In this document: positions 1 to 51,321 of the stretch, one piece after another | How the letters are laid out: each line of letters begins with the position of its first letter | Position numbering within the stretch: position 1 is the first letter of the stretch | Assembly (NCBI GenBank): GCA_007694095.1 | Contig: RECI01000163.1 | Coordinates: 1-51,321 of the forward strand | Reading direction: 5' to 3' | DNA from: Balneolaceae bacterium | GTDB taxonomy: Bacteria; Bacteroidota; Rhodothermia; Balneolales; Balneolaceae | Length of the DNA stretch: 51,321 nt | Notes under the pieces: generated by a model | Databases searched by the model: none | What the model saw: only the letters and a program-made list of their open reading frames with translations | What the model was told of the DNA's origin: nothing | Position numbers and translations under genes: made by a program

Positions 1-2
1 AC

Positions 3-152
3 TTCCGAAGTCTTATAGACTTATTAAATGATTTGCGATGGACCGAAGAACCGATAGACCGAATTTTTCCCTATTCGTATGTAGGTCATTCTGTTTTTCG
101 TAAATCAAATGATAAACAACAAGTTGGTATTAACGGCATGACATCATTTTAA
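3..152 (+). CDS. C-terminal 49 residues of an unidentified protein (truncated by window start)
   Basis: The frame is open from the first bases to a TAA at 150-152 and reads as ordinary protein: it starts FRSLIDLLNDLRW and ends QQVGINGMTSF. It converges with the metalloenzyme gene, whose stop is 24 bases further on. I do not recognise the family. The reading frame and amino-acid composition are the only evidence, so it could be a chance frame, but 49 stop-free codons ending cleanly before a convergent gene favour a real gene end. Confidence 0.5.
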   Translation, partial: FRSLIDLLNDLRWTEEPIDRIFPYSYVGHSVFRKSNDKQQVGINGMTSF

Positions 153-176
153 TATAAATCCCTGCGAAATTGCACA

Positions 177-1097
177 TTAAACAATATCTGACTTCAACTT
201 CCCATTCATCAACAACACGTTTAGAATTGCCGGAGTTACATCCAAAATACTTTCTGCGTTTTTGAACGGATCGGTGTTCCCTTTTACCATCAGCGGAACC
301 GGGTTTCGGGTATGTGTTTTTACACCTAAATCTTCAAGGTTCCCGTGATCACTGGTTATCACGAGTGTATCACCCGGTTTTAAATCTGATATGATTTTGT
401 ACATAAAACGGTCGGCTACATGAATCACCTTATCAGCCATATCACGATTTTTTTCATGGCCTGCTTTATCTGTAAGATAGTACTCATATAAAACGAGGTC
501 GTATTTTTCAGCAGCTGATAACATTCTTTCTGCAGCTTCTTCCGGGCTTATTTCCGGAACATCAAGAGCAAGCATATCTCTCCATGCTGATTGCACAATT
601 TCGGCTGTTATAGCGGTCCCTTCCAAAACATCCTGTAACCGGTTCAAGCGAACACCTGCTGATTTTACCATCAGCGTTGTACAACTCCACCTGTTCCGTT
701 TTGCAGACCGTTCAAAAAAAATATCAGGGTATGCATTTAAAAAAAATGGTTTCAAACCTAATGCGATTGTCTGGTGAAACAGGCTATCCTTCTGTAAAAG
801 CGGTTTAATTTTTGAATGCGGAAACGGACCAAAATGTTTTCCTATTTTCATCGATGCATTTTTACCGGTAAATAATGAAGTCTGCCCGGTTCCGCTTTGT
901 GGTAATCCCTCTATTCCCAAATTTGCATCAATTGATCGAAATAAAAATTTTTCCCCTGCTACCGGCTCACACTCATTATGTAACCCATTGCCGCCTGTAA
1001 ATGAAGAGAAAGATTTTAAATTACCTGATGCTAATGGATTAGAGGAATTATTTTTTCCTACGCCTATTCCATCAATAAAAATAAAAAGTACTGACAT
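177..1097 (-). CDS. Alkaline-phosphatase-superfamily metalloenzyme (phosphoglycerate mutase-like)
   Basis: 306 residues with the metal-site pattern of the metalloenzyme superfamily (iPGM/phosphopentomutase/alkaline phosphatase fold). D9 follows the first strand (IFIDGIG), S68/T70 in PQSGTGQTSLFTG is the likely nucleophile region, D210 and H214 lie in DKAGH, D250-H251 in SDHGN, and H262 in THTRNP. It is shorter than true iPGM (about 510 residues) and lacks the inserted phosphotransferase domain, so the substrate is unknown; a phosphomonoester or phosphomutase reaction is inferred. Its ATG overlaps the dtd stop by one base (TGATG), so the two genes are translationally coupled, with dtd first. 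Confidence 0.75.
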   Translation of the reverse strand: MSVLFIFIDGIGVGKNNSSNPLASGNLKSFSSFTGGNGLHNECEPVAGEKFLFRSIDANLGIEGLPQSGTGQTSLFTGKNASMKIGKHFGPFPHSKIKPLLQKDSLFHQTIALGLKPFFLNAYPDIFFERSAKRNRWSCTTLMVKSAGVRLNRLQDVLEGTAITAEIVQSAWRDMLALDVPEISPEEAAERMLSAAEKYDLVLYEYYLTDKAGHEKNRDMADKVIHVADRFMYKIISDLKPGDTLVITSDHGNLEDLGVKTHTRNPVPLMVKGNTDPFKNAESILDVTPAILNVLLMNGKLKSDIV

Positions 1098-1537
1098 CAG
1101 CGCTCCAGTATTAGAGTAACCGGACCATCATTCACAAGTTCCACCTGCATCATGGCCCCAAATTCACCGGATTCAACCGTTAAGCCGCTATCTTTTTTTA
1201 GTTTATCGATCATGTATTCATAAATCGGTTCTGCCACATCCTGTCGGGCAGCCTCAATATAACTTGGACGCATTCCTTTTTTAGTGTCACCATACAGAGT
1301 GAATTGTGATACTACCAGTATTTCACCTTCAACCTCTTCTGCCGACCGGTTCATTTTTCCTTCACTATCTTCAAAAATACGAAGTTTAGGTATTTTTCGA
1401 ATACACCAGTCAGCCTCCGCCTTTGTATCACTTTTATGGATTCCAACCAGCAGCAACAGACCCTTTTCTATCTTCCCTGAAATTTTGCCATCAATGGTAA
1501 CCGATGCCCGTTTTACTCGCTGAATAACAATTCTCAT
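1097..1537 (-). CDS. dtd: D-aminoacyl-tRNA deacylase Dtd
   Basis: 146 residues, the usual length for bacterial Dtd. The two family signatures are present: SQFTL at 77-81 and the NxGPVT motif at 136-141 (NDGPVT), which together form the cross-dimer active site. Dtd hydrolyses D-aminoacyl-tRNA (and Gly-tRNA-Ala) in the cytoplasm, protecting translation. It is the first gene of a two-gene operon with the metalloenzyme downstream. The start is the ATG at 1535-1537; a perfect DnaA box begins 14 bases upstream, so its promoter is embedded in the putative origin-like gap. Confidence 0.95.
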   Translation of the reverse strand: MRIVIQRVKRASVTIDGKISGKIEKGLLLLVGIHKSDTKAEADWCIRKIPKLRIFEDSEGKMNRSAEEVEGEILVVSQFTLYGDTKKGMRPSYIEAARQDVAEPIYEYMIDKLKKDSGLTVESGEFGAMMQVELVNDGPVTLILER

Positions 1538-2013
1538 ATGTTGGTAAACGTGTGGATAAGACTATGATTATTTGTTTATAACATTTTAGAACTCCAAATT
1601 CTTCAATCTATCCACATCAATACACAATTAAAAATGATTATTAACACCCTGAAAGAATAACTTCTTCTGTTGAAACAATCAGACCCACAGATAGGTGTGA
1701 AAAATATACTTTGTTGAGAACTCATTTTTCTCTTAATTAAGCAATTGTTTTTAATGGAATAATTATTAACAATTTTATTAACAAAAACTGGCTGGTTATA
1801 CAGCTTATAAGCATAAATAAGTTTTGCACATCTCCACATACACCTACTACTATACTACAAAATATATTATCCCGTCTCTTTTGTAAGTCCCTGTGGATAA
1901 CCAGTCATATAATATGTAAAAGCAAAGCCTGATTCTTTCTATATTTAATTTGAATTTTTTAATTACATAAAGAATTTTATAACCTGAAATTTTTCCATCA
2001 AACTAATTTAACA
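1538..2013. other. AT-rich gap with DnaA boxes: origin candidate 1
   Basis: This 476-base gap between divergent dtd and purM holds two perfect DnaA boxes in the TGTGGATAA orientation (1551-1559 and 1892-1900). There is also a one-mismatch box CTATCCACA at 1608-1616 and a weaker TTTTGCACA at 1822-1830. Between them is an AT-rich tract (about 1735-1790) that could serve as an unwinding element. No convincing gene lies here. It could be oriC, a DnaA-regulated promoter, or a titration site; the gap upstream of dnaA is a rival. Confidence 0.5.
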
Positions 2014-3018
2014 GTGTCTGAAAAACAATTTACCTATAAAGATTCTGGTGTTGACATAAAAGCGGGTGAGGAGCTTGTGAATTCCATCAAGGATGTGGTA
2101 AAACAAACCCACAATGCAAATGTACTGAGTAATATTGGAGGTTTCGGTGGACTTTTCTCTGCTGATTTTAAAGAGATGAAAGAACCCGTTTTGGTGAGTA
2201 GTGTGGATGGTGTGGGGACCAAACTGATTGTTGCCTTTAAATGCGGAAGATATGATACCGTTGGCCAGGACCTTGTAAACCACTGTGTGAATGATATCGC
2301 TGTTTGTGGTGCCACCCCATTGTTTTTTCTTGACTATTTTTCTACCGGGAAACTGGATCAACAGGTAGGATATGATGTGATAAAAGGATTTGCCATTGCC
2401 TGCAAAGAAAATGGAGTAGCCCTTATTGGAGGAGAAACCGCCGAAATGCCGGATATCTACAATGATGGAGAATTTGATCTTGCAGGCACGGTTGTGGGTG
2501 TTGTGGAAAAAGAAAAAATTATTACCGGCTCAGTAATTAAAAAAGGGGATATACTGGTTGGATTTAAAAGTACGGGACTCCATACAAATGGCTACTCACT
2601 TGCGAGGAAAGTGCTATTCAGCAGGTATGATGTGAGCGATATTCCGGATGGGTTGAACCAAAACATCGGTGAAGAGCTATTAAAAATCCATAAATCGTAT
2701 CTCCCTCTGATTTCTTCATTAAAAGAAATTGATGGTGTGAATGGTTTTTCACATATCACAGGGGGTGGAATAGTTGGAAACACAAAACGAATACTGCCTG
2801 AGGGGTTAAAACTCTCTGTAAAATGGGAGTCATGGGAACGACCGGCCATTTTTAAACTGATTCAAAATACAGGAAACGTACCGGAAGAAGATATGCGGGC
2901 TACATTCAATCTTGGAATTGGCCTTATTGCTGTTTGTTCAGAATCTGCAATACCTGCTGTTGAAGCAGAAGCAGGAAAATTGGGAGAAGAAATCCTGGTA
3001 ATCGGCGAAGTAGTTTGA
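2014..3018 (+). CDS. purM: Phosphoribosylformylglycinamidine cyclo-ligase (AIR synthetase)
   Basis: 334 residues, near the normal PurM length. It converts FGAM plus ATP to AIR, step five of purine synthesis. Seen motifs are SVDGVGTK at 63-70 and GGETAEMPDIY at 139-149, plus the later HTNGYSLAR and HITGGGI motifs of the ATP-grasp-unrelated PurM fold. The frame begins with GTG at 2014 and no Shine-Dalgarno is visible. It stands alone on the plus strand, convergent with the XRE operon. No other purine genes are in the window. Confidence 0.95.
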   Translation: MSEKQFTYKDSGVDIKAGEELVNSIKDVVKQTHNANVLSNIGGFGGLFSADFKEMKEPVLVSSVDGVGTKLIVAFKCGRYDTVGQDLVNHCVNDIAVCGATPLFFLDYFSTGKLDQQVGYDVIKGFAIACKENGVALIGGETAEMPDIYNDGEFDLAGTVVGVVEKEKIITGSVIKKGDILVGFKSTGLHTNGYSLARKVLFSRYDVSDIPDGLNQNIGEELLKIHKSYLPLISSLKEIDGVNGFSHITGGGIVGNTKRILPEGLKLSVKWESWERPAIFKLIQNTGNVPEEDMRATFNLGIGLIAVCSESAIPAVEAEAGKLGEEILVIGEVV

Positions 3019-3049
3019 TGGCCCCATAAAACCGTTATTTCTGGCTTTA

Positions 3050-3265
3050 TCAGAACTTTTTATAGCTGAAAACCTCTTCAAGTGGCACATCAAACACATC
3101 CGCAATTTTGAAAGCAAGTTCCAGTGAAGGTGAATATTTGGCAGCTTCAATAGCATTGATGGTTTGGCGGGTCACCCCTACGCTGTCGGCCAGTTCCTGC
3201 TGGGTCATTTCCTGATGATGAAACCTGAGAGTTCGTATGTTATTTTCAATGCGGAAATCATCCAT
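3050..3265 (-). CDS. Small XRE-family HTH regulator
   Basis: 71 residues from the chosen ATG (an upstream GTG at 3304 would add 13 poorly conserved residues). The helix-turn-helix is [21 protein letters not shown], followed by a tail typical of the short Xre/YozG-like regulators that control an adjacent membrane protein. The ATG lies one base after the TGA of the upstream membrane-protein gene, so the two form an operon and the start at 3265 is favoured. The palindrome at 3751-3774 upstream of the operon is its likely operator. DNA binding and autoregulation are inferred. Confidence 0.85.
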
Positions 3266-3266
3266 T

Positions 3267-3713
3267 TCAAAACTCAGCCCTGTAAAAATAAATTTGTGTG
3301 GCACGTTTGATTAACGCTGAACTCAGTAATACAATAAAAAGAAAATGGAAAATGTGTTTGGTGTTACTGAACCAAAAAAAAGCTTCAGGCGAATTGGTAA
3401 ATATCTCTGATAAAAACATTTGGAAGAGCAAAAGTATAACAGCCGCACTTAAAAAATAGTAACCGTTTCTCATACCACGCGCTTCAATCAACAGGTCAAG
3501 TTCATCTTTTGAGACCCTGAATTTCTTGTCTGCAGCATCTACAAATATTTCAATTCCAACGGCGATCCAAAAAAGGTTAAAGAACAATTTAAAAATGTTG
3601 CCAGAATAATCGGGTATGAAAGCAGGCCAGCCGAAGACAAAAATTACATAAATGACAATAACTGACAATGAAGTGATAAATGATGTCCATGATAAAATTT
3701 CCTGTTTAGACAT
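3267..3713 (-). CDS. Four-helix membrane protein paired with XRE regulator
   Basis: 148 residues with four hydrophobic stretches, approximately at 8-30, 40-58, 85-103 and 118-138. The pair of a small integral membrane protein of this layout and a roughly 70-residue XRE regulator is common in bacteria (DUF2178-like arrangements). I recognise the arrangement rather than the protein, so no function is assigned. It is the first gene of the operon and overlaps the next gene's control region by one base of spacing. Confidence 0.75.
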
Positions 3714-3743
3714 AACGGTATAATTGATTAGATGTATAGTATA

Positions 3744-3774
3744 TTTTACGTTATGTAAAAAATATGTTACATAA
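3744..3774. promoter_or_regulatory. Palindromic operator candidate for the XRE operon
   Basis: TTATGTAA-N8-TTACATAA at 3751-3774 is a perfect inverted repeat. It overlaps a second one, TTTTAC-N5-GTAAAA, at 3744-3760. The pair lies about 40 bases upstream of the membrane-protein start, where a repressor would block the promoter. No other gene is near enough to be the target. Confidence 0.5.
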
Positions 3775-4000
3775 AAAATGAATTATTTTAAATTGAGCTG
3801 ATTGTGCCCTGTTTGTTGCTATTTAAGAATGAGGTCATTGAGAACGAAGTCATCATAACAAAAGAAAGGAGGTACAGCCTTACGGCATAATTGTTACATT
3901 AACCCGCCCCATCTGGATAATTTTAGGTAAAAATAAAAAGAAGTCAATGAAACAATTATGATTAACTTGAATTATTAATTTTGAAACAAATGAATATGTA

Positions 4001-4720
4001 ATGGAACAAAATAAACAGACAGGACACATAATTTTAGGAATCTCAATTATCCTGGGCCTCTTTATACTTGGCTATTTTTTGAACAATTCTGTTAAGACGT
4101 TCAGAGATTACGAGAGAACAGTAACCGTTAGGGGTCTTGCAGAACAGGAACATCTGGCCGATGTGGTGATCTGGCCAATCCAGTTTACTTTGGCCAGTAA
4201 CATCCAGGATGAAATTTATCGTATGCTGGAGGATAATGCAGGTAAAGTGATGGCGTTTCTGGCAGAAAATGGAATTGATGATGACGAAATTTCCATTGAT
4301 GTACCTTTAGTGACCGACCGCTCTGCACAGCGATGGGGTGGTGACACAAGCGGACAATTCAGGTATGTGGCCTCACAGGCGGTAACAGTGTATTCGAATG
4401 ACGTTGAACATGTGAGGGAAGTGATGAGAAATGTTGGAGAACTCGGCAAACAGGGTGTCATAATTTCGGGAGATGATTACCAGTTCCAAACCGAATATAT
4501 GTTTACCAGGCTAAACGACATCAAGCCGGAAATGATTGAAATTGCTACGATAGAAGCGAGAAAAGTTGCTGAAAAATTTGCGGAGGATTCCGACAGCAAA
4601 CTTGGAAAAATCAAAACGGCATCCCAGGGTCAGTTCAGCATTACAGATCGCGACAGGAATAATCCGCACATCAAAAATGTGAGGGTGGTATCTACAATTG
4701 AATATTACCTGACGGATTGA
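4001..4720 (+). CDS. SIMPL-domain (DUF541) membrane-anchored protein
   Basis: 239 residues. One N-terminal membrane segment (about 9-29) is followed by a SIMPL/DUF541 domain starting at the VTVRGLAEQE motif (about 40). The family (BP26, YggE) is periplasmic and forms oligomeric channels or rings, with reported roles in oxidative-stress tolerance; the biochemical role is not established. The start ATG has no clear ribosome site. A TAATTTTG element at 3976-3983 resembles a Bacteroidota -7 box but is very close to the ATG and lacks a partner at -33. The gene is monocistronic and convergent with the aminotransferase. Confidence 0.85.
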   Translation: MEQNKQTGHIILGISIILGLFILGYFLNNSVKTFRDYERTVTVRGLAEQEHLADVVIWPIQFTLASNIQDEIYRMLEDNAGKVMAFLAENGIDDDEISIDVPLVTDRSAQRWGGDTSGQFRYVASQAVTVYSNDVEHVREVMRNVGELGKQGVIISGDDYQFQTEYMFTRLNDIKPEMIEIATIEARKVAEKFAEDSDSKLGKIKTASQGQFSITDRDRNNPHIKNVRVVSTIEYYLTD

Positions 4721-5060
4721 TTTTTTAAGGGTTCTACTTGCATTTTGATAAACGGCGGATGTTTCTCGACTGTACCCCAAAAACATATCGTACCTTTGGA
4801 TGATCACTATTAGCTGAACTGCTTTTATATCAGATTATGCGATAGACTTCCGAAGTCTTTCGGAGTTGTGAATGAAACCTTTACATATTTAAAAATCGAA
4901 GTTTTAATAAATTAAAGAGAGACTTCGGAAGTCTTTTTCGTGTATTGCATTATGTGGGGTTAAAATCATTACGCAGCCGGAATGAGCCGGGATCTTCAAC
5001 CTGACGGTTCGGGTATTGGAATAGAAAAACAATCAGAAAGATATAAAGCCATCTCTACGT
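4721..5060. repeat. Gene-free gap with two copies of a 15-base palindrome
   Basis: Between convergent genes are two copies of the palindrome AGACTTC(C/G)GAAGTCT, at 4844-4858 and 4920-4934, flanking about 60 AT-rich bases. A third copy is at 44816-44830, again between convergent genes. They may act as bidirectional terminators or mark the ends of a small mobile unit. Nothing else is recognisable in the gap. Confidence 0.6.
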
Positions 5061-6437
5061 TTATCCCTCAATATACCCATCTGTTATCCAGAGCGATTCG
5101 TCAAAGCTCTTTACCAGAAAATCGATCTCTTCTCTTGTGACTACGAGCGGCGGTGTAATCCAAAGTCCGAATTTATCACCCGGCACGTAGATGTTTTTCT
5201 CTTTAAGAAGGTAGTTGGCAAGCTCTCTTACCGGGTTTTCGATGTATTTTTGTCCGGAACTGCGGATAGGCTCTTTCGTCTCACGATTCTTTACCAATTC
5301 CAGTGTCCACATCAAACCGATACCCCGCACTTCGCCTACGGATGGATGTTTATCCCTTAGTTCATTCAGGCGCAATTCCATGTAAGCTCCCATCTCCCGG
5401 GTATGTTCAAGAAGCTTTTCCTGTTCAAGCACTTCAATGGAAGCAAGCGCGGCACGGCATGAAAGGGAATGACCCGAGTAACTCTGTCCATGGCCAAAAA
5501 TATTCTCATCAAATGCAGCAGCCACTTTTTTGGACATGATACAGGCCGATAGCGGACAGTACATTCCCAATGCCTTACCCATGATGATGATATCGGGCAC
5601 AACATCATAATGCTCAATGGCAAGAAATGTTCCTGTTCGCCCCATACCTGTCATTGTTTCATCCACGATCATCAGTAAACCGAATTCATCGCAAATTTCA
5701 CGGACACGTTTCATGTACGGTTCCGGTGCCGGGATGATTCCGTTTGAACCAACCACCGGTTCCACTATGATTGCGGCCACAAAATCACTGCCTCCTTCCA
5801 TCTGAACCATATAATGCAGGTACTCAGCGGCCTTCAACCCATCTTCGTCCTCACCCATGGGGGAGCGGTAAGGATAAGCATCAGGGCTAAACACAACTCC
5901 CGGCTGATTTACCGGTTCGGTAAACCATCTTCTCGGATCGCCGCTAACCGATATTGCGCCTGCTGTTGAGCCGTGCCATGATCGGTAGCGTGAGATAATT
6001 TTATATGGATATGGATATTGTTTTCCCCGTTCTTCGGGTAATCTTTCATTAAACATCCTGTTGTACTGCCAGAATCTTGCGGCTTTAATAGCCGCCTCAA
6101 CAGCCGATGCACCGCTCTGCCCAAACCACACTTTTTTATCAGGCGGACCCGGAGCCAGTTCACTGAGCTTTTTTGCAAGCAACCCCGTGGGTTCAGAAGC
6201 AAAATCGTCAGTAACATAAATCACACTCTCCATTTGTTCTTTTATTGCCTGTATCACATGTGGGTGGTTAAACCCGATATTTGCACATTCGTGGGCGCTT
6301 CTAAGGTCAAAGATTTTCCGTCCATCTCCTGTGTATATCCAGCAGCCCTCCGTTTTTTTTACCGGAAGCGGGTCATAATTTTTTTGTGAAGACCAGCACT
6401 GCATCATGTGTTTTGCCTGAACATTGGAAAAATTCAT
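5061..6437 (-). CDS. Class III PLP-dependent aminotransferase
   Basis: 458 residues, typical for fold-type I class III aminotransferases (omega-amino acid or taurine/beta-alanine:pyruvate type). Seen: phosphate-binding GQSGASAVEAA at 106-116, VEPVVGSNG at 225-233, the PLP-ring aspartate D259 in IVDETMTGMGRTG, and the Schiff-base lysine K288 in IIIMGKALGMYCPLS. The enzyme transfers the terminal amino group of an amine or omega-amino acid to a keto acid. Substrate cannot be fixed from sequence: neighbours do not form a pathway. It is monocistronic on the minus strand. Confidence 0.85.
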   Translation of the reverse strand: MNFSNVQAKHMMQCWSSQKNYDPLPVKKTEGCWIYTGDGRKIFDLRSAHECANIGFNHPHVIQAIKEQMESVIYVTDDFASEPTGLLAKKLSELAPGPPDKKVWFGQSGASAVEAAIKAARFWQYNRMFNERLPEERGKQYPYPYKIISRYRSWHGSTAGAISVSGDPRRWFTEPVNQPGVVFSPDAYPYRSPMGEDEDGLKAAEYLHYMVQMEGGSDFVAAIIVEPVVGSNGIIPAPEPYMKRVREICDEFGLLMIVDETMTGMGRTGTFLAIEHYDVVPDIIIMGKALGMYCPLSACIMSKKVAAAFDENIFGHGQSYSGHSLSCRAALASIEVLEQEKLLEHTREMGAYMELRLNELRDKHPSVGEVRGIGLMWTLELVKNRETKEPIRSSGQKYIENPVRELANYLLKEKNIYVPGDKFGLWITPPLVVTREEIDFLVKSFDESLWITDGYIEG

Positions 6438-6751
6438 ATGAAATCCGTTATCGTCTGGATGGAATTATTTTTACTAATGTGCAAAAATAATGGTTTATTT
6501 AAAAAATGATATATCATCTGCAGATAATCCATTTTGGATTGGAATAAATCTAAAATCATGGAGTAGATTATCATTTCTTTAAAATATCTTTAAATTATCT
6601 CATTCGTTTAGGTAGTCTGCTGCCGTTCATTTACATTTACAAATATTCAAACATGATTTTGTGTAAAAAATTAGTGACAGCTCACTTTAAAAGTAGTTCG
6701 TGTTAAAATGATGTACAATCTAAAATCAAAAATGTGTAAAATAGCCCTGTT
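6438..6751. other. Gene-free gap between divergent genes
   Basis: An AT-rich gap between the divergent aminotransferase and phosphatase starts. I see no RNA gene, repeat or clear promoter motif. It must carry promoters for both genes. Confidence 0.4.
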
Positions 6752-8407
6752 ATGAAAAATATCTTCTATACGTTGCTCACATTGCTCATTGTAATTTTTA
6801 CTATTTCAGGTTGTACGGGTGGCGACAGAAGCCCGAATGCAGGTCACGTCATCATCATTGGAATTGATGGTTTGAGCCCCGATGGCATATTGAACTCCGA
6901 TACCCCTGTTATGGATCACATGATGGCAAATGGAAGTTACTCGATGCATGCACGTGCAGTGATGCCTTCAAGCAGCGGTGCGAACTGGGGCTCGATGATT
7001 ATGGGTGCCGGGCCAGAGCAGCATGGGATTATCTCGAACGATTGGCGCGTGGATAATTTTGTTCTGCATCCAAATGTTGTGAGAGATGACAACCTTTTTC
7101 CGACAATATTTGCAGTAATCAGGGATCAGTTGCCAGCAGCTGAAATCGGCGCCATTCTTGACTGGAACCCTATTCAAAATTTTATTGAAAACGATGTATT
7201 GAGTTACCTCGCTTTACCTTCTGATGAAGATGAAACCACAATTGAAGCTGTTACTTACATAAAGCAGAAAAAACCGTTGTTCACATTTATTCATATTGAT
7301 CATGTTGATGGGGCAGGGCACAGGTTTGGCCATGGCAGTCCGCAATATTATGCCTCCGTTGCCAAGGCGGATTCACTGGTTGGTGAAATATTGCAGTCAG
7401 CACGGGATGCGGGAATTTATGAGGATACTGTGTTTTTGCTCTCTTCCGATCATGGAGGAGTAGGGTTCGGCCACGGTGGTAATGATCCCAGGGAAATGGA
7501 AATCCCTTTTATTGTTTACGGAAAAAATGTGAAACCAAACCACCTGCTACGGCTCCCAATCAATACATTTGATACACCTGCTACGGCCGTTTTTGCCCTC
7601 GGGCTGGAAATTCCGTTTGAATGGATCGGGCGTCCTGTAAAAAATGCTTTCCGTGGGAATGATGACCCGAAGCTCATGTATCACCTAAACAACCTTTACC
7701 CGGCGCCTGATATTTTTCCTGCAGGTGAGGGAGGTTACAATCCCCCGGGAGGACTCTTTGTTGGCGAAACGGTGACAATGCGAATTGAAAACCCGGCCGG
7801 TTTAGGTGAAATCCGTTATACTGTTGACGGAAGCATGCCCGGTGAAGCGTCACCTGTATATGATGGACCGCTTGAAATATCGGAAAATACTGTGGTTACA
7901 ACGCGGTTATTTGACAATGGCAGGGCTGTAAGTGCGGTTAATACAGGCTATTTCAGGATGCTGCAAAACCCGGAAGGCCATGGTTTGCGTTATACGATTT
8001 ATGAGAAAGACGATATGAATCTGTTGCCTGATTTTTCCACACTTGAACCAAAAGGAACAGGAACCACGCTCGAAATTACCTCAAATAACCTGAATCTAAC
8101 CCGTCGTAATTTTGTGGCCGCTGTGATGGAAGGATTTATCGAAATCGAAAACGAAGGCAGGTACCGGTTCTATCTGGCTTCAGATGACGGTAGTAAGCTA
8201 TATATCAATGACAGGGAGGTTGTGGATAATGATGGGGATCATGGTGTAATCACAAGGAGCGGCACTGTTAACCTTGAACCGGGTCGGCATGAAATACGTG
8301 TGGAATGGTTCAACGGCGGTGGAGGATACTGGCTGGCGGCATTTATCGAAGGGCCTGGAATGGAGCGTCAGATTGTTCCTGCAAGTATGCTTTACCTTGA
8401 TGAATAA
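6752..8407 (+). CDS. Alkaline-phosphatase-family lipoprotein with chitobiase-C-like and PA14 domains
   Basis: 551 residues. A lipoprotein signal ends in ISGC with C21 as the lipidated cysteine, so it is likely exported and membrane-anchored. The catalytic part (about 32-300) is a type I phosphodiesterase/nucleotide pyrophosphatase fold: D39 in GIDG, a serine-rich nucleophile region around 73-76 (PSSSGANWGS), a DHVDGAGH metal motif, and SSDHGGVGFGHGG. It is followed by a chitobiase C-terminal-like domain (IRYTVDGSMPGEASP...YDGPL, about 355-400) and a PA14-like domain (about 455-545), both suggesting glycan or glycoconjugate binding. A lipoprotein metallophosphoesterase gene starts 27 bases downstream. 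Substrate is unknown. Confidence 0.85.
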   Translation: MKNIFYTLLTLLIVIFTISGCTGGDRSPNAGHVIIIGIDGLSPDGILNSDTPVMDHMMANGSYSMHARAVMPSSSGANWGSMIMGAGPEQHGIISNDWRVDNFVLHPNVVRDDNLFPTIFAVIRDQLPAAEIGAILDWNPIQNFIENDVLSYLALPSDEDETTIEAVTYIKQKKPLFTFIHIDHVDGAGHRFGHGSPQYYASVAKADSLVGEILQSARDAGIYEDTVFLLSSDHGGVGFGHGGNDPREMEIPFIVYGKNVKPNHLLRLPINTFDTPATAVFALGLEIPFEWIGRPVKNAFRGNDDPKLMYHLNNLYPAPDIFPAGEGGYNPPGGLFVGETVTMRIENPAGLGEIRYTVDGSMPGEASPVYDGPLEISENTVVTTRLFDNGRAVSAVNTGYFRMLQNPEGHGLRYTIYEKDDMNLLPDFSTLEPKGTGTTLEITSNNLNLTRRNFVAAVMEGFIEIENEGRYRFYLASDDGSKLYINDREVVDNDGDHGVITRSGTVNLEPGRHEIRVEWFNGGGGYWLAAFIEGPGMERQIVPASMLYLDE

Positions 8408-8434
8408 ACTATTTTCAAAAAAGTAATCCTGATC

Positions 8435-10441
8435 GTGAATTTCCGAATCATCATTACAATTCATTTTATTCTGCTCCTCACAGGCTGCAGCGACAGACAG
8501 GCAGATAATATCAGTACACAAAATGAGAAGGTTTCTGTTGCATTTATGGCAGATGTACATTTTCATGATGTGTTTGCAGATTTTAGTGACGGTTCTTTCG
8601 AGGGACTTCCTGTTTTGATAAATGGTGATACACTTTTTGCAACTGTTCGCACTATGGAATCCCAGCTTACATCCACCCGGCTGTTTAATGAGAATTATTT
8701 TGCATTCAGGGCTGCACTTGATGATGTCGTTAACCGTGGAATCCGGTATGTTGCTTTTCCCGGGGATTTTAGTGATGACGGCCAACCTATTCATATACGC
8801 GGTTTCAGGAAATTACTGGATGAGTATCATCACAAACACGGAATCGAATTTTTTATCATTACCGGAAATCACGACCCGGGCCGGCCTTTCAGTACTCCGG
8901 CGGGTAAATTCAATTATTTGGGGGAAGATGGAAAGCGGCAACCGGTATTCAGCCATGAACATCCAATGTGTGATAGTGACGAACCACGTGGCAGGGGATC
9001 GGAACTGTCGCATGAGGTGATCTGCACAGACGAAGTGAAGCATTACGGTTACCCTGAATTATTTGAAGAACTTGGTCATCATGGAATGTCTCCCAAAGAA
9101 AACTACATCTATTTTGAAACCCCATTCAGCACGTATAACATAGATAATTATAGCTTTACAAAAGCAATGGAAGAATCAGGCTATGAGAACAGACTATTCG
9201 AAATTTGCAGGGAGGGAACCGGAGGTGTATACAGGGAAGATCATTATACAAACTGTTTTGATGTGATGGACATGAGTTACCTTGTTGAACCTGAGGACGG
9301 TTTATGGCTGCTTGCGATCGATGGAAATGTTTATATACCCATGGAAAATGCAGATACCGAATCACCTGAAAACCCTCGGAATTTCGGCAGTCCCGGGAAT
9401 ACCGGATTCAATGCGGTAGTCACCCATAAAACCCATCTAATCGAATGGATAGAAGACGTTGCAGACCGTGCCGGCAGGCTGGGAAAACACCTGGTTGCGT
9501 TTAGCCATTACCCGGCCGTTGATTTTTACAATGATGCGGCTGATAATATCAGGGAACTATGGGGGCGGGGGCGCTTTCAAACATTGCGGCTGCCTGATTC
9601 AGAGGTTAGTAAACTACTGGCAAATAAGGGCCTCCGTCTCCATGTTGGCGGCCATATGCACATGAATGACACGGGAGTTGTCTTTGACGATTCTTCAGGC
9701 AACTGGTTGTTTAACATTCAGGCACCTTCCATTGCGGGTTATGTTCCTGCCTACAAAGTTGTCCATTTTTTTAATCATGATAAAAAGATAGAAGTTGAAA
9801 CGGTTATAGTTGAGAATGTACCCGGTTTCGATACCCTTTTTCCTCTTTATCAAATGGAGTGGGATTTTTTGAATGACTCAGGTTATGAAGAAATTTGGAA
9901 CCATGATATTCTCACAGCAGAAAATTATTATGAATTTAATGACTGGCACATGCGCGAACTTTCCCGGTTGCGTTTTCTACCAAGAGAATGGCCTGAAGGT
10001 ATACGGGACAAGCTGGAAACGATGACAGGTAGAGATATGCTACTTGCCGCACTCTCGGATAATGAATCAGCTGCAATAGAATTGGCAGAAATCATCACAA
10101 CAGAGCATGGCTTTCGTCTTGATGATTTTGATACCTGGGATGGAATGGATCTGACCGTCGATTTTTACCGGATTCGCAATGCAGGCAGTCTTGCTTTCAG
10201 GGACATCCCGGCTGACCGGCTTAATCATTATGCCATTTTAAACGATGTGTTAAATAACCATGAAATGGAGGAAGTGGAGGTGGATAGATTACGGATACAA
10301 TTTGCTATTCTTTTCAATGTACTTAAAAAGTTTGCTACAGGTTACCCTGATGATCATTTTCAGATATATCCCGATGACGGGAAAATACGTTCACTTAAGG
10401 AGATCTATAATCCTTTTGAAAATAAACTCCCCCTTTTCTAA
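8435..10441 (+). CDS. Secreted calcineurin-like metallophosphoesterase lipoprotein
   Basis: 668 residues, GTG start. The signal ends in LTGC with C18 lipidated. Metallophosphoesterase motifs are in order: D40-x-H42 (MADVHFH), D111 (PGDFSDDG), GNHD at 144-147, a FSH motif in the 350s, and GGHMH at about 403. The long C-terminal extension (from about 430) is not recognised. Likely co-transcribed with the preceding phosphatase, 27 bases upstream. The last seven codons, including the TAA, lie inside a GC-rich hairpin repeat, so the native C-terminus ending has been replaced or extended by the repeat. Confidence 0.85.
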   Translation: MNFRIIITIHFILLLTGCSDRQADNISTQNEKVSVAFMADVHFHDVFADFSDGSFEGLPVLINGDTLFATVRTMESQLTSTRLFNENYFAFRAALDDVVNRGIRYVAFPGDFSDDGQPIHIRGFRKLLDEYHHKHGIEFFIITGNHDPGRPFSTPAGKFNYLGEDGKRQPVFSHEHPMCDSDEPRGRGSELSHEVICTDEVKHYGYPELFEELGHHGMSPKENYIYFETPFSTYNIDNYSFTKAMEESGYENRLFEICREGTGGVYREDHYTNCFDVMDMSYLVEPEDGLWLLAIDGNVYIPMENADTESPENPRNFGSPGNTGFNAVVTHKTHLIEWIEDVADRAGRLGKHLVAFSHYPAVDFYNDAADNIRELWGRGRFQTLRLPDSEVSKLLANKGLRLHVGGHMHMNDTGVVFDDSSGNWLFNIQAPSIAGYVPAYKVVHFFNHDKKIEVETVIVENVPGFDTLFPLYQMEWDFLNDSGYEEIWNHDILTAENYYEFNDWHMRELSRLRFLPREWPEGIRDKLETMTGRDMLLAALSDNESAAIELAEIITTEHGFRLDDFDTWDGMDLTVDFYRIRNAGSLAFRDIPADRLNHYAILNDVLNNHEMEEVEVDRLRIQFAILFNVLKKFATGYPDDHFQIYPDDGKIRSLKEIYNPFENKLPLF

Positions 10442-10547
10442 AGGGGGTTGGGGGGATTTCACACAGTGATCCACAAGCAACACACTCTGTACCCCCAACA
10501 CATCCTGTTTTACACCCCCCCCGCCCCCCTTGATAGGGGGGAGTTTT
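10424..10547 (-). repeat. GC-rich hairpin repeat, unit 1 (reverse orientation)
   Basis: The 124-base unit opens with AAACTCCCCC and closes with GGGGGGAGTTTT, forming terminal inverted repeats. Each end has its own hairpin (CCCCCTTTTCTAAAGGGGG on the left). It overlaps the metallophosphoesterase stop codon. Confidence 0.85.
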
Positions 10548-10574
10548 CCTTGTCAAAACTCATAACTCCGCAAA

Positions 10575-10698
10575 AAACTCCCCCTTTCCTAAAGGGGGTC
10601 GGGGGGATTTCACACAGTGATCCACAAGCAACACACTCTGTACCCCCAACACATCCCGTTTTTACACCCCCCTTGCCCCCCTTGATAGGGGGGAGTTT
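10575..10698 (-). repeat. GC-rich hairpin repeat, unit 2 (reverse orientation)
   Basis: A second 124-base unit, 151 bases after the first and nearly identical to it, so the two are tandem. Its final TTT overlaps the TAA stop of the R2lox gene (10697-10699). The 27-base spacer begins CCTTGTCAAAACTCA, which is the reverse complement of the spacer in the array near 15000. Confidence 0.85.
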
Positions 10699-12019
10699 AT
10701 ACACCGAGTTTGTTCATGCGAAGCTGGAACTGCCGTATGGCATAATCAAGGAACCACTCTTTTTCAAGACCAAAAGGAACCACATCATACGGTTCAAAAA
10801 TTTCATGTATGATATTGGTGGCATCGTTTAATAACTCTTCGAGGTGGTCTTCAAATGGGTTTTTAAGTTCAGGGTTATCTGCCAGCAGACGATTAATCAG
10901 GAATAGGCCGTATGCGATATGCCGCGATTCATCCTGTTTCAATAATGTGATACCCTTTTGTAAACCGGGTAGCAAATCATTTTCCCTGAGCATGGTATGA
11001 TATGCCTCATAACCGGTTTCGGCAAGGGTGCCTTCTACAATCATATTGTAAGTGCCGGAAGCTTTTAACTGCGCAAGGGGAGAGGTATCGGTGAAAAGTG
11101 CGTTCAGGTAGAATGGAAGTTTTTGATAAAATAGCTTTTTGTAAAACACGCCATGAAATGATTCAAAATCCGGACGTTCAATCATTACTTCTGCTACAAA
11201 ACGTGAAAAAAATTCGGTGTGTTTCGCTTCTTCCCACAAAAAAGAGGTTAAAAAGATCTCTTCTTCAATACGGCCTTCTTTTGAGATGGTCTGAATAAGG
11301 GGGAGAAGGTCAAGGGTAACAGCTTCTTCTCCCGCCATAAAAAGAGAAGAAAGATGGATGAGGATAGTTCTCTCTTCTTTGTTGAGTGATTTCCACTGCT
11401 CACGATCCACAGAAAAATTTATATCTGATGGATTCCATATACCAAACTTTTTTGCTTTTTGAAAAAGCTGCATCGGGAAGCTGTCGAAATCAAGACCTTT
11501 TTTAGTTGTAACAAATCCGGTATGCTCTTTCCTTACAGAGGGAGGTTCTTTCAGGTTTGCTTTTATTCTTTCCACAGAAGGAGAATCAGAATAAACAGGG
11601 GCCGTATTCAATAAAGATTTGGCTGCCTTGCGGTGTGTAGATAATGTAACAAGACTGCCTTTTTCGAGTTTCAGCTTCCCTTTCATGATCATCATGGTGG
11701 GGTCTTTCTTCTCTTCAATCATCCTGATCCAGGTTTGTTCGTCAGCAGAAAGAACTAAATCAGATCGATCTACATCTGCAGATTTTGCGTACCTTAGTTC
11801 CATACATTTGCCATATTGCAGATTCAGGTAAAAACCAATGGCATTCTGAACATCCAAAATTTTGGGTATTGGATCAATTTTGAGAATAAGTGGCGCATTC
11901 CATTCTGATCCATCTCTATGGTAACTGTCACTTGAATTAATTGATTCTTTCCATTCGTTGATCCAGCTCTCTGTGAAATAGTCTTTGTTAATTTCAACAG
12001 TCTTTTTTTTAAACCACAT
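10697..12019 (-). CDS. SCP2-like domain fused to R2-like ligand-binding oxidase (R2lox)
   Basis: 440 residues. The C-terminal part (about 170-440) is ferritin-like, with the dinuclear metal ligands E231, E264, H267, E329, E364 and H367. The spacings 33, 65 and 35 equal those I recall for the R2lox sites E69/E102/E167/E202. The R2lox cross-link pair is also present: V234 three residues after E231, and Y324 five before E329. R2lox carries a Mn/Fe cofactor and binds a long-chain fatty acid; its reaction is unknown. The N-terminal part (about 45-140) resembles an SCP2 sterol-carrier fold (DPTMMIMKGKLKLEKG). Automatic pipelines would probably call it ribonucleotide reductase beta, which the Val-Tyr pair argues against. 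It is monocistronic. Confidence 0.8.
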   Translation of the reverse strand: MWFKKKTVEINKDYFTESWINEWKESINSSDSYHRDGSEWNAPLILKIDPIPKILDVQNAIGFYLNLQYGKCMELRYAKSADVDRSDLVLSADEQTWIRMIEEKKDPTMMIMKGKLKLEKGSLVTLSTHRKAAKSLLNTAPVYSDSPSVERIKANLKEPPSVRKEHTGFVTTKKGLDFDSFPMQLFQKAKKFGIWNPSDINFSVDREQWKSLNKEERTILIHLSSLFMAGEEAVTLDLLPLIQTISKEGRIEEEIFLTSFLWEEAKHTEFFSRFVAEVMIERPDFESFHGVFYKKLFYQKLPFYLNALFTDTSPLAQLKASGTYNMIVEGTLAETGYEAYHTMLRENDLLPGLQKGITLLKQDESRHIAYGLFLINRLLADNPELKNPFEDHLEELLNDATNIIHEIFEPYDVVPFGLEKEWFLDYAIRQFQLRMNKLGV

Positions 12020-12096
12020 GATACAGCAGATTTATTTATATAAGAATAATTGTAGTCTTACGTTAATTTCGCCTGAATATTGATTAAATCAAACGA

Positions 12097-12127
12097 TTTA
12101 ATAATTTCTGAAAAAACAATATCTTTA
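12097..12127 (+). promoter_or_regulatory. Possible mnmG promoter
   Basis: TTTA at 12097-12100, 19 bases, then TATCTTTA at 12120-12127. This is one base off each half of the Bacteroidota consensus TTTG-N19-TAnnTTTG. It lies 56 bases upstream of the mnmG start. Confidence 0.4.
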
Positions 12128-12182
12128 AGGTCTGTATAAATTTCATTGGTGTACAGTATAAAATAATAAAAATCAACCTTTT

Positions 12183-14072
12183 ATGAAGGGATTATATCCC
12201 AAATACGATGTAATTGTAGTAGGTGCCGGGCATGCAGGCAGTGAAGCGGCTGGTTCGGCTGCAAGGATGGGTGCCAAGACCTTACTTATCACAATGAATC
12301 TTGACGCGATTGCAAAAATGTCGTGCAATCCGGCAATGGGCGGAGTTGCAAAAGGGCAGCTTGTGAGGGAGATCGATGCACTGGGTGGACTTAGCGGTAT
12401 AGTGAGTGACCGCAGCGGGGTTCAGTTCAGAATGTTGAACAGAAGCAAGGGTCCGGCAATGTGGAGCCCTCGGTGTCAGAGTGACCGAATGTTGTATGCG
12501 AACGTAATGAGAGAGGAACTTGAAAAGATTCCAAATCTCTTTTTCCGCCAGGATAATGTGGTTGATATCCTAACCGATGAAAAAGGAACGTCGGTTACCG
12601 GTGTAGTGACTCAAACCGGCCAGACATTTGAATCCAAATCGGTGATTTTAACGAGCGGTACTTTCCTTAATGGCATCATCCATATAGGCGAATGCCAGTA
12701 TGGAGGTGGCCGTTCAGGTGAGCGTGCGTCAATCGGGATTTCAGCTTCACTTGAGAAACTCGGTTTTGAAATCGGGCGTTTAAAAACGGGTACACCACCA
12801 AGGCTTGACGGACGCTCCATTGATTATTCAAAACTCGAAATTCAGTACGGAGATAAAGATCCCAGCCCGTTTTCTTTCATGACCGATCACCTACCCGGAA
12901 TTGAAGAGCAGCTCACTTGTTGGATTGGATACACAAATAATGACGTCCATGAGATGCTTCGTACCGGCTTTGATCGAAGCCCGATGTTCAACGGCAGAAT
13001 CAAATCGGTTGGGCCACGATATTGCCCCAGCATTGAGGATAAAATTAACCGGTTTGCGGACAAGGATCGTCACCAGTTATTTCTGGAACCTGAAGGATGG
13101 AATACATACGAAATGTATCTCAACGGTTTCTCCACATCGTTACCGGAAGATGTGCAATATCATGCACTTAGAACTATTGACGGGTTTGAAAATGCAGTGA
13201 TGTTGAGACCAGGGTATGCTATAGAATATGACTATTTTCCGCCATACCAGGTAAAGCGAAGTCTCGAAACAAAATGTGTAAAAGGTCTGTTCTTTGCTGG
13301 ACAAATTAACGGTACTACAGGGTATGAAGAAGCGGCGTGCCAGGGATTAATTGCCGGAATTAATTCAGCACTTTTTGTTATGGATAAAGAACCGTTTGTT
13401 CTGAAACGGTCGGAAGCTTATATCGGTGTTTTAATAGATGACCTGATCAATAAAGGTACGGAAGAGCCATACAGAATGTTCACATCGAGGGCAGAACACC
13501 GAATTCTTCTTCGGCAGGATAATGCAGATTTGCGACTCACAGAACTTGGGCATAGAATTGGGCTTGTTCAAGAAGATCGATACCATCGTTATAAAAAGAA
13601 AAAAGATGAGATTGACCGGCTTTATGACCTGGTAAGTGATTATACGGTACGACCCGAAAAAATGGATCCAATGCTGGAGGCGAAGGGGACAGCCGCTTTA
13701 TCCCAGCCGTTAAAGGCCAAAACTTTGATACCACGACCGGAACTTCACCTGCAGGATTTATTGGATGCAGATGAAGAATTAATAAGCAGGGTTAATGAAA
13801 TTACAAATAACCGTTATGTAATTGAACAGGTAGAAATCCAGGTAAAATATGACGGATATATTCAGAGAGAATTTGAAATGGTTGAAGAGCTAAATCGGCA
13901 GGAGAATACTCCAATTCCGGTCAAACTGGATTACCACAAAATAAAAAGCCTTTCTAATGAAGGAAAAAGCAAACTTGAAAAAATCAAACCGGAGACCATC
14001 GGGCAGGCATCACGAATAAGTGGTGTATCTGCAAGTGATGTTGCAGTTTTAATGGTATACCTGAAAGGGTAG
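12183..14072 (+). CDS. mnmG: tRNA uridine-5-carboxymethylaminomethyl modification enzyme MnmG (GidA)
   Basis: 629 residues, full length. The FAD-binding GxGxxG is at 14-19 (GAGHAG). The conserved SCNPAMGG with C48 and the C-terminal helical domain follow. Together with MnmE it installs the cmnm5 group on U34 of several tRNAs. The TAG stop at 14070-14072 abuts the GTG of rsmG, giving the classical gidA-gidB operon. No mnmE gene lies in the window. Confidence 0.97.
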
Positions 14073-14720
14073 GTGTTTCACGTGAAACATAAGTTTGTAA
14101 AAATTAGGATTGAAAAAACCATATTAAAACAAGCAAGAGAAATTTTTCAAGTGAATGAAAAAATGCTTGAGCAGTACATCGATCTCTTATTGGAATGGAA
14201 TGGAAAAATTAATCTGGTAAGCCGGAATGTTTCACGTGAAACAGTAAGAGAACATATCATACATTCATTGCTTCCAATTCCACTGAATTTCCCGGATAAA
14301 CATCCCGAGTGGATTGATGCGGGTACCGGGGGCGGACTCCCCGGCATTCCCCTGGCAATTTGCCGGCATGATTTAAAATGGATATTAAATGACAATATCC
14401 GTAAAAAAATGAAAGCGGTAGATGATATCATTTATCGATTGGAATTGGATAATTGCAGAACTTTAGCCAAAAGCATATCCCTTGTTAATTTAAACCCGAA
14501 TACCGGTATCGTCACCAAACATGCATTTAAAATACCTGATTTACTGAGGTTGTTAGGAAAGTCGTCATGGGAAACCATTTTGATCTGGAAAGGCACAGCC
14601 GATGCTGAAAAAGAAATTCAGCATTCAGGAAAACAACTAAATGTTACCATTTATGAGTTCAACTTTGGAGAAAAGGAACCATTTTACGAAGGGAAAGGGC
14701 TTGTATTGATTGAGAGGTGA
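14073..14720 (+). CDS. rsmG: 16S rRNA (guanine-527-N7)-methyltransferase RsmG (GidB)
   Basis: 215 residues. The N-terminus MFHVKH is the familiar parS-encoded opening of many RsmG proteins. The SAM-binding glycine motif reads DAGTGGGLPGIPLAI (about 89-103). It methylates G527 of 16S rRNA. The GTG start directly follows the mnmG stop. Two parS sites lie within the gene. The stop is followed after one base by a truncated hairpin repeat. An ATG at 14160 would lose the conserved start, so the GTG start is preferred. Confidence 0.93.
   Translation: MFHVKHKFVKIRIEKTILKQAREIFQVNEKMLEQYIDLLLEWNGKINLVSRNVSRETVREHIIHSLLPIPLNFPDKHPEWIDAGTGGGLPGIPLAICRHDLKWILNDNIRKKMKAVDDIIYRLELDNCRTLAKSISLVNLNPNTGIVTKHAFKIPDLLRLLGKSSWETILIWKGTADAEKEIQHSGKQLNVTIYEFNFGEKEPFYEGKGLVLIER
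14074..14089. promoter_or_regulatory. parS site 1
   Basis: TGTTTCACGTGAAACA, a perfect 16-base palindrome identical to the classical ParB-binding parS consensus. It overlaps the rsmG start codon and encodes part of MFHVKH. ParB loading here would place the segregation centromere at mnmG-rsmG. Confidence 0.93.
14228..14243. promoter_or_regulatory. parS site 2
   Basis: A second perfect TGTTTCACGTGAAACA, 154 bases downstream of the first, inside rsmG, encoding the NVSRET segment. Confidence 0.93.
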
Positions 14721-14721
14721 G

Positions 14722-14756
14722 AAAACTCCCCCCGACCCCCTTTAGGAAAGGGAGGG
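14722..14756 (+). repeat. GC-rich hairpin repeat, deleted half unit
   Basis: AAAACTCCCC is joined directly to the second-half hairpin CCCCCTTTAGGAAAGGG, so the middle of a unit is missing. It begins one base after the rsmG stop codon. Confidence 0.7.
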
Positions 14757-14786
14757 TTACTTTGACGAGATATGTTTTTGATAAGG

Positions 14787-14907
14787 AAACTCCCCCCTAT
14801 TAAGGGGGGCAAGGGGGGTGTTTTCGGGATTTGTTTGGGGTAAAGAGGTTGGATGTATGTGGAGAGATGGGAGAAATCCCCCCAACCCCCTTTAGAAAAG
14901 GGGGAGT
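14787..14907 (+). repeat. GC-rich hairpin repeat, unit A
   Basis: A 121-base unit: AAACTCCCCCCTATTAAGG hairpin, a variable middle containing TTGTTTGGGGTAAAGAGGTT, then the CCCCCTTTAGAAAAGGGGG hairpin and GAGT end. Confidence 0.85.
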
Positions 14908-14939
14908 AATTTGTGCAGGACTGTAAGTTTTGACAAGAA

Positions 14940-15064
14940 AAACTCCCCCCTATCAAGGGGGGCAGGGGGGGTGTTAAACCGGGATGTGTTGGGGGCAAAG
15001 AGGTTGGCTGATGGTAGTAAAGTGTGTGAAATCCCCCCCCGACCCCCTTTAGGAAAGGGGGAGT
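14940..15064 (+). repeat. GC-rich hairpin repeat, unit B
   Basis: A 125-base unit starting 153 bases after unit A. The spacer that follows (15065-15095) reads AATTTGTGCAGGACTG and ends GACAAGG, just before the DUF559 cassette. Confidence 0.85.
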
Positions 15065-15165
15065 AATTTGTGCAGGACTGTGTGGTTAGACAAGGAGATT
15101 TATTATTTTCCCGAAAATTGCTTGTCAATTAATTGGAAGTCGCCATTAAAAATAATCAAAAGAGT

Positions 15166-15528
15166 ATGAGAATTTATTACAATCCAAAATTAAAAGAGAG
15201 AGCAAGAGAACTGCGTAATAATTCCACATTGTCAGAAATCCTGTTGTGGAATGAAATAAAGCAGAGAAAAATGCTGGGATATCAATTTTACCGGCAAAGG
15301 CCCATTGGTAATTATATTGTGGATTTTTTTTGTTTTAAACTTAGATTAGTAATCGAAATTGACGGAAACAGCCATGACGAATGCAAGTTCGAATATGACA
15401 TGAAACGTCAGAATTACCTTGAATCTTTGGGGTTCACTGTATTAAGATTTGATGATCTTGAAGTAAAGAAAGATATTGATAATGTATTGAGGGTGATTGA
15501 ATCTTGGATTTGTGAGAATGCGAATTGA
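15166..15528 (+). CDS. DUF559 (Vsr-like PD-(D/E)xK) endonuclease-domain protein
   Basis: 120 residues from the ATG at 15166; an in-frame TTG at 15133 would add 11 residues, giving 131. DUF559 belongs to the restriction-endonuclease-like fold. In the 131-residue numbering, visible residues are E35, D64 in IVDFF, E75 and D77 in VIEIDG, H81, and the closing FTVLRF strand. It would be a cytoplasmic nuclease; its substrate is unknown. It sits alone inside the hairpin-repeat array, bounded by unit B's spacer on the left and by a 15-base copy of the spacer end on the right. Its TGA stop is the first codon of that copy (TGAGTTTTAACAAGG). This suggests insertion with target duplication, or a full-length element whose short repeats are derivatives. 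Confidence 0.85.
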   Translation: MRIYYNPKLKERARELRNNSTLSEILLWNEIKQRKMLGYQFYRQRPIGNYIVDFFCFKLRLVIEIDGNSHDECKFEYDMKRQNYLESLGFTVLRFDDLEVKKDIDNVLRVIESWICENAN

Positions 15529-15540
15529 GTTTTAACAAGG

Positions 15541-15663
15541 AAACTCCCCCCTATCAAGGGGGGCAGGGGGGGTGTTAAATCGGGATTTGTTTGAGGCAAA
15601 AAGGTTGGTTGCTAGTTGTAAAGTGTGTGAAATCCCCCCGGCCCCCTTTAGGAAAGGGGGAGT
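15541..15663 (+). repeat. GC-rich hairpin repeat, unit C
   Basis: A 123-base unit starting directly after the spacer-end copy that closes the DUF559 cassette. Confidence 0.85.
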
Positions 15664-15694
15664 AATTTGTGCAGGACTGTGAGTATTAACAAGG

Positions 15695-15817
15695 AAACTC
15701 CCCCCTATCAAGGGGGGCAGGGGGGGTGTTAAATCGGGATTTGTTGGGGGCAAAAAGGTTGACTGCTGGTATTAAAGTGTGTAAAATCCCCCCGCCCCCC
15801 TTTAGGAAAGGGGGAGT
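15695..15817 (+). repeat. GC-rich hairpin repeat, unit D
   Basis: A 123-base unit, 154 bases after unit C and nearly identical to it. Confidence 0.85.
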
Positions 15818-15849
15818 AATTTGTGCAGGACTGTGAGTTTTGACAAAGA

Positions 15850-15971
15850 AAACTCCCCCCTAATAAGGGGGGCAGGGGGGTGTTTTCGGGATTTGTTTGG
15901 GGGTAAAGAGGTTGATTGCTTGTAGTAAAGTGTGTGAAATCCCCCCAGCCCCCCTTTAGGAAAGGGGGAGT
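15850..15971 (+). repeat. GC-rich hairpin repeat, unit E, followed by a degenerate start
   Basis: A 122-base unit, 155 bases after unit D. Its spacer leads into a decayed copy of the next unit start at about 16001-16022 (CCTCTATCAGGGCA). The rest of the gap to 16060 holds nothing else. Confidence 0.85.
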
Positions 15972-16060
15972 AATTTGTGCAAGATTGTGAGTTTTGAAAA
16001 TGGAATTTCCTCTATCAGGGCATAAAATTTTTTACCTTCCATGCGAACCGTAATTTATAA

Positions 16061-17026
16061 ATGAGACCCATGTACCGACTGAAAAGTTCAGAGCGTAGAA
16101 TGAAACTGATCCTGATGCTTCAGGATTCCAAAAAAAAACTAACTGTTGATGAACTGGCTGATACCTTCGGCGTCAGCAGGCGAACTATATTCAGAGATTT
16201 CAATACATTATCGGAAATCAATGTACCGGTAACCTGGGATCAGTACAGTGGCTACGGCATTATGGACGGATATAAAGTGCCGCCCATTATGTTTACATCA
16301 AAAGAACTGGCAACGATCATGGTTGGGCTCAGTTTTGTGAAATCTCAGGTTGACAAAATGCTTGTAGAAGATGCAAAAGGGGTGGAATTAAAGATAAAAA
16401 ATATCCTGCCGGCAGAATTAAGAGATTATATGGATTCAATTGATGATCGTACCGTTGTGGATCCTTTCCTGCATTTTGGACATGAAAAAAAAGAGGGCGG
16501 GAACTGGTATTTGGTCACGAGTGCAATTTCACAAAAAAAGTCACTTGAATTTTTTTATAAAAGTAAAAGGGAAGAGGAAGTTACTCACAGGAAAATAGAT
16601 CCGTATCTCCTGGTATTCTATCGTGATCACTGGAATGTAATCGGTTTTTCACATAAAAGAGAGGCCATCCGGAATTTTGTACTCGATCGCATGAGTGATG
16701 TGAAAATTTTAGAGGAAAATTTTTATCCAAAAATGAAAATCGACACAGAGGCACTAATTTTTGGCTCTAACGAATCGGGGCAAAAAATCGAGCTACTGGT
16801 CGACAATAGCGTGGATCGCGCGTTCAGAGCCAATCTGCCGACAAAAATATTTAAGGAAAACCGGGTTAATTCCGAAATAATTAAAGTGAGTATCCGGTTC
16901 CAAAACCTAGAGTACCTCAATGAATGGCTGCTTCAGTTTGGCGATAAAATAGAAATTATCTATCCAGACGAGCTGAAAAATCTGCGGAAAAATCTGCTCA
17001 ACAAAATGTTGATGAACCTGGATTGA
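16061..17026 (+). CDS. DeoR/YafY-type transcriptional regulator with WYL domain
   Basis: 321 residues. An N-terminal HTH-11 domain (LTVDELADTFGVSRRTIFRDF, about 27-48) is followed by a WYL-like ligand-sensing domain (about 150-225, with YLLVFYRDHWNVIGF) and a WCX-type C-terminal extension. Such proteins bind DNA and sense nucleotides or other ligands, often controlling DNA-damage or defence genes. Here there is no adjacent defence operon. The gene is monocistronic; upstream is the repeat array and downstream a MITE-like element. Confidence 0.9.
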   Translation: MRPMYRLKSSERRMKLILMLQDSKKKLTVDELADTFGVSRRTIFRDFNTLSEINVPVTWDQYSGYGIMDGYKVPPIMFTSKELATIMVGLSFVKSQVDKMLVEDAKGVELKIKNILPAELRDYMDSIDDRTVVDPFLHFGHEKKEGGNWYLVTSAISQKKSLEFFYKSKREEEVTHRKIDPYLLVFYRDHWNVIGFSHKREAIRNFVLDRMSDVKILEENFYPKMKIDTEALIFGSNESGQKIELLVDNSVDRAFRANLPTKIFKENRVNSEIIKVSIRFQNLEYLNEWLLQFGDKIEIIYPDELKNLRKNLLNKMLMNLD

Positions 17027-17577
17027 CAATGGCTCACATGATACGGTTCTGCCTGTGTGAAATTGTTGAACTGTTGAGTATTCTGCTGCACAGAATGTTG
17101 AACTGTATGGTTGATGAAGTGATATGCGCCAGAACAACACATTTCCACAGTTCAAGATACCCGATATCAGTCTAATCCATTAATATTGGATTTCAATTTT
17201 GCTGATCCGGCGTACTTTCTTTTTCCAATGGTTTTCCCTTTCCGGCTCAGTACCCTAGTGTTGTGTCAGGCATGAAATGTCGGCTAAACCTGTCAGCACC
17301 CATTTTGGGAACAGCGTTGAGTCGGGATCGCGAATGGATGGGAACCGTGTTCAGGATTCATAGACGTTTCACCGACGCTGACAGAAGCCCCGGAAAAGCA
17401 CCGGGGAATGCTGTCAGGTCTCACCCGTCACTTTAAGCTTGACATGACACTAGGCATGTCTGCGGAACGAGCCGAGCTACCACATCCAGCATTCCGAAAC
17501 TTGCCGCCGTAAATCTGAACACCTTAAACATACAAATCAACACAGCCATTAAAGGGATCTGTGCGGGTAAATCAAAA
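17027..17577. mobile_element. Gap containing a MITE-like element (17254-17454)
   Basis: A gene-free gap. Within it, CCTAGTGTTGTGTCA (17254-17268) and TGACATGACACTAGG (17440-17454) form 15-base terminal inverted repeats with two mismatches around a 201-base GC-richer core without an ORF. This is the structure of a non-autonomous transposable element; no target-site duplication is evident and no transposase with such ends is in the window. The remaining 17027-17253 shows only short imperfect repeats. Confidence 0.55.
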
Positions 17578-17604
17578 AAAAGGTTCCAATAAGATGAACC
17601 TTTT
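17578..17604 (-). terminator. Rho-independent terminator of gyrA
   Basis: Stem AAAAGGTTC/GAACCTTTT with a nine-base loop, followed on the minus strand by a T tract (the A run at 17574-17581). It begins 22 bases past the gyrA stop. Confidence 0.75.
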
Positions 17605-17625
17605 CAAAGTAACTGACGAATTCAA

Positions 17626-20097
17626 TTATTCAACTATCGGGACTTCGTTTTCGTCTTCATCCTCGTTCACTACACGGGTGATGGCAGCAATCTTGCCGTC
17701 GTCATCAAGCCTCATTATTCGTACTCCCTGGGTATTCCTCCCCATGGTTCTGATTCCCTTGCATTGCATCCGGATCACTTTTCCGCGCTCTGTAATCACC
17801 ATCAAATCATCGGCATCAGAGACAGCCTTGAGAGCAATAAGATTCCCTGTTTTGGGAGTTACCTTCAGTGTAATCACGCCTTTACCGCCACGGCTTTGTT
17901 TACGGTAATCTTCTACTAACGAACGTTTACCATATCCATTTTCCGAGATGGCAAGAACTGTGGCTTCGTGTGTATTTTTTATAACAACCATATCCACAAG
18001 CTCATCATCTTTGCCAAGGCTGATTCCCCGAACACCCGACGTATTTCGGCCCATTTCCCGTACTTCTTCTTCGTAGAAGCGGATGGCACGCCCTTTTTTA
18101 TTGGCAAGGATAATATTGCTGTCACCATCGGTAAGTGCTGCCCCGAGGAGGCTGTCACCTTCACGGATATTGATGGCTATGATACCGTCACGGCGCGGCC
18201 GGCTATATGCCTCGAGTGTGGTTTTCTTTACCTGGCCCTGTTTGGTGGCCATAATAATTGAGTGTTTATTGATATACTCTTTTTCGTCGAGTGTTTTGAC
18301 AGGCACAAAGGTTTTGATGCTGTCATCTTTTTCAATATCAATCAGGTTTACGATGGCACGTCCTCTTGAAAGTCGCGATCCTTCAGGAATTTCATAAACT
18401 TTAAGCCAGTAGCAATTACCTTTCTCAGTGAAAAACAGAATATAATTGTGATTGGTTGCTACAAAAAGGTGTTCCACATATTCATCATCACGTGTGGTGG
18501 TACCCTTCATCCCTTTGCCCCCTCTGCGCTGTCTTCTGTATCCGCTTACGGGCATCCGTTTGATAAAACCTTTATTTGAAATTGTAACTACAACATCTTC
18601 ATCAGCAATCATATCCTCGATGCTGAAATCATCTGCGGAGAATACAATCTGAGTTCTTCGTTCGTCACCGTACCGGTCTTTCAGGTCAAGAAGTTCCTGT
18701 TTGATGATTTGATTTTGTTTTTCACGGTTGGATAAGATTTCCCGGAATTCAGCAATTTTATCAACGATGTCACGATATTCCTGGTCAATTTTTTCCCTTT
18801 CAAGACCGGTAAGTTTTTGGAGTCTCATATCCAGGATGGCTTTTGCCTGGATGTCGGTTAATGCGAACTTCTTGCGAAGTTCCTGGTTGGCTTCCTGTGG
18901 ATTTTTTGAAGCACGAATCGTTTTGATAACTTCATCAAGATTGTCGAGGGCAATTTTTAAACCTTCGAGTATATGCGCCCGGGATTCGGCCTGACCAAGG
19001 TCATATATGGTACGACGGATAATGACTTCTACCCGGTGTTCAATGAAATGTTGAATTAACTCTTTGACTGACATTACCTTAGGACGCCCTTTAACCAGCG
19101 CAAGATTAATCACTCCAAAGGTTTGCTGCATCTGTGTGTACTTGTAAAGCTGGTTCAGTACTACGCCTGCATTTGCATTTCTCTTGAGGATAATCACAAT
19201 TCTCATGCCATCACGGTCCGACTCATCCCGGATTTCACTGATTTCAGTAATCTTTTCGGCATGAACCAAACTGGCAATTTTTTCAATCAGTGTAGCTTTG
19301 TTTACCTGGTAAGGAATCTCTGTTACTACAATTTGCTCACGCCCGTTTCTCAGTTCTTCTGTATTGGCACGTGCCCGCATGGTAATTTTTCCGCGGCCGG
19401 TTTCGTACGCATCTTTTACACCTTCGTACCCGTAAATTATTCCGCCGGTGGGGAAATCCGGTGCCGTGATATGTTTCATCAGTCCGGCAACATTGATATC
19501 GGGATCATCAATTACAGCTACCACACCATCAACCACTTCCCTGATATTGTGCGGAGGCATATTGGTAGCCATACCAACGGCGATACCTGAAGCACCATTT
19601 AACAACAGGTTCGGCAGCATAGCCGGCAGTACGGTGGGCTCTGTTAGCGTATCATCAAAGTTGCTTTGAAAATCAACGGTTTCTTTGTTGATGTCGGTAA
19701 GAAGCTCCTCGGCAATCCGCTGCATTCGAACTTCGGTGTAACGCATTGCCGCTGCAGAGTCACCATCCACTGATCCAAAGTTACCCTGGCCATCTACCAG
19801 GGGGTATCTTAGCGAAAAATCCTGTACCATACGCACGATAGAATCATAAACTGCAGAATCCCCGTGGGGGTGATACTTTCCCAAAACCTCACCTACAATA
19901 CGTGCACTTTTTTTATAATTACGGTTGTGAAGCATGCCAAGGTCGCTCATTCCATACAAAACACGGCGGTGGACAGGTTTCAGGCCGTCACGCACATCCG
20001 GCAACGCCCGGGATACAATCACAGACATCGAATAGTCGATGTAGGATGATTGCATTTCATCTTCTATCGTAATAGGAATAATTTTTTCGCTAGCCAT
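17626..20097 (-). CDS. gyrA: DNA gyrase subunit A
   Basis: 823 residues. The catalytic tyrosine is Y120 (AAMRYTE). The GyrA box QRRGGKG at 523-529, required for DNA wrapping, separates gyrase from topoisomerase IV, so this is GyrA rather than ParC. The quinolone-region residues are wild type: S81 and D85 match E. coli S83 and D87. A beta-pinwheel C-terminal domain and an acidic tail (DEDENE) follow. It lies 120 bases downstream of gyrB on the same strand, with an inverted repeat between them. It introduces negative supercoils together with GyrB. Confidence 0.97.
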
Positions 20098-20143
20098 TAT
20101 TTAGGTATGAGTCTTGAGATATAAGTAGTTAGTTTTTGATTGT

Positions 20144-20217
20144 ATAAGCGAAAATGGCGGTTGGTCATTTTTATCCCGACATTTCGGGACTGTTGCACCG
20201 CTCTAGCTTTTCACTTA

Positions 20218-20218
<1 letters not shown>
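20144..20218. repeat. Inverted repeat between gyrB and gyrA
   Basis: ATAAGCGAAAA (20144-20154) and TTTTCACTTAT (20208-20218) are inverted with one mismatch. An internal hairpin, TCCCGACATTTCGGGA, lies between them. The outer arm touches the gyrB stop. It could attenuate or process the gyrB-gyrA transcript. Confidence 0.5.
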
Positions 20219-22191
<1,973 letters not shown>

Positions 22192-22200
22192 TTAGACGCA

Positions 22201-22231
22201 CAAAAATACCGCTAAAATGCGTAATTTCAAA
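22201..22231 (-). promoter_or_regulatory. gyrB promoter of Bacteroidota type
   Basis: On the minus strand TTTG (22231-22228), exactly 19 bases, then TATTTTTG (22208-22201). This is a perfect match to the Bacteroidota primary sigma consensus TTTG-N19-TAnnTTTG. It lies 43 bases upstream of the gyrB ATG. Confidence 0.7.
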
Positions 22232-22367
22232 AAAATAATGGTTTTTTAAGGCGAAAGATGAGATAGGGGAACCTAATTTATTTTTGGGTACACAAAGACG
22301 GGCAAAAATTACTTCTGTAATCTAACTTGTTTACCAAAATAGTCAAAATAAAAGTTAAGAATATTTT

Positions 22368-23237
22368 CTAATCAACAGACAGAGAGTAGGTGATAACATC
22401 CTGCCTGTAAGCCCCGAAAAAACCCAGCCCGTTCTCCACATCCATCACGTTTTCAGGGTTAACCTGGATTACAGGGAAAACACGCTGCCATTCGGGCCCA
22501 AGATGATAGAAACGAAGTTGTGCAATGTTGGAACTTAGTTCATTACAACTAACGGTTGACGGTGTGCCGGGACATGTAAGGATATTGACATTCCGGGGTG
22601 GAAAAATCAATCCCAGAAGGTCAATAGGTGATACTTCAAGGGTAATCCTGTTCTCGATTACATCACGGTTAAATTCACAGAAGCGAGTGATTTCGAACCA
22701 GCGCATTTCATTCTCATATTCAAAACCGGCCTCAGCACGTATCTGCTCTGTTGGCAGCACATTATCAAACTGAAAAGTAATTCGTTGTCTGCATATCACA
22801 TTTTCATCAGGAACAGCACTTGTAACTGTGATACCGGGTGTGGTTGCAATACTCTCAGACTGGGCACCATCACCGCGCCGGGCTGTAATCCGGTATGGCT
22901 GACGGGGCCGGAGTGCCTGGTTAAGTACATAATTGTGTATTGTGTGATCATTAATTTGGACAATTGAATCCTGAAGTATGGTTAGTGAACCTTGTTCAAT
23001 ATCTTCGAATTCCACGATCGTGTTTTCACCAATGGTTTGTTCGGCGAGAAGCGGTATGCGAAGATCCCTTACCCGAATAAAATTAACCGGCCTGTCCATA
23101 TCCAGTGCACCATAAAAAGAGAATATTCCACGGTCATCTTCGAGCGGATTGATCTCTTTTGATCCACAGCCATACACTAATACCAAGACGAAGAGTATAA
23201 AAACCAGGTATGTGAGGCGAATGGCCATATAAAACAA
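22368..23237 (-). CDS. DUF4249 family lipoprotein
   Basis: 289 residues. The hydrophobic signal ends in the lipobox VYGC. The opening after the cysteine (INPLEDDRGIFSFYGALDMDRPVNFIRVRDL) matches that of the second DUF4249 gene at 34086 (INPFEDEKSIYSVYGALSMDRSINYIRVRKL), so the two are paralogues. DUF4249 proteins are outer-membrane-linked lipoproteins that usually accompany TonB-dependent receptors. This copy has no receptor beside it, so it is an orphan. It lies downstream of the gyrB promoter region, on the minus strand. Confidence 0.85.
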   Translation of the reverse strand: MFYMAIRLTYLVFILFVLVLVYGCGSKEINPLEDDRGIFSFYGALDMDRPVNFIRVRDLRIPLLAEQTIGENTIVEFEDIEQGSLTILQDSIVQINDHTIHNYVLNQALRPRQPYRITARRGDGAQSESIATTPGITVTSAVPDENVICRQRITFQFDNVLPTEQIRAEAGFEYENEMRWFEITRFCEFNRDVIENRITLEVSPIDLLGLIFPPRNVNILTCPGTPSTVSCNELSSNIAQLRFYHLGPEWQRVFPVIQVNPENVMDVENGLGFFGAYRQDVITYSLSVD

Positions 23238-23319
23238 TAATGCAGTGAAAAAAGATACTGTGAGTACGTACTCTGCTGTTATAAAAGTATCTTCAATTGT
23301 TACAAAAAATCAATTCATA

Positions 23320-24330
23320 ATGAAAGTAAGGAAAAAAAGATCTTACAAAGCGCTGATTGCTTATGAGGAAAAAGGGTTGTTTAAACAGGCAGTCAAAATA
23401 CTCAACACCGGCAACCTGACGCAGCATGATTTACTGATCCGGGTTCATTATTCATCACTGAACTACAAAGATGCACTCTCGGCAACCGGGCACCACGGTA
23501 TCACCAAAAACTATCCGTTCACACCGGGGATTGATGCGGCCGGGGTTGTGGAAGTGAGCCATGACGAACGTTTCAATGTGGGGGACTGAGTGATTGTTAC
23601 AAGCTATGACCTGGGCATGAACACTCCCGGAGGCTTTGGTCAGTATATATCGGTTCCGGCCGGCTGGGTAATACCATTGCCGGCGGGGCTCACACTGAAA
23701 GAGAGCATGATGATCGGAACCTCCGGATTAACGGCAGCTATCGGGGCGGAGAAAATAATGAAGCAACATATAATACCGGAGAGCGGTGATGTGCTTGTAA
23801 CGGGTGCAACGGGAGCAGTGGGTTCGTTTGCAGCAGCACTTCTGAGCCATCTCGGTTTTCGCGTGATTGCGGCAACCGGAAAACATGTGCAGGCAGTCTT
23901 CTTAAAAAAAATCGGCGCTGCAGTTGTGATTGGCCGGAACGAGGTGACGGATATTCCGAAAAAACCGTTATTGTCATCCCGCTGGATTGCAGTGCTGGAC
24001 ACGGTTGGCGGGGAAATGCTTGACGCGGTTATCCGCCAAACCGCACACAATGGGGTTGTGGCCTGCTGCGGTAATGTTACAGGTAACGATTTTTCAACAA
24101 GTGTGCTGCCATTTATCCTGAGGGGAATAAGCCTGAAGGGGATCGATTCCGGTATCGCGGCAATGAACGACCGTGTGAGAATATGGAACAGGCTGGCAAC
24201 AGACTGGAAACCGGCATCCATTAATCACCTTTACAGGGACGTGAACCTCGATGACCTGCCAGTGGAAATCGAAAGAATGCTCAGAGGAGAGCAGGTGGGC
24301 AAAGTGCTGGTAAATCTGGTTGATGGGTGA
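23320..24330 (+). pseudogene. acuI: YhdH/AcuI-type quinone-oxidoreductase (acrylyl-CoA reductase-like) interrupted by an in-frame TGA
   Basis: Two open parts in one frame match the YhdH/AcuI MDR family: the first (from ATG 23320) has HYSSLNYKDALSATG and TPGIDAAGVVE; the second has SYDLGMNTPGGFGQYISVP, TGATGAVGSFAAALL and a C-terminal MLRGEQVGKVLVNL. They are divided by TGA at 23587-23589 after NVGD, where intact homologues read GD-x-V. No base is lost, so one point mutation (for example CGA or GGA to TGA) explains it. Other genes here end in TGA, so it is not recoded. A GTG follows immediately, so restart could yield a C-terminal fragment. AcuI reduces acrylyl-CoA with NADPH. Confidence 0.85.
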
Positions 24331-24380
24331 TTTGTTAATAAACAAAATATCAGCTCTCTACCGGTTTGTGCAATGGATAC

Positions 24381-24417
24381 GTAACCCGGCTCGTGCCGCT
24401 GGCATAAAGCGGGTTAC
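24381..24417. repeat. Hairpin downstream of the acuI-like gene
   Basis: GTAACCCG (24381-24388) pairs with CGGGTTAC (24410-24417). It lies between convergent genes and may end transcription. No T tract follows. Confidence 0.45.
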
Positions 24418-24556
24418 ATCAATCCAAATAATGTATCGCAACCCGCTCCAACTCTGGCAGGAGCTCAGCTTTGCTTCGCACTCTGCCAGGTTTGCGCTCA
24501 GCACAACTTTTAGCATGCTCTGACCGGTAGTTTTGAAACAAGGCTTTTAAAGAATC

Positions 24557-25387
24557 TCAATACAGAGCCATCGAGAACCGTCTGCGGTATTTTTGAGACA
24601 CGGGGTGTTTGTCGCCCAATATCCTGAACAGTGCCACACATGCTTTACGCGCGCCATCGTCATCCAGTGAACGGTCGGCCATAAGTACCTGGATGAATTC
24701 CTCGGCGGAATCATCAAACTGTTCTTTAAAAAGTTTATTTGCCGCTTCACGGTACCGGTGAGCGTAGTCTGATTCCGGCAATTCAATTTCCCTATCTTTT
24801 ACGGACCAAAGGTGTTTAATGGTTTGAACCACATCCTTTTCGATCGTAAAGCGTTCAGGCTCTTGCAGTGATTCCATTAATTTTTCCGCTTCAGAAAGCT
24901 TGTCGGGAAGTATCTGCATAGCCAATACGACCATCAGCTTATCATTTTCACGGTCTTTGTTAAACTGCTTTAGTGCAATTTTTCTTGATTTATTGCGATC
25001 GCCAGATTCTATAGCTGCAAGAAATTGGTCCTCATCATCGTCATCGTTCGTATTGTCAGATTTTGGGAGATGGGCATCCAGCCATTGTTTTATCTGCGCT
25101 TCAGGCAATGCACCGTTGAACTCACCCAGCAGTTTTCCCTGGTAAATCATCCGCACGGCAGGAATGCTTCTAATCTGAAACTGTGCTGCAAGCTGTTGAT
25201 TTTGAGGATTTTCAAGATCCACTTTTACCAGCTTCCAGCGACCTTTGGCTTTTGACGCCAATGATTCTATGACCGGGCCGAGGACTCTGCACGGACCGCA
25301 CCATTCTGCCCAAAAATCAATGACAACAGGAGTATGCTGGCTGGCATCGATTATATCTGTTTTGATGTCGGTTACTTCGTAATTCAT
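24557..25387 (-). CDS. YbbN/CnoX-like thioredoxin with C-terminal TPR-like domain
   Basis: 276 residues. An N-terminal thioredoxin fold carries WCGPC (C30, C33) and the cis-proline motif IRSIPAVRMI. A helical co-chaperone-like domain (about 120-276) follows, as in E. coli YbbN (CnoX). The family links redox state to GroEL/DnaK protein folding; unlike the SxxC form in E. coli, both cysteines are present, so it may be redox-active. It is cytoplasmic, with no signal peptide. TATCTTTA lies about 43-50 bases upstream of its start but without a -33 element. It is monocistronic. Confidence 0.88.
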   Translation of the reverse strand: MNYEVTDIKTDIIDASQHTPVVIDFWAEWCGPCRVLGPVIESLASKAKGRWKLVKVDLENPQNQQLAAQFQIRSIPAVRMIYQGKLLGEFNGALPEAQIKQWLDAHLPKSDNTNDDDDEDQFLAAIESGDRNKSRKIALKQFNKDRENDKLMVVLAMQILPDKLSEAEKLMESLQEPERFTIEKDVVQTIKHLWSVKDREIELPESDYAHRYREAANKLFKEQFDDSAEEFIQVLMADRSLDDDGARKACVALFRILGDKHPVSQKYRRRFSMALY

Positions 25388-25639
25388 GTGAAAATTGTGA
25401 ATACTTTGTTGACAAATCTGTTAATCGTGTAAAGATATGAAATCTGGCCTTTCCCAGCTTCACTTTGACGGATCATTATTTTGGCAAAATTTTTAACTGC
25501 CACGAAGACTGGAAGGCGCAAAAAATCATCAGACGAGTTTTTAAAATAATACGCTATGAAAGATAATTCCAGATAGTTTTGGCCGCCTGCTCCTATTGGG
25601 ATTAATTCCCTGCCATTTTATTATTGAAATGACACATTT

Positions 25640-27889
25640 TTACCTGTCGATATAAAGTGCTGCACCGGCGGCGATCAGTTTATCGCCAAGGGTTGCAAGA
25701 TAGCGGGCAACAGGGTTTCTTTGCTGTTTTTTGATTTCCGATTCTATGGCATCCTGCATGGTTATAAATCCATGGAGGCTTCTGTCGAGTCCACCCGAGC
25801 GGTTCCGGGTCAGCCACAAGCGCTCATGTTCCGGTATGATAATCTCAACGAGCTGTTTCATTTCAGAGAGCAATTCCAGTTTTGTTGCGGTATCATACTC
25901 TCTCATCCACTGCACATAATGGCGTGCCAATGCGCCGAGTTGTATCATCCGGATTGCATTATTAAGCTCATCAACGATGAGGCCGGAATCATCACGATCC
26001 ATCCGGGCATTCTGCAGCCTGTCTCCCAGGAGGACCGTATAATCAAGGATAGCGCGGTAATTGTAAGGTTGCGGATTTTCAAACCGGGACATCAATTCAG
26101 CGGTCACATCATCCCCAATTTGCACAAGATTAGGTAGTTCGCGCAAAATGCGATTTTGTATGGCATTTGCCATTACCGGATCGAGAATGCCAAACATATA
26201 TGCCTGCATGGTTGTGGTCATATTCACCATGGCAAACTCTTCGAATTGATTGTACCGGCCCAGGTCCAGCATGATGGAACCAATTTCTCCGGATCTGTCC
26301 CGGAAAATCATTTCATTCAGAATATCGGTCAGCGGCAGGTTATGGCGGCTTTCATAGTTCCAGCTCACGGCAGCACCGTAAGTGATGGGGGCCCAGCTCA
26401 CCGGCCAGTATTGCCAGTGACCCAGATCTCCCCAGTCGGTAAGCAGTATACCCAGGCCGCCATGTTTCAGGGCCGCATCCACTGCAGCATCAATATTTCC
26501 CATCATGTTATCGGTTCGGCCGGTGAAGGTGGTCCAGCTGCTGGTACCGGGTGCCAGCAGGAATGTGAGGTCCGCTTCCCGCAGGCGTGCCGCATGTTTA
26601 TCAAAGGGATGAACTGATTCATAACCCCATTCTATCAGAATAATATCGTCTGGAATTTCAGGGATTATTTCAGGGTGTTTGGCTGCGATATCTCCCCAAA
26701 TCAGCATTTGTTTTCCATGGTTATCACGAACATATGTGTTCAGTTTCTTGAGAAAATCAAGATAGAGATAACCCGGGCCACCCATCTCTTCAGCCAGGTC
26801 GCGGGTATTACATTGCCCGAGTTCGAACGGTTCATCCAGGTTTGCATTAAAGTAAGTGGAACTGAAATAAGGGAGCATGTCATCGGTCATCTGCTTTACC
26901 AGCTCAAGGCTTTCCGGATTGGACAGATCCAAAGTTGAAATGTGTTCAATTAATCCCAGGAGCATATATCCGTCAGGGCATTCAGCCAAATGGGCAAAAC
27001 GGTCGGTGGCCAGCCAGGCGCTCATATGTCCCAGCATATTCTGATTTGGAACCAGCTCGATCATCCTTTCGGCGGCATACCGCTCCAGTTCCTGCATTTC
27101 CTCACCTGTAACCGGGGTTTCGGTATGTTCCCATAAATCCCGGAATGAGGGGTAACCGAACGAAAAACCTTCCACATACAGCTGGAGGTGGTTGTATCGA
27201 AGCATAGACAGCATATCCACGATCTCGTAGAGAGTCTCCATTGTGGGAATTTTGTCACGCGATATGTCAAGCATGATACCTCGCACCTCGAGGTCGGGCC
27301 AGTCTGTGATTTCAAGTGCAGGAAGATGCCCGTCATGTTGTTTATCAATCTGACCCAATGCGATCATTCCGTAATAGAGACCGGCACGATCGGCATAGGC
27401 AATATAGATTCCGCCCGGGTTCACTGAGAGCCGGTAACCCTGTGGCGGCACACCTGGATCATGTTGTATCCGGATCGACGGATTACCCGGGGCAACGGAT
27501 GCCGGCCTCCCGGTATATCGTAAAAGAGCTTCACTCAGAAGCGGGTACAGATCGTTATTTGACTCAAAACGGATGACGTCTGGCATAATAAACGATCCTG
27601 TTCCTTCCTGAAGCTGTTTTGGAACAGGCAGCAGAAACCACTCATCCTGAGAAGGTTCACTCCTTTCTATAAAAGAAAACGCGGTGACCTGAGCGGCCTC
27701 TTTTGGTGGCTCATACCGTATTTCATAGACAGTCAGCAGTGATAGAACCACTAAAAATGCAATCACTGCAAGTATGATAGCCGTTTTAACAACATAACGG
27801 CTGATTCGCTGACCGGTTTTTATCTTTTGGGCAGACATGTTCTCAGGGTCTTTTTCGTTACCTTGCAGAAAATCACGAGCCTTCTGCAA
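25640..27889 (-). CDS. Membrane-anchored glycoside hydrolase family 20-like protein (beta-hexosaminidase-like)
   Basis: 749 residues. A membrane anchor (about 36-56) follows a short cytoplasmic start. GH20 N-terminal (GH20b-like) domain at about 85-185. The GH20 TIM barrel begins at RGIMLDISRDKIP (203-215), with LQLYVEGF, and the Asp-Glu catalytic pair D352-E353 in NANLDEPFELG. The helical C-terminus (about 500-749) resembles a family extension but is unassigned. It should remove terminal N-acetylhexosamine residues at the cell envelope. A 276-base stretch (26990-27265) is almost identical to the broken paralogue at 30482-30757. Confidence 0.85.
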   Translation of the reverse strand: MQKARDFLQGNEKDPENMSAQKIKTGQRISRYVVKTAIILAVIAFLVVLSLLTVYEIRYEPPKEAAQVTAFSFIERSEPSQDEWFLLPVPKQLQEGTGSFIMPDVIRFESNNDLYPLLSEALLRYTGRPASVAPGNPSIRIQHDPGVPPQGYRLSVNPGGIYIAYADRAGLYYGMIALGQIDKQHDGHLPALEITDWPDLEVRGIMLDISRDKIPTMETLYEIVDMLSMLRYNHLQLYVEGFSFGYPSFRDLWEHTETPVTGEEMQELERYAAERMIELVPNQNMLGHMSAWLATDRFAHLAECPDGYMLLGLIEHISTLDLSNPESLELVKQMTDDMLPYFSSTYFNANLDEPFELGQCNTRDLAEEMGGPGYLYLDFLKKLNTYVRDNHGKQMLIWGDIAAKHPEIIPEIPDDIILIEWGYESVHPFDKHAARLREADLTFLLAPGTSSWTTFTGRTDNMMGNIDAAVDAALKHGGLGILLTDWGDLGHWQYWPVSWAPITYGAAVSWNYESRHNLPLTDILNEMIFRDRSGEIGSIMLDLGRYNQFEEFAMVNMTTTMQAYMFGILDPVMANAIQNRILRELPNLVQIGDDVTAELMSRFENPQPYNYRAILDYTVLLGDRLQNARMDRDDSGLIVDELNNAIRMIQLGALARHYVQWMREYDTATKLELLSEMKQLVEIIIPEHERLWLTRNRSGGLDRSLHGFITMQDAIESEIKKQQRNPVARYLATLGDKLIAAGAALYIDR

Positions 27890-28088
27890 GCAAGTATTTT
27901 AAATCAAAAATATAGCAATTTTTGTTGTAACAGGATGCAAATACAAATGGCTCTTGCAGAATACAGCCGGTGAAATTCCCCCTTCGTTATAAACGCAGTA
28001 TGTGGCAGACGCATGATACTACACCAATTTTTATGACAAAATTTATGCCTCCAGCACGCCAGCCTCATCTCCTTTTTATATCTTTCAC

Positions 28089-29591
28089 ATGCAGGCTTTG
28101 ATCAAAGGATTTCACATTTTAACACTACAGGTTTTGATATACAGACACACCAGAGCAATACTCTTTGTGCTTATGGCAAGCATTCATTTGCCGGATCTGT
28201 TACATGCGCAACATTATGACTCTCCCCGTGCAACGTTGCATGGATGGGAAAACCAATTACGTATGTTTATTCTTGACCGCAGCAATAATCAGGGAGGATT
28301 TTATTACGATCGAGGGCTTTTTCGCATGCACACACAGGATATGCCCATGGAGTATGAGCTGGATATATTTACATATGGATTCAGCTATTTTGATGATTAC
28401 CGCTGGTTGGACTCTGATAATGGATTCCGGTCATTTTTTGGCAGTCTCAATACCCCGGTATTTGCATTGAAAAGTGAGTTCAAAAACCGTATCGATGTTT
28501 CAACGAACGGGGAATTGAATATTTTGGGTTATCAGCAGGAAGATATGCGTGCCCGTCGCGGACTTTTTATTCTCAGTTACCGTTACAAGATCAACCCGCT
28601 TCACAGTGCAGGAGTACGGCATATACTCGTTAACAGGAAAACCGATATTGATTCCTCCCTTTTTTATCAGTTCGGGAACCTCGAACAAGGAAGAATTACA
28701 ACTGAAGTCACACTTCTCGACTGGGCCAACAACATGGTTACGGGACTTTCTGCAGAGCGCCAGGCTCAATTCGACATTCTGCACACCTATTCCCGCAGGC
28801 CAAATCTGTACACAGTGAAGCTTGAAAGCCCGGTGATTCGTAGATTCAGAGGTGAAATGATGGCCGGTGTTCAAACGCGGTTAAAAGCGGAAGTCACTCA
28901 GACTGATTTGCCAAATGAGAACTTTTTGCTTGATGAATGGGTAAATTATCAGGCTGCATTAATCGAAACCAACTTTACAGGCGGAACAGCAGGTTTGATT
29001 TATCAGCGTACGTTTGCCCGGATGCAGCGGGAACCAGCTATGGAATCATTGTATGAGCTCGAATACGGTAACAGGCAGATACAGCAAAGAGGCGGCATCT
29101 TTTTTATGTATCGATGGCAGAACATTAGAATTGAACAGTGGTTCTGGATCGAACGTAACCGCGATCAACAATTTGATAAAAATCCGGATGCCTATGTGGC
29201 TCAGGATTCCTACGTCAGGTTGTACGATACAGAGCCGCACCTATATCCTTTTGACTACAACGAAATCAGGCGTTTCAATAAAACCAGGCTTTCATATGAT
29301 CCGCCTGGCCGGCGGCTCTCTGCTTATCTGGAACACAATGGCGACTGGCGAACACCCTCTATGGAAGATCCGTCCATTGGTTACCGTAATTACTATCCGA
29401 ATCATATTGCAGCCCGTAATGAGCGTCTGACACTTGGCATTCATTACCACTTTAATAAGCATTCCAGCCTTACAATCGGTTCATCTCTTGATCTTGACGG
29501 AGACCGCTACACCGGTTTTGACACCCGCCGCGAAAATGCCAAACCTGCTGTATTTGACGGCGGTTTTGCGCGATTCCATTTATTGTGGTAA
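28089..29591 (+). CDS. Predicted outer-membrane beta-barrel protein
   Basis: 500 residues. An N-terminal export signal ends near LLHAQ (position about 40); a later ATG at 28173 is a possible alternative start. The rest is rich in aromatic amphipathic strands (for example YELDIFTYGFSYFD) and ends in the aromatic-terminated strand FARFHLLW, the usual signal for outer-membrane assembly. I do not recognise the family. It lies alone between two GH20 copies, so a link to glycan uptake is possible but not shown. Confidence 0.6.
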   Translation: MQALIKGFHILTLQVLIYRHTRAILFVLMASIHLPDLLHAQHYDSPRATLHGWENQLRMFILDRSNNQGGFYYDRGLFRMHTQDMPMEYELDIFTYGFSYFDDYRWLDSDNGFRSFFGSLNTPVFALKSEFKNRIDVSTNGELNILGYQQEDMRARRGLFILSYRYKINPLHSAGVRHILVNRKTDIDSSLFYQFGNLEQGRITTEVTLLDWANNMVTGLSAERQAQFDILHTYSRRPNLYTVKLESPVIRRFRGEMMAGVQTRLKAEVTQTDLPNENFLLDEWVNYQAALIETNFTGGTAGLIYQRTFARMQREPAMESLYELEYGNRQIQQRGGIFFMYRWQNIRIEQWFWIERNRDQQFDKNPDAYVAQDSYVRLYDTEPHLYPFDYNEIRRFNKTRLSYDPPGRRLSAYLEHNGDWRTPSMEDPSIGYRNYYPNHIAARNERLTLGIHYHFNKHSSLTIGSSLDLDGDRYTGFDTRRENAKPAVFDGGFARFHLLW

Positions 29592-29797
29592 ATGATTGTA
29601 ACTGATGGATACTGACTGCGATAAATCTCGTTCAAAAAAAAGATACTTCGAATGTTGAAATACTCTCAAGTGAATCTGCCTAAAACCGCACAGTAGTCAG
29701 TCACAGGTTTCACTATAATAGGATATTAGGCTAAAAATATTATTTTACTGGTTGAAGTCAGTTTGGATACCAAATTATTCAATTCATACACTGTTTC

Positions 29798-30490
29798 ATG
29801 AATCATATAAACATCCGTACATTTTTTTTGAGTGGCATATGCATGCCTTTGATCCTTTTTTTTGCAGTTTCTCTGACCGTAGCTCAGCAAAGAACCATTA
29901 CCGCCGAAGATATATGGAAGGTAGAACGGACGGGTAGCCCTGAAGCCTCTCCTGATAGCAATTTTGTTGCTTTTACTGTTACCTCATACGATATCAGCCA
30001 AAACCAATCCTCAACAAATATTTACTTGCTGAATGCCGGTTCCGGTGAATATCGTCAATTTACCAATTCCGGTTCTGACCGTGCTCCCGTTTTCAGTCCG
30101 GACAGCCGATATATGGCCTTTGTTTCCAACCGGGCTGACGGGCCTGCTCAATTATATGTGATGCCTGTATATGGAGGCGAAGCCCGAAAAGTTACCAACC
30201 TGCCGGTCGGTGTTTCTGCTCCTGCGTGGTTTCCGGATGGGCAAGCCCTTGCTTTTTCGGCCAGTGTGATCCCCGGCTATGGCGGCGATTTTGACAAGCT
30301 TGGCGAAATGCTGTCAGAACAGCGTAATAACAGGGTAACAGCAAAGGTAACCGAAAACCGCATATATCGTTTTTGGGATCGCTGGCTCACCGACGGACAT
30401 TATCCGCGCCTCTTTCGTGTGGATCTGGTAACTGAAGAGGTGGTTGATTTGATGCCCGGTTCCCGTCGGTTTTTTGCCATGATGGGCAAA
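29798..30490 (+). pseudogene. S9-family peptidase N-terminal fragment, truncated
   Basis: The frame starts with a signal peptide and a TolB-like beta-propeller segment of an S9 prolyl oligopeptidase (ITAEDIWKVERTGSPEASPDSNF; VFSPDSRYMAFVSNR; LFRVDLVTEEV). At about 30482 the sequence turns into the antisense of a GH20 gene, and the frame runs on to a stop at 30628 in nonsense. All C-terminal catalytic motifs are missing. The gene is therefore broken by recombination or deletion; the junction has the bases ATGGGCAAAAC. Confidence 0.8.
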
Positions 30491-31193
30491 ACGGTCGGTG
30501 GCCAGCCAGGCGCCCATATGTCCCAGCATATTCTGATTTGGAACCAGCTCGATCATCCTTTCGGCGGCATACCGCTCCAGTTCCTGCATTTCCTCACCTG
30601 TAACCGGGGTTTCGGTATGTTCCCATAAATCCCGGAATGAGGGGTAACCGAACGAAAAACCTTCCACATACAGCTGGAGGTGGTTGTATCGAAGCATAGA
30701 CAGCATATCCACGATCTCGTAGAGAGTCTCCATTGTGGGAATTTTGTCACGCGATATATCGAGCATTAACCCTCGCAGTTGCAGATCGGGCCAATCGATA
30801 ATTTCAAGTGCCGGAAGGCTGCCGTTACTTTGATTGTGGATTTGGCCGAGGGTTATGATGCTGTAATAGAGGCCGGCACGATCGGCATACGTTATGTCGA
30901 TACCGGATGGGCTTATCGCCAGAACAAATCCCTCCCCTGGAAGCTCTGTATTTATCTGAACCCGCATTCAGTTGCTTTGGAACGGGAAGCAAAACCAGTT
31001 CATCTGTAACATTCGAACTTTTTTCAGTAAACGAAAAGCTGGTGACGAGTTGAGCCGGGTAAGGGGCTTCGTAACGGATTTCATAGACGATCAGCATTGA
31101 TGCGGCGATAGATCCGGTAATTATTAAAAGGATGATGAAAATGCGAACAAAAAGGGTACCGGATTTGGATTTAGGGCTTGAATCTGACATCAT
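30482..31193 (-). pseudogene. Broken GH20 paralogue
   Basis: The start at 31193 mirrors the intact GH20: membrane anchor, then LLPVPKQL. At about 30967 the frame shifts, with a deletion of some 45 residues relative to the intact copy (between PKQL and R-V-Q-I). It resumes in another frame through ADRAGLYY and LDISRDKIPTMETLYEI to TDRFAH, where it meets the S9 fragment. The catalytic DE and everything beyond are absent. The middle 276 bases nearly equal 26990-27265, with one mismatch noticed, but the flanking bases differ markedly, a sign of gene conversion. Confidence 0.85.
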
Positions 31194-31458
31194 TTAGCAC
31201 CGGAATTGTTGGTTACGAGAGAGCAATGAATACAAGAATACTATCATATCAATTCTTTAATATACACATGTATAATCTGTGAAATTATTGATCCGAAGAT
31301 GAATTGCATGGATATTTATTGCCTTTACAGGTTTTGGTATTTTTAGGTTTGCAGGGTAAGCCCAGGCAGTAGTTGGCGGAATCATGCATATAAAAACCAT
31401 TTCTGCGAAGTATTTTTATAAACCTTGAGTAACGGGTACGAAAAAATACAAGGCAAAA
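31194..31458. other. Gene-free gap upstream of tRNA-Phe terminator
   Basis: AT-rich with no recognisable gene. A short minus-strand frame at 31285-31485 has no family resemblance and overlaps the terminator. Confidence 0.4.
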
Positions 31459-31501
31459 AAAAGCCCTGCAAGATCGTAACTTCATGTCTTACAGGGCTTT
31501 T
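31459..31501 (-). terminator. Terminator of tRNA-Phe
   Basis: AAAAGCCCTGCAAGA pairs with TCTTACAGGGCTTTT (one mismatch) around a 13-base loop, with a run of A on the plus strand (T on the minus) beyond the arm. Confidence 0.8.
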
Positions 31502-31509
31502 ATGACGTG

Positions 31510-31582
31510 TGGGACCGGGCGGAATCGAACCGCCGACACATGGATTTTCAGTCCATTGCTCTACCGACTGAGCTACAGTCCC
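31510..31582 (-). tRNA. tRNA-Phe (GAA)
   Basis: The minus strand folds into a standard cloverleaf of 73 bases: acceptor GGGACTG, D arm with GCTCAG, anticodon stem ATGGA/TCCAT with loop CTGAAAA (anticodon GAA), T arm GGCGGTTCGATTCCGCC, and discriminator A. CCA is not encoded. It stands alone between the GH20 remnant and recJ. Confidence 0.95.
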
Positions 31583-31961
31583 TCACAGAAGGATCAAGAT
31601 AAGGGCTTTTCATTTTTGAAACAATGGATATTTTTGGTGGAATTATCCCGGTTTTTTAGGGATCAGATTTAAGCTATCAGCCTTCAGCTGTAAGAATGTG
31701 AGATGTTAAGGCCGGATTAAGAATAAATTGAATTGAATTCAAGCGTGGTGCCTGGCGCAAAGCGCACTGCAGATTGCATTATCAATGAGGTGAAATCATT
31801 ATTCAATTGCAATTGCTGACATTTGATTTAAACAAAAAGCTGAAGGCTGATAGCTGACAGCTTTACTCTTACACACCTCTTCCCGGCCGGTTTTAATAAG
31901 ATCAAAAAGATAGAACTTAGTGGCCTCGTGCCATGGTGGCATCCAGCATCCCTTACCCCCC
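31583..31961. repeat. Gap with 18-base perfect inverted repeats
   Basis: AGCTATCAGCCTTCAGCT (31672-31689) and its exact reverse complement (31838-31855) bracket 148 bases without a gene. It is a small non-coding element of unknown type, perhaps a MITE. The remainder of the gap has no feature. Confidence 0.55.
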
Positions 31962-33680
31962 TCAATTCCTCTGTTCGATGTGCATATCTTTCAGCCTCAT
32001 CTGGATGGTGCGGCGACCGTTCCAGAAATTTTCTTCCAAAACGTAGGCCACATCAATTTTGTCGCGTTTGCAGTTTCGCAGCTGGGGTTCAAAATGATGC
32101 ATATTGAAACCAATGGCGTCAAAAACCTGCGAATCACCCTGTTTCACTTTCATCTTCAGGTGCCCGTTGCCTACAATGGTCGGGAGGCCTTCAACACAAA
32201 CATCACGGCTCACAAATACCGGCCTCAAATTACCAGGACCGAATGGTTCGAACTGGGATAGGAGTTTCCAGAATTTTAAATCGATTTTTTCCAGTTCCAG
32301 GTCTGCCTCGATTTCGAGTTCAGGGGTAAAATCGTTATCGGTTAGTGTGCTGTGGGCAATGCTGTTGATTCTGCTGCGAAATTCTTCCAGGTTGCAAATA
32401 TCCATCGTGAGACCGGCAGCATACTCATGACCGCCAAACTGTTCAAGGAGGTCTTCGCACTCTTTCAGCGCATCATAGATATTGAACCCTTTTATGGAAC
32501 GGGCCGAACCTTTAATTTTTCCGTCTACGGTACTGAGCATAATGGCGGGGCGGTAATGGGCATCCACAAGACGGGAGGCCACAATTCCTATGACTCCGAG
32601 ATGCCAGTCGGGATTGTGAAGCACCATGGCCGAGAGTTCGTCGAGATTGAATTCGTTCTCGATCATATGCATGGCCTGGGTCATGGTTTCACTATCGGTA
32701 TTTTTTCGGGTCCGGTTAACGGAGTCAAGCTCATCAGCATAGCGTGCAGCTTCTGTTTCATTATCTGTGATCATAAGCTCTACAGCTGAGGTGGCATCTC
32801 CCATTCTTCCCGCCGCATTAATGCGTGGCCCTATGGAGAAGACAATACTTGTTGTCGTAATTGTTCCAACCGGTATATTGATTTTATTGAGCAGGGCACG
32901 AAGGCCAACTCGAGGATTGGTGTTGATCAGTTCCAGGCCCTTCCGCATCATGATGCGGTTTTCGTCAACAATAGGTACAATATCAGAGGCGATGGAGATG
33001 GCAACAAGGTCGAGATACTGGTAAGTGAGCGAATCCGGCAGCCCAAGTTTTTTTGTGGTTCCCTGAACCAGCTTGAAGCCTACACCTGCACCTGAAAGGC
33101 CATCGAAGGGATAGCTGCAATCGGGCCGTTTAGGATCGAGAACAGCCAGGGCATCGGGAATCTGGTCACCAACGTTATGATGGTCACAGATAATTAAATC
33201 CATGCCCTGTTCCTTTGCGTATTTGGCTTCTTCTATTGCTGTGATTCCACAATCAACGGAAACAATGAGGTCGGCATTTCTCTCCATCGAATACTTAATT
33301 CCGTCCGGGTTAATGCCGTAGCCCTCTTTAAAACGGTGGGGAATGTAGTAATCCACATCCACTCCAAAACTCTGAAGAAAGTTATAGAGAATACTAACGG
33401 CTGTAGTTCCGTCAACATCATAATCACCGTAAATCACCACCTTTTGATGATTCCTGATGGCTTGACTAAGCCTGCAAGCAGCTGCTTCCATATCCTTCAA
33501 CAAGAAAGGATCATACATGCTCGAATTTTTAGGCCTGAAGAATGTTTTTGCTTTATCGTAACTGTCTATGCCGCGTATGGTGAGAAGGTGAGCAATCTCG
33601 GCAGGAATATTCAATTGCTGCTGAAGATTGGACGCATACTCTGCCCGCGACGGTTCGGTGTAGACCCATCGGTATGGCAT
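31962..33680 (-). CDS. recJ: Single-stranded-DNA-specific exonuclease RecJ
   Basis: 572 residues, the usual length. DHH-family motifs: GDYDVDG at 85-91, DCG at 143-145 and DHH at 166-168, followed by a DHHA1 domain and an OB-like C-terminus. RecJ degrades ssDNA 5' to 3' in RecF-pathway and mismatch repair, which fits recF elsewhere in this window. It is transcribed alone, opposite to the downstream stretch. Confidence 0.95.
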   Translation of the reverse strand: MPYRWVYTEPSRAEYASNLQQQLNIPAEIAHLLTIRGIDSYDKAKTFFRPKNSSMYDPFLLKDMEAAACRLSQAIRNHQKVVIYGDYDVDGTTAVSILYNFLQSFGVDVDYYIPHRFKEGYGINPDGIKYSMERNADLIVSVDCGITAIEEAKYAKEQGMDLIICDHHNVGDQIPDALAVLDPKRPDCSYPFDGLSGAGVGFKLVQGTTKKLGLPDSLTYQYLDLVAISIASDIVPIVDENRIMMRKGLELINTNPRVGLRALLNKINIPVGTITTTSIVFSIGPRINAAGRMGDATSAVELMITDNETEAARYADELDSVNRTRKNTDSETMTQAMHMIENEFNLDELSAMVLHNPDWHLGVIGIVASRLVDAHYRPAIMLSTVDGKIKGSARSIKGFNIYDALKECEDLLEQFGGHEYAAGLTMDICNLEEFRSRINSIAHSTLTDNDFTPELEIEADLELEKIDLKFWKLLSQFEPFGPGNLRPVFVSRDVCVEGLPTIVGNGHLKMKVKQGDSQVFDAIGFNMHHFEPQLRNCKRDKIDVAYVLEENFWNGRRTIQMRLKDMHIEQRN

Positions 33681-34085
33681 GGTTTATGTTTGGTTTTGTT
33701 ATCATTGAAAAGGCAGAAGAGTTTCACCTCTTGCATGCCAAAGCGTATTACGGGAATTAAAAGCCTTTTCCTTTTTGGCCCCTCTGAATAATGTACTGTA
33801 TAATAAAAAAGTGACCTGCAAATACACAATAAATATTGAAAATTTCCCGGATATTTATTCTCATTTTCATAAACAGGTAAATCGTTATGATGGTGCTGAA
33901 ACACAAACAGAAACCCTTCTCTTTGCCACGAAGGCTCGAAGACTCAAAGCAGCACAAAGGTTTTTGATGTTACCTCTCTATGGTGTTTCCCGCTCTACTA
34001 TATTGAAATTTCGTAGAGCATGCTTTTGGGAAATATTAATGGCTTTCATTGACTGCAGATGTTACAGATGTAACGTAGAGAAAGT
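33681..34085. other. Gene-free gap with a fragment of a CCACGAAG-type repeat
   Basis: Only frames without family resemblance occur here. The bases around 33927-33955 (TTGCCACGAAGGCTCGAAGA) resemble a dispersed repeat seen also near 25500 (GCCACGAAGACTGGAAGGCG). No gene is supported. Confidence 0.4.
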
Positions 34086-34979
34086 TTAAATTTCCGCGAG
34101 ATCTTCGTCCGAATCACCTAATGAGAAACTGAATTCGCCTGTTCGGTATGATCCGATGAAACCAAGGCCGTTATCAATAATTCCGGACTCAAAATCGATC
34201 TGACCCATCCTTGGTTTTCCTTCATTCCACTCGGCACCAAAATGAGTGTACCGGATATGAAATTTCCGGTTCTCAACAGCCGCACAGCTTACGGTTGGGA
34301 AAAGCAGATAAGTGTTGAAGTTTGGAATGTCTGGAATTATAGGAGGAAAAACCTCAACCATCAGGTTGCGCGGGCTCATAACTACCGTCATTTCATCAGC
34401 GTTGGGTTTGTGTGTGAGCCGGCCTACGATTTGCATCGGCGCCCAGTTCAGGTTTCCATTATGTAAAATCCCGACTTCCATTTGAATAAGCTCCGGATCG
34501 CGAACATTTTTGTAAGTGAATGTAATGGGAGTTTCACATTGAAGTTCGGGAAAGTTAATATTGATGTCCACATCTGTTTGCTGGGGAGTTGTAAATGAAC
34601 TTCGTACTGCCGCCCCATCCGACCGTTCAACTTTTAACTCGTAGGTGCGGTTCAGTTCAAGTATCTGGTCAAGAATAAAATTCTGGGTAAAATTTCCGGA
34701 AAAATTAACAACGGTATCCTTCAATACGTTACTTATACCGGTTTCAAGGTCTGTGAAGGTTACGATTCCGTCTATTTTTAAGGTTGAATCAGCAAACAGA
34801 GGTGTATCCAGTTTTCTAACCCGGATATAATTGATGCTTCGATCCATAGAAAGTGCCCCGTAAACAGAATAAATACTTTTTTCATCTTCAAAAGGGTTGA
34901 TGGTACTTTCTTCACAGGAAATTAGCCAGGAGAAAGAAAGAATCGTAAGAAGTAATAATGTAAACCGGTTTTTAAGCAT
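34086..34979 (-). CDS. DUF4249 family lipoprotein, TonB-receptor partner
   Basis: 297 residues. The signal ends in the lipobox LISC. The mature part is a paralogue of the 22368 gene. Its start is 12 bases downstream of the TonB-dependent receptor stop, so the two are one operon; DUF4249 proteins are known in Bacteroidota beside such receptors and probably help substrate capture at the surface. The ligand is unknown. The C-terminus is acidic (DSDEDLAEI). Confidence 0.88.
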   Translation of the reverse strand: MLKNRFTLLLLTILSFSWLISCEESTINPFEDEKSIYSVYGALSMDRSINYIRVRKLDTPLFADSTLKIDGIVTFTDLETGISNVLKDTVVNFSGNFTQNFILDQILELNRTYELKVERSDGAAVRSSFTTPQQTDVDININFPELQCETPITFTYKNVRDPELIQMEVGILHNGNLNWAPMQIVGRLTHKPNADEMTVVMSPRNLMVEVFPPIIPDIPNFNTYLLFPTVSCAAVENRKFHIRYTHFGAEWNEGKPRMGQIDFESGIIDNGLGFIGSYRTGEFSFSLGDSDEDLAEI

Positions 34980-34991
34980 GAACAGCTTTGT

Positions 34992-37328
34992 TTATCTGAT
35001 AATGGTTGTCAGGGATATATACGGAACCAGGGGCAGCTGATTTACTTGTTGCATGGTATTTACATCATAGTAAAAAACATTGGTGATGTTGAAGGTATTA
35101 ACAGCACCGATTTCCGTATCAATTCCAAATGATGGAGAAAAGCGGAAGCTTCGGGATATGGATGCATCCAGCCGTTGGAAGTTTGGCAGCTTTCCGTCAA
35201 AAGGTTCGGAGAACAGGGTCATTGCGCGACCCTGGTCGGTAATCGGGTTTTGACGCGGCAAATCAAGCAGTGCAAGGTCGAACGCGAAAAGACGGGTGAA
35301 TGGCCCGCCGCTGCCGAACTGGTAACTGATGCTTGCCGTATAATTTCCGAGTTGCAGCGAAGAGATCAGGTTGATTTGATGACGGCGGTCATGGGCAGGG
35401 TTATAGCTGAATACAGGCCTGTCGATCCATGCAACCAGCTCGCTGCTTGGGGCTTCATAAGTTACTTTAGAAATACCGTATGATAAAGAGAGGTACAAAC
35501 GGCGCAGATTCAGTTCTGCCTGAATATCACCGCCAAAAGTGAACGATTCCACAAGGCCGGTTGCAAGGGTATTTGCGGGTTCCCGGGTCCATCGGGCCAC
35601 GGGAATGTTCTTATGCTTTTTTGTATAAGCTTCAATACTTAACCCAAACGCCTGTGTGAACTGTTGACGATAACCGAGGATTGCATGTAAAGATTCGGGG
35701 TTAGGGTCCCGTTCATTAATGGGTTTATAGACATAAAAAACGGTTCCGGCATCACGCTCATCGTTAATGGCTTCATGCATTTGCACGTATCGCCCGGCAG
35801 CAAGACTGAATTCAAGATCCTCGTTGCCAATAGGATTCCAGCTTAGCCTTGCTCTTGGTTCCAGGGTGGGCTGGAGGTCGCGAATATTTATCTGTGATAC
35901 CACCCCCGGCCTGAATCTTATATTCGAAAATGGTTCGAGATTCAATGTAACATACGAGCTGAGATTGGTGGCAAGTTCATCGAGCTGGGCATCCACACCG
36001 GTAAAACGGACAGCGCGACCCTGCTGCTGTGCAAAAGGATCATCAAGGATGGCATCATACTTAATAAATTCCAGTTTAAACCCATAATTGGCAGGCGATC
36101 CAAAAAATTCAGCACGGTTGTCCATTCTCATATAACCCATTCTGAGGTTTGATTCCCGGCCAATATTATCAATTCCGGTTTCACTGCTGCTGTAACCTGT
36201 ATAGCCTATTGTGATATCAACGGCATGATTTAATTCTTCCGCAAACCCAAGACAACGTACTCCAATTGCGGTATTGCTCCAGCTGAGCTGAACAGCCCGG
36301 ATGGGGTTAATTCTTCCTTCGTCGTTGGTATGCAGACCGGTAAAATTGCAAACGGCACCATCCCAGTTTATCGAATATCTGCCAACAAGGTCATAAAAGC
36401 TAAGAGGAACATCTTCACCGGTAAGCCTGGGGCCGGTTTCCTCTATCACGGAATAACGGCCCATCAACAGAAAGGAATGGTTATCTACCAAAATTGGCCC
36501 TTCGGCCTGCAGCGAAACAATGTAGGGGCTGAGGGCTGCCTTACCCTGGAACCTGCGCATGTTTCCCTGGCGAAGGTTAATATCAAGTACAGCTGATGTT
36601 GCACCGGAATATTGGGAACCAAAACCGCCCGCGTAAATGTCAACACTGCTGAGTACATCCTGCGGAAGCGCTGAAAAGAGATTGGATATGTGAAATGGCT
36701 TTATGACAGGCATATTTTCCACAAGAACAAGATTCTGGGATGGTGTGCCGCCCCGGATATGCAGCTCCCCGCCCCTGTCGCCGGTAGTTACCACACTTGG
36801 CAGCGACTGCAGGTACATGGTGAGGTCGCCGCCGGGAGCCGGAGTAGGCATTCTGCTGAGGTCTTCCGGGGTTATGGTTTGCATTCCGGCATCACGCCTT
36901 GTAGTTCCCCGGCGAACGCTTACTACCAACTCACCGAGTACAGCGGTATCCGTAGCCAGTTCGGGCCGGATTATTTTTGTAGCACCCGGTTCAAGAGTAA
37001 TAATGTCACGATAGGTTTGATAACCGATATAACTTATCTGAATCTCGTAATCTCTTGCCGGGATGTTATTGAACTCTACAAACCCGTATGCATCGGTTGA
37101 TCGGGCATAAAGGGTATCGGCGCCGGGAATGGTAAGAAGAACATTTGCAGCGATCACCGGTGTTCCTTCATCCTGTGTAATGGCGATCACACGGAGTGTG
37201 GAATTCTGAGCATGTACCTGGTTTGCGGCTGTCAAAAAAATGATGGACAGAAGAATGAAAAACGTATGTAACGAGATGCTCCTGAGATGGTTAAAAATAA
37301 AAATAAAAGGATGGCTCAAATCTGACAA
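34992..37328 (-). CDS. TonB-dependent outer-membrane receptor with carboxypeptidase-regulatory-like domain
   Basis: 778 residues. A signal peptide ends near VHAQ; a carboxypeptidase-regulatory-like domain follows (about 45-125), then a plug with IRGGTPSQNLVLVENMPV and the remaining barrel. The family imports ligands such as siderophores or sugars, powered by the TonB complex. It is first in an operon with the DUF4249 lipoprotein. No transporter or enzyme lies next to it, so the ligand is unknown. Confidence 0.92.
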   Translation of the reverse strand: MSDLSHPFIFIFNHLRSISLHTFFILLSIIFLTAANQVHAQNSTLRVIAITQDEGTPVIAANVLLTIPGADTLYARSTDAYGFVEFNNIPARDYEIQISYIGYQTYRDIITLEPGATKIIRPELATDTAVLGELVVSVRRGTTRRDAGMQTITPEDLSRMPTPAPGGDLTMYLQSLPSVVTTGDRGGELHIRGGTPSQNLVLVENMPVIKPFHISNLFSALPQDVLSSVDIYAGGFGSQYSGATSAVLDINLRQGNMRRFQGKAALSPYIVSLQAEGPILVDNHSFLLMGRYSVIEETGPRLTGEDVPLSFYDLVGRYSINWDGAVCNFTGLHTNDEGRINPIRAVQLSWSNTAIGVRCLGFAEELNHAVDITIGYTGYSSSETGIDNIGRESNLRMGYMRMDNRAEFFGSPANYGFKLEFIKYDAILDDPFAQQQGRAVRFTGVDAQLDELATNLSSYVTLNLEPFSNIRFRPGVVSQINIRDLQPTLEPRARLSWNPIGNEDLEFSLAAGRYVQMHEAINDERDAGTVFYVYKPINERDPNPESLHAILGYRQQFTQAFGLSIEAYTKKHKNIPVARWTREPANTLATGLVESFTFGGDIQAELNLRRLYLSLSYGISKVTYEAPSSELVAWIDRPVFSYNPAHDRRHQINLISSLQLGNYTASISYQFGSGGPFTRLFAFDLALLDLPRQNPITDQGRAMTLFSEPFDGKLPNFQRLDASISRSFRFSPSFGIDTEIGAVNTFNITNVFYYDVNTMQQVNQLPLVPYISLTTIIR

Positions 37329-37570
37329 AAGCTGAAATCAAATGGTTTTTAGTAAAAGTTTATCAAACCAATAAAATTAAGGCTTTATTGTGCTAATTCT
37401 GAACTTTTTTTCGTAAAAAAAAGAAAATCCGAACCATCAGCCCGTACTGCGTGTTTGTCTCGATAACTTAGTATCTTTACCAGCCAGTGTAATTCAGGTA
37501 AGTTTCATTACACAGAAACGTAGAAATAGTTTGGCATACAGTATTTTGTGCTCAAAATTCGATATATAAG

Positions 37571-38818
37571 ATGGCCCGCAAAACGTTTGAAATTCCAGCA
37601 ATGTACCGTTCACCGGTCATACGCAATGTAAAAGAAGCTACAAAAATAACCGATCCACGGAAAAAAGACCTTAGTCCAACAAAACTGCATTTTGGTCCTG
37701 TTACGTTTCTTATTCCGCGCCATTTCGGTTTTTGTTATGGAGTTGAAAATGCCATCGATATTGCATACCGGACGATTGAAGATAATCCCGGGAAAAATAT
37801 TTTCCTGTTAAGTGAGATGATTCATAATCCCACGGTAAATGAAGATCTGCTAAAACGAGGGGTGAAATTTCTGTTTGAGACAGACGGCACCGAGAGGATT
37901 CCGTTTGATTCACTGCATAGCGATGATATTGTGATTGTACCCGCGTTTGGCACTACGCTTGAAATTGAAGAGAAGCTTAAAACCATAGGAATTGACCCAT
38001 ATCAATACAACACAACCTGCCCGTTTGTGGAGAAAGTTTGGAACCGGGGGAGCCAGCTCGGGCGCAAGGGTTACAGCCTGGTAGTTCACGGCAAACATAC
38101 CCACGAAGAAACCCGGGCCACATTTTCGCATAGTGCCGGTCACTCGCCCGTGGTTGTTGTACTGAATCCCGATGAAGCCAGGATTCTTGCTGAAATCATC
38201 ACTGAAAAACGGACGCTCGATGATTTTGATACATGGTTTGGCCATAAATCCACCGATGGGTTCAATCCGTTGAAAGACCTTGAATATTTTGGCGTTATCA
38301 ATCAGACTACCATGCTTGCTACTGAAACACAGGAAGTGATGGAAATCTTGAAGCAGGCAGCCAAAGAGCGTTTTGGTGAAGATAAGGTTTTGGATCACTT
38401 TGCCGATACTAATGATACGTTGTGCTATGCCACCAACGAAAACCAGTCGGCAACGTATGCCCTTGCAGATGCCAAACCGGATTTGGCCCTTGTTATAGGC
38501 GGGTACAATTCATCCAATACCATGCATCTTGTCGAGATCCTTGAACACCACTGCCCAACATATCATATCAGGGATGCCGGTGAATTTGATTCACCTTCGG
38601 AAATCCGCCATTTTGATCAATGGAAAAAAGAGATTCTCACATCCAATAACTGGCTGCCCCTTGATAAACGGGGACTACAGATTGCACTTACTTCAGGAGC
38701 ATCCTGCCCCGATATTCTTGTAGATGAGGTTTTATTAAAAATTCTCTCATATTACCCGGATGCGAAAGACGTGGATCAGGTAATGAGCCCGTTTGTAAAA
38801 ACCGCCGGTTTGGGTTAA
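37571..38818 (+). CDS. ispH: 4-hydroxy-3-methylbut-2-enyl diphosphate reductase (IspH/LytB)
   Basis: 415 residues, the long form. The 4Fe-4S cysteines are C55 (HFGFCYGV), C150 (NTTCPFVEKVW) and one in SGASCPDIL near the C-terminus. It makes IPP and DMAPP in the last MEP-pathway step. It is monocistronic. The TAA is followed by a GC-rich hairpin repeat. A TATCTTTA element at 37472-37479 lies 92 bases upstream of the start but lacks a well-spaced -33 partner. Confidence 0.95.
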   Translation: MARKTFEIPAMYRSPVIRNVKEATKITDPRKKDLSPTKLHFGPVTFLIPRHFGFCYGVENAIDIAYRTIEDNPGKNIFLLSEMIHNPTVNEDLLKRGVKFLFETDGTERIPFDSLHSDDIVIVPAFGTTLEIEEKLKTIGIDPYQYNTTCPFVEKVWNRGSQLGRKGYSLVVHGKHTHEETRATFSHSAGHSPVVVVLNPDEARILAEIITEKRTLDDFDTWFGHKSTDGFNPLKDLEYFGVINQTTMLATETQEVMEILKQAAKERFGEDKVLDHFADTNDTLCYATNENQSATYALADAKPDLALVIGGYNSSNTMHLVEILEHHCPTYHIRDAGEFDSPSEIRHFDQWKKEILTSNNWLPLDKRGLQIALTSGASCPDILVDEVLLKILSYYPDAKDVDQVMSPFVKTAGLG

Positions 38819-38820
38819 TA

Positions 38821-39071
38821 AAACTCCCCCTATCGAGACTACGAAAAAATACCACGGAAACTCAGAAAAGCACGGAATGTTCTGTAGTTTTCCGTGTTTC
38901 CGTGGCAATAAACACGATATGATTTTTTGTGATTTTGTTGATTGTGCATATTCTCACAGCCTCTAAAAGGGGGGGCAGTGGGTGTAAATCGGAATGTGCT
39001 CAGGAGAAGGGACTGGTTGTCGGTGGAGAATTGCATCACATCCCCCCGTTCCCCTTTAGGAAAGAGGGAGC
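38821..39071 (-). repeat. GC-rich hairpin repeat, decayed and interrupted
   Basis: AAACTCCCCCTATC (38821-38834) and AAAAGGGGGGGCAGTGGG (from about 38966) are the two sides of a unit's first hairpin, separated by about 130 bases of other sequence. The unit then continues to GGAAAGAGGGAG next to the ybbR stop. The insert carries a hairpin with arms CCACGGAAACTCAGAAAAGC and GTTTTCCGTGTTTCCGTGG, another repeat family. Confidence 0.7.
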
Positions 39072-40076
39072 TTAATCAGCCACTATCCGAAAGTATGAAA
39101 CCCTCTGTGGCTGGAAACTGCGCAACCTGAGTATGTAATCCGTTTCAAGTATTTCTATATCAGGAGTTACCCTGCCCGAATCGTCTTCTTCAATAAATTC
39201 ATAATCAACGTAGGCTGCAAAAGGACGTGTTCCCTGGACTTCAGAATACTGGTGAATCGGTACATCAAACCGTACTGTAATGGTAGAGGGGTTGTAGCTT
39301 ACAGCACTGTCATTTGGCAGGTTTCTTGTACGTATGGGTACCCTGATTTCAGCTTCGGTAAATTCGGTTACTTCCAGGGTCAACATCACAGTCTGGGGTT
39401 CAACCGACATCCCGGAGACTTGTGCAACACGCACGGATTGTTCAACATTGCTGTTGATATTGCGAAGTTCGGTTTCCTCGGTATACCATTCCGTCAAATC
39501 ACGGATTGTTGATTCAGCCCCTGTAATCGTTACACTGTCTGGAATTATTGCCGGTTCTCTTAGCAAACCAAACTGGTCTCTCACAGATATATTCACCAGA
39601 TTTCTGATCGGAACCCGTTTTGTCGCTTTTCGTTCGGTTTCAATGGTAAGCCGTGCCGGTTCCACGCGAACAATGTTAAGATCCGAAAATGCACTTATCT
39701 GGCTGCGCACCTGTTCAGCCAGGTTAATATCACTTACCTCCGCATTCACCATCAGGCGGGGCGGATTGCTGTAAACCGAAATCAGTTTCCAGCCTTCACC
39801 GGTAAGGCTGACAGCCGCTGTTTCAGGCACTTCATTGCTCAGTGTTACATCTTCTGAAAGGTTCGTAAGTATTACCGGCACCTGTATAGTGATATTAAAA
39901 TCCCTGTTAAGGTTCACAATAAACCAAAGGCACAACGCTATAAAAAAAGCGATACTGAAAGCCGTGATTTTTTCCTTGTTTTGGAAAGAATCGGTATCTG
40001 CTTCCTCAGGACGGGGTGACGGCCCTCCTGAAAAAAAATGCTTAAAGCGCTCTGATATAAAGTTGATAAATTGCAT
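39072..40076 (-). CDS. YbbR-like domain protein (CdaR-like)
   Basis: 334 residues. One N-terminal membrane segment (about 35-53) is followed by repeated YbbR-like domains, which are extracytoplasmic in family members. In Firmicutes the protein CdaR regulates the diadenylate cyclase CdaA; here no cyclase is beside it, and the neighbours are dciA-like and recF. The role is not known. It is the last gene of the minus-strand run SGNH-recF-dciA-ybbR, 36 bases after dciA. Confidence 0.82.
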   Translation of the reverse strand: MQFINFISERFKHFFSGGPSPRPEEADTDSFQNKEKITAFSIAFFIALCLWFIVNLNRDFNITIQVPVILTNLSEDVTLSNEVPETAAVSLTGEGWKLISVYSNPPRLMVNAEVSDINLAEQVRSQISAFSDLNIVRVEPARLTIETERKATKRVPIRNLVNISVRDQFGLLREPAIIPDSVTITGAESTIRDLTEWYTEETELRNINSNVEQSVRVAQVSGMSVEPQTVMLTLEVTEFTEAEIRVPIRTRNLPNDSAVSYNPSTITVRFDVPIHQYSEVQGTRPFAAYVDYEFIEEDDSGRVTPDIEILETDYILRLRSFQPQRVSYFRIVAD

Positions 40077-40112
40077 ACTTCGAAGATAACTATTTAGACG
40101 TCATGTTCTTGT

Positions 40113-40409
40113 TCATGTGCGCACAATAATTTCTTTTACTACGTTAGATTCTACAAAATTGTTCAGTTTTTTTGCGATAACGAACCTGTTGGCATGGATT
40201 TCATGTCGCCAGGCTTCGGATGTAACTTTTACAATAAGCCTTGGCCCTTCAAAACGAAGCTCTTTTGTGACATTGTTGATCTTTTCACCCACAATCTGAG
40301 GCCATGCATGCAAAACCATTCCCCGTTTTAATTCAGTTTTCTGGGGAATCTTTTTAATGAACTCCTTCAGAAGTTCATTGATCGATTTTGGTTTTCTTGC
40401 AAAAGCCAT
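40113..40409 (-). CDS. DUF721/DciA-like protein
   Basis: 98 residues. The WPQIVGEKINNVTKELRFEG segment followed by EAWRHEIHANRFVIAKKLN is typical of DUF721. DciA loads the replicative helicase DnaB in most bacteria lacking DnaC. The ATG is one base past the recF stop; the operon with recF fits a replication role. The family name is supported, and helicase loading is inferred from family knowledge. Confidence 0.85.
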   Translation of the reverse strand: MAFARKPKSINELLKEFIKKIPQKTELKRGMVLHAWPQIVGEKINNVTKELRFEGPRLIVKVTSEAWRHEIHANRFVIAKKLNNFVESNVVKEIIVRT

Positions 40410-40410
40410 A

Positions 40411-41541
40411 TCAATATTTTGGTTCTATTTTACCATTGTTTAGGGTAAACCATGCATTTTCGCCATTACCTGCAAATTGTTTCTTCTCGAATGGCCGCTC
40501 CGAAGCAGATGTAATAAACGTTTGTCCGGCATGTTTATTCAGTGTTTCAGTAATAATATCTGTTTTTTGCTGGTCAAGGTTGCCAAAAACATCATCCAGA
40601 AGCATAATGGGAAGATCATCCAGTTCATCGGAATAATAAAATAACTGTGCCATTTTCAAAGCCATTGAAAAAAGCCTGTGTTGCCCTTGGGAACCGTAGT
40701 TTCTCAATTCCATCTCGTCCAGGTAAAAAACCACTTCATCACGGTGGGGGCCGATCAACGTTTGCTGGCGTTCGGCTTCTTTTTCGAAATTTGCTGACAA
40801 CAGCCTTGTGTATTCCAAATGAATTTCATTAAAATCTACACAATTCCTGCATATGGTTTGATATTGCAATGATGGTTTCAGGTTCAAACCTGTAATGGTA
40901 TGATACTGGTATGCAAGATAATCCTTGAATTTATCAAGTACTTCTGCTCTTTTATGAATGATTTCCGAACCTTTTTTTGCAAGTTGTACATTCCAGGGTT
41001 CCAGGTGGGTACGTAATGAATTCCACGGGCCGTTAAATTCCTGCAAAAGAGTATTTCTTTGCCTTCGGATTTTCCTGTATTCAATCAGGTTTCTCAGGTA
41101 TACAGAAGATATTTGGCTAATCAAACTGTCGAGAAATGTTCGCCGCTCAACAGGCCCTTCGCTGGTTAGTTTGAGGTCGTGCGGACTTAAAACTACAACG
41201 GGGACCATCCCGATCAGATCCGAGAACCTTTCGATCGGGCTGTCATTTATAAAAAATTTCTTGCCTTCTCCACGTGAATAATTGCAACTTACCTTAAAAT
41301 TTGACCGGATTGCCCCCTCAAAGTGACCATGGATCATAAAATATTTTTGATCATGATGAGCCACATACTGGTCACTGGATGTTACAAAACTTCTTGTCAT
41401 GCACAGGTAATGAATGGCATCAATCAAATTGGTTTTGCCCGATCCATTTGGGCCGGTAATTAGGTTTATATGCGGTGCAAAATCTACACTGGTATCTTCA
41501 TGATTGCGGTATCCCCTCAATGAAATCGATCTAATTTTCAT
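40411..41541 (-). CDS. recF: DNA replication and repair protein RecF
   Basis: 376 residues. Walker A GPNGSGKTN at 30-38, ABC-type signature around NYGSQGQHRLFS, and Walker B LPIMLLDDVFGNLD. RecF recruits RecA to gapped DNA. Its ATG shares four bases with the TGA of the SGNH gene upstream (ATGA overlap, 41538-41541), and dciA follows after one base, so translation is coupled. Confidence 0.95.
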   Translation of the reverse strand: MKIRSISLRGYRNHEDTSVDFAPHINLITGPNGSGKTNLIDAIHYLCMTRSFVTSSDQYVAHHDQKYFMIHGHFEGAIRSNFKVSCNYSRGEGKKFFINDSPIERFSDLIGMVPVVVLSPHDLKLTSEGPVERRTFLDSLISQISSVYLRNLIEYRKIRRQRNTLLQEFNGPWNSLRTHLEPWNVQLAKKGSEIIHKRAEVLDKFKDYLAYQYHTITGLNLKPSLQYQTICRNCVDFNEIHLEYTRLLSANFEKEAERQQTLIGPHRDEVVFYLDEMELRNYGSQGQHRLFSMALKMAQLFYYSDELDDLPIMLLDDVFGNLDQQKTDIITETLNKHAGQTFITSASERPFEKKQFAGNGENAWFTLNNGKIEPKY

Positions 41542-42626
41542 TTTTGAACTGTATTCTCATTTAACCAGGATCTCAGCCATTGCCATGTACACTCAGCGAT
41601 CGCCATAGCCCCGTTTTCGTCAGGATGTTCCCCTTCCGGAATTCTGAATGAGTTGAGATCACTACCGGCTCTTTGCATCATACATTTTGTATTATCAAAG
41701 AACGGAAACGATAAATTTTCATACTGGAATGACTGATAAAGTATATTTGTATGAGGCTCAGTATGTGTCTCATCAAAAAAGCCGGTAGTGGTTACAAGGA
41801 AATCGCAGTGATTGTTTTTACACCAATGGTGCATTTTTTCAATTATTTTATAAGACAGGTTTTTTGAATACCCGGAATCAGGGTAAAAGCTATTCGTTTC
41901 CGGGATTACAACACGGCTTTTTTCGGGATCGAAATTGTACGTCAGATCTTTAAAATACAGGTGGCGCCAGGCAAACCTGACAACAATATTCATCACGTGC
42001 GATTTTTCCTGCAGCCAGCGATACCATGATTGCCTCCCCATATTAATAAATATATTTCGTGGTTCCCATCGCTGGCTTTTTAAAAGTGTTGATTCAGATT
42101 CGTCCAATACAAATAGGTTTTTGGAGATTGCGCGATCTGAGTCAGCTGTATTTAAAAAGTAAATGACCAGGTCAGGGTTTATTTGGTTGCCAAACAGGTT
42201 AAGCCAACCCGGCCAATCAGCCAATCCGGCTCCTCCGATTCCGCCATTTAAAAATGTATATGATATACCTGAAAAATCATTTGAAGCAAATCGTGATAAA
42301 TGTGTTGAAAAGGTATGTTGTTCTTCAAGATAAAGGCCAAATGTAAAGGAATCCCCGATCAGCAGAATCCTGTAATCATCCGCTTCATGTGTGAATTGAT
42401 CGCCTCTCAATCCAAATTCATTCAGTCTGTAGCGGTTTATTCTGTCTCCTGTATGATGTAACGCCTCCAGGTTTCTGACATTCATCATAAAACCATTAGG
42501 GTGCATTTCAATCCAGGTAACCATTCTGTTTTGAGGCAATAGAACCCTGACTATTATTTCAGCCAAAAATAAAGCGAAAATTATTCCAATGAGCCCAAAT
42601 GCAATATGTTCACCAAATTTTTTCAA
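41538..42626 (-). CDS. Membrane-anchored SGNH/GDSL-type hydrolase
   Basis: 362 residues. One membrane segment (about 8-28) and then an SGNH domain: nucleophile S93 in LIGDSFTFG, an oxyanion-glycine block around FLNGGIGGAGL, and HPDENGAMAIAE with the catalytic Asp/His. Family members remove or transfer acyl groups on glycans or lipids. The overlap with recF is unexpected, since cell-envelope esterases are not usually part of recF operons. Confidence 0.75.
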   Translation of the reverse strand: MKKFGEHIAFGLIGIIFALFLAEIIVRVLLPQNRMVTWIEMHPNGFMMNVRNLEALHHTGDRINRYRLNEFGLRGDQFTHEADDYRILLIGDSFTFGLYLEEQHTFSTHLSRFASNDFSGISYTFLNGGIGGAGLADWPGWLNLFGNQINPDLVIYFLNTADSDRAISKNLFVLDESESTLLKSQRWEPRNIFINMGRQSWYRWLQEKSHVMNIVVRFAWRHLYFKDLTYNFDPEKSRVVIPETNSFYPDSGYSKNLSYKIIEKMHHWCKNNHCDFLVTTTGFFDETHTEPHTNILYQSFQYENLSFPFFDNTKCMMQRAGSDLNSFRIPEGEHPDENGAMAIAECTWQWLRSWLNENTVQK

Positions 42627-42656
42627 GTATAAGGTCCTGAAATCTTCCCGGTAAAA

Positions 42657-42686
42657 AAATGGCTGCCGGTTTGCCGGCAGCCATTT
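42657..42686 (-). terminator. Terminator of eno
   Basis: AAATGGCTGCCGG (42657-42669) pairs perfectly with CCGGCAGCCATTT (42674-42686) with a four-base loop, followed by an A run on the plus strand (T tract on the minus). A classic intrinsic terminator, 34 bases past the eno stop. Confidence 0.85.
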
Positions 42687-42719
42687 GTCAACATAGGTTT
42701 CTAATAATAAAGCCTGAAT

Positions 42720-44024
<1,305 letters not shown>

Positions 44025-44084
44025 TTAGTAAAATTTACATCCCTATAATGTAACGCTTAATCTTATTACCATAAAGTAAAACCG

Positions 44085-44753
44085 ATGAAACACATCCTAT
44101 TATTTGATATCGACGGTACACTCCTTCATGTAAACAAATTGTTCTCTAAACAAATGTTTTCTGAAATATCGGATGAACTGAACATTTCTTTCGACCACGT
44201 AAAAAGCAGCTCATTTGCAGGGCGCACCGATAAAGATATTTTTGAAGAACTTGCATCCGTCCATCCCCGATCAGTTCAATTCTATGATGAATTGAAGCAT
44301 TTATACCTTGAGTATATGAAAAGTAATTTAATGGCTGAACATGTATCGGTAATTGATGGTGTATACGAAACGATACATGCGGCTGTGGAAAAAGGGTACA
44401 AGGTGGGTTTATGTACAGGTAATTTCAGGGAAACCGCCTATGTAAAAGTACAAGCTGCCGGGTTTAAAGATGTGTTTGAATTCGGGGGGTTTGGATGCCG
44501 CCATGCCGACAGGAGACATATTCCGCTTGAGGCACATAACGATTTCGTTGATAAGTATGGGTATAAACCAAATCCCGGAGATTATGTAGTAATTGGCGAT
44601 ACACCAAATGATATTCGTTGTGCAAAATATTTTGGTGCTGTTTCTTTGGCTGTATCTACTGGAAGTTATTCCATAAACGAGCTGGAAAAAAATCAACCTG
44701 ATATTCTGCTTTCTGACCTGCTAAACTTATTCGAAAAGCTGGATGTATATTAA
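44085..44753 (+). CDS. HAD-family hydrolase (phosphatase-like)
   Basis: 222 residues. DxDGT motif with D8 and D10 (FDIDGTLL), GLCTGNFR as the second HAD motif, and GDTPNDIRCAKYFG as the fourth. Cap type C1 is suggested by the length. Phosphatase or phosphoglycolate-phosphatase-like activity is likely; the substrate is unknown. The palindrome AGACTTCCGAAGTCT (44816-44830) follows, and may end transcription. Confidence 0.85.
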   Translation: MKHILLFDIDGTLLHVNKLFSKQMFSEISDELNISFDHVKSSSFAGRTDKDIFEELASVHPRSVQFYDELKHLYLEYMKSNLMAEHVSVIDGVYETIHAAVEKGYKVGLCTGNFRETAYVKVQAAGFKDVFEFGGFGCRHADRRHIPLEAHNDFVDKYGYKPNPGDYVVIGDTPNDIRCAKYFGAVSLAVSTGSYSINELEKNQPDILLSDLLNLFEKLDVY

Positions 44754-44815
44754 TGGTAAAAAAATGTGGTCTTCGGTCACCGGTCCTCCGTCCCACATTA
44801 AGCAAAAGATAGAAA

Positions 44816-44830
44816 AGACTTCCGAAGTCT
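44816..44830. repeat. 15-base palindrome between convergent genes
   Basis: AGACTTCCGAAGTCT, the same motif as at 4844 and 4920, lying 12 bases past the stop of the minus-strand barrel gene. Confidence 0.6.
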
Positions 44831-44841
44831 ATCTTCATTTT

Positions 44842-45666
44842 TTACCAGAACCATCCGAAGGTAAATGTGATTTGTGGTGATCCAAAAAAGCTTTGGGGTT
44901 CAAAGAATGGTTCAAGAATCAGTTCACCATCCTGGTCGAACTGGAATGGGCTTTGTCCCGGGGGCACATTTTGTCTCAATGCAGGCTGGTTTGGCATCAT
45001 AATCTGGATTGAGTTCGGGAAGTAATAGAAGAAATAACCGAATTCAACGCTGTTTAATCGTGCAAAATTGGTGCCGATATCGAGTCCGAGTTTAAATTCA
45101 CCTGCACCTCCCCAATGCCACTCACCATCACTCCAACCTGTGAACACATCATTCACCGGCTCAAAAAAATTGGCAAATTGTTCTCTGAAACCGTTGTTAT
45201 TAATATCATCGAAATATGGATATGAGAATGCAGCTGCCGGTCCGATTGCCGCGCTTACAAAAAACCGGTAATCTTCCTGTATTACATCGGCAAATAATCG
45301 CTGCCTGATTCCCAGCATCAGGGGAAATCCAAAAGCCCGCTGGTATTTATTTGGAATGATTTGCTGGCCGAAAAAGAAATCGGTAAATGTTTGCTCACTT
45401 GCATCACGAAGGGCAGTCAGGCGAAGGGAAGCAGTTAATTCAGTTTGCGGTGCAACTACCTGCCTGAATTCTCCTCCGAATCCAAAACCGAAATTGTTCA
45501 TCAAAAAATTAAATCCGAAACCAGAACCATAATTTTCTTTCAGAGTGGAAATATCTCTCGGAATTTCAAGCACAGGAGGCTCCAGGATTTGCGCCTTTAT
45601 ATCTTCAAACAGTAAAAAGGCAACAAACAAAGGTAAAAAAAATAATATTTTACGTGATATTGTCAT
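44842..45666 (-). CDS. Predicted outer-membrane protein, unknown family
   Basis: 274 residues with a signal peptide (about 1-25, ending IKAQ). The mature part has many aromatic and glycine residues in amphipathic strands (FGFGFGGEFRQVV) and ends in the strand ITFTFGWFW with a C-terminal aromatic residue, a mark of outer-membrane barrels. No closer family is recognised. It is convergent with the HAD gene. Confidence 0.6.
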   Translation of the reverse strand: MTISRKILFFLPLFVAFLLFEDIKAQILEPPVLEIPRDISTLKENYGSGFGFNFLMNNFGFGFGGEFRQVVAPQTELTASLRLTALRDASEQTFTDFFFGQQIIPNKYQRAFGFPLMLGIRQRLFADVIQEDYRFFVSAAIGPAAAFSYPYFDDINNNGFREQFANFFEPVNDVFTGWSDGEWHWGGAGEFKLGLDIGTNFARLNSVEFGYFFYYFPNSIQIMMPNQPALRQNVPPGQSPFQFDQDGELILEPFFEPQSFFGSPQITFTFGWFW

Positions 45667-45870
45667 TAATATGTACCGTTAATTATGTTTTAATCCTTAA
45701 CGCAAAAATCTTAGCCAGCATTGCATTACGGCATAATAAAATACCATGTTTTACAGATTCTTTAGATCTTTCTTTACATTAGACATTTGATTATTGTTAC
45801 AAATTGGCTTTTATTCCTGCTGAATTTTACCCAACTAATAAAAATTCTATTTAGCCGGGTTATTATTATT

Positions 45871-46263
45871 ATGAGCACTTTAACAAAGTACCTGGTCTAC
45901 GGGCCAAAAGACACATTACGTCGATTTCCTGAGAAATTATTTGAACAGCATGAGCCCAAGTACCTTTACAATTATGAGGATACTTCCGGAAATGAGAAGA
46001 TATATGTAGCAGTTTTTGAACAATATGAAAAACAGATTAATGCCACTATTACTTTGACTTGTGTTGTAGAATGCACAAACAGCCAGAACCGGATTGAAAT
46101 GAAAAAATCGGGTGGACGCATGGGTTTCCGTGGAAGTTCATTAACCGAAGAAAAAAATATTGAATCTGATATAGTTGATTTTATAATGGATTTTTCAAAA
46201 CGATTTGGGCTGTCATTACAGGAAATTGCTGAAAAAAAAGAAACAGAGAATCCCGATAGCTAA
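45871..46263 (+). CDS. Small conserved-looking protein (possibly DUF6054-like)
   Basis: 130 residues from the ATG at 45871; the frame upstream would begin at 45787 with a hydrophobic stretch, but the later start is favoured because the upstream part looks non-coding. The protein is soluble and ends with a charged tail. It faintly resembles DUF6054 (mixed beta protein with a VFERY...-like strand), which I cannot confirm. It lies 27 bases upstream of prmC on the same strand, so they may be co-transcribed. Confidence 0.5.
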   Translation: MSTLTKYLVYGPKDTLRRFPEKLFEQHEPKYLYNYEDTSGNEKIYVAVFEQYEKQINATITLTCVVECTNSQNRIEMKKSGGRMGFRGSSLTEEKNIESDIVDFIMDFSKRFGLSLQEIAEKKETENPDS

Positions 46264-46290
46264 TTTGGACACAGTTTATACCCGTGTTAT

Positions 46291-47166
46291 ATGAATAAAT
46301 CCGAACAGGTATGGACAGTTTTATCCATGCTTGAATGGGCTACCGGTTATTTTGAGAAAAGGGATATTCCTGATCCGCGATTAAGTATTGAATGGATTTT
46401 GGCAGAAATCCTGGGCCTTAAAAGGCTCGACCTGTACCTTCAATTCGACAGGCCCCTCTCATCAGAAGAACTTGATTCAATCAGGCCACTAGTGAAACGC
46501 CGTGGCGCTTTTGAACCGTTGCAATATATTACCGGAAGTACCCAGTTCAGAAACGTACTAATTAAAGTAACTCCGGATGTTTTGATACCACGTGCAGAAA
46601 CCGAACAATTGGTTGACCTGATTCTGAATCACCATTCCGGCGATGATAAACAAACAATACATTTGTTGGATCTTGGTACCGGCAGCGGCTGTATACCAAT
46701 CGCCATAAAGAAAGAAAAACCAGCCTGGAACTGTAGCGGCTCCGACATATCTGAAAAAGCCCTTCAGATTGCCAAAGAAAATGCTGCCGGAAACAACACA
46801 AGTGTTTCATTTTTCAGGGCAGACATGATGCATCCCGAGAATTCTAAAGAATTATCTGAAGGCACATGGGATATTATTACCTCTAATCCACCCTATATCA
46901 CAACTGAAGAAGAAACGGAACTCAGTCCACAGGTTTTAAAATATGAACCGGGTATCGCCCTTTTCCATCCCGATCCGTTAAACCTCTATAAAACCATTAT
47001 CAAATTTTCGTCAAAAAAAGGGTCATCTTTATATCTCGAGTGTAATGATAAAACTGCAAATAATGTTGGTGAAATCGCGTCTGAATTTTATCATGATGTT
47101 ACACTTCATATAGATCTTGACGGAAACAATCGGTTTATATCCGCCAGGAAGCCACTAAATAATTAG
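46291..47166 (+). CDS. prmC: Peptide chain release factor N5-glutamine methyltransferase PrmC
   Basis: 291 residues. SAM motif I LDLGTGSGCI (126-135) and the substrate motif NPPY at 199-202, with a helical N-terminal domain. It methylates the GGQ glutamine of RF1 and RF2. It precedes the dnaA control region. Confidence 0.93.
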   Translation: MNKSEQVWTVLSMLEWATGYFEKRDIPDPRLSIEWILAEILGLKRLDLYLQFDRPLSSEELDSIRPLVKRRGAFEPLQYITGSTQFRNVLIKVTPDVLIPRAETEQLVDLILNHHSGDDKQTIHLLDLGTGSGCIPIAIKKEKPAWNCSGSDISEKALQIAKENAAGNNTSVSFFRADMMHPENSKELSEGTWDIITSNPPYITTEEETELSPQVLKYEPGIALFHPDPLNLYKTIIKFSSKKGSSLYLECNDKTANNVGEIASEFYHDVTLHIDLDGNNRFISARKPLNN

Positions 47167-47549
47167 GCGTCAACAGGTTTATACCGTTTCCGAGAGCTTT
47201 TCAAGGGGGCCGCTAAAAATCGAGTTAAAAATTGTGGATAACTTGTGGAAAAATATTTTCGCGTTTTTTTGGTTTGCCATCACAATAAAAAAACTGCGTT
47301 AGGGAATTGTTAAGACGTGTCAAGCAATATTTTACAATTCAGTTTAAATTTCTGTATATCATTGCAACGCAATGGTTAAAAGCGTTAATAGAAATGTGGA
47401 TAACTTTTAGAGAAAGGCGAATTTTTTTTTTGTTTTGTGCCTGAGAAATTCACATTTTGACAGGTAATTAAGAAACGGCAAAAATGGGCCGTGTGGATAA
47501 CTAAGGGAATCTAAACCTTATAAACTGCGCTATTGGGAGGCATTGTATC
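47167..47549. other. DnaA-box cluster upstream of dnaA: origin candidate 2
   Basis: Three perfect boxes TGTGGATAA at 47233-47241, 47395-47403 and 47492-47500, all in one orientation and each continued as TGTGGATAACT. A one-mismatch box TGTGGAAAA is at 47244-47252. AT-rich DNA lies around 47250-47350 and 47410-47450. Typical of dnaA promoters and of oriC. It also holds the RBS at 47535. Confidence 0.6.
47535..47540 (+). promoter_or_regulatory. Shine-Dalgarno site of dnaA
   Basis: GGGAGG nine bases before the TTG at 47550-47552. It decides the start, since most genes here lack such a site. Confidence 0.75.
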
Positions 47550-48995
47550 TTGAATAAACTAACCGCTGATTCTGCCTGGAATGATTGCCTGGAGATCATA
47601 CAGGACAATATCAGCTATCAGAAATACAAATCGTGGTTTGAACCGATCAAACCGTTAAAATTGGAAAACGAGACACTCACCATACAGGTACCAAGTCAGT
47701 TTTGGTATGAATGGCTTGAAGAGCATTACTACAATATGCTTCGTTCCACAATTGCAAATGTTATTGGCAAAGATGGAAAACTGGAATACTCTGTATTGGT
47801 GGAAAGATCCGATCGCCTGGAAGACAATCGTTCAATTCGATTGCCTCAGCGACCGATGCCGCCGCAAAAACCACAAGAGATGAACACCTTTGCCGACTAC
47901 TATCCCGGCAAAATTGAAAATCCATTTGTAATACCCGGAATCAGGAAAATGAACATTGATTCTAACCTGAACTCCAATTATGTGTTTGAACGATATATTG
48001 AGGGAGACTGTAACAGGCTTGCACGTTCGGCAGCTATGGCTATTTCCGATAATCCCGGTAAAAATTCTTTTAACCCGTTATTTGTTTATGGCGGTACAGG
48101 TTTAGGCAAAACACATCTTATCCAAAGTATCGGAAACAAAATAAAGCAGCAGTTTGGAGATGGTCAGGCCGTGCTTTATGTGTCTTCAGAAAGTTTTACA
48201 AATGAATTTGTACAAGCCATCCGAAATAACCGTGCAAGCGAGTTTTCGTTATTTTACCGGAATATTGATGTGTTGATTGTGGATGACATCCAGTTCTTCA
48301 GCGGTAAAGAGAAAACACAGGAAGAGTTTTTCCACATTTTTAACGCCCTGCATCAGGATGGTAAACAGATAATCCTGAGCAGCGACCGGCCGCCCAAAGA
48401 TATACCCGACATTGAAGAACGGTTGATTTCGCGATTTGGCTGGGGGCTGAGTGCCGATCTACAAATACCTGAATACGAAACCCGTTATGCCATTTTGGAG
48501 CGAAAAGCCAGCGACAATGGAATATCCCTGAACCCGGAAATCATTGAATTTATTGCCTATAATTTCAAATCAAACGTTAGGGACTTGGAAGGGGCTATCA
48601 TCAAATTGCTGGCAACCGCTTCTCTCAAACATGTGGATGAGATTGACCTGTCAATGGCAAAAACTGTGTTGAGAGACATGGTAAAAAGTTCCAACACTCA
48701 GATATCCATCGAATTTATCCAGAACTATGTTTGTGATTACTTTGGGATCGATACAAACAAGGTGCGTGAGAAAACCCGCAAACAAGAAATTGTGGAAGCA
48801 CGTCAAATTGCGATGTTTCTTGCCAAGAAATACACAAAATCGAGCCTGAAAACCATAGGACTTCAGTTCGGCGGGAGGGATCACTCTACGGTTATCCATG
48901 CCATATCCACCGTGGAAGAACGCCTGTCCACAAGTCCCAAGCATAAGCGGATTATTAAAGAGCTTGAACAGAAAATTGAAGTGGCAACATTATAA
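47550..48995 (+). CDS. dnaA: Chromosomal replication initiator protein DnaA
   Basis: 481 residues. Domain I at the N-terminus, Walker A GGTGLGKTH at 181-189, Walker B LIVDDIQFF (about 246), and the domain IV DNA-binding signature GGRDHSTVIHAIS near the C-terminus. It initiates replication and autoregulates through the boxes upstream. The TTG start with a strong Shine-Dalgarno site fits a gene kept at controlled translation. It is monocistronic; recF, often linked to dnaN, is elsewhere in the window and dnaN itself is not here. Confidence 0.97.
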   Translation: MNKLTADSAWNDCLEIIQDNISYQKYKSWFEPIKPLKLENETLTIQVPSQFWYEWLEEHYYNMLRSTIANVIGKDGKLEYSVLVERSDRLEDNRSIRLPQRPMPPQKPQEMNTFADYYPGKIENPFVIPGIRKMNIDSNLNSNYVFERYIEGDCNRLARSAAMAISDNPGKNSFNPLFVYGGTGLGKTHLIQSIGNKIKQQFGDGQAVLYVSSESFTNEFVQAIRNNRASEFSLFYRNIDVLIVDDIQFFSGKEKTQEEFFHIFNALHQDGKQIILSSDRPPKDIPDIEERLISRFGWGLSADLQIPEYETRYAILERKASDNGISLNPEIIEFIAYNFKSNVRDLEGAIIKLLATASLKHVDEIDLSMAKTVLRDMVKSSNTQISIEFIQNYVCDYFGIDTNKVREKTRKQEIVEARQIAMFLAKKYTKSSLKTIGLQFGGRDHSTVIHAISTVEERLSTSPKHKRIIKELEQKIEVATL

Positions 48996-49002
48996 TTTAA
49001 AA

Positions 49003-49189
49003 TAAGCCTCCAAATTAGCTGTTTAACGGCACTATTTTGAAACCGTAGCCCGGGTCGCTGACCCGGACTACCGGTGTCAGATGTGTATTTCGGGAAAAAT
49101 CAGGAGCTAGTGTTGATAATGTCCTGCTTTCCGGCTTAGCACCAAAGGCATACCTGAGGCGCTAGCCGGTATACAGATCCGGAGGCTTA
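49003..49189. repeat. Inverted-repeat-bounded stretch after dnaA
   Basis: TAAGCCTCC (49003-49011) and GGAGGCTTA (49181-49189) are perfect inverted repeats around a 169-base core. The core has its own hairpin, CCGGGTCGCTGACCCGG. No gene. It may be a degenerate repetitive element or a terminator array between convergent genes. Confidence 0.45.
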
Positions 49190-49221
49190 ATTATTAAATT
49201 TGCGTCAGATCTGAAATATTA

Positions 49222-49659
49222 TCAGGCGTTTAACGTGTAATCAAGTGTAATTTCACAATTCAGCACTTTTGATACCGGGCAGCCTGCCTTGGCGCCATTG
49301 GCTATTTTTTCGAATTCCTCTTCAGAAATGTCAGGCACCACTGCTTTCAAAGTGAGTTCACTTTTTGTAATTGACCACCCTTCTCCATCTTTATCCAAAT
49401 TGATTACAGAAGTTGCATCAAGTGTATCGGCTGTATAGCCAGCTTTTTGAAGGCCTACACTAAGTGCCATTGCATAGCACCCTGCATGGGCTGCCGCAAT
49501 CAATTCTTCAGGGTTTGTTCCAAGTTTTCCGTCTTCATTCTCAAAACGAAGTTTAAGTGAGTACGGTTGTTTATCGAAAACACCACTTTTCGGAGTGGTT
49601 AATGTTCCGGAACCTTCTAATCCGGATCCTTTCCAGACGGCTTCTGCTGTACGTTTCAT
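49222..49659 (-). CDS. OsmC/Ohr-family peroxiredoxin
   Basis: 145 residues. The two catalytic cysteines are C61 (AHAGCYAMA) and C127 (KAGCPVS), with spacing like E. coli OsmC C59/C125. It reduces organic hydroperoxides in the cytoplasm. The short length and GTNPEELIAAAHAGCYAMAL block favour the OsmC group. It is monocistronic, 21 bases downstream of the next gene's stop on the same strand. Confidence 0.92.
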   Translation of the reverse strand: MKRTAEAVWKGSGLEGSGTLTTPKSGVFDKQPYSLKLRFENEDGKLGTNPEELIAAAHAGCYAMALSVGLQKAGYTADTLDATSVINLDKDGEGWSITKSELTLKAVVPDISEEEFEKIANGAKAGCPVSKVLNCEITLDYTLNA

Positions 49660-49680
49660 ATCTATATGTTTATTTATTGT

Positions 49681-50592
49681 TTAGTGTTTGTTATCAATCA
49701 AAATCAAGGCATTCGAGACACCACGTTCACCATCGTGGTCAAACTCCAGGTTATCACTGGGATAACTAACGATACCATTAATATTTTTATCCCTGATATA
49801 CATCGCTGTTGAACCTCCTCCATCAAGATTCAGTGCATTTGTGGCGCCCAAACCGATGAAAAAACAGGCCAGCTCGGGTATGGTCATGCCAAATGACTGG
49901 AATGACCTTCCATCTATCGTTACTAAAAATAACCTGCCGTCATCAGTAGTAGCGACAGCTGTTCTTGGATGACGGTTTTGGTTAAAGGGGTCGTTATTAA
50001 ATTCTCTTTTATTTCCTTCAAAAACCAATAACGGTCCGGAGCTCAGCAAATTTAAAATATTAAGGCTGTGCCATCCGGCACCGGGTTTCGCAAAAATTTG
50101 AGGTTTGCCATTATGATTCCATCCTATACCCCCGTTTTCTGTGTAGGGATTCCCTCCAACCGCCCCATCGGTTATTACCTCGCCATCCACCTTCATAAAT
50201 ACCACAGAGCCGCCGGCATCTATATTAAAAAATGATCCGTTAATTGCTGCAAGAGCGTTTTTCTCTGCTGCAAGTAAACTTGTTTTTATTAATTCATTTT
50301 TCACGTAAACAATTTCATAATCAATATCGGCAATTTCAGTTTCCACCTCTATCATGTTTATACTCAACCTCGCGCCAAACAAATCATCACCGCGATAACT
50401 CCACCAGTTCACACCATTTTTTAGGGTCTCAATTTCCCAATCGAGATCAGCAGAGTTATTTTGATCAACTGTTTGGGCAAAAGTGGAATTATCTGCAATC
50501 AAAAAGAGAAATAACAAGCTCATTATTAAGCCGGACAATCCGGTACATTTCCAGTCGAAATGGTTTGGTATTTTCATATGATTTTTAGTCAA
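49681..50592 (-). CDS. Secreted phosphodiester glycosidase (NAGPA domain)
   Basis: 303 residues. A hydrophobic signal segment (about 18-38, ending FAQ) and a NAGPA/DUF2233 domain: FGMTIPELACFF, the LDGGGSTAMYI motif, then GERGVSNALIL. Family members remove N-acetylglucosamine from phosphodiesters in eukaryotes or process bacterial exopolysaccharide. The target here is unknown. Exported. Confidence 0.85.
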   Translation of the reverse strand: MTKNHMKIPNHFDWKCTGLSGLIMSLLFLFLIADNSTFAQTVDQNNSADLDWEIETLKNGVNWWSYRGDDLFGARLSINMIEVETEIADIDYEIVYVKNELIKTSLLAAEKNALAAINGSFFNIDAGGSVVFMKVDGEVITDGAVGGNPYTENGGIGWNHNGKPQIFAKPGAGWHSLNILNLLSSGPLLVFEGNKREFNNDPFNQNRHPRTAVATTDDGRLFLVTIDGRSFQSFGMTIPELACFFIGLGATNALNLDGGGSTAMYIRDKNINGIVSYPSDNLEFDHDGERGVSNALILIDNKH

Positions 50593-50698
50593 AACTGATT
50601 TCAGATCCTTTTTTCAAAAATTTTAATTAGCAGAATCCTCTTGTTATTCATAAATCAAACAATCTTTAACGTAAATTCCAAAATTATCAAAAGGTTAT

Positions 50699-51321
50699 CT
50701 AACGCCCTATTTGATACTCTTTTGGAGGGGTTTTCCCTGCCAGGTGCTTTACAAAGTAATCCCATGTCCGGCGCAGATGATAAGGATCATTGACATACCC
50801 GTGTCCCCGGTTAGGCATCACAATCAGGTCAAAATCCTTGTTATGGCTAATCAGTTCATTTATCAGCAGCAGCGTCATGGACGGATGTACGTTGGTATCC
50901 ATAGTACCGTAGGAGATCAGCAGCTTTCCTTCAAGATTTCCAGCCAATAATTGAAGTGCCTGATTTTCATAGTTATCAGTACCGTTGGTATGTTCGAGAA
51001 GTCCCTGGAATTTTTCACCCCAATAATAGGTATAACCGCGATTGTCAAGATTACCGGCAATTGAAACACCTACTTTAAAAAATTCCGGATATTGCAACAA
51101 TGCGGCAGCAGTTGCAAAACCACCACCTGAGTGGCCGTAAATTCCTGCCCTGTCCAAGTCAATAAATGGGTACAATTCGGCCAGCTGCCTCATACCGGTG
51201 ATCTGGTCTGGAAGGCCGTTATCAGCCATATTCCCGGCATAGTAGGTGTGAAAATCCCTTGAGCGCATCGGACTGCTGCCCAGGGCATCAATAGCCACAA
51301 CCACAAAGCCAAGCTCTGCAA
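50699..51321 (-). CDS. S9-family prolyl-oligopeptidase-like serine peptidase, C-terminal part (truncated by window end)
   Basis: The frame is open to the right window edge (A-E-L-G-F-V-V-V-A-I-D), so the 5' part is outside. Counting from the GTG at 51304, S59 in GHSGGG is the nucleophile, with the DTNVHP acid region and the NRGHGY histidine. It is a serine exopeptidase or endopeptidase, possibly exported. It is a different gene from the S9 fragment near 29798. Confidence 0.88.
   Translation of the reverse strand, partial: AELGFVVVAIDALGSSPMRSRDFHTYYAGNMADNGLPDQITGMRQLAELYPFIDLDRAGIYGHSGGGFATAAALLQYPEFFKVGVSIAGNLDNRGYTYYWGEKFQGLLEHTNGTDNYENQALQLLAGNLEGKLLISYGTMDTNVHPSMTLLLINELISHNKDFDLIVMPNRGHGYVNDPYHLRRTWDYFVKHLAGKTPPKEYQIGR

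Follow-up and report, generated by a model that had tools for sequence, protein, structure and literature searches.

Genes of the DUF559 family are physically paired, widely and specifically, with palindromic repeats of the intrastrand-triplex type; the repeats co-vary with the genes they accompany, and some sites that hold a gene-bearing element in one genome are empty in its relatives. In our reading DUF559 is probably the dedicated nuclease of these phylum-spanning palindromic repeats, with a gene and its cognate repeats making up one selfish or domesticated pair. E. coli has been known to carry triplex-type palindromes since the 1990s, and we know of no enzyme that accounts for their spread. 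Such palindromes rank with the most widespread repeats of bacteria, DUF559 is itself very common, and a link between them gives each a testable role. DUF559 is the best candidate yet for the spreader of these repeats.

The array from which this analysis starts lies in a window of 51,321 nucleotides, by which we mean the whole stretch of DNA analysed (Balneolaceae bacterium, GCA_007694095.1, contig RECI01000163.1, positions 1-51,321). A sequence-only reading of the window had proposed a system like REP/RAYT with a different enzyme. The likeness holds for the inverted frame around the gene, the dispersed gene-less copies, the co-diversification of enzyme and hairpin and the mostly divergent gene copies within a genome, and the framing of a DUF559 gene by its own hairpin repeats proved to be a general rule. 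That reading missed that the window repeats belong to a known class, named BoxC, PIT element or intrastrand triplex motif (Hoyne and Maher 2000).

The window array and its nuclease gene

The array stands between rsmG and a WYL regulator gene in a genome of 4.56 Mb on 324 contigs. It holds five full units of 121-125 bp, read directly and recomputed, each built as hairpin-CA-GGGGGG ... CCCCCC-NN-hairpin with AAACT/AGT ends. Spacers of 32, 476, 31 and 32 bp separate units 1-5, and the period is 153-155 bp except across the gene. The features of the window are as follows.

14723..14756, plus strand: half unit, right arm only
14787..14907, plus strand: repeat unit 1, hairpin-CA-GGGGGG ... CCCCCC-NN-hairpin
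14940..15064, plus strand: repeat unit 2, its right arm being the left frame of the DUF559 gene
15065..15540, plus strand: gene-holding spacer of 476 bp, standard spacer ends kept on both sides
15133..15528, plus strand: DUF559 gene, Vsr/EDxHD-type PD-(D/E)XK nuclease (open reading frame, PF04480 E 3.8e-36)
15526..15540, plus strand: spacer-end copy TGAGTTTTAACAAGG, source of the TGA stop codon of the DUF559 gene
15541..15663, plus strand: repeat unit 3, its left arm being the right frame of the DUF559 gene
15695..15817, plus strand: repeat unit 4
15850..15971, plus strand: repeat unit 5
10424..10546, minus strand: repeat unit at a second site, without a nuclease gene
10575..10698, minus strand: repeat unit at the second site, without a nuclease gene
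about 38821..39070, plus strand: decayed unit

Rereading and recomputing the coordinates bore out the earlier description of a tandem array of five units with a half unit, of two further units at 10424-10698 and a decayed one near 38821, and of a DUF559 gene set into an array spacer. The 476-bp spacer begins with the standard AATTTGTGCAGGACTGT..GACAAGG (GACAAGG at 15089-15095), and the ends of the split spacer lie on either side of the gene, which is placed between the right arm and the left arm of neighbouring units. At the second site, the last codons and the stop of the open reading frame at 8435-10441 come from the unit pair, which overlaps the 3' end of that frame; the pair also runs up to the stop of the open reading frame at 10697-12019.

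A genome-wide count of units, which the sequence-only reading had proposed as a check, gave 27 places matching one array unit by blast. These include two more full units on contig 239; the rest are single arms on many contigs, mostly away from any DUF559 gene, and 12 of the 14 single arms checked are intergenic. The hairpin pattern gave 48 forward and 22 reverse hits in this genome, some of them overlapping, and a control pattern read backward gave none in the same genome, which argues that the repeats of the array are not due to chance. The GTAG/CGTC tag of REP/RAYT repeats was not seen at the foot of the stems in the window units.

The DUF559 protein has 131 amino acids when read from TTG, or 120 from an in-frame ATG at 15166. 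A Pfam search returned PF04480 and a weak PD-(D/E)XK relative and nothing else, and residues E35, D64, E75 and H81 fall in invariant alignment columns (E, D, E and H). An AlphaFold2 model built from an alignment of 42 related-locus sequences reached a pLDDT of 89.6 (a single sequence gave 36), and its structural matches were NGO0050 (3hrl, Z 15.9), the homing endonuclease I-Bth0305I (3r3p, Z 12.8) and Vsr (Z 10.8). I-Bth0305I, also matched by sequence (E 3.2e-6), is the nearest characterised structure with known activity, and the predicted fold also resembles resolvases such as Hjc. Modelled fold and acidic residues together point to the PD-(D/E)XK superfamily, in which YcjD had already been placed (PMC1189080), and the model suggests the Vsr-like EDxHD fold of the EDxHD homing endonucleases. 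The DUF559 protein is under purifying selection: dN/dS was 0.08 between the window gene and its orthologue in another genome (G332), and 0.04-0.27 in other DUF559 comparisons.

The genome carries two DUF559 genes. The second lies on contig 187 between near-perfect inverted copies of its own hairpin (AAAAGTCCCCTCTTGAGAGGGGATTTAGGGGTGTGT ... gene ... ACACACCCCTAAATCCCCTCTCGATAGGGGACTTTT), which differs from the hairpin of the window array. The highest DUF559 identity within a genome was 0.34-0.65 in eight of nine genomes and 0.93 in one. Copies in the same genome are therefore divergent, and the gene is not spreading like an insertion sequence; expansion of that kind, which would leave near-identical copies, is ruled out.

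Hairpins beside DUF559 genes and their match to the protein

DUF559 is present in 221 of 394 genomes of the phylum. Counting hairpins with a perfect stem of at least 7 and at least 5 G/C in the arm, the density near 109 DUF559 genes of the phylum was 5.7-6.9 per kb in the first 100 bp upstream, with about 4 per kb on the downstream side, and fell roughly 20-fold to about 0.1-0.5 per kb beyond 500 bp. Among 80 loci fetched without prior inspection, 60 had a hairpin within 200 bp (6 and 4 in windows 1 kb away). A scan with a consensus DUF559 protein gave 80 multi-phylum loci, which are thus the best-scoring ones and not a random draw; 68 of them had a hairpin within 200 bp (6 and 5 in windows 2 kb away). 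This set covers Chloroflexota, Pseudomonadota, Nitrospirota, Nitrospinota, Omnitrophota, Elusimicrobiota, Planctomycetota, Calditrichota, patescibacterial groups, Spirochaetota and others.

The sequence-only reading had suggested looking at the repeats around each DUF559 gene and had held that genes normally found away from such repeats would speak against it. With both sets pooled, the opposite was seen: 168 of 189 loci had a hairpin within 300 bp of the domain, 113 of them on both sides, and 21 had none within that distance under the same stem definition. The hairpins are also of a particular kind. Pyrimidines make up 95% of the 5' arm near DUF559 genes vs 61% far away, and a third block, of pyrimidines or purines, accompanies hairpins near DUF559 genes in 83% of cases, against 33% for far hairpins and 14% for hairpins beside RAYT genes. 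The full three-block form was found at 157 of the 189 loci and in all ten intact hairpins of the window.

Repeat and gene co-occur at the level of genomes as well. DUF559 was found in 21 of 23 genomes with at least four hairpin hits and in 200 of 371 others (p 3e-4), by a narrow pattern that misses most other hairpin types. Two phylum genomes, G076 and G255, have several triplex-type hairpins where DUF559 was not found, as might follow from gene loss or from another mover. As a separate observation, a DUF559 gene with similar C/G-rich ends splits a 4-hydroxyphenylacetate catabolic cluster on a plasmid of Deinococcus sp. NW-56 (L340:2965-3303).

Each gene is accompanied by its own type of hairpin. 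The left and right hairpins of one gene had a similarity of 0.859, against 0.578 for random pairing (z 16.7), and were identical in 49 of 105 pairs. Protein identity and hairpin similarity were correlated in the multi-phylum set (Mantel r 0.485; the largest of 1000 permutations gave 0.12), where proteins 60-70% identical had a hairpin similarity of 0.92. The correlation in the one-phylum sample was 0.152, above all permutations, and 0.073 without close pairs, a value no longer clear of the permutations. Hairpins of the CCCTCTCCC type occurred in all 14 genomes whose DUF559 carries that type, the gene's own flanks being counted, and in 5 of 17 others. The frame was inverted at 54 of 66 decidable loci (p 1.7e-7). 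The third blocks point inward at 36 of 50 free DUF559 genes, and outward at in-frame insertions and at the window gene. Chance or terminator hairpins are ruled out by the decay with distance, the pyrimidine bias, the cognate match and the co-variation.

Occupied and empty sites

A comparison with empty sites in close relatives, another check that had been proposed, showed a gain at the window site: the gap between rsmG and the WYL gene measures 1343 bp in the window genome, whereas most congeners that share the gene order have 71-374 bp there and no hairpins. The nearest relative does have the hairpins, another congener has two hairpins of another type, and the window type is missing from gaps of 608 and 1015 bp in two further congeners. 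An orthologous array with a DUF559 gene follows rsmG in G332.

At about one third of the phylum loci, DUF559 lies in frame inside a larger gene. Hosts confirmed by Pfam with DUF559 in mid-protein are HsdR, RecG, a methylmalonyl-CoA-mutase-type protein, MetH, LeuRS (at two sites) and a UvrD-like helicase, and at the in-frame loci L075, L054, L153, L093, L133, L089 and L129 the hairpins are translated within the host protein. No intein domain was found in the seven host proteins scanned. Nuclease modules are thereby carried in frame within MetH, LeuRS, RecG and restriction subunits.

The MetH gene is interrupted at one place in about 9 of 59 species of one genus. The insert, GCCCCCC-A-GCCCCCGAAGGGGGAG ... 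gene ... CTCCCCCTTCGGGGGC-GGGGGGGGC, is open in frame and replaces a variable linker of about 25 bp, with flanks about 93% identical to an empty relative; its ends are recognisable in seven further species. The MetH insertions group in the tree inside a lineage of 32 rows (support 100/98) that holds most DUF559 insertions into housekeeping genes.

In E. coli the DUF559 gene is ycjD (PF04480 E 1.4e-49), which lies between sapF and fabI (L342:3481-4202) with a BoxC arm between ycjD and fabI and a degenerate or intact arm at the ycjD 3' end. It is present in 3365 of 5426 complete E. coli genomes, mostly once each, and the BoxC repeat occupies a median of 19 places per genome. Among the regions read, strains without ycjD have other genes after sapF. 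Alleles with and without the repeat were found at three E. coli intergenic sites, differing over more than the hairpin, and neither these sites nor the empty MetH sites gave a clean target-site duplication. One such repeat site, trpS-yhfZ of strain HH45 (L370), has long C, G and A runs that are probably a sequencing fault at a structured repeat. The pairing of ycjD with BoxC in K-12 provides a model-organism handle on DUF559 and triplex-type repeats.

Repeats also persist in strains that have no ycjD, which is evidence against DUF559 as the mover. There are 15 copies in O157 strains (O157:H7, the absence of ycjD being read at the locus of one O157 strain), and 21 in ECamp083, though only 4 in the ycjD-negative strain 09-02E, and 16 pattern hits were counted in a genome of the phylum sample where DUF559 was not found. 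The sequence-only reading had named repeats abundant in genomes without DUF559 as an observation that would tell against it, and in these genomes this is partly the case.

Interpretation and comparison with known systems

The nuclease would recognise, cut and promote the copying of its repeats. In this model, the Vsr/EDxHD-type enzyme would recognise the folded repeat or its C/G-run tail and cut at the repeat or at a target, and host repair or replication would copy the repeat, or the repeat-gene-repeat unit, into the break; in the window, such a process may have given rise to the array between rsmG and the WYL regulator. We also lean, somewhat less firmly than for the dedicated nuclease, towards a wider reading: a separate class of bacterial mobile element with a Vsr/EDxHD-type nuclease and triplex-forming palindromes as its ends, which moves in gene-bearing and gene-less forms, has one lineage that enters essential proteins in frame, and would have left the BoxC/PIT/triplex repeats as its products, among them the ones that E. 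coli K-12 carries together with YcjD.

DUF559 might instead process the repeats without mobilising them, as a repair enzyme that cuts polymerase-stalling triplex hairpins, the linkage being kept by selection and the spread being due to replication or repair errors. Triplex repeats do form triplexes and block polymerase in vitro, and they mark unstable loci (PMC4666352); the predicted fold is like that of Hjc resolvases and of the repair enzyme Vsr. We nevertheless consider this unlikely, since it leaves unexplained the inverted-repeat frame of the gene, the presence of only the cognate type nearby, and the gene with its ends lying in frame in MetH and LeuRS where relatives are empty.

Homing is a further alternative, at least for the in-frame lineage: DUF559 would cut empty alleles of MetH, LeuRS and other hosts, repair would then copy it into the break, and the hairpins would be accessory. 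The resemblance to I-Bth0305I and the patchy occupancy of the MetH site agree with it, as does the clustering in the tree of insertions at one host site (25 label changes vs 52 when shuffled). The same lineage, however, occurs in several unrelated genes and at free positions, no splicing domain was found in the seven host proteins scanned, and most DUF559 genes are intergenic with dispersed repeats, so that we give homing little chance.

That the repeats are moved by something else, be it a HUH transposase of RAYT type or machinery of the host, with the DUF559 gene as a passenger in some copies, is very improbable. The window genome does have five Y1_Tnp genes, and Y1_Tnp is present in 83 of 118 phylum genomes, but polypyrimidine hairpins were absent near its own five Y1_Tnp loci and lay beside just one of 30 others, and a passenger gene would not co-diversify with the repeat. 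The hairpins adjacent to Y1_Tnp are classical REP-like palindromes; the same method found them at 15 of 30 Y1_Tnp loci and so detects the known REP/RAYT pairing. RAYT as the main mover is rejected on the near absence of polypyrimidine hairpins from Y1_Tnp loci. Finally, we find it scarcely credible that DUF559 serves mismatch repair as a Vsr-like nuclease associated with cytosine methylases, the hairpins being terminators or chance neighbours: the fold is Vsr-like and the genetics of a Caulobacter DUF559 protein (VsrA) led to its proposal as a Vsr mismatch nuclease (PMC12907096), but matching hairpins on two sides, third blocks, co-variation and in-frame copies are not properties of terminators.

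The paired nuclease and repeats that we favour share features with several known systems. Rickettsia palindromic elements are palindromic DNA lying in frame in protein genes, as the in-frame DUF559 copies do, and we know of no enzyme for them, whereas the ends of the DUF559 element are tied to a nuclease. Vsr repair endonuclease has the same fold and catalytic region, but its activity is mismatch cutting, and DUF559 is linked to repeats. The EDxHD/Vsr-like homing endonucleases (I-Bth0305I) share fold, sequence relatedness, insertion into conserved genes and patchy presence; DUF559 differs in its flanking palindromes and dispersed non-coding copies, and we saw no intron or intein. An evolution experiment with Legionella pneumophila Paris is reported to have found recombination hotspots in three repeated segments that contain DUF559 and a transposase (PMC12308824).

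The intrastrand triplex motif (BoxC, PIT element) was reported in more than 260 genomes, with 23 copies in E. coli MG1655 and five inverted pairs, in each of which an arm of type A is joined to one of type B (Holder et al. 2015, PMC4666352). Triplex formation by the isolated strand was demonstrated there for the E. coli motif, not the window sequence, and the authors state that mobility functions were never found near the repeats (PMC4666352). Our repeats share with this class the three-block anatomy, the inverted pairing of a type A with a type B arm and the wide spread, and the window units have its two-arm design (CA and GG/CC second loops). The difference is that the class was published without a linked enzyme, and here DUF559/YcjD is the linked gene. 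Our search of the open-access literature, with subscription papers and most preprints outside it, found no published link between DUF559 and triplex repeats.

The closest parallel in organisation is REP/REPIN with RAYT (TnpA-REP), where a divergent enzyme gene also stands in an inverted hairpin frame, gene-less pairs are dispersed and enzyme and repeat co-vary. In the DUF559 pair the enzyme is PD-(D/E)XK and Vsr-like, not Y1 HUH (PF01797), the hairpin is polypyrimidine/polypurine with a third block, and the gene also occurs in frame inside other genes. The inverted frame, dispersed copies, co-variation and empty sites suggest that the DUF559 pair works like REP/RAYT with an unrelated, Vsr-like enzyme; lacking a Y1 HUH enzyme, it is not a member of that family. 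An arrangement like REP/RAYT would thus have arisen with a wholly different enzyme fold.
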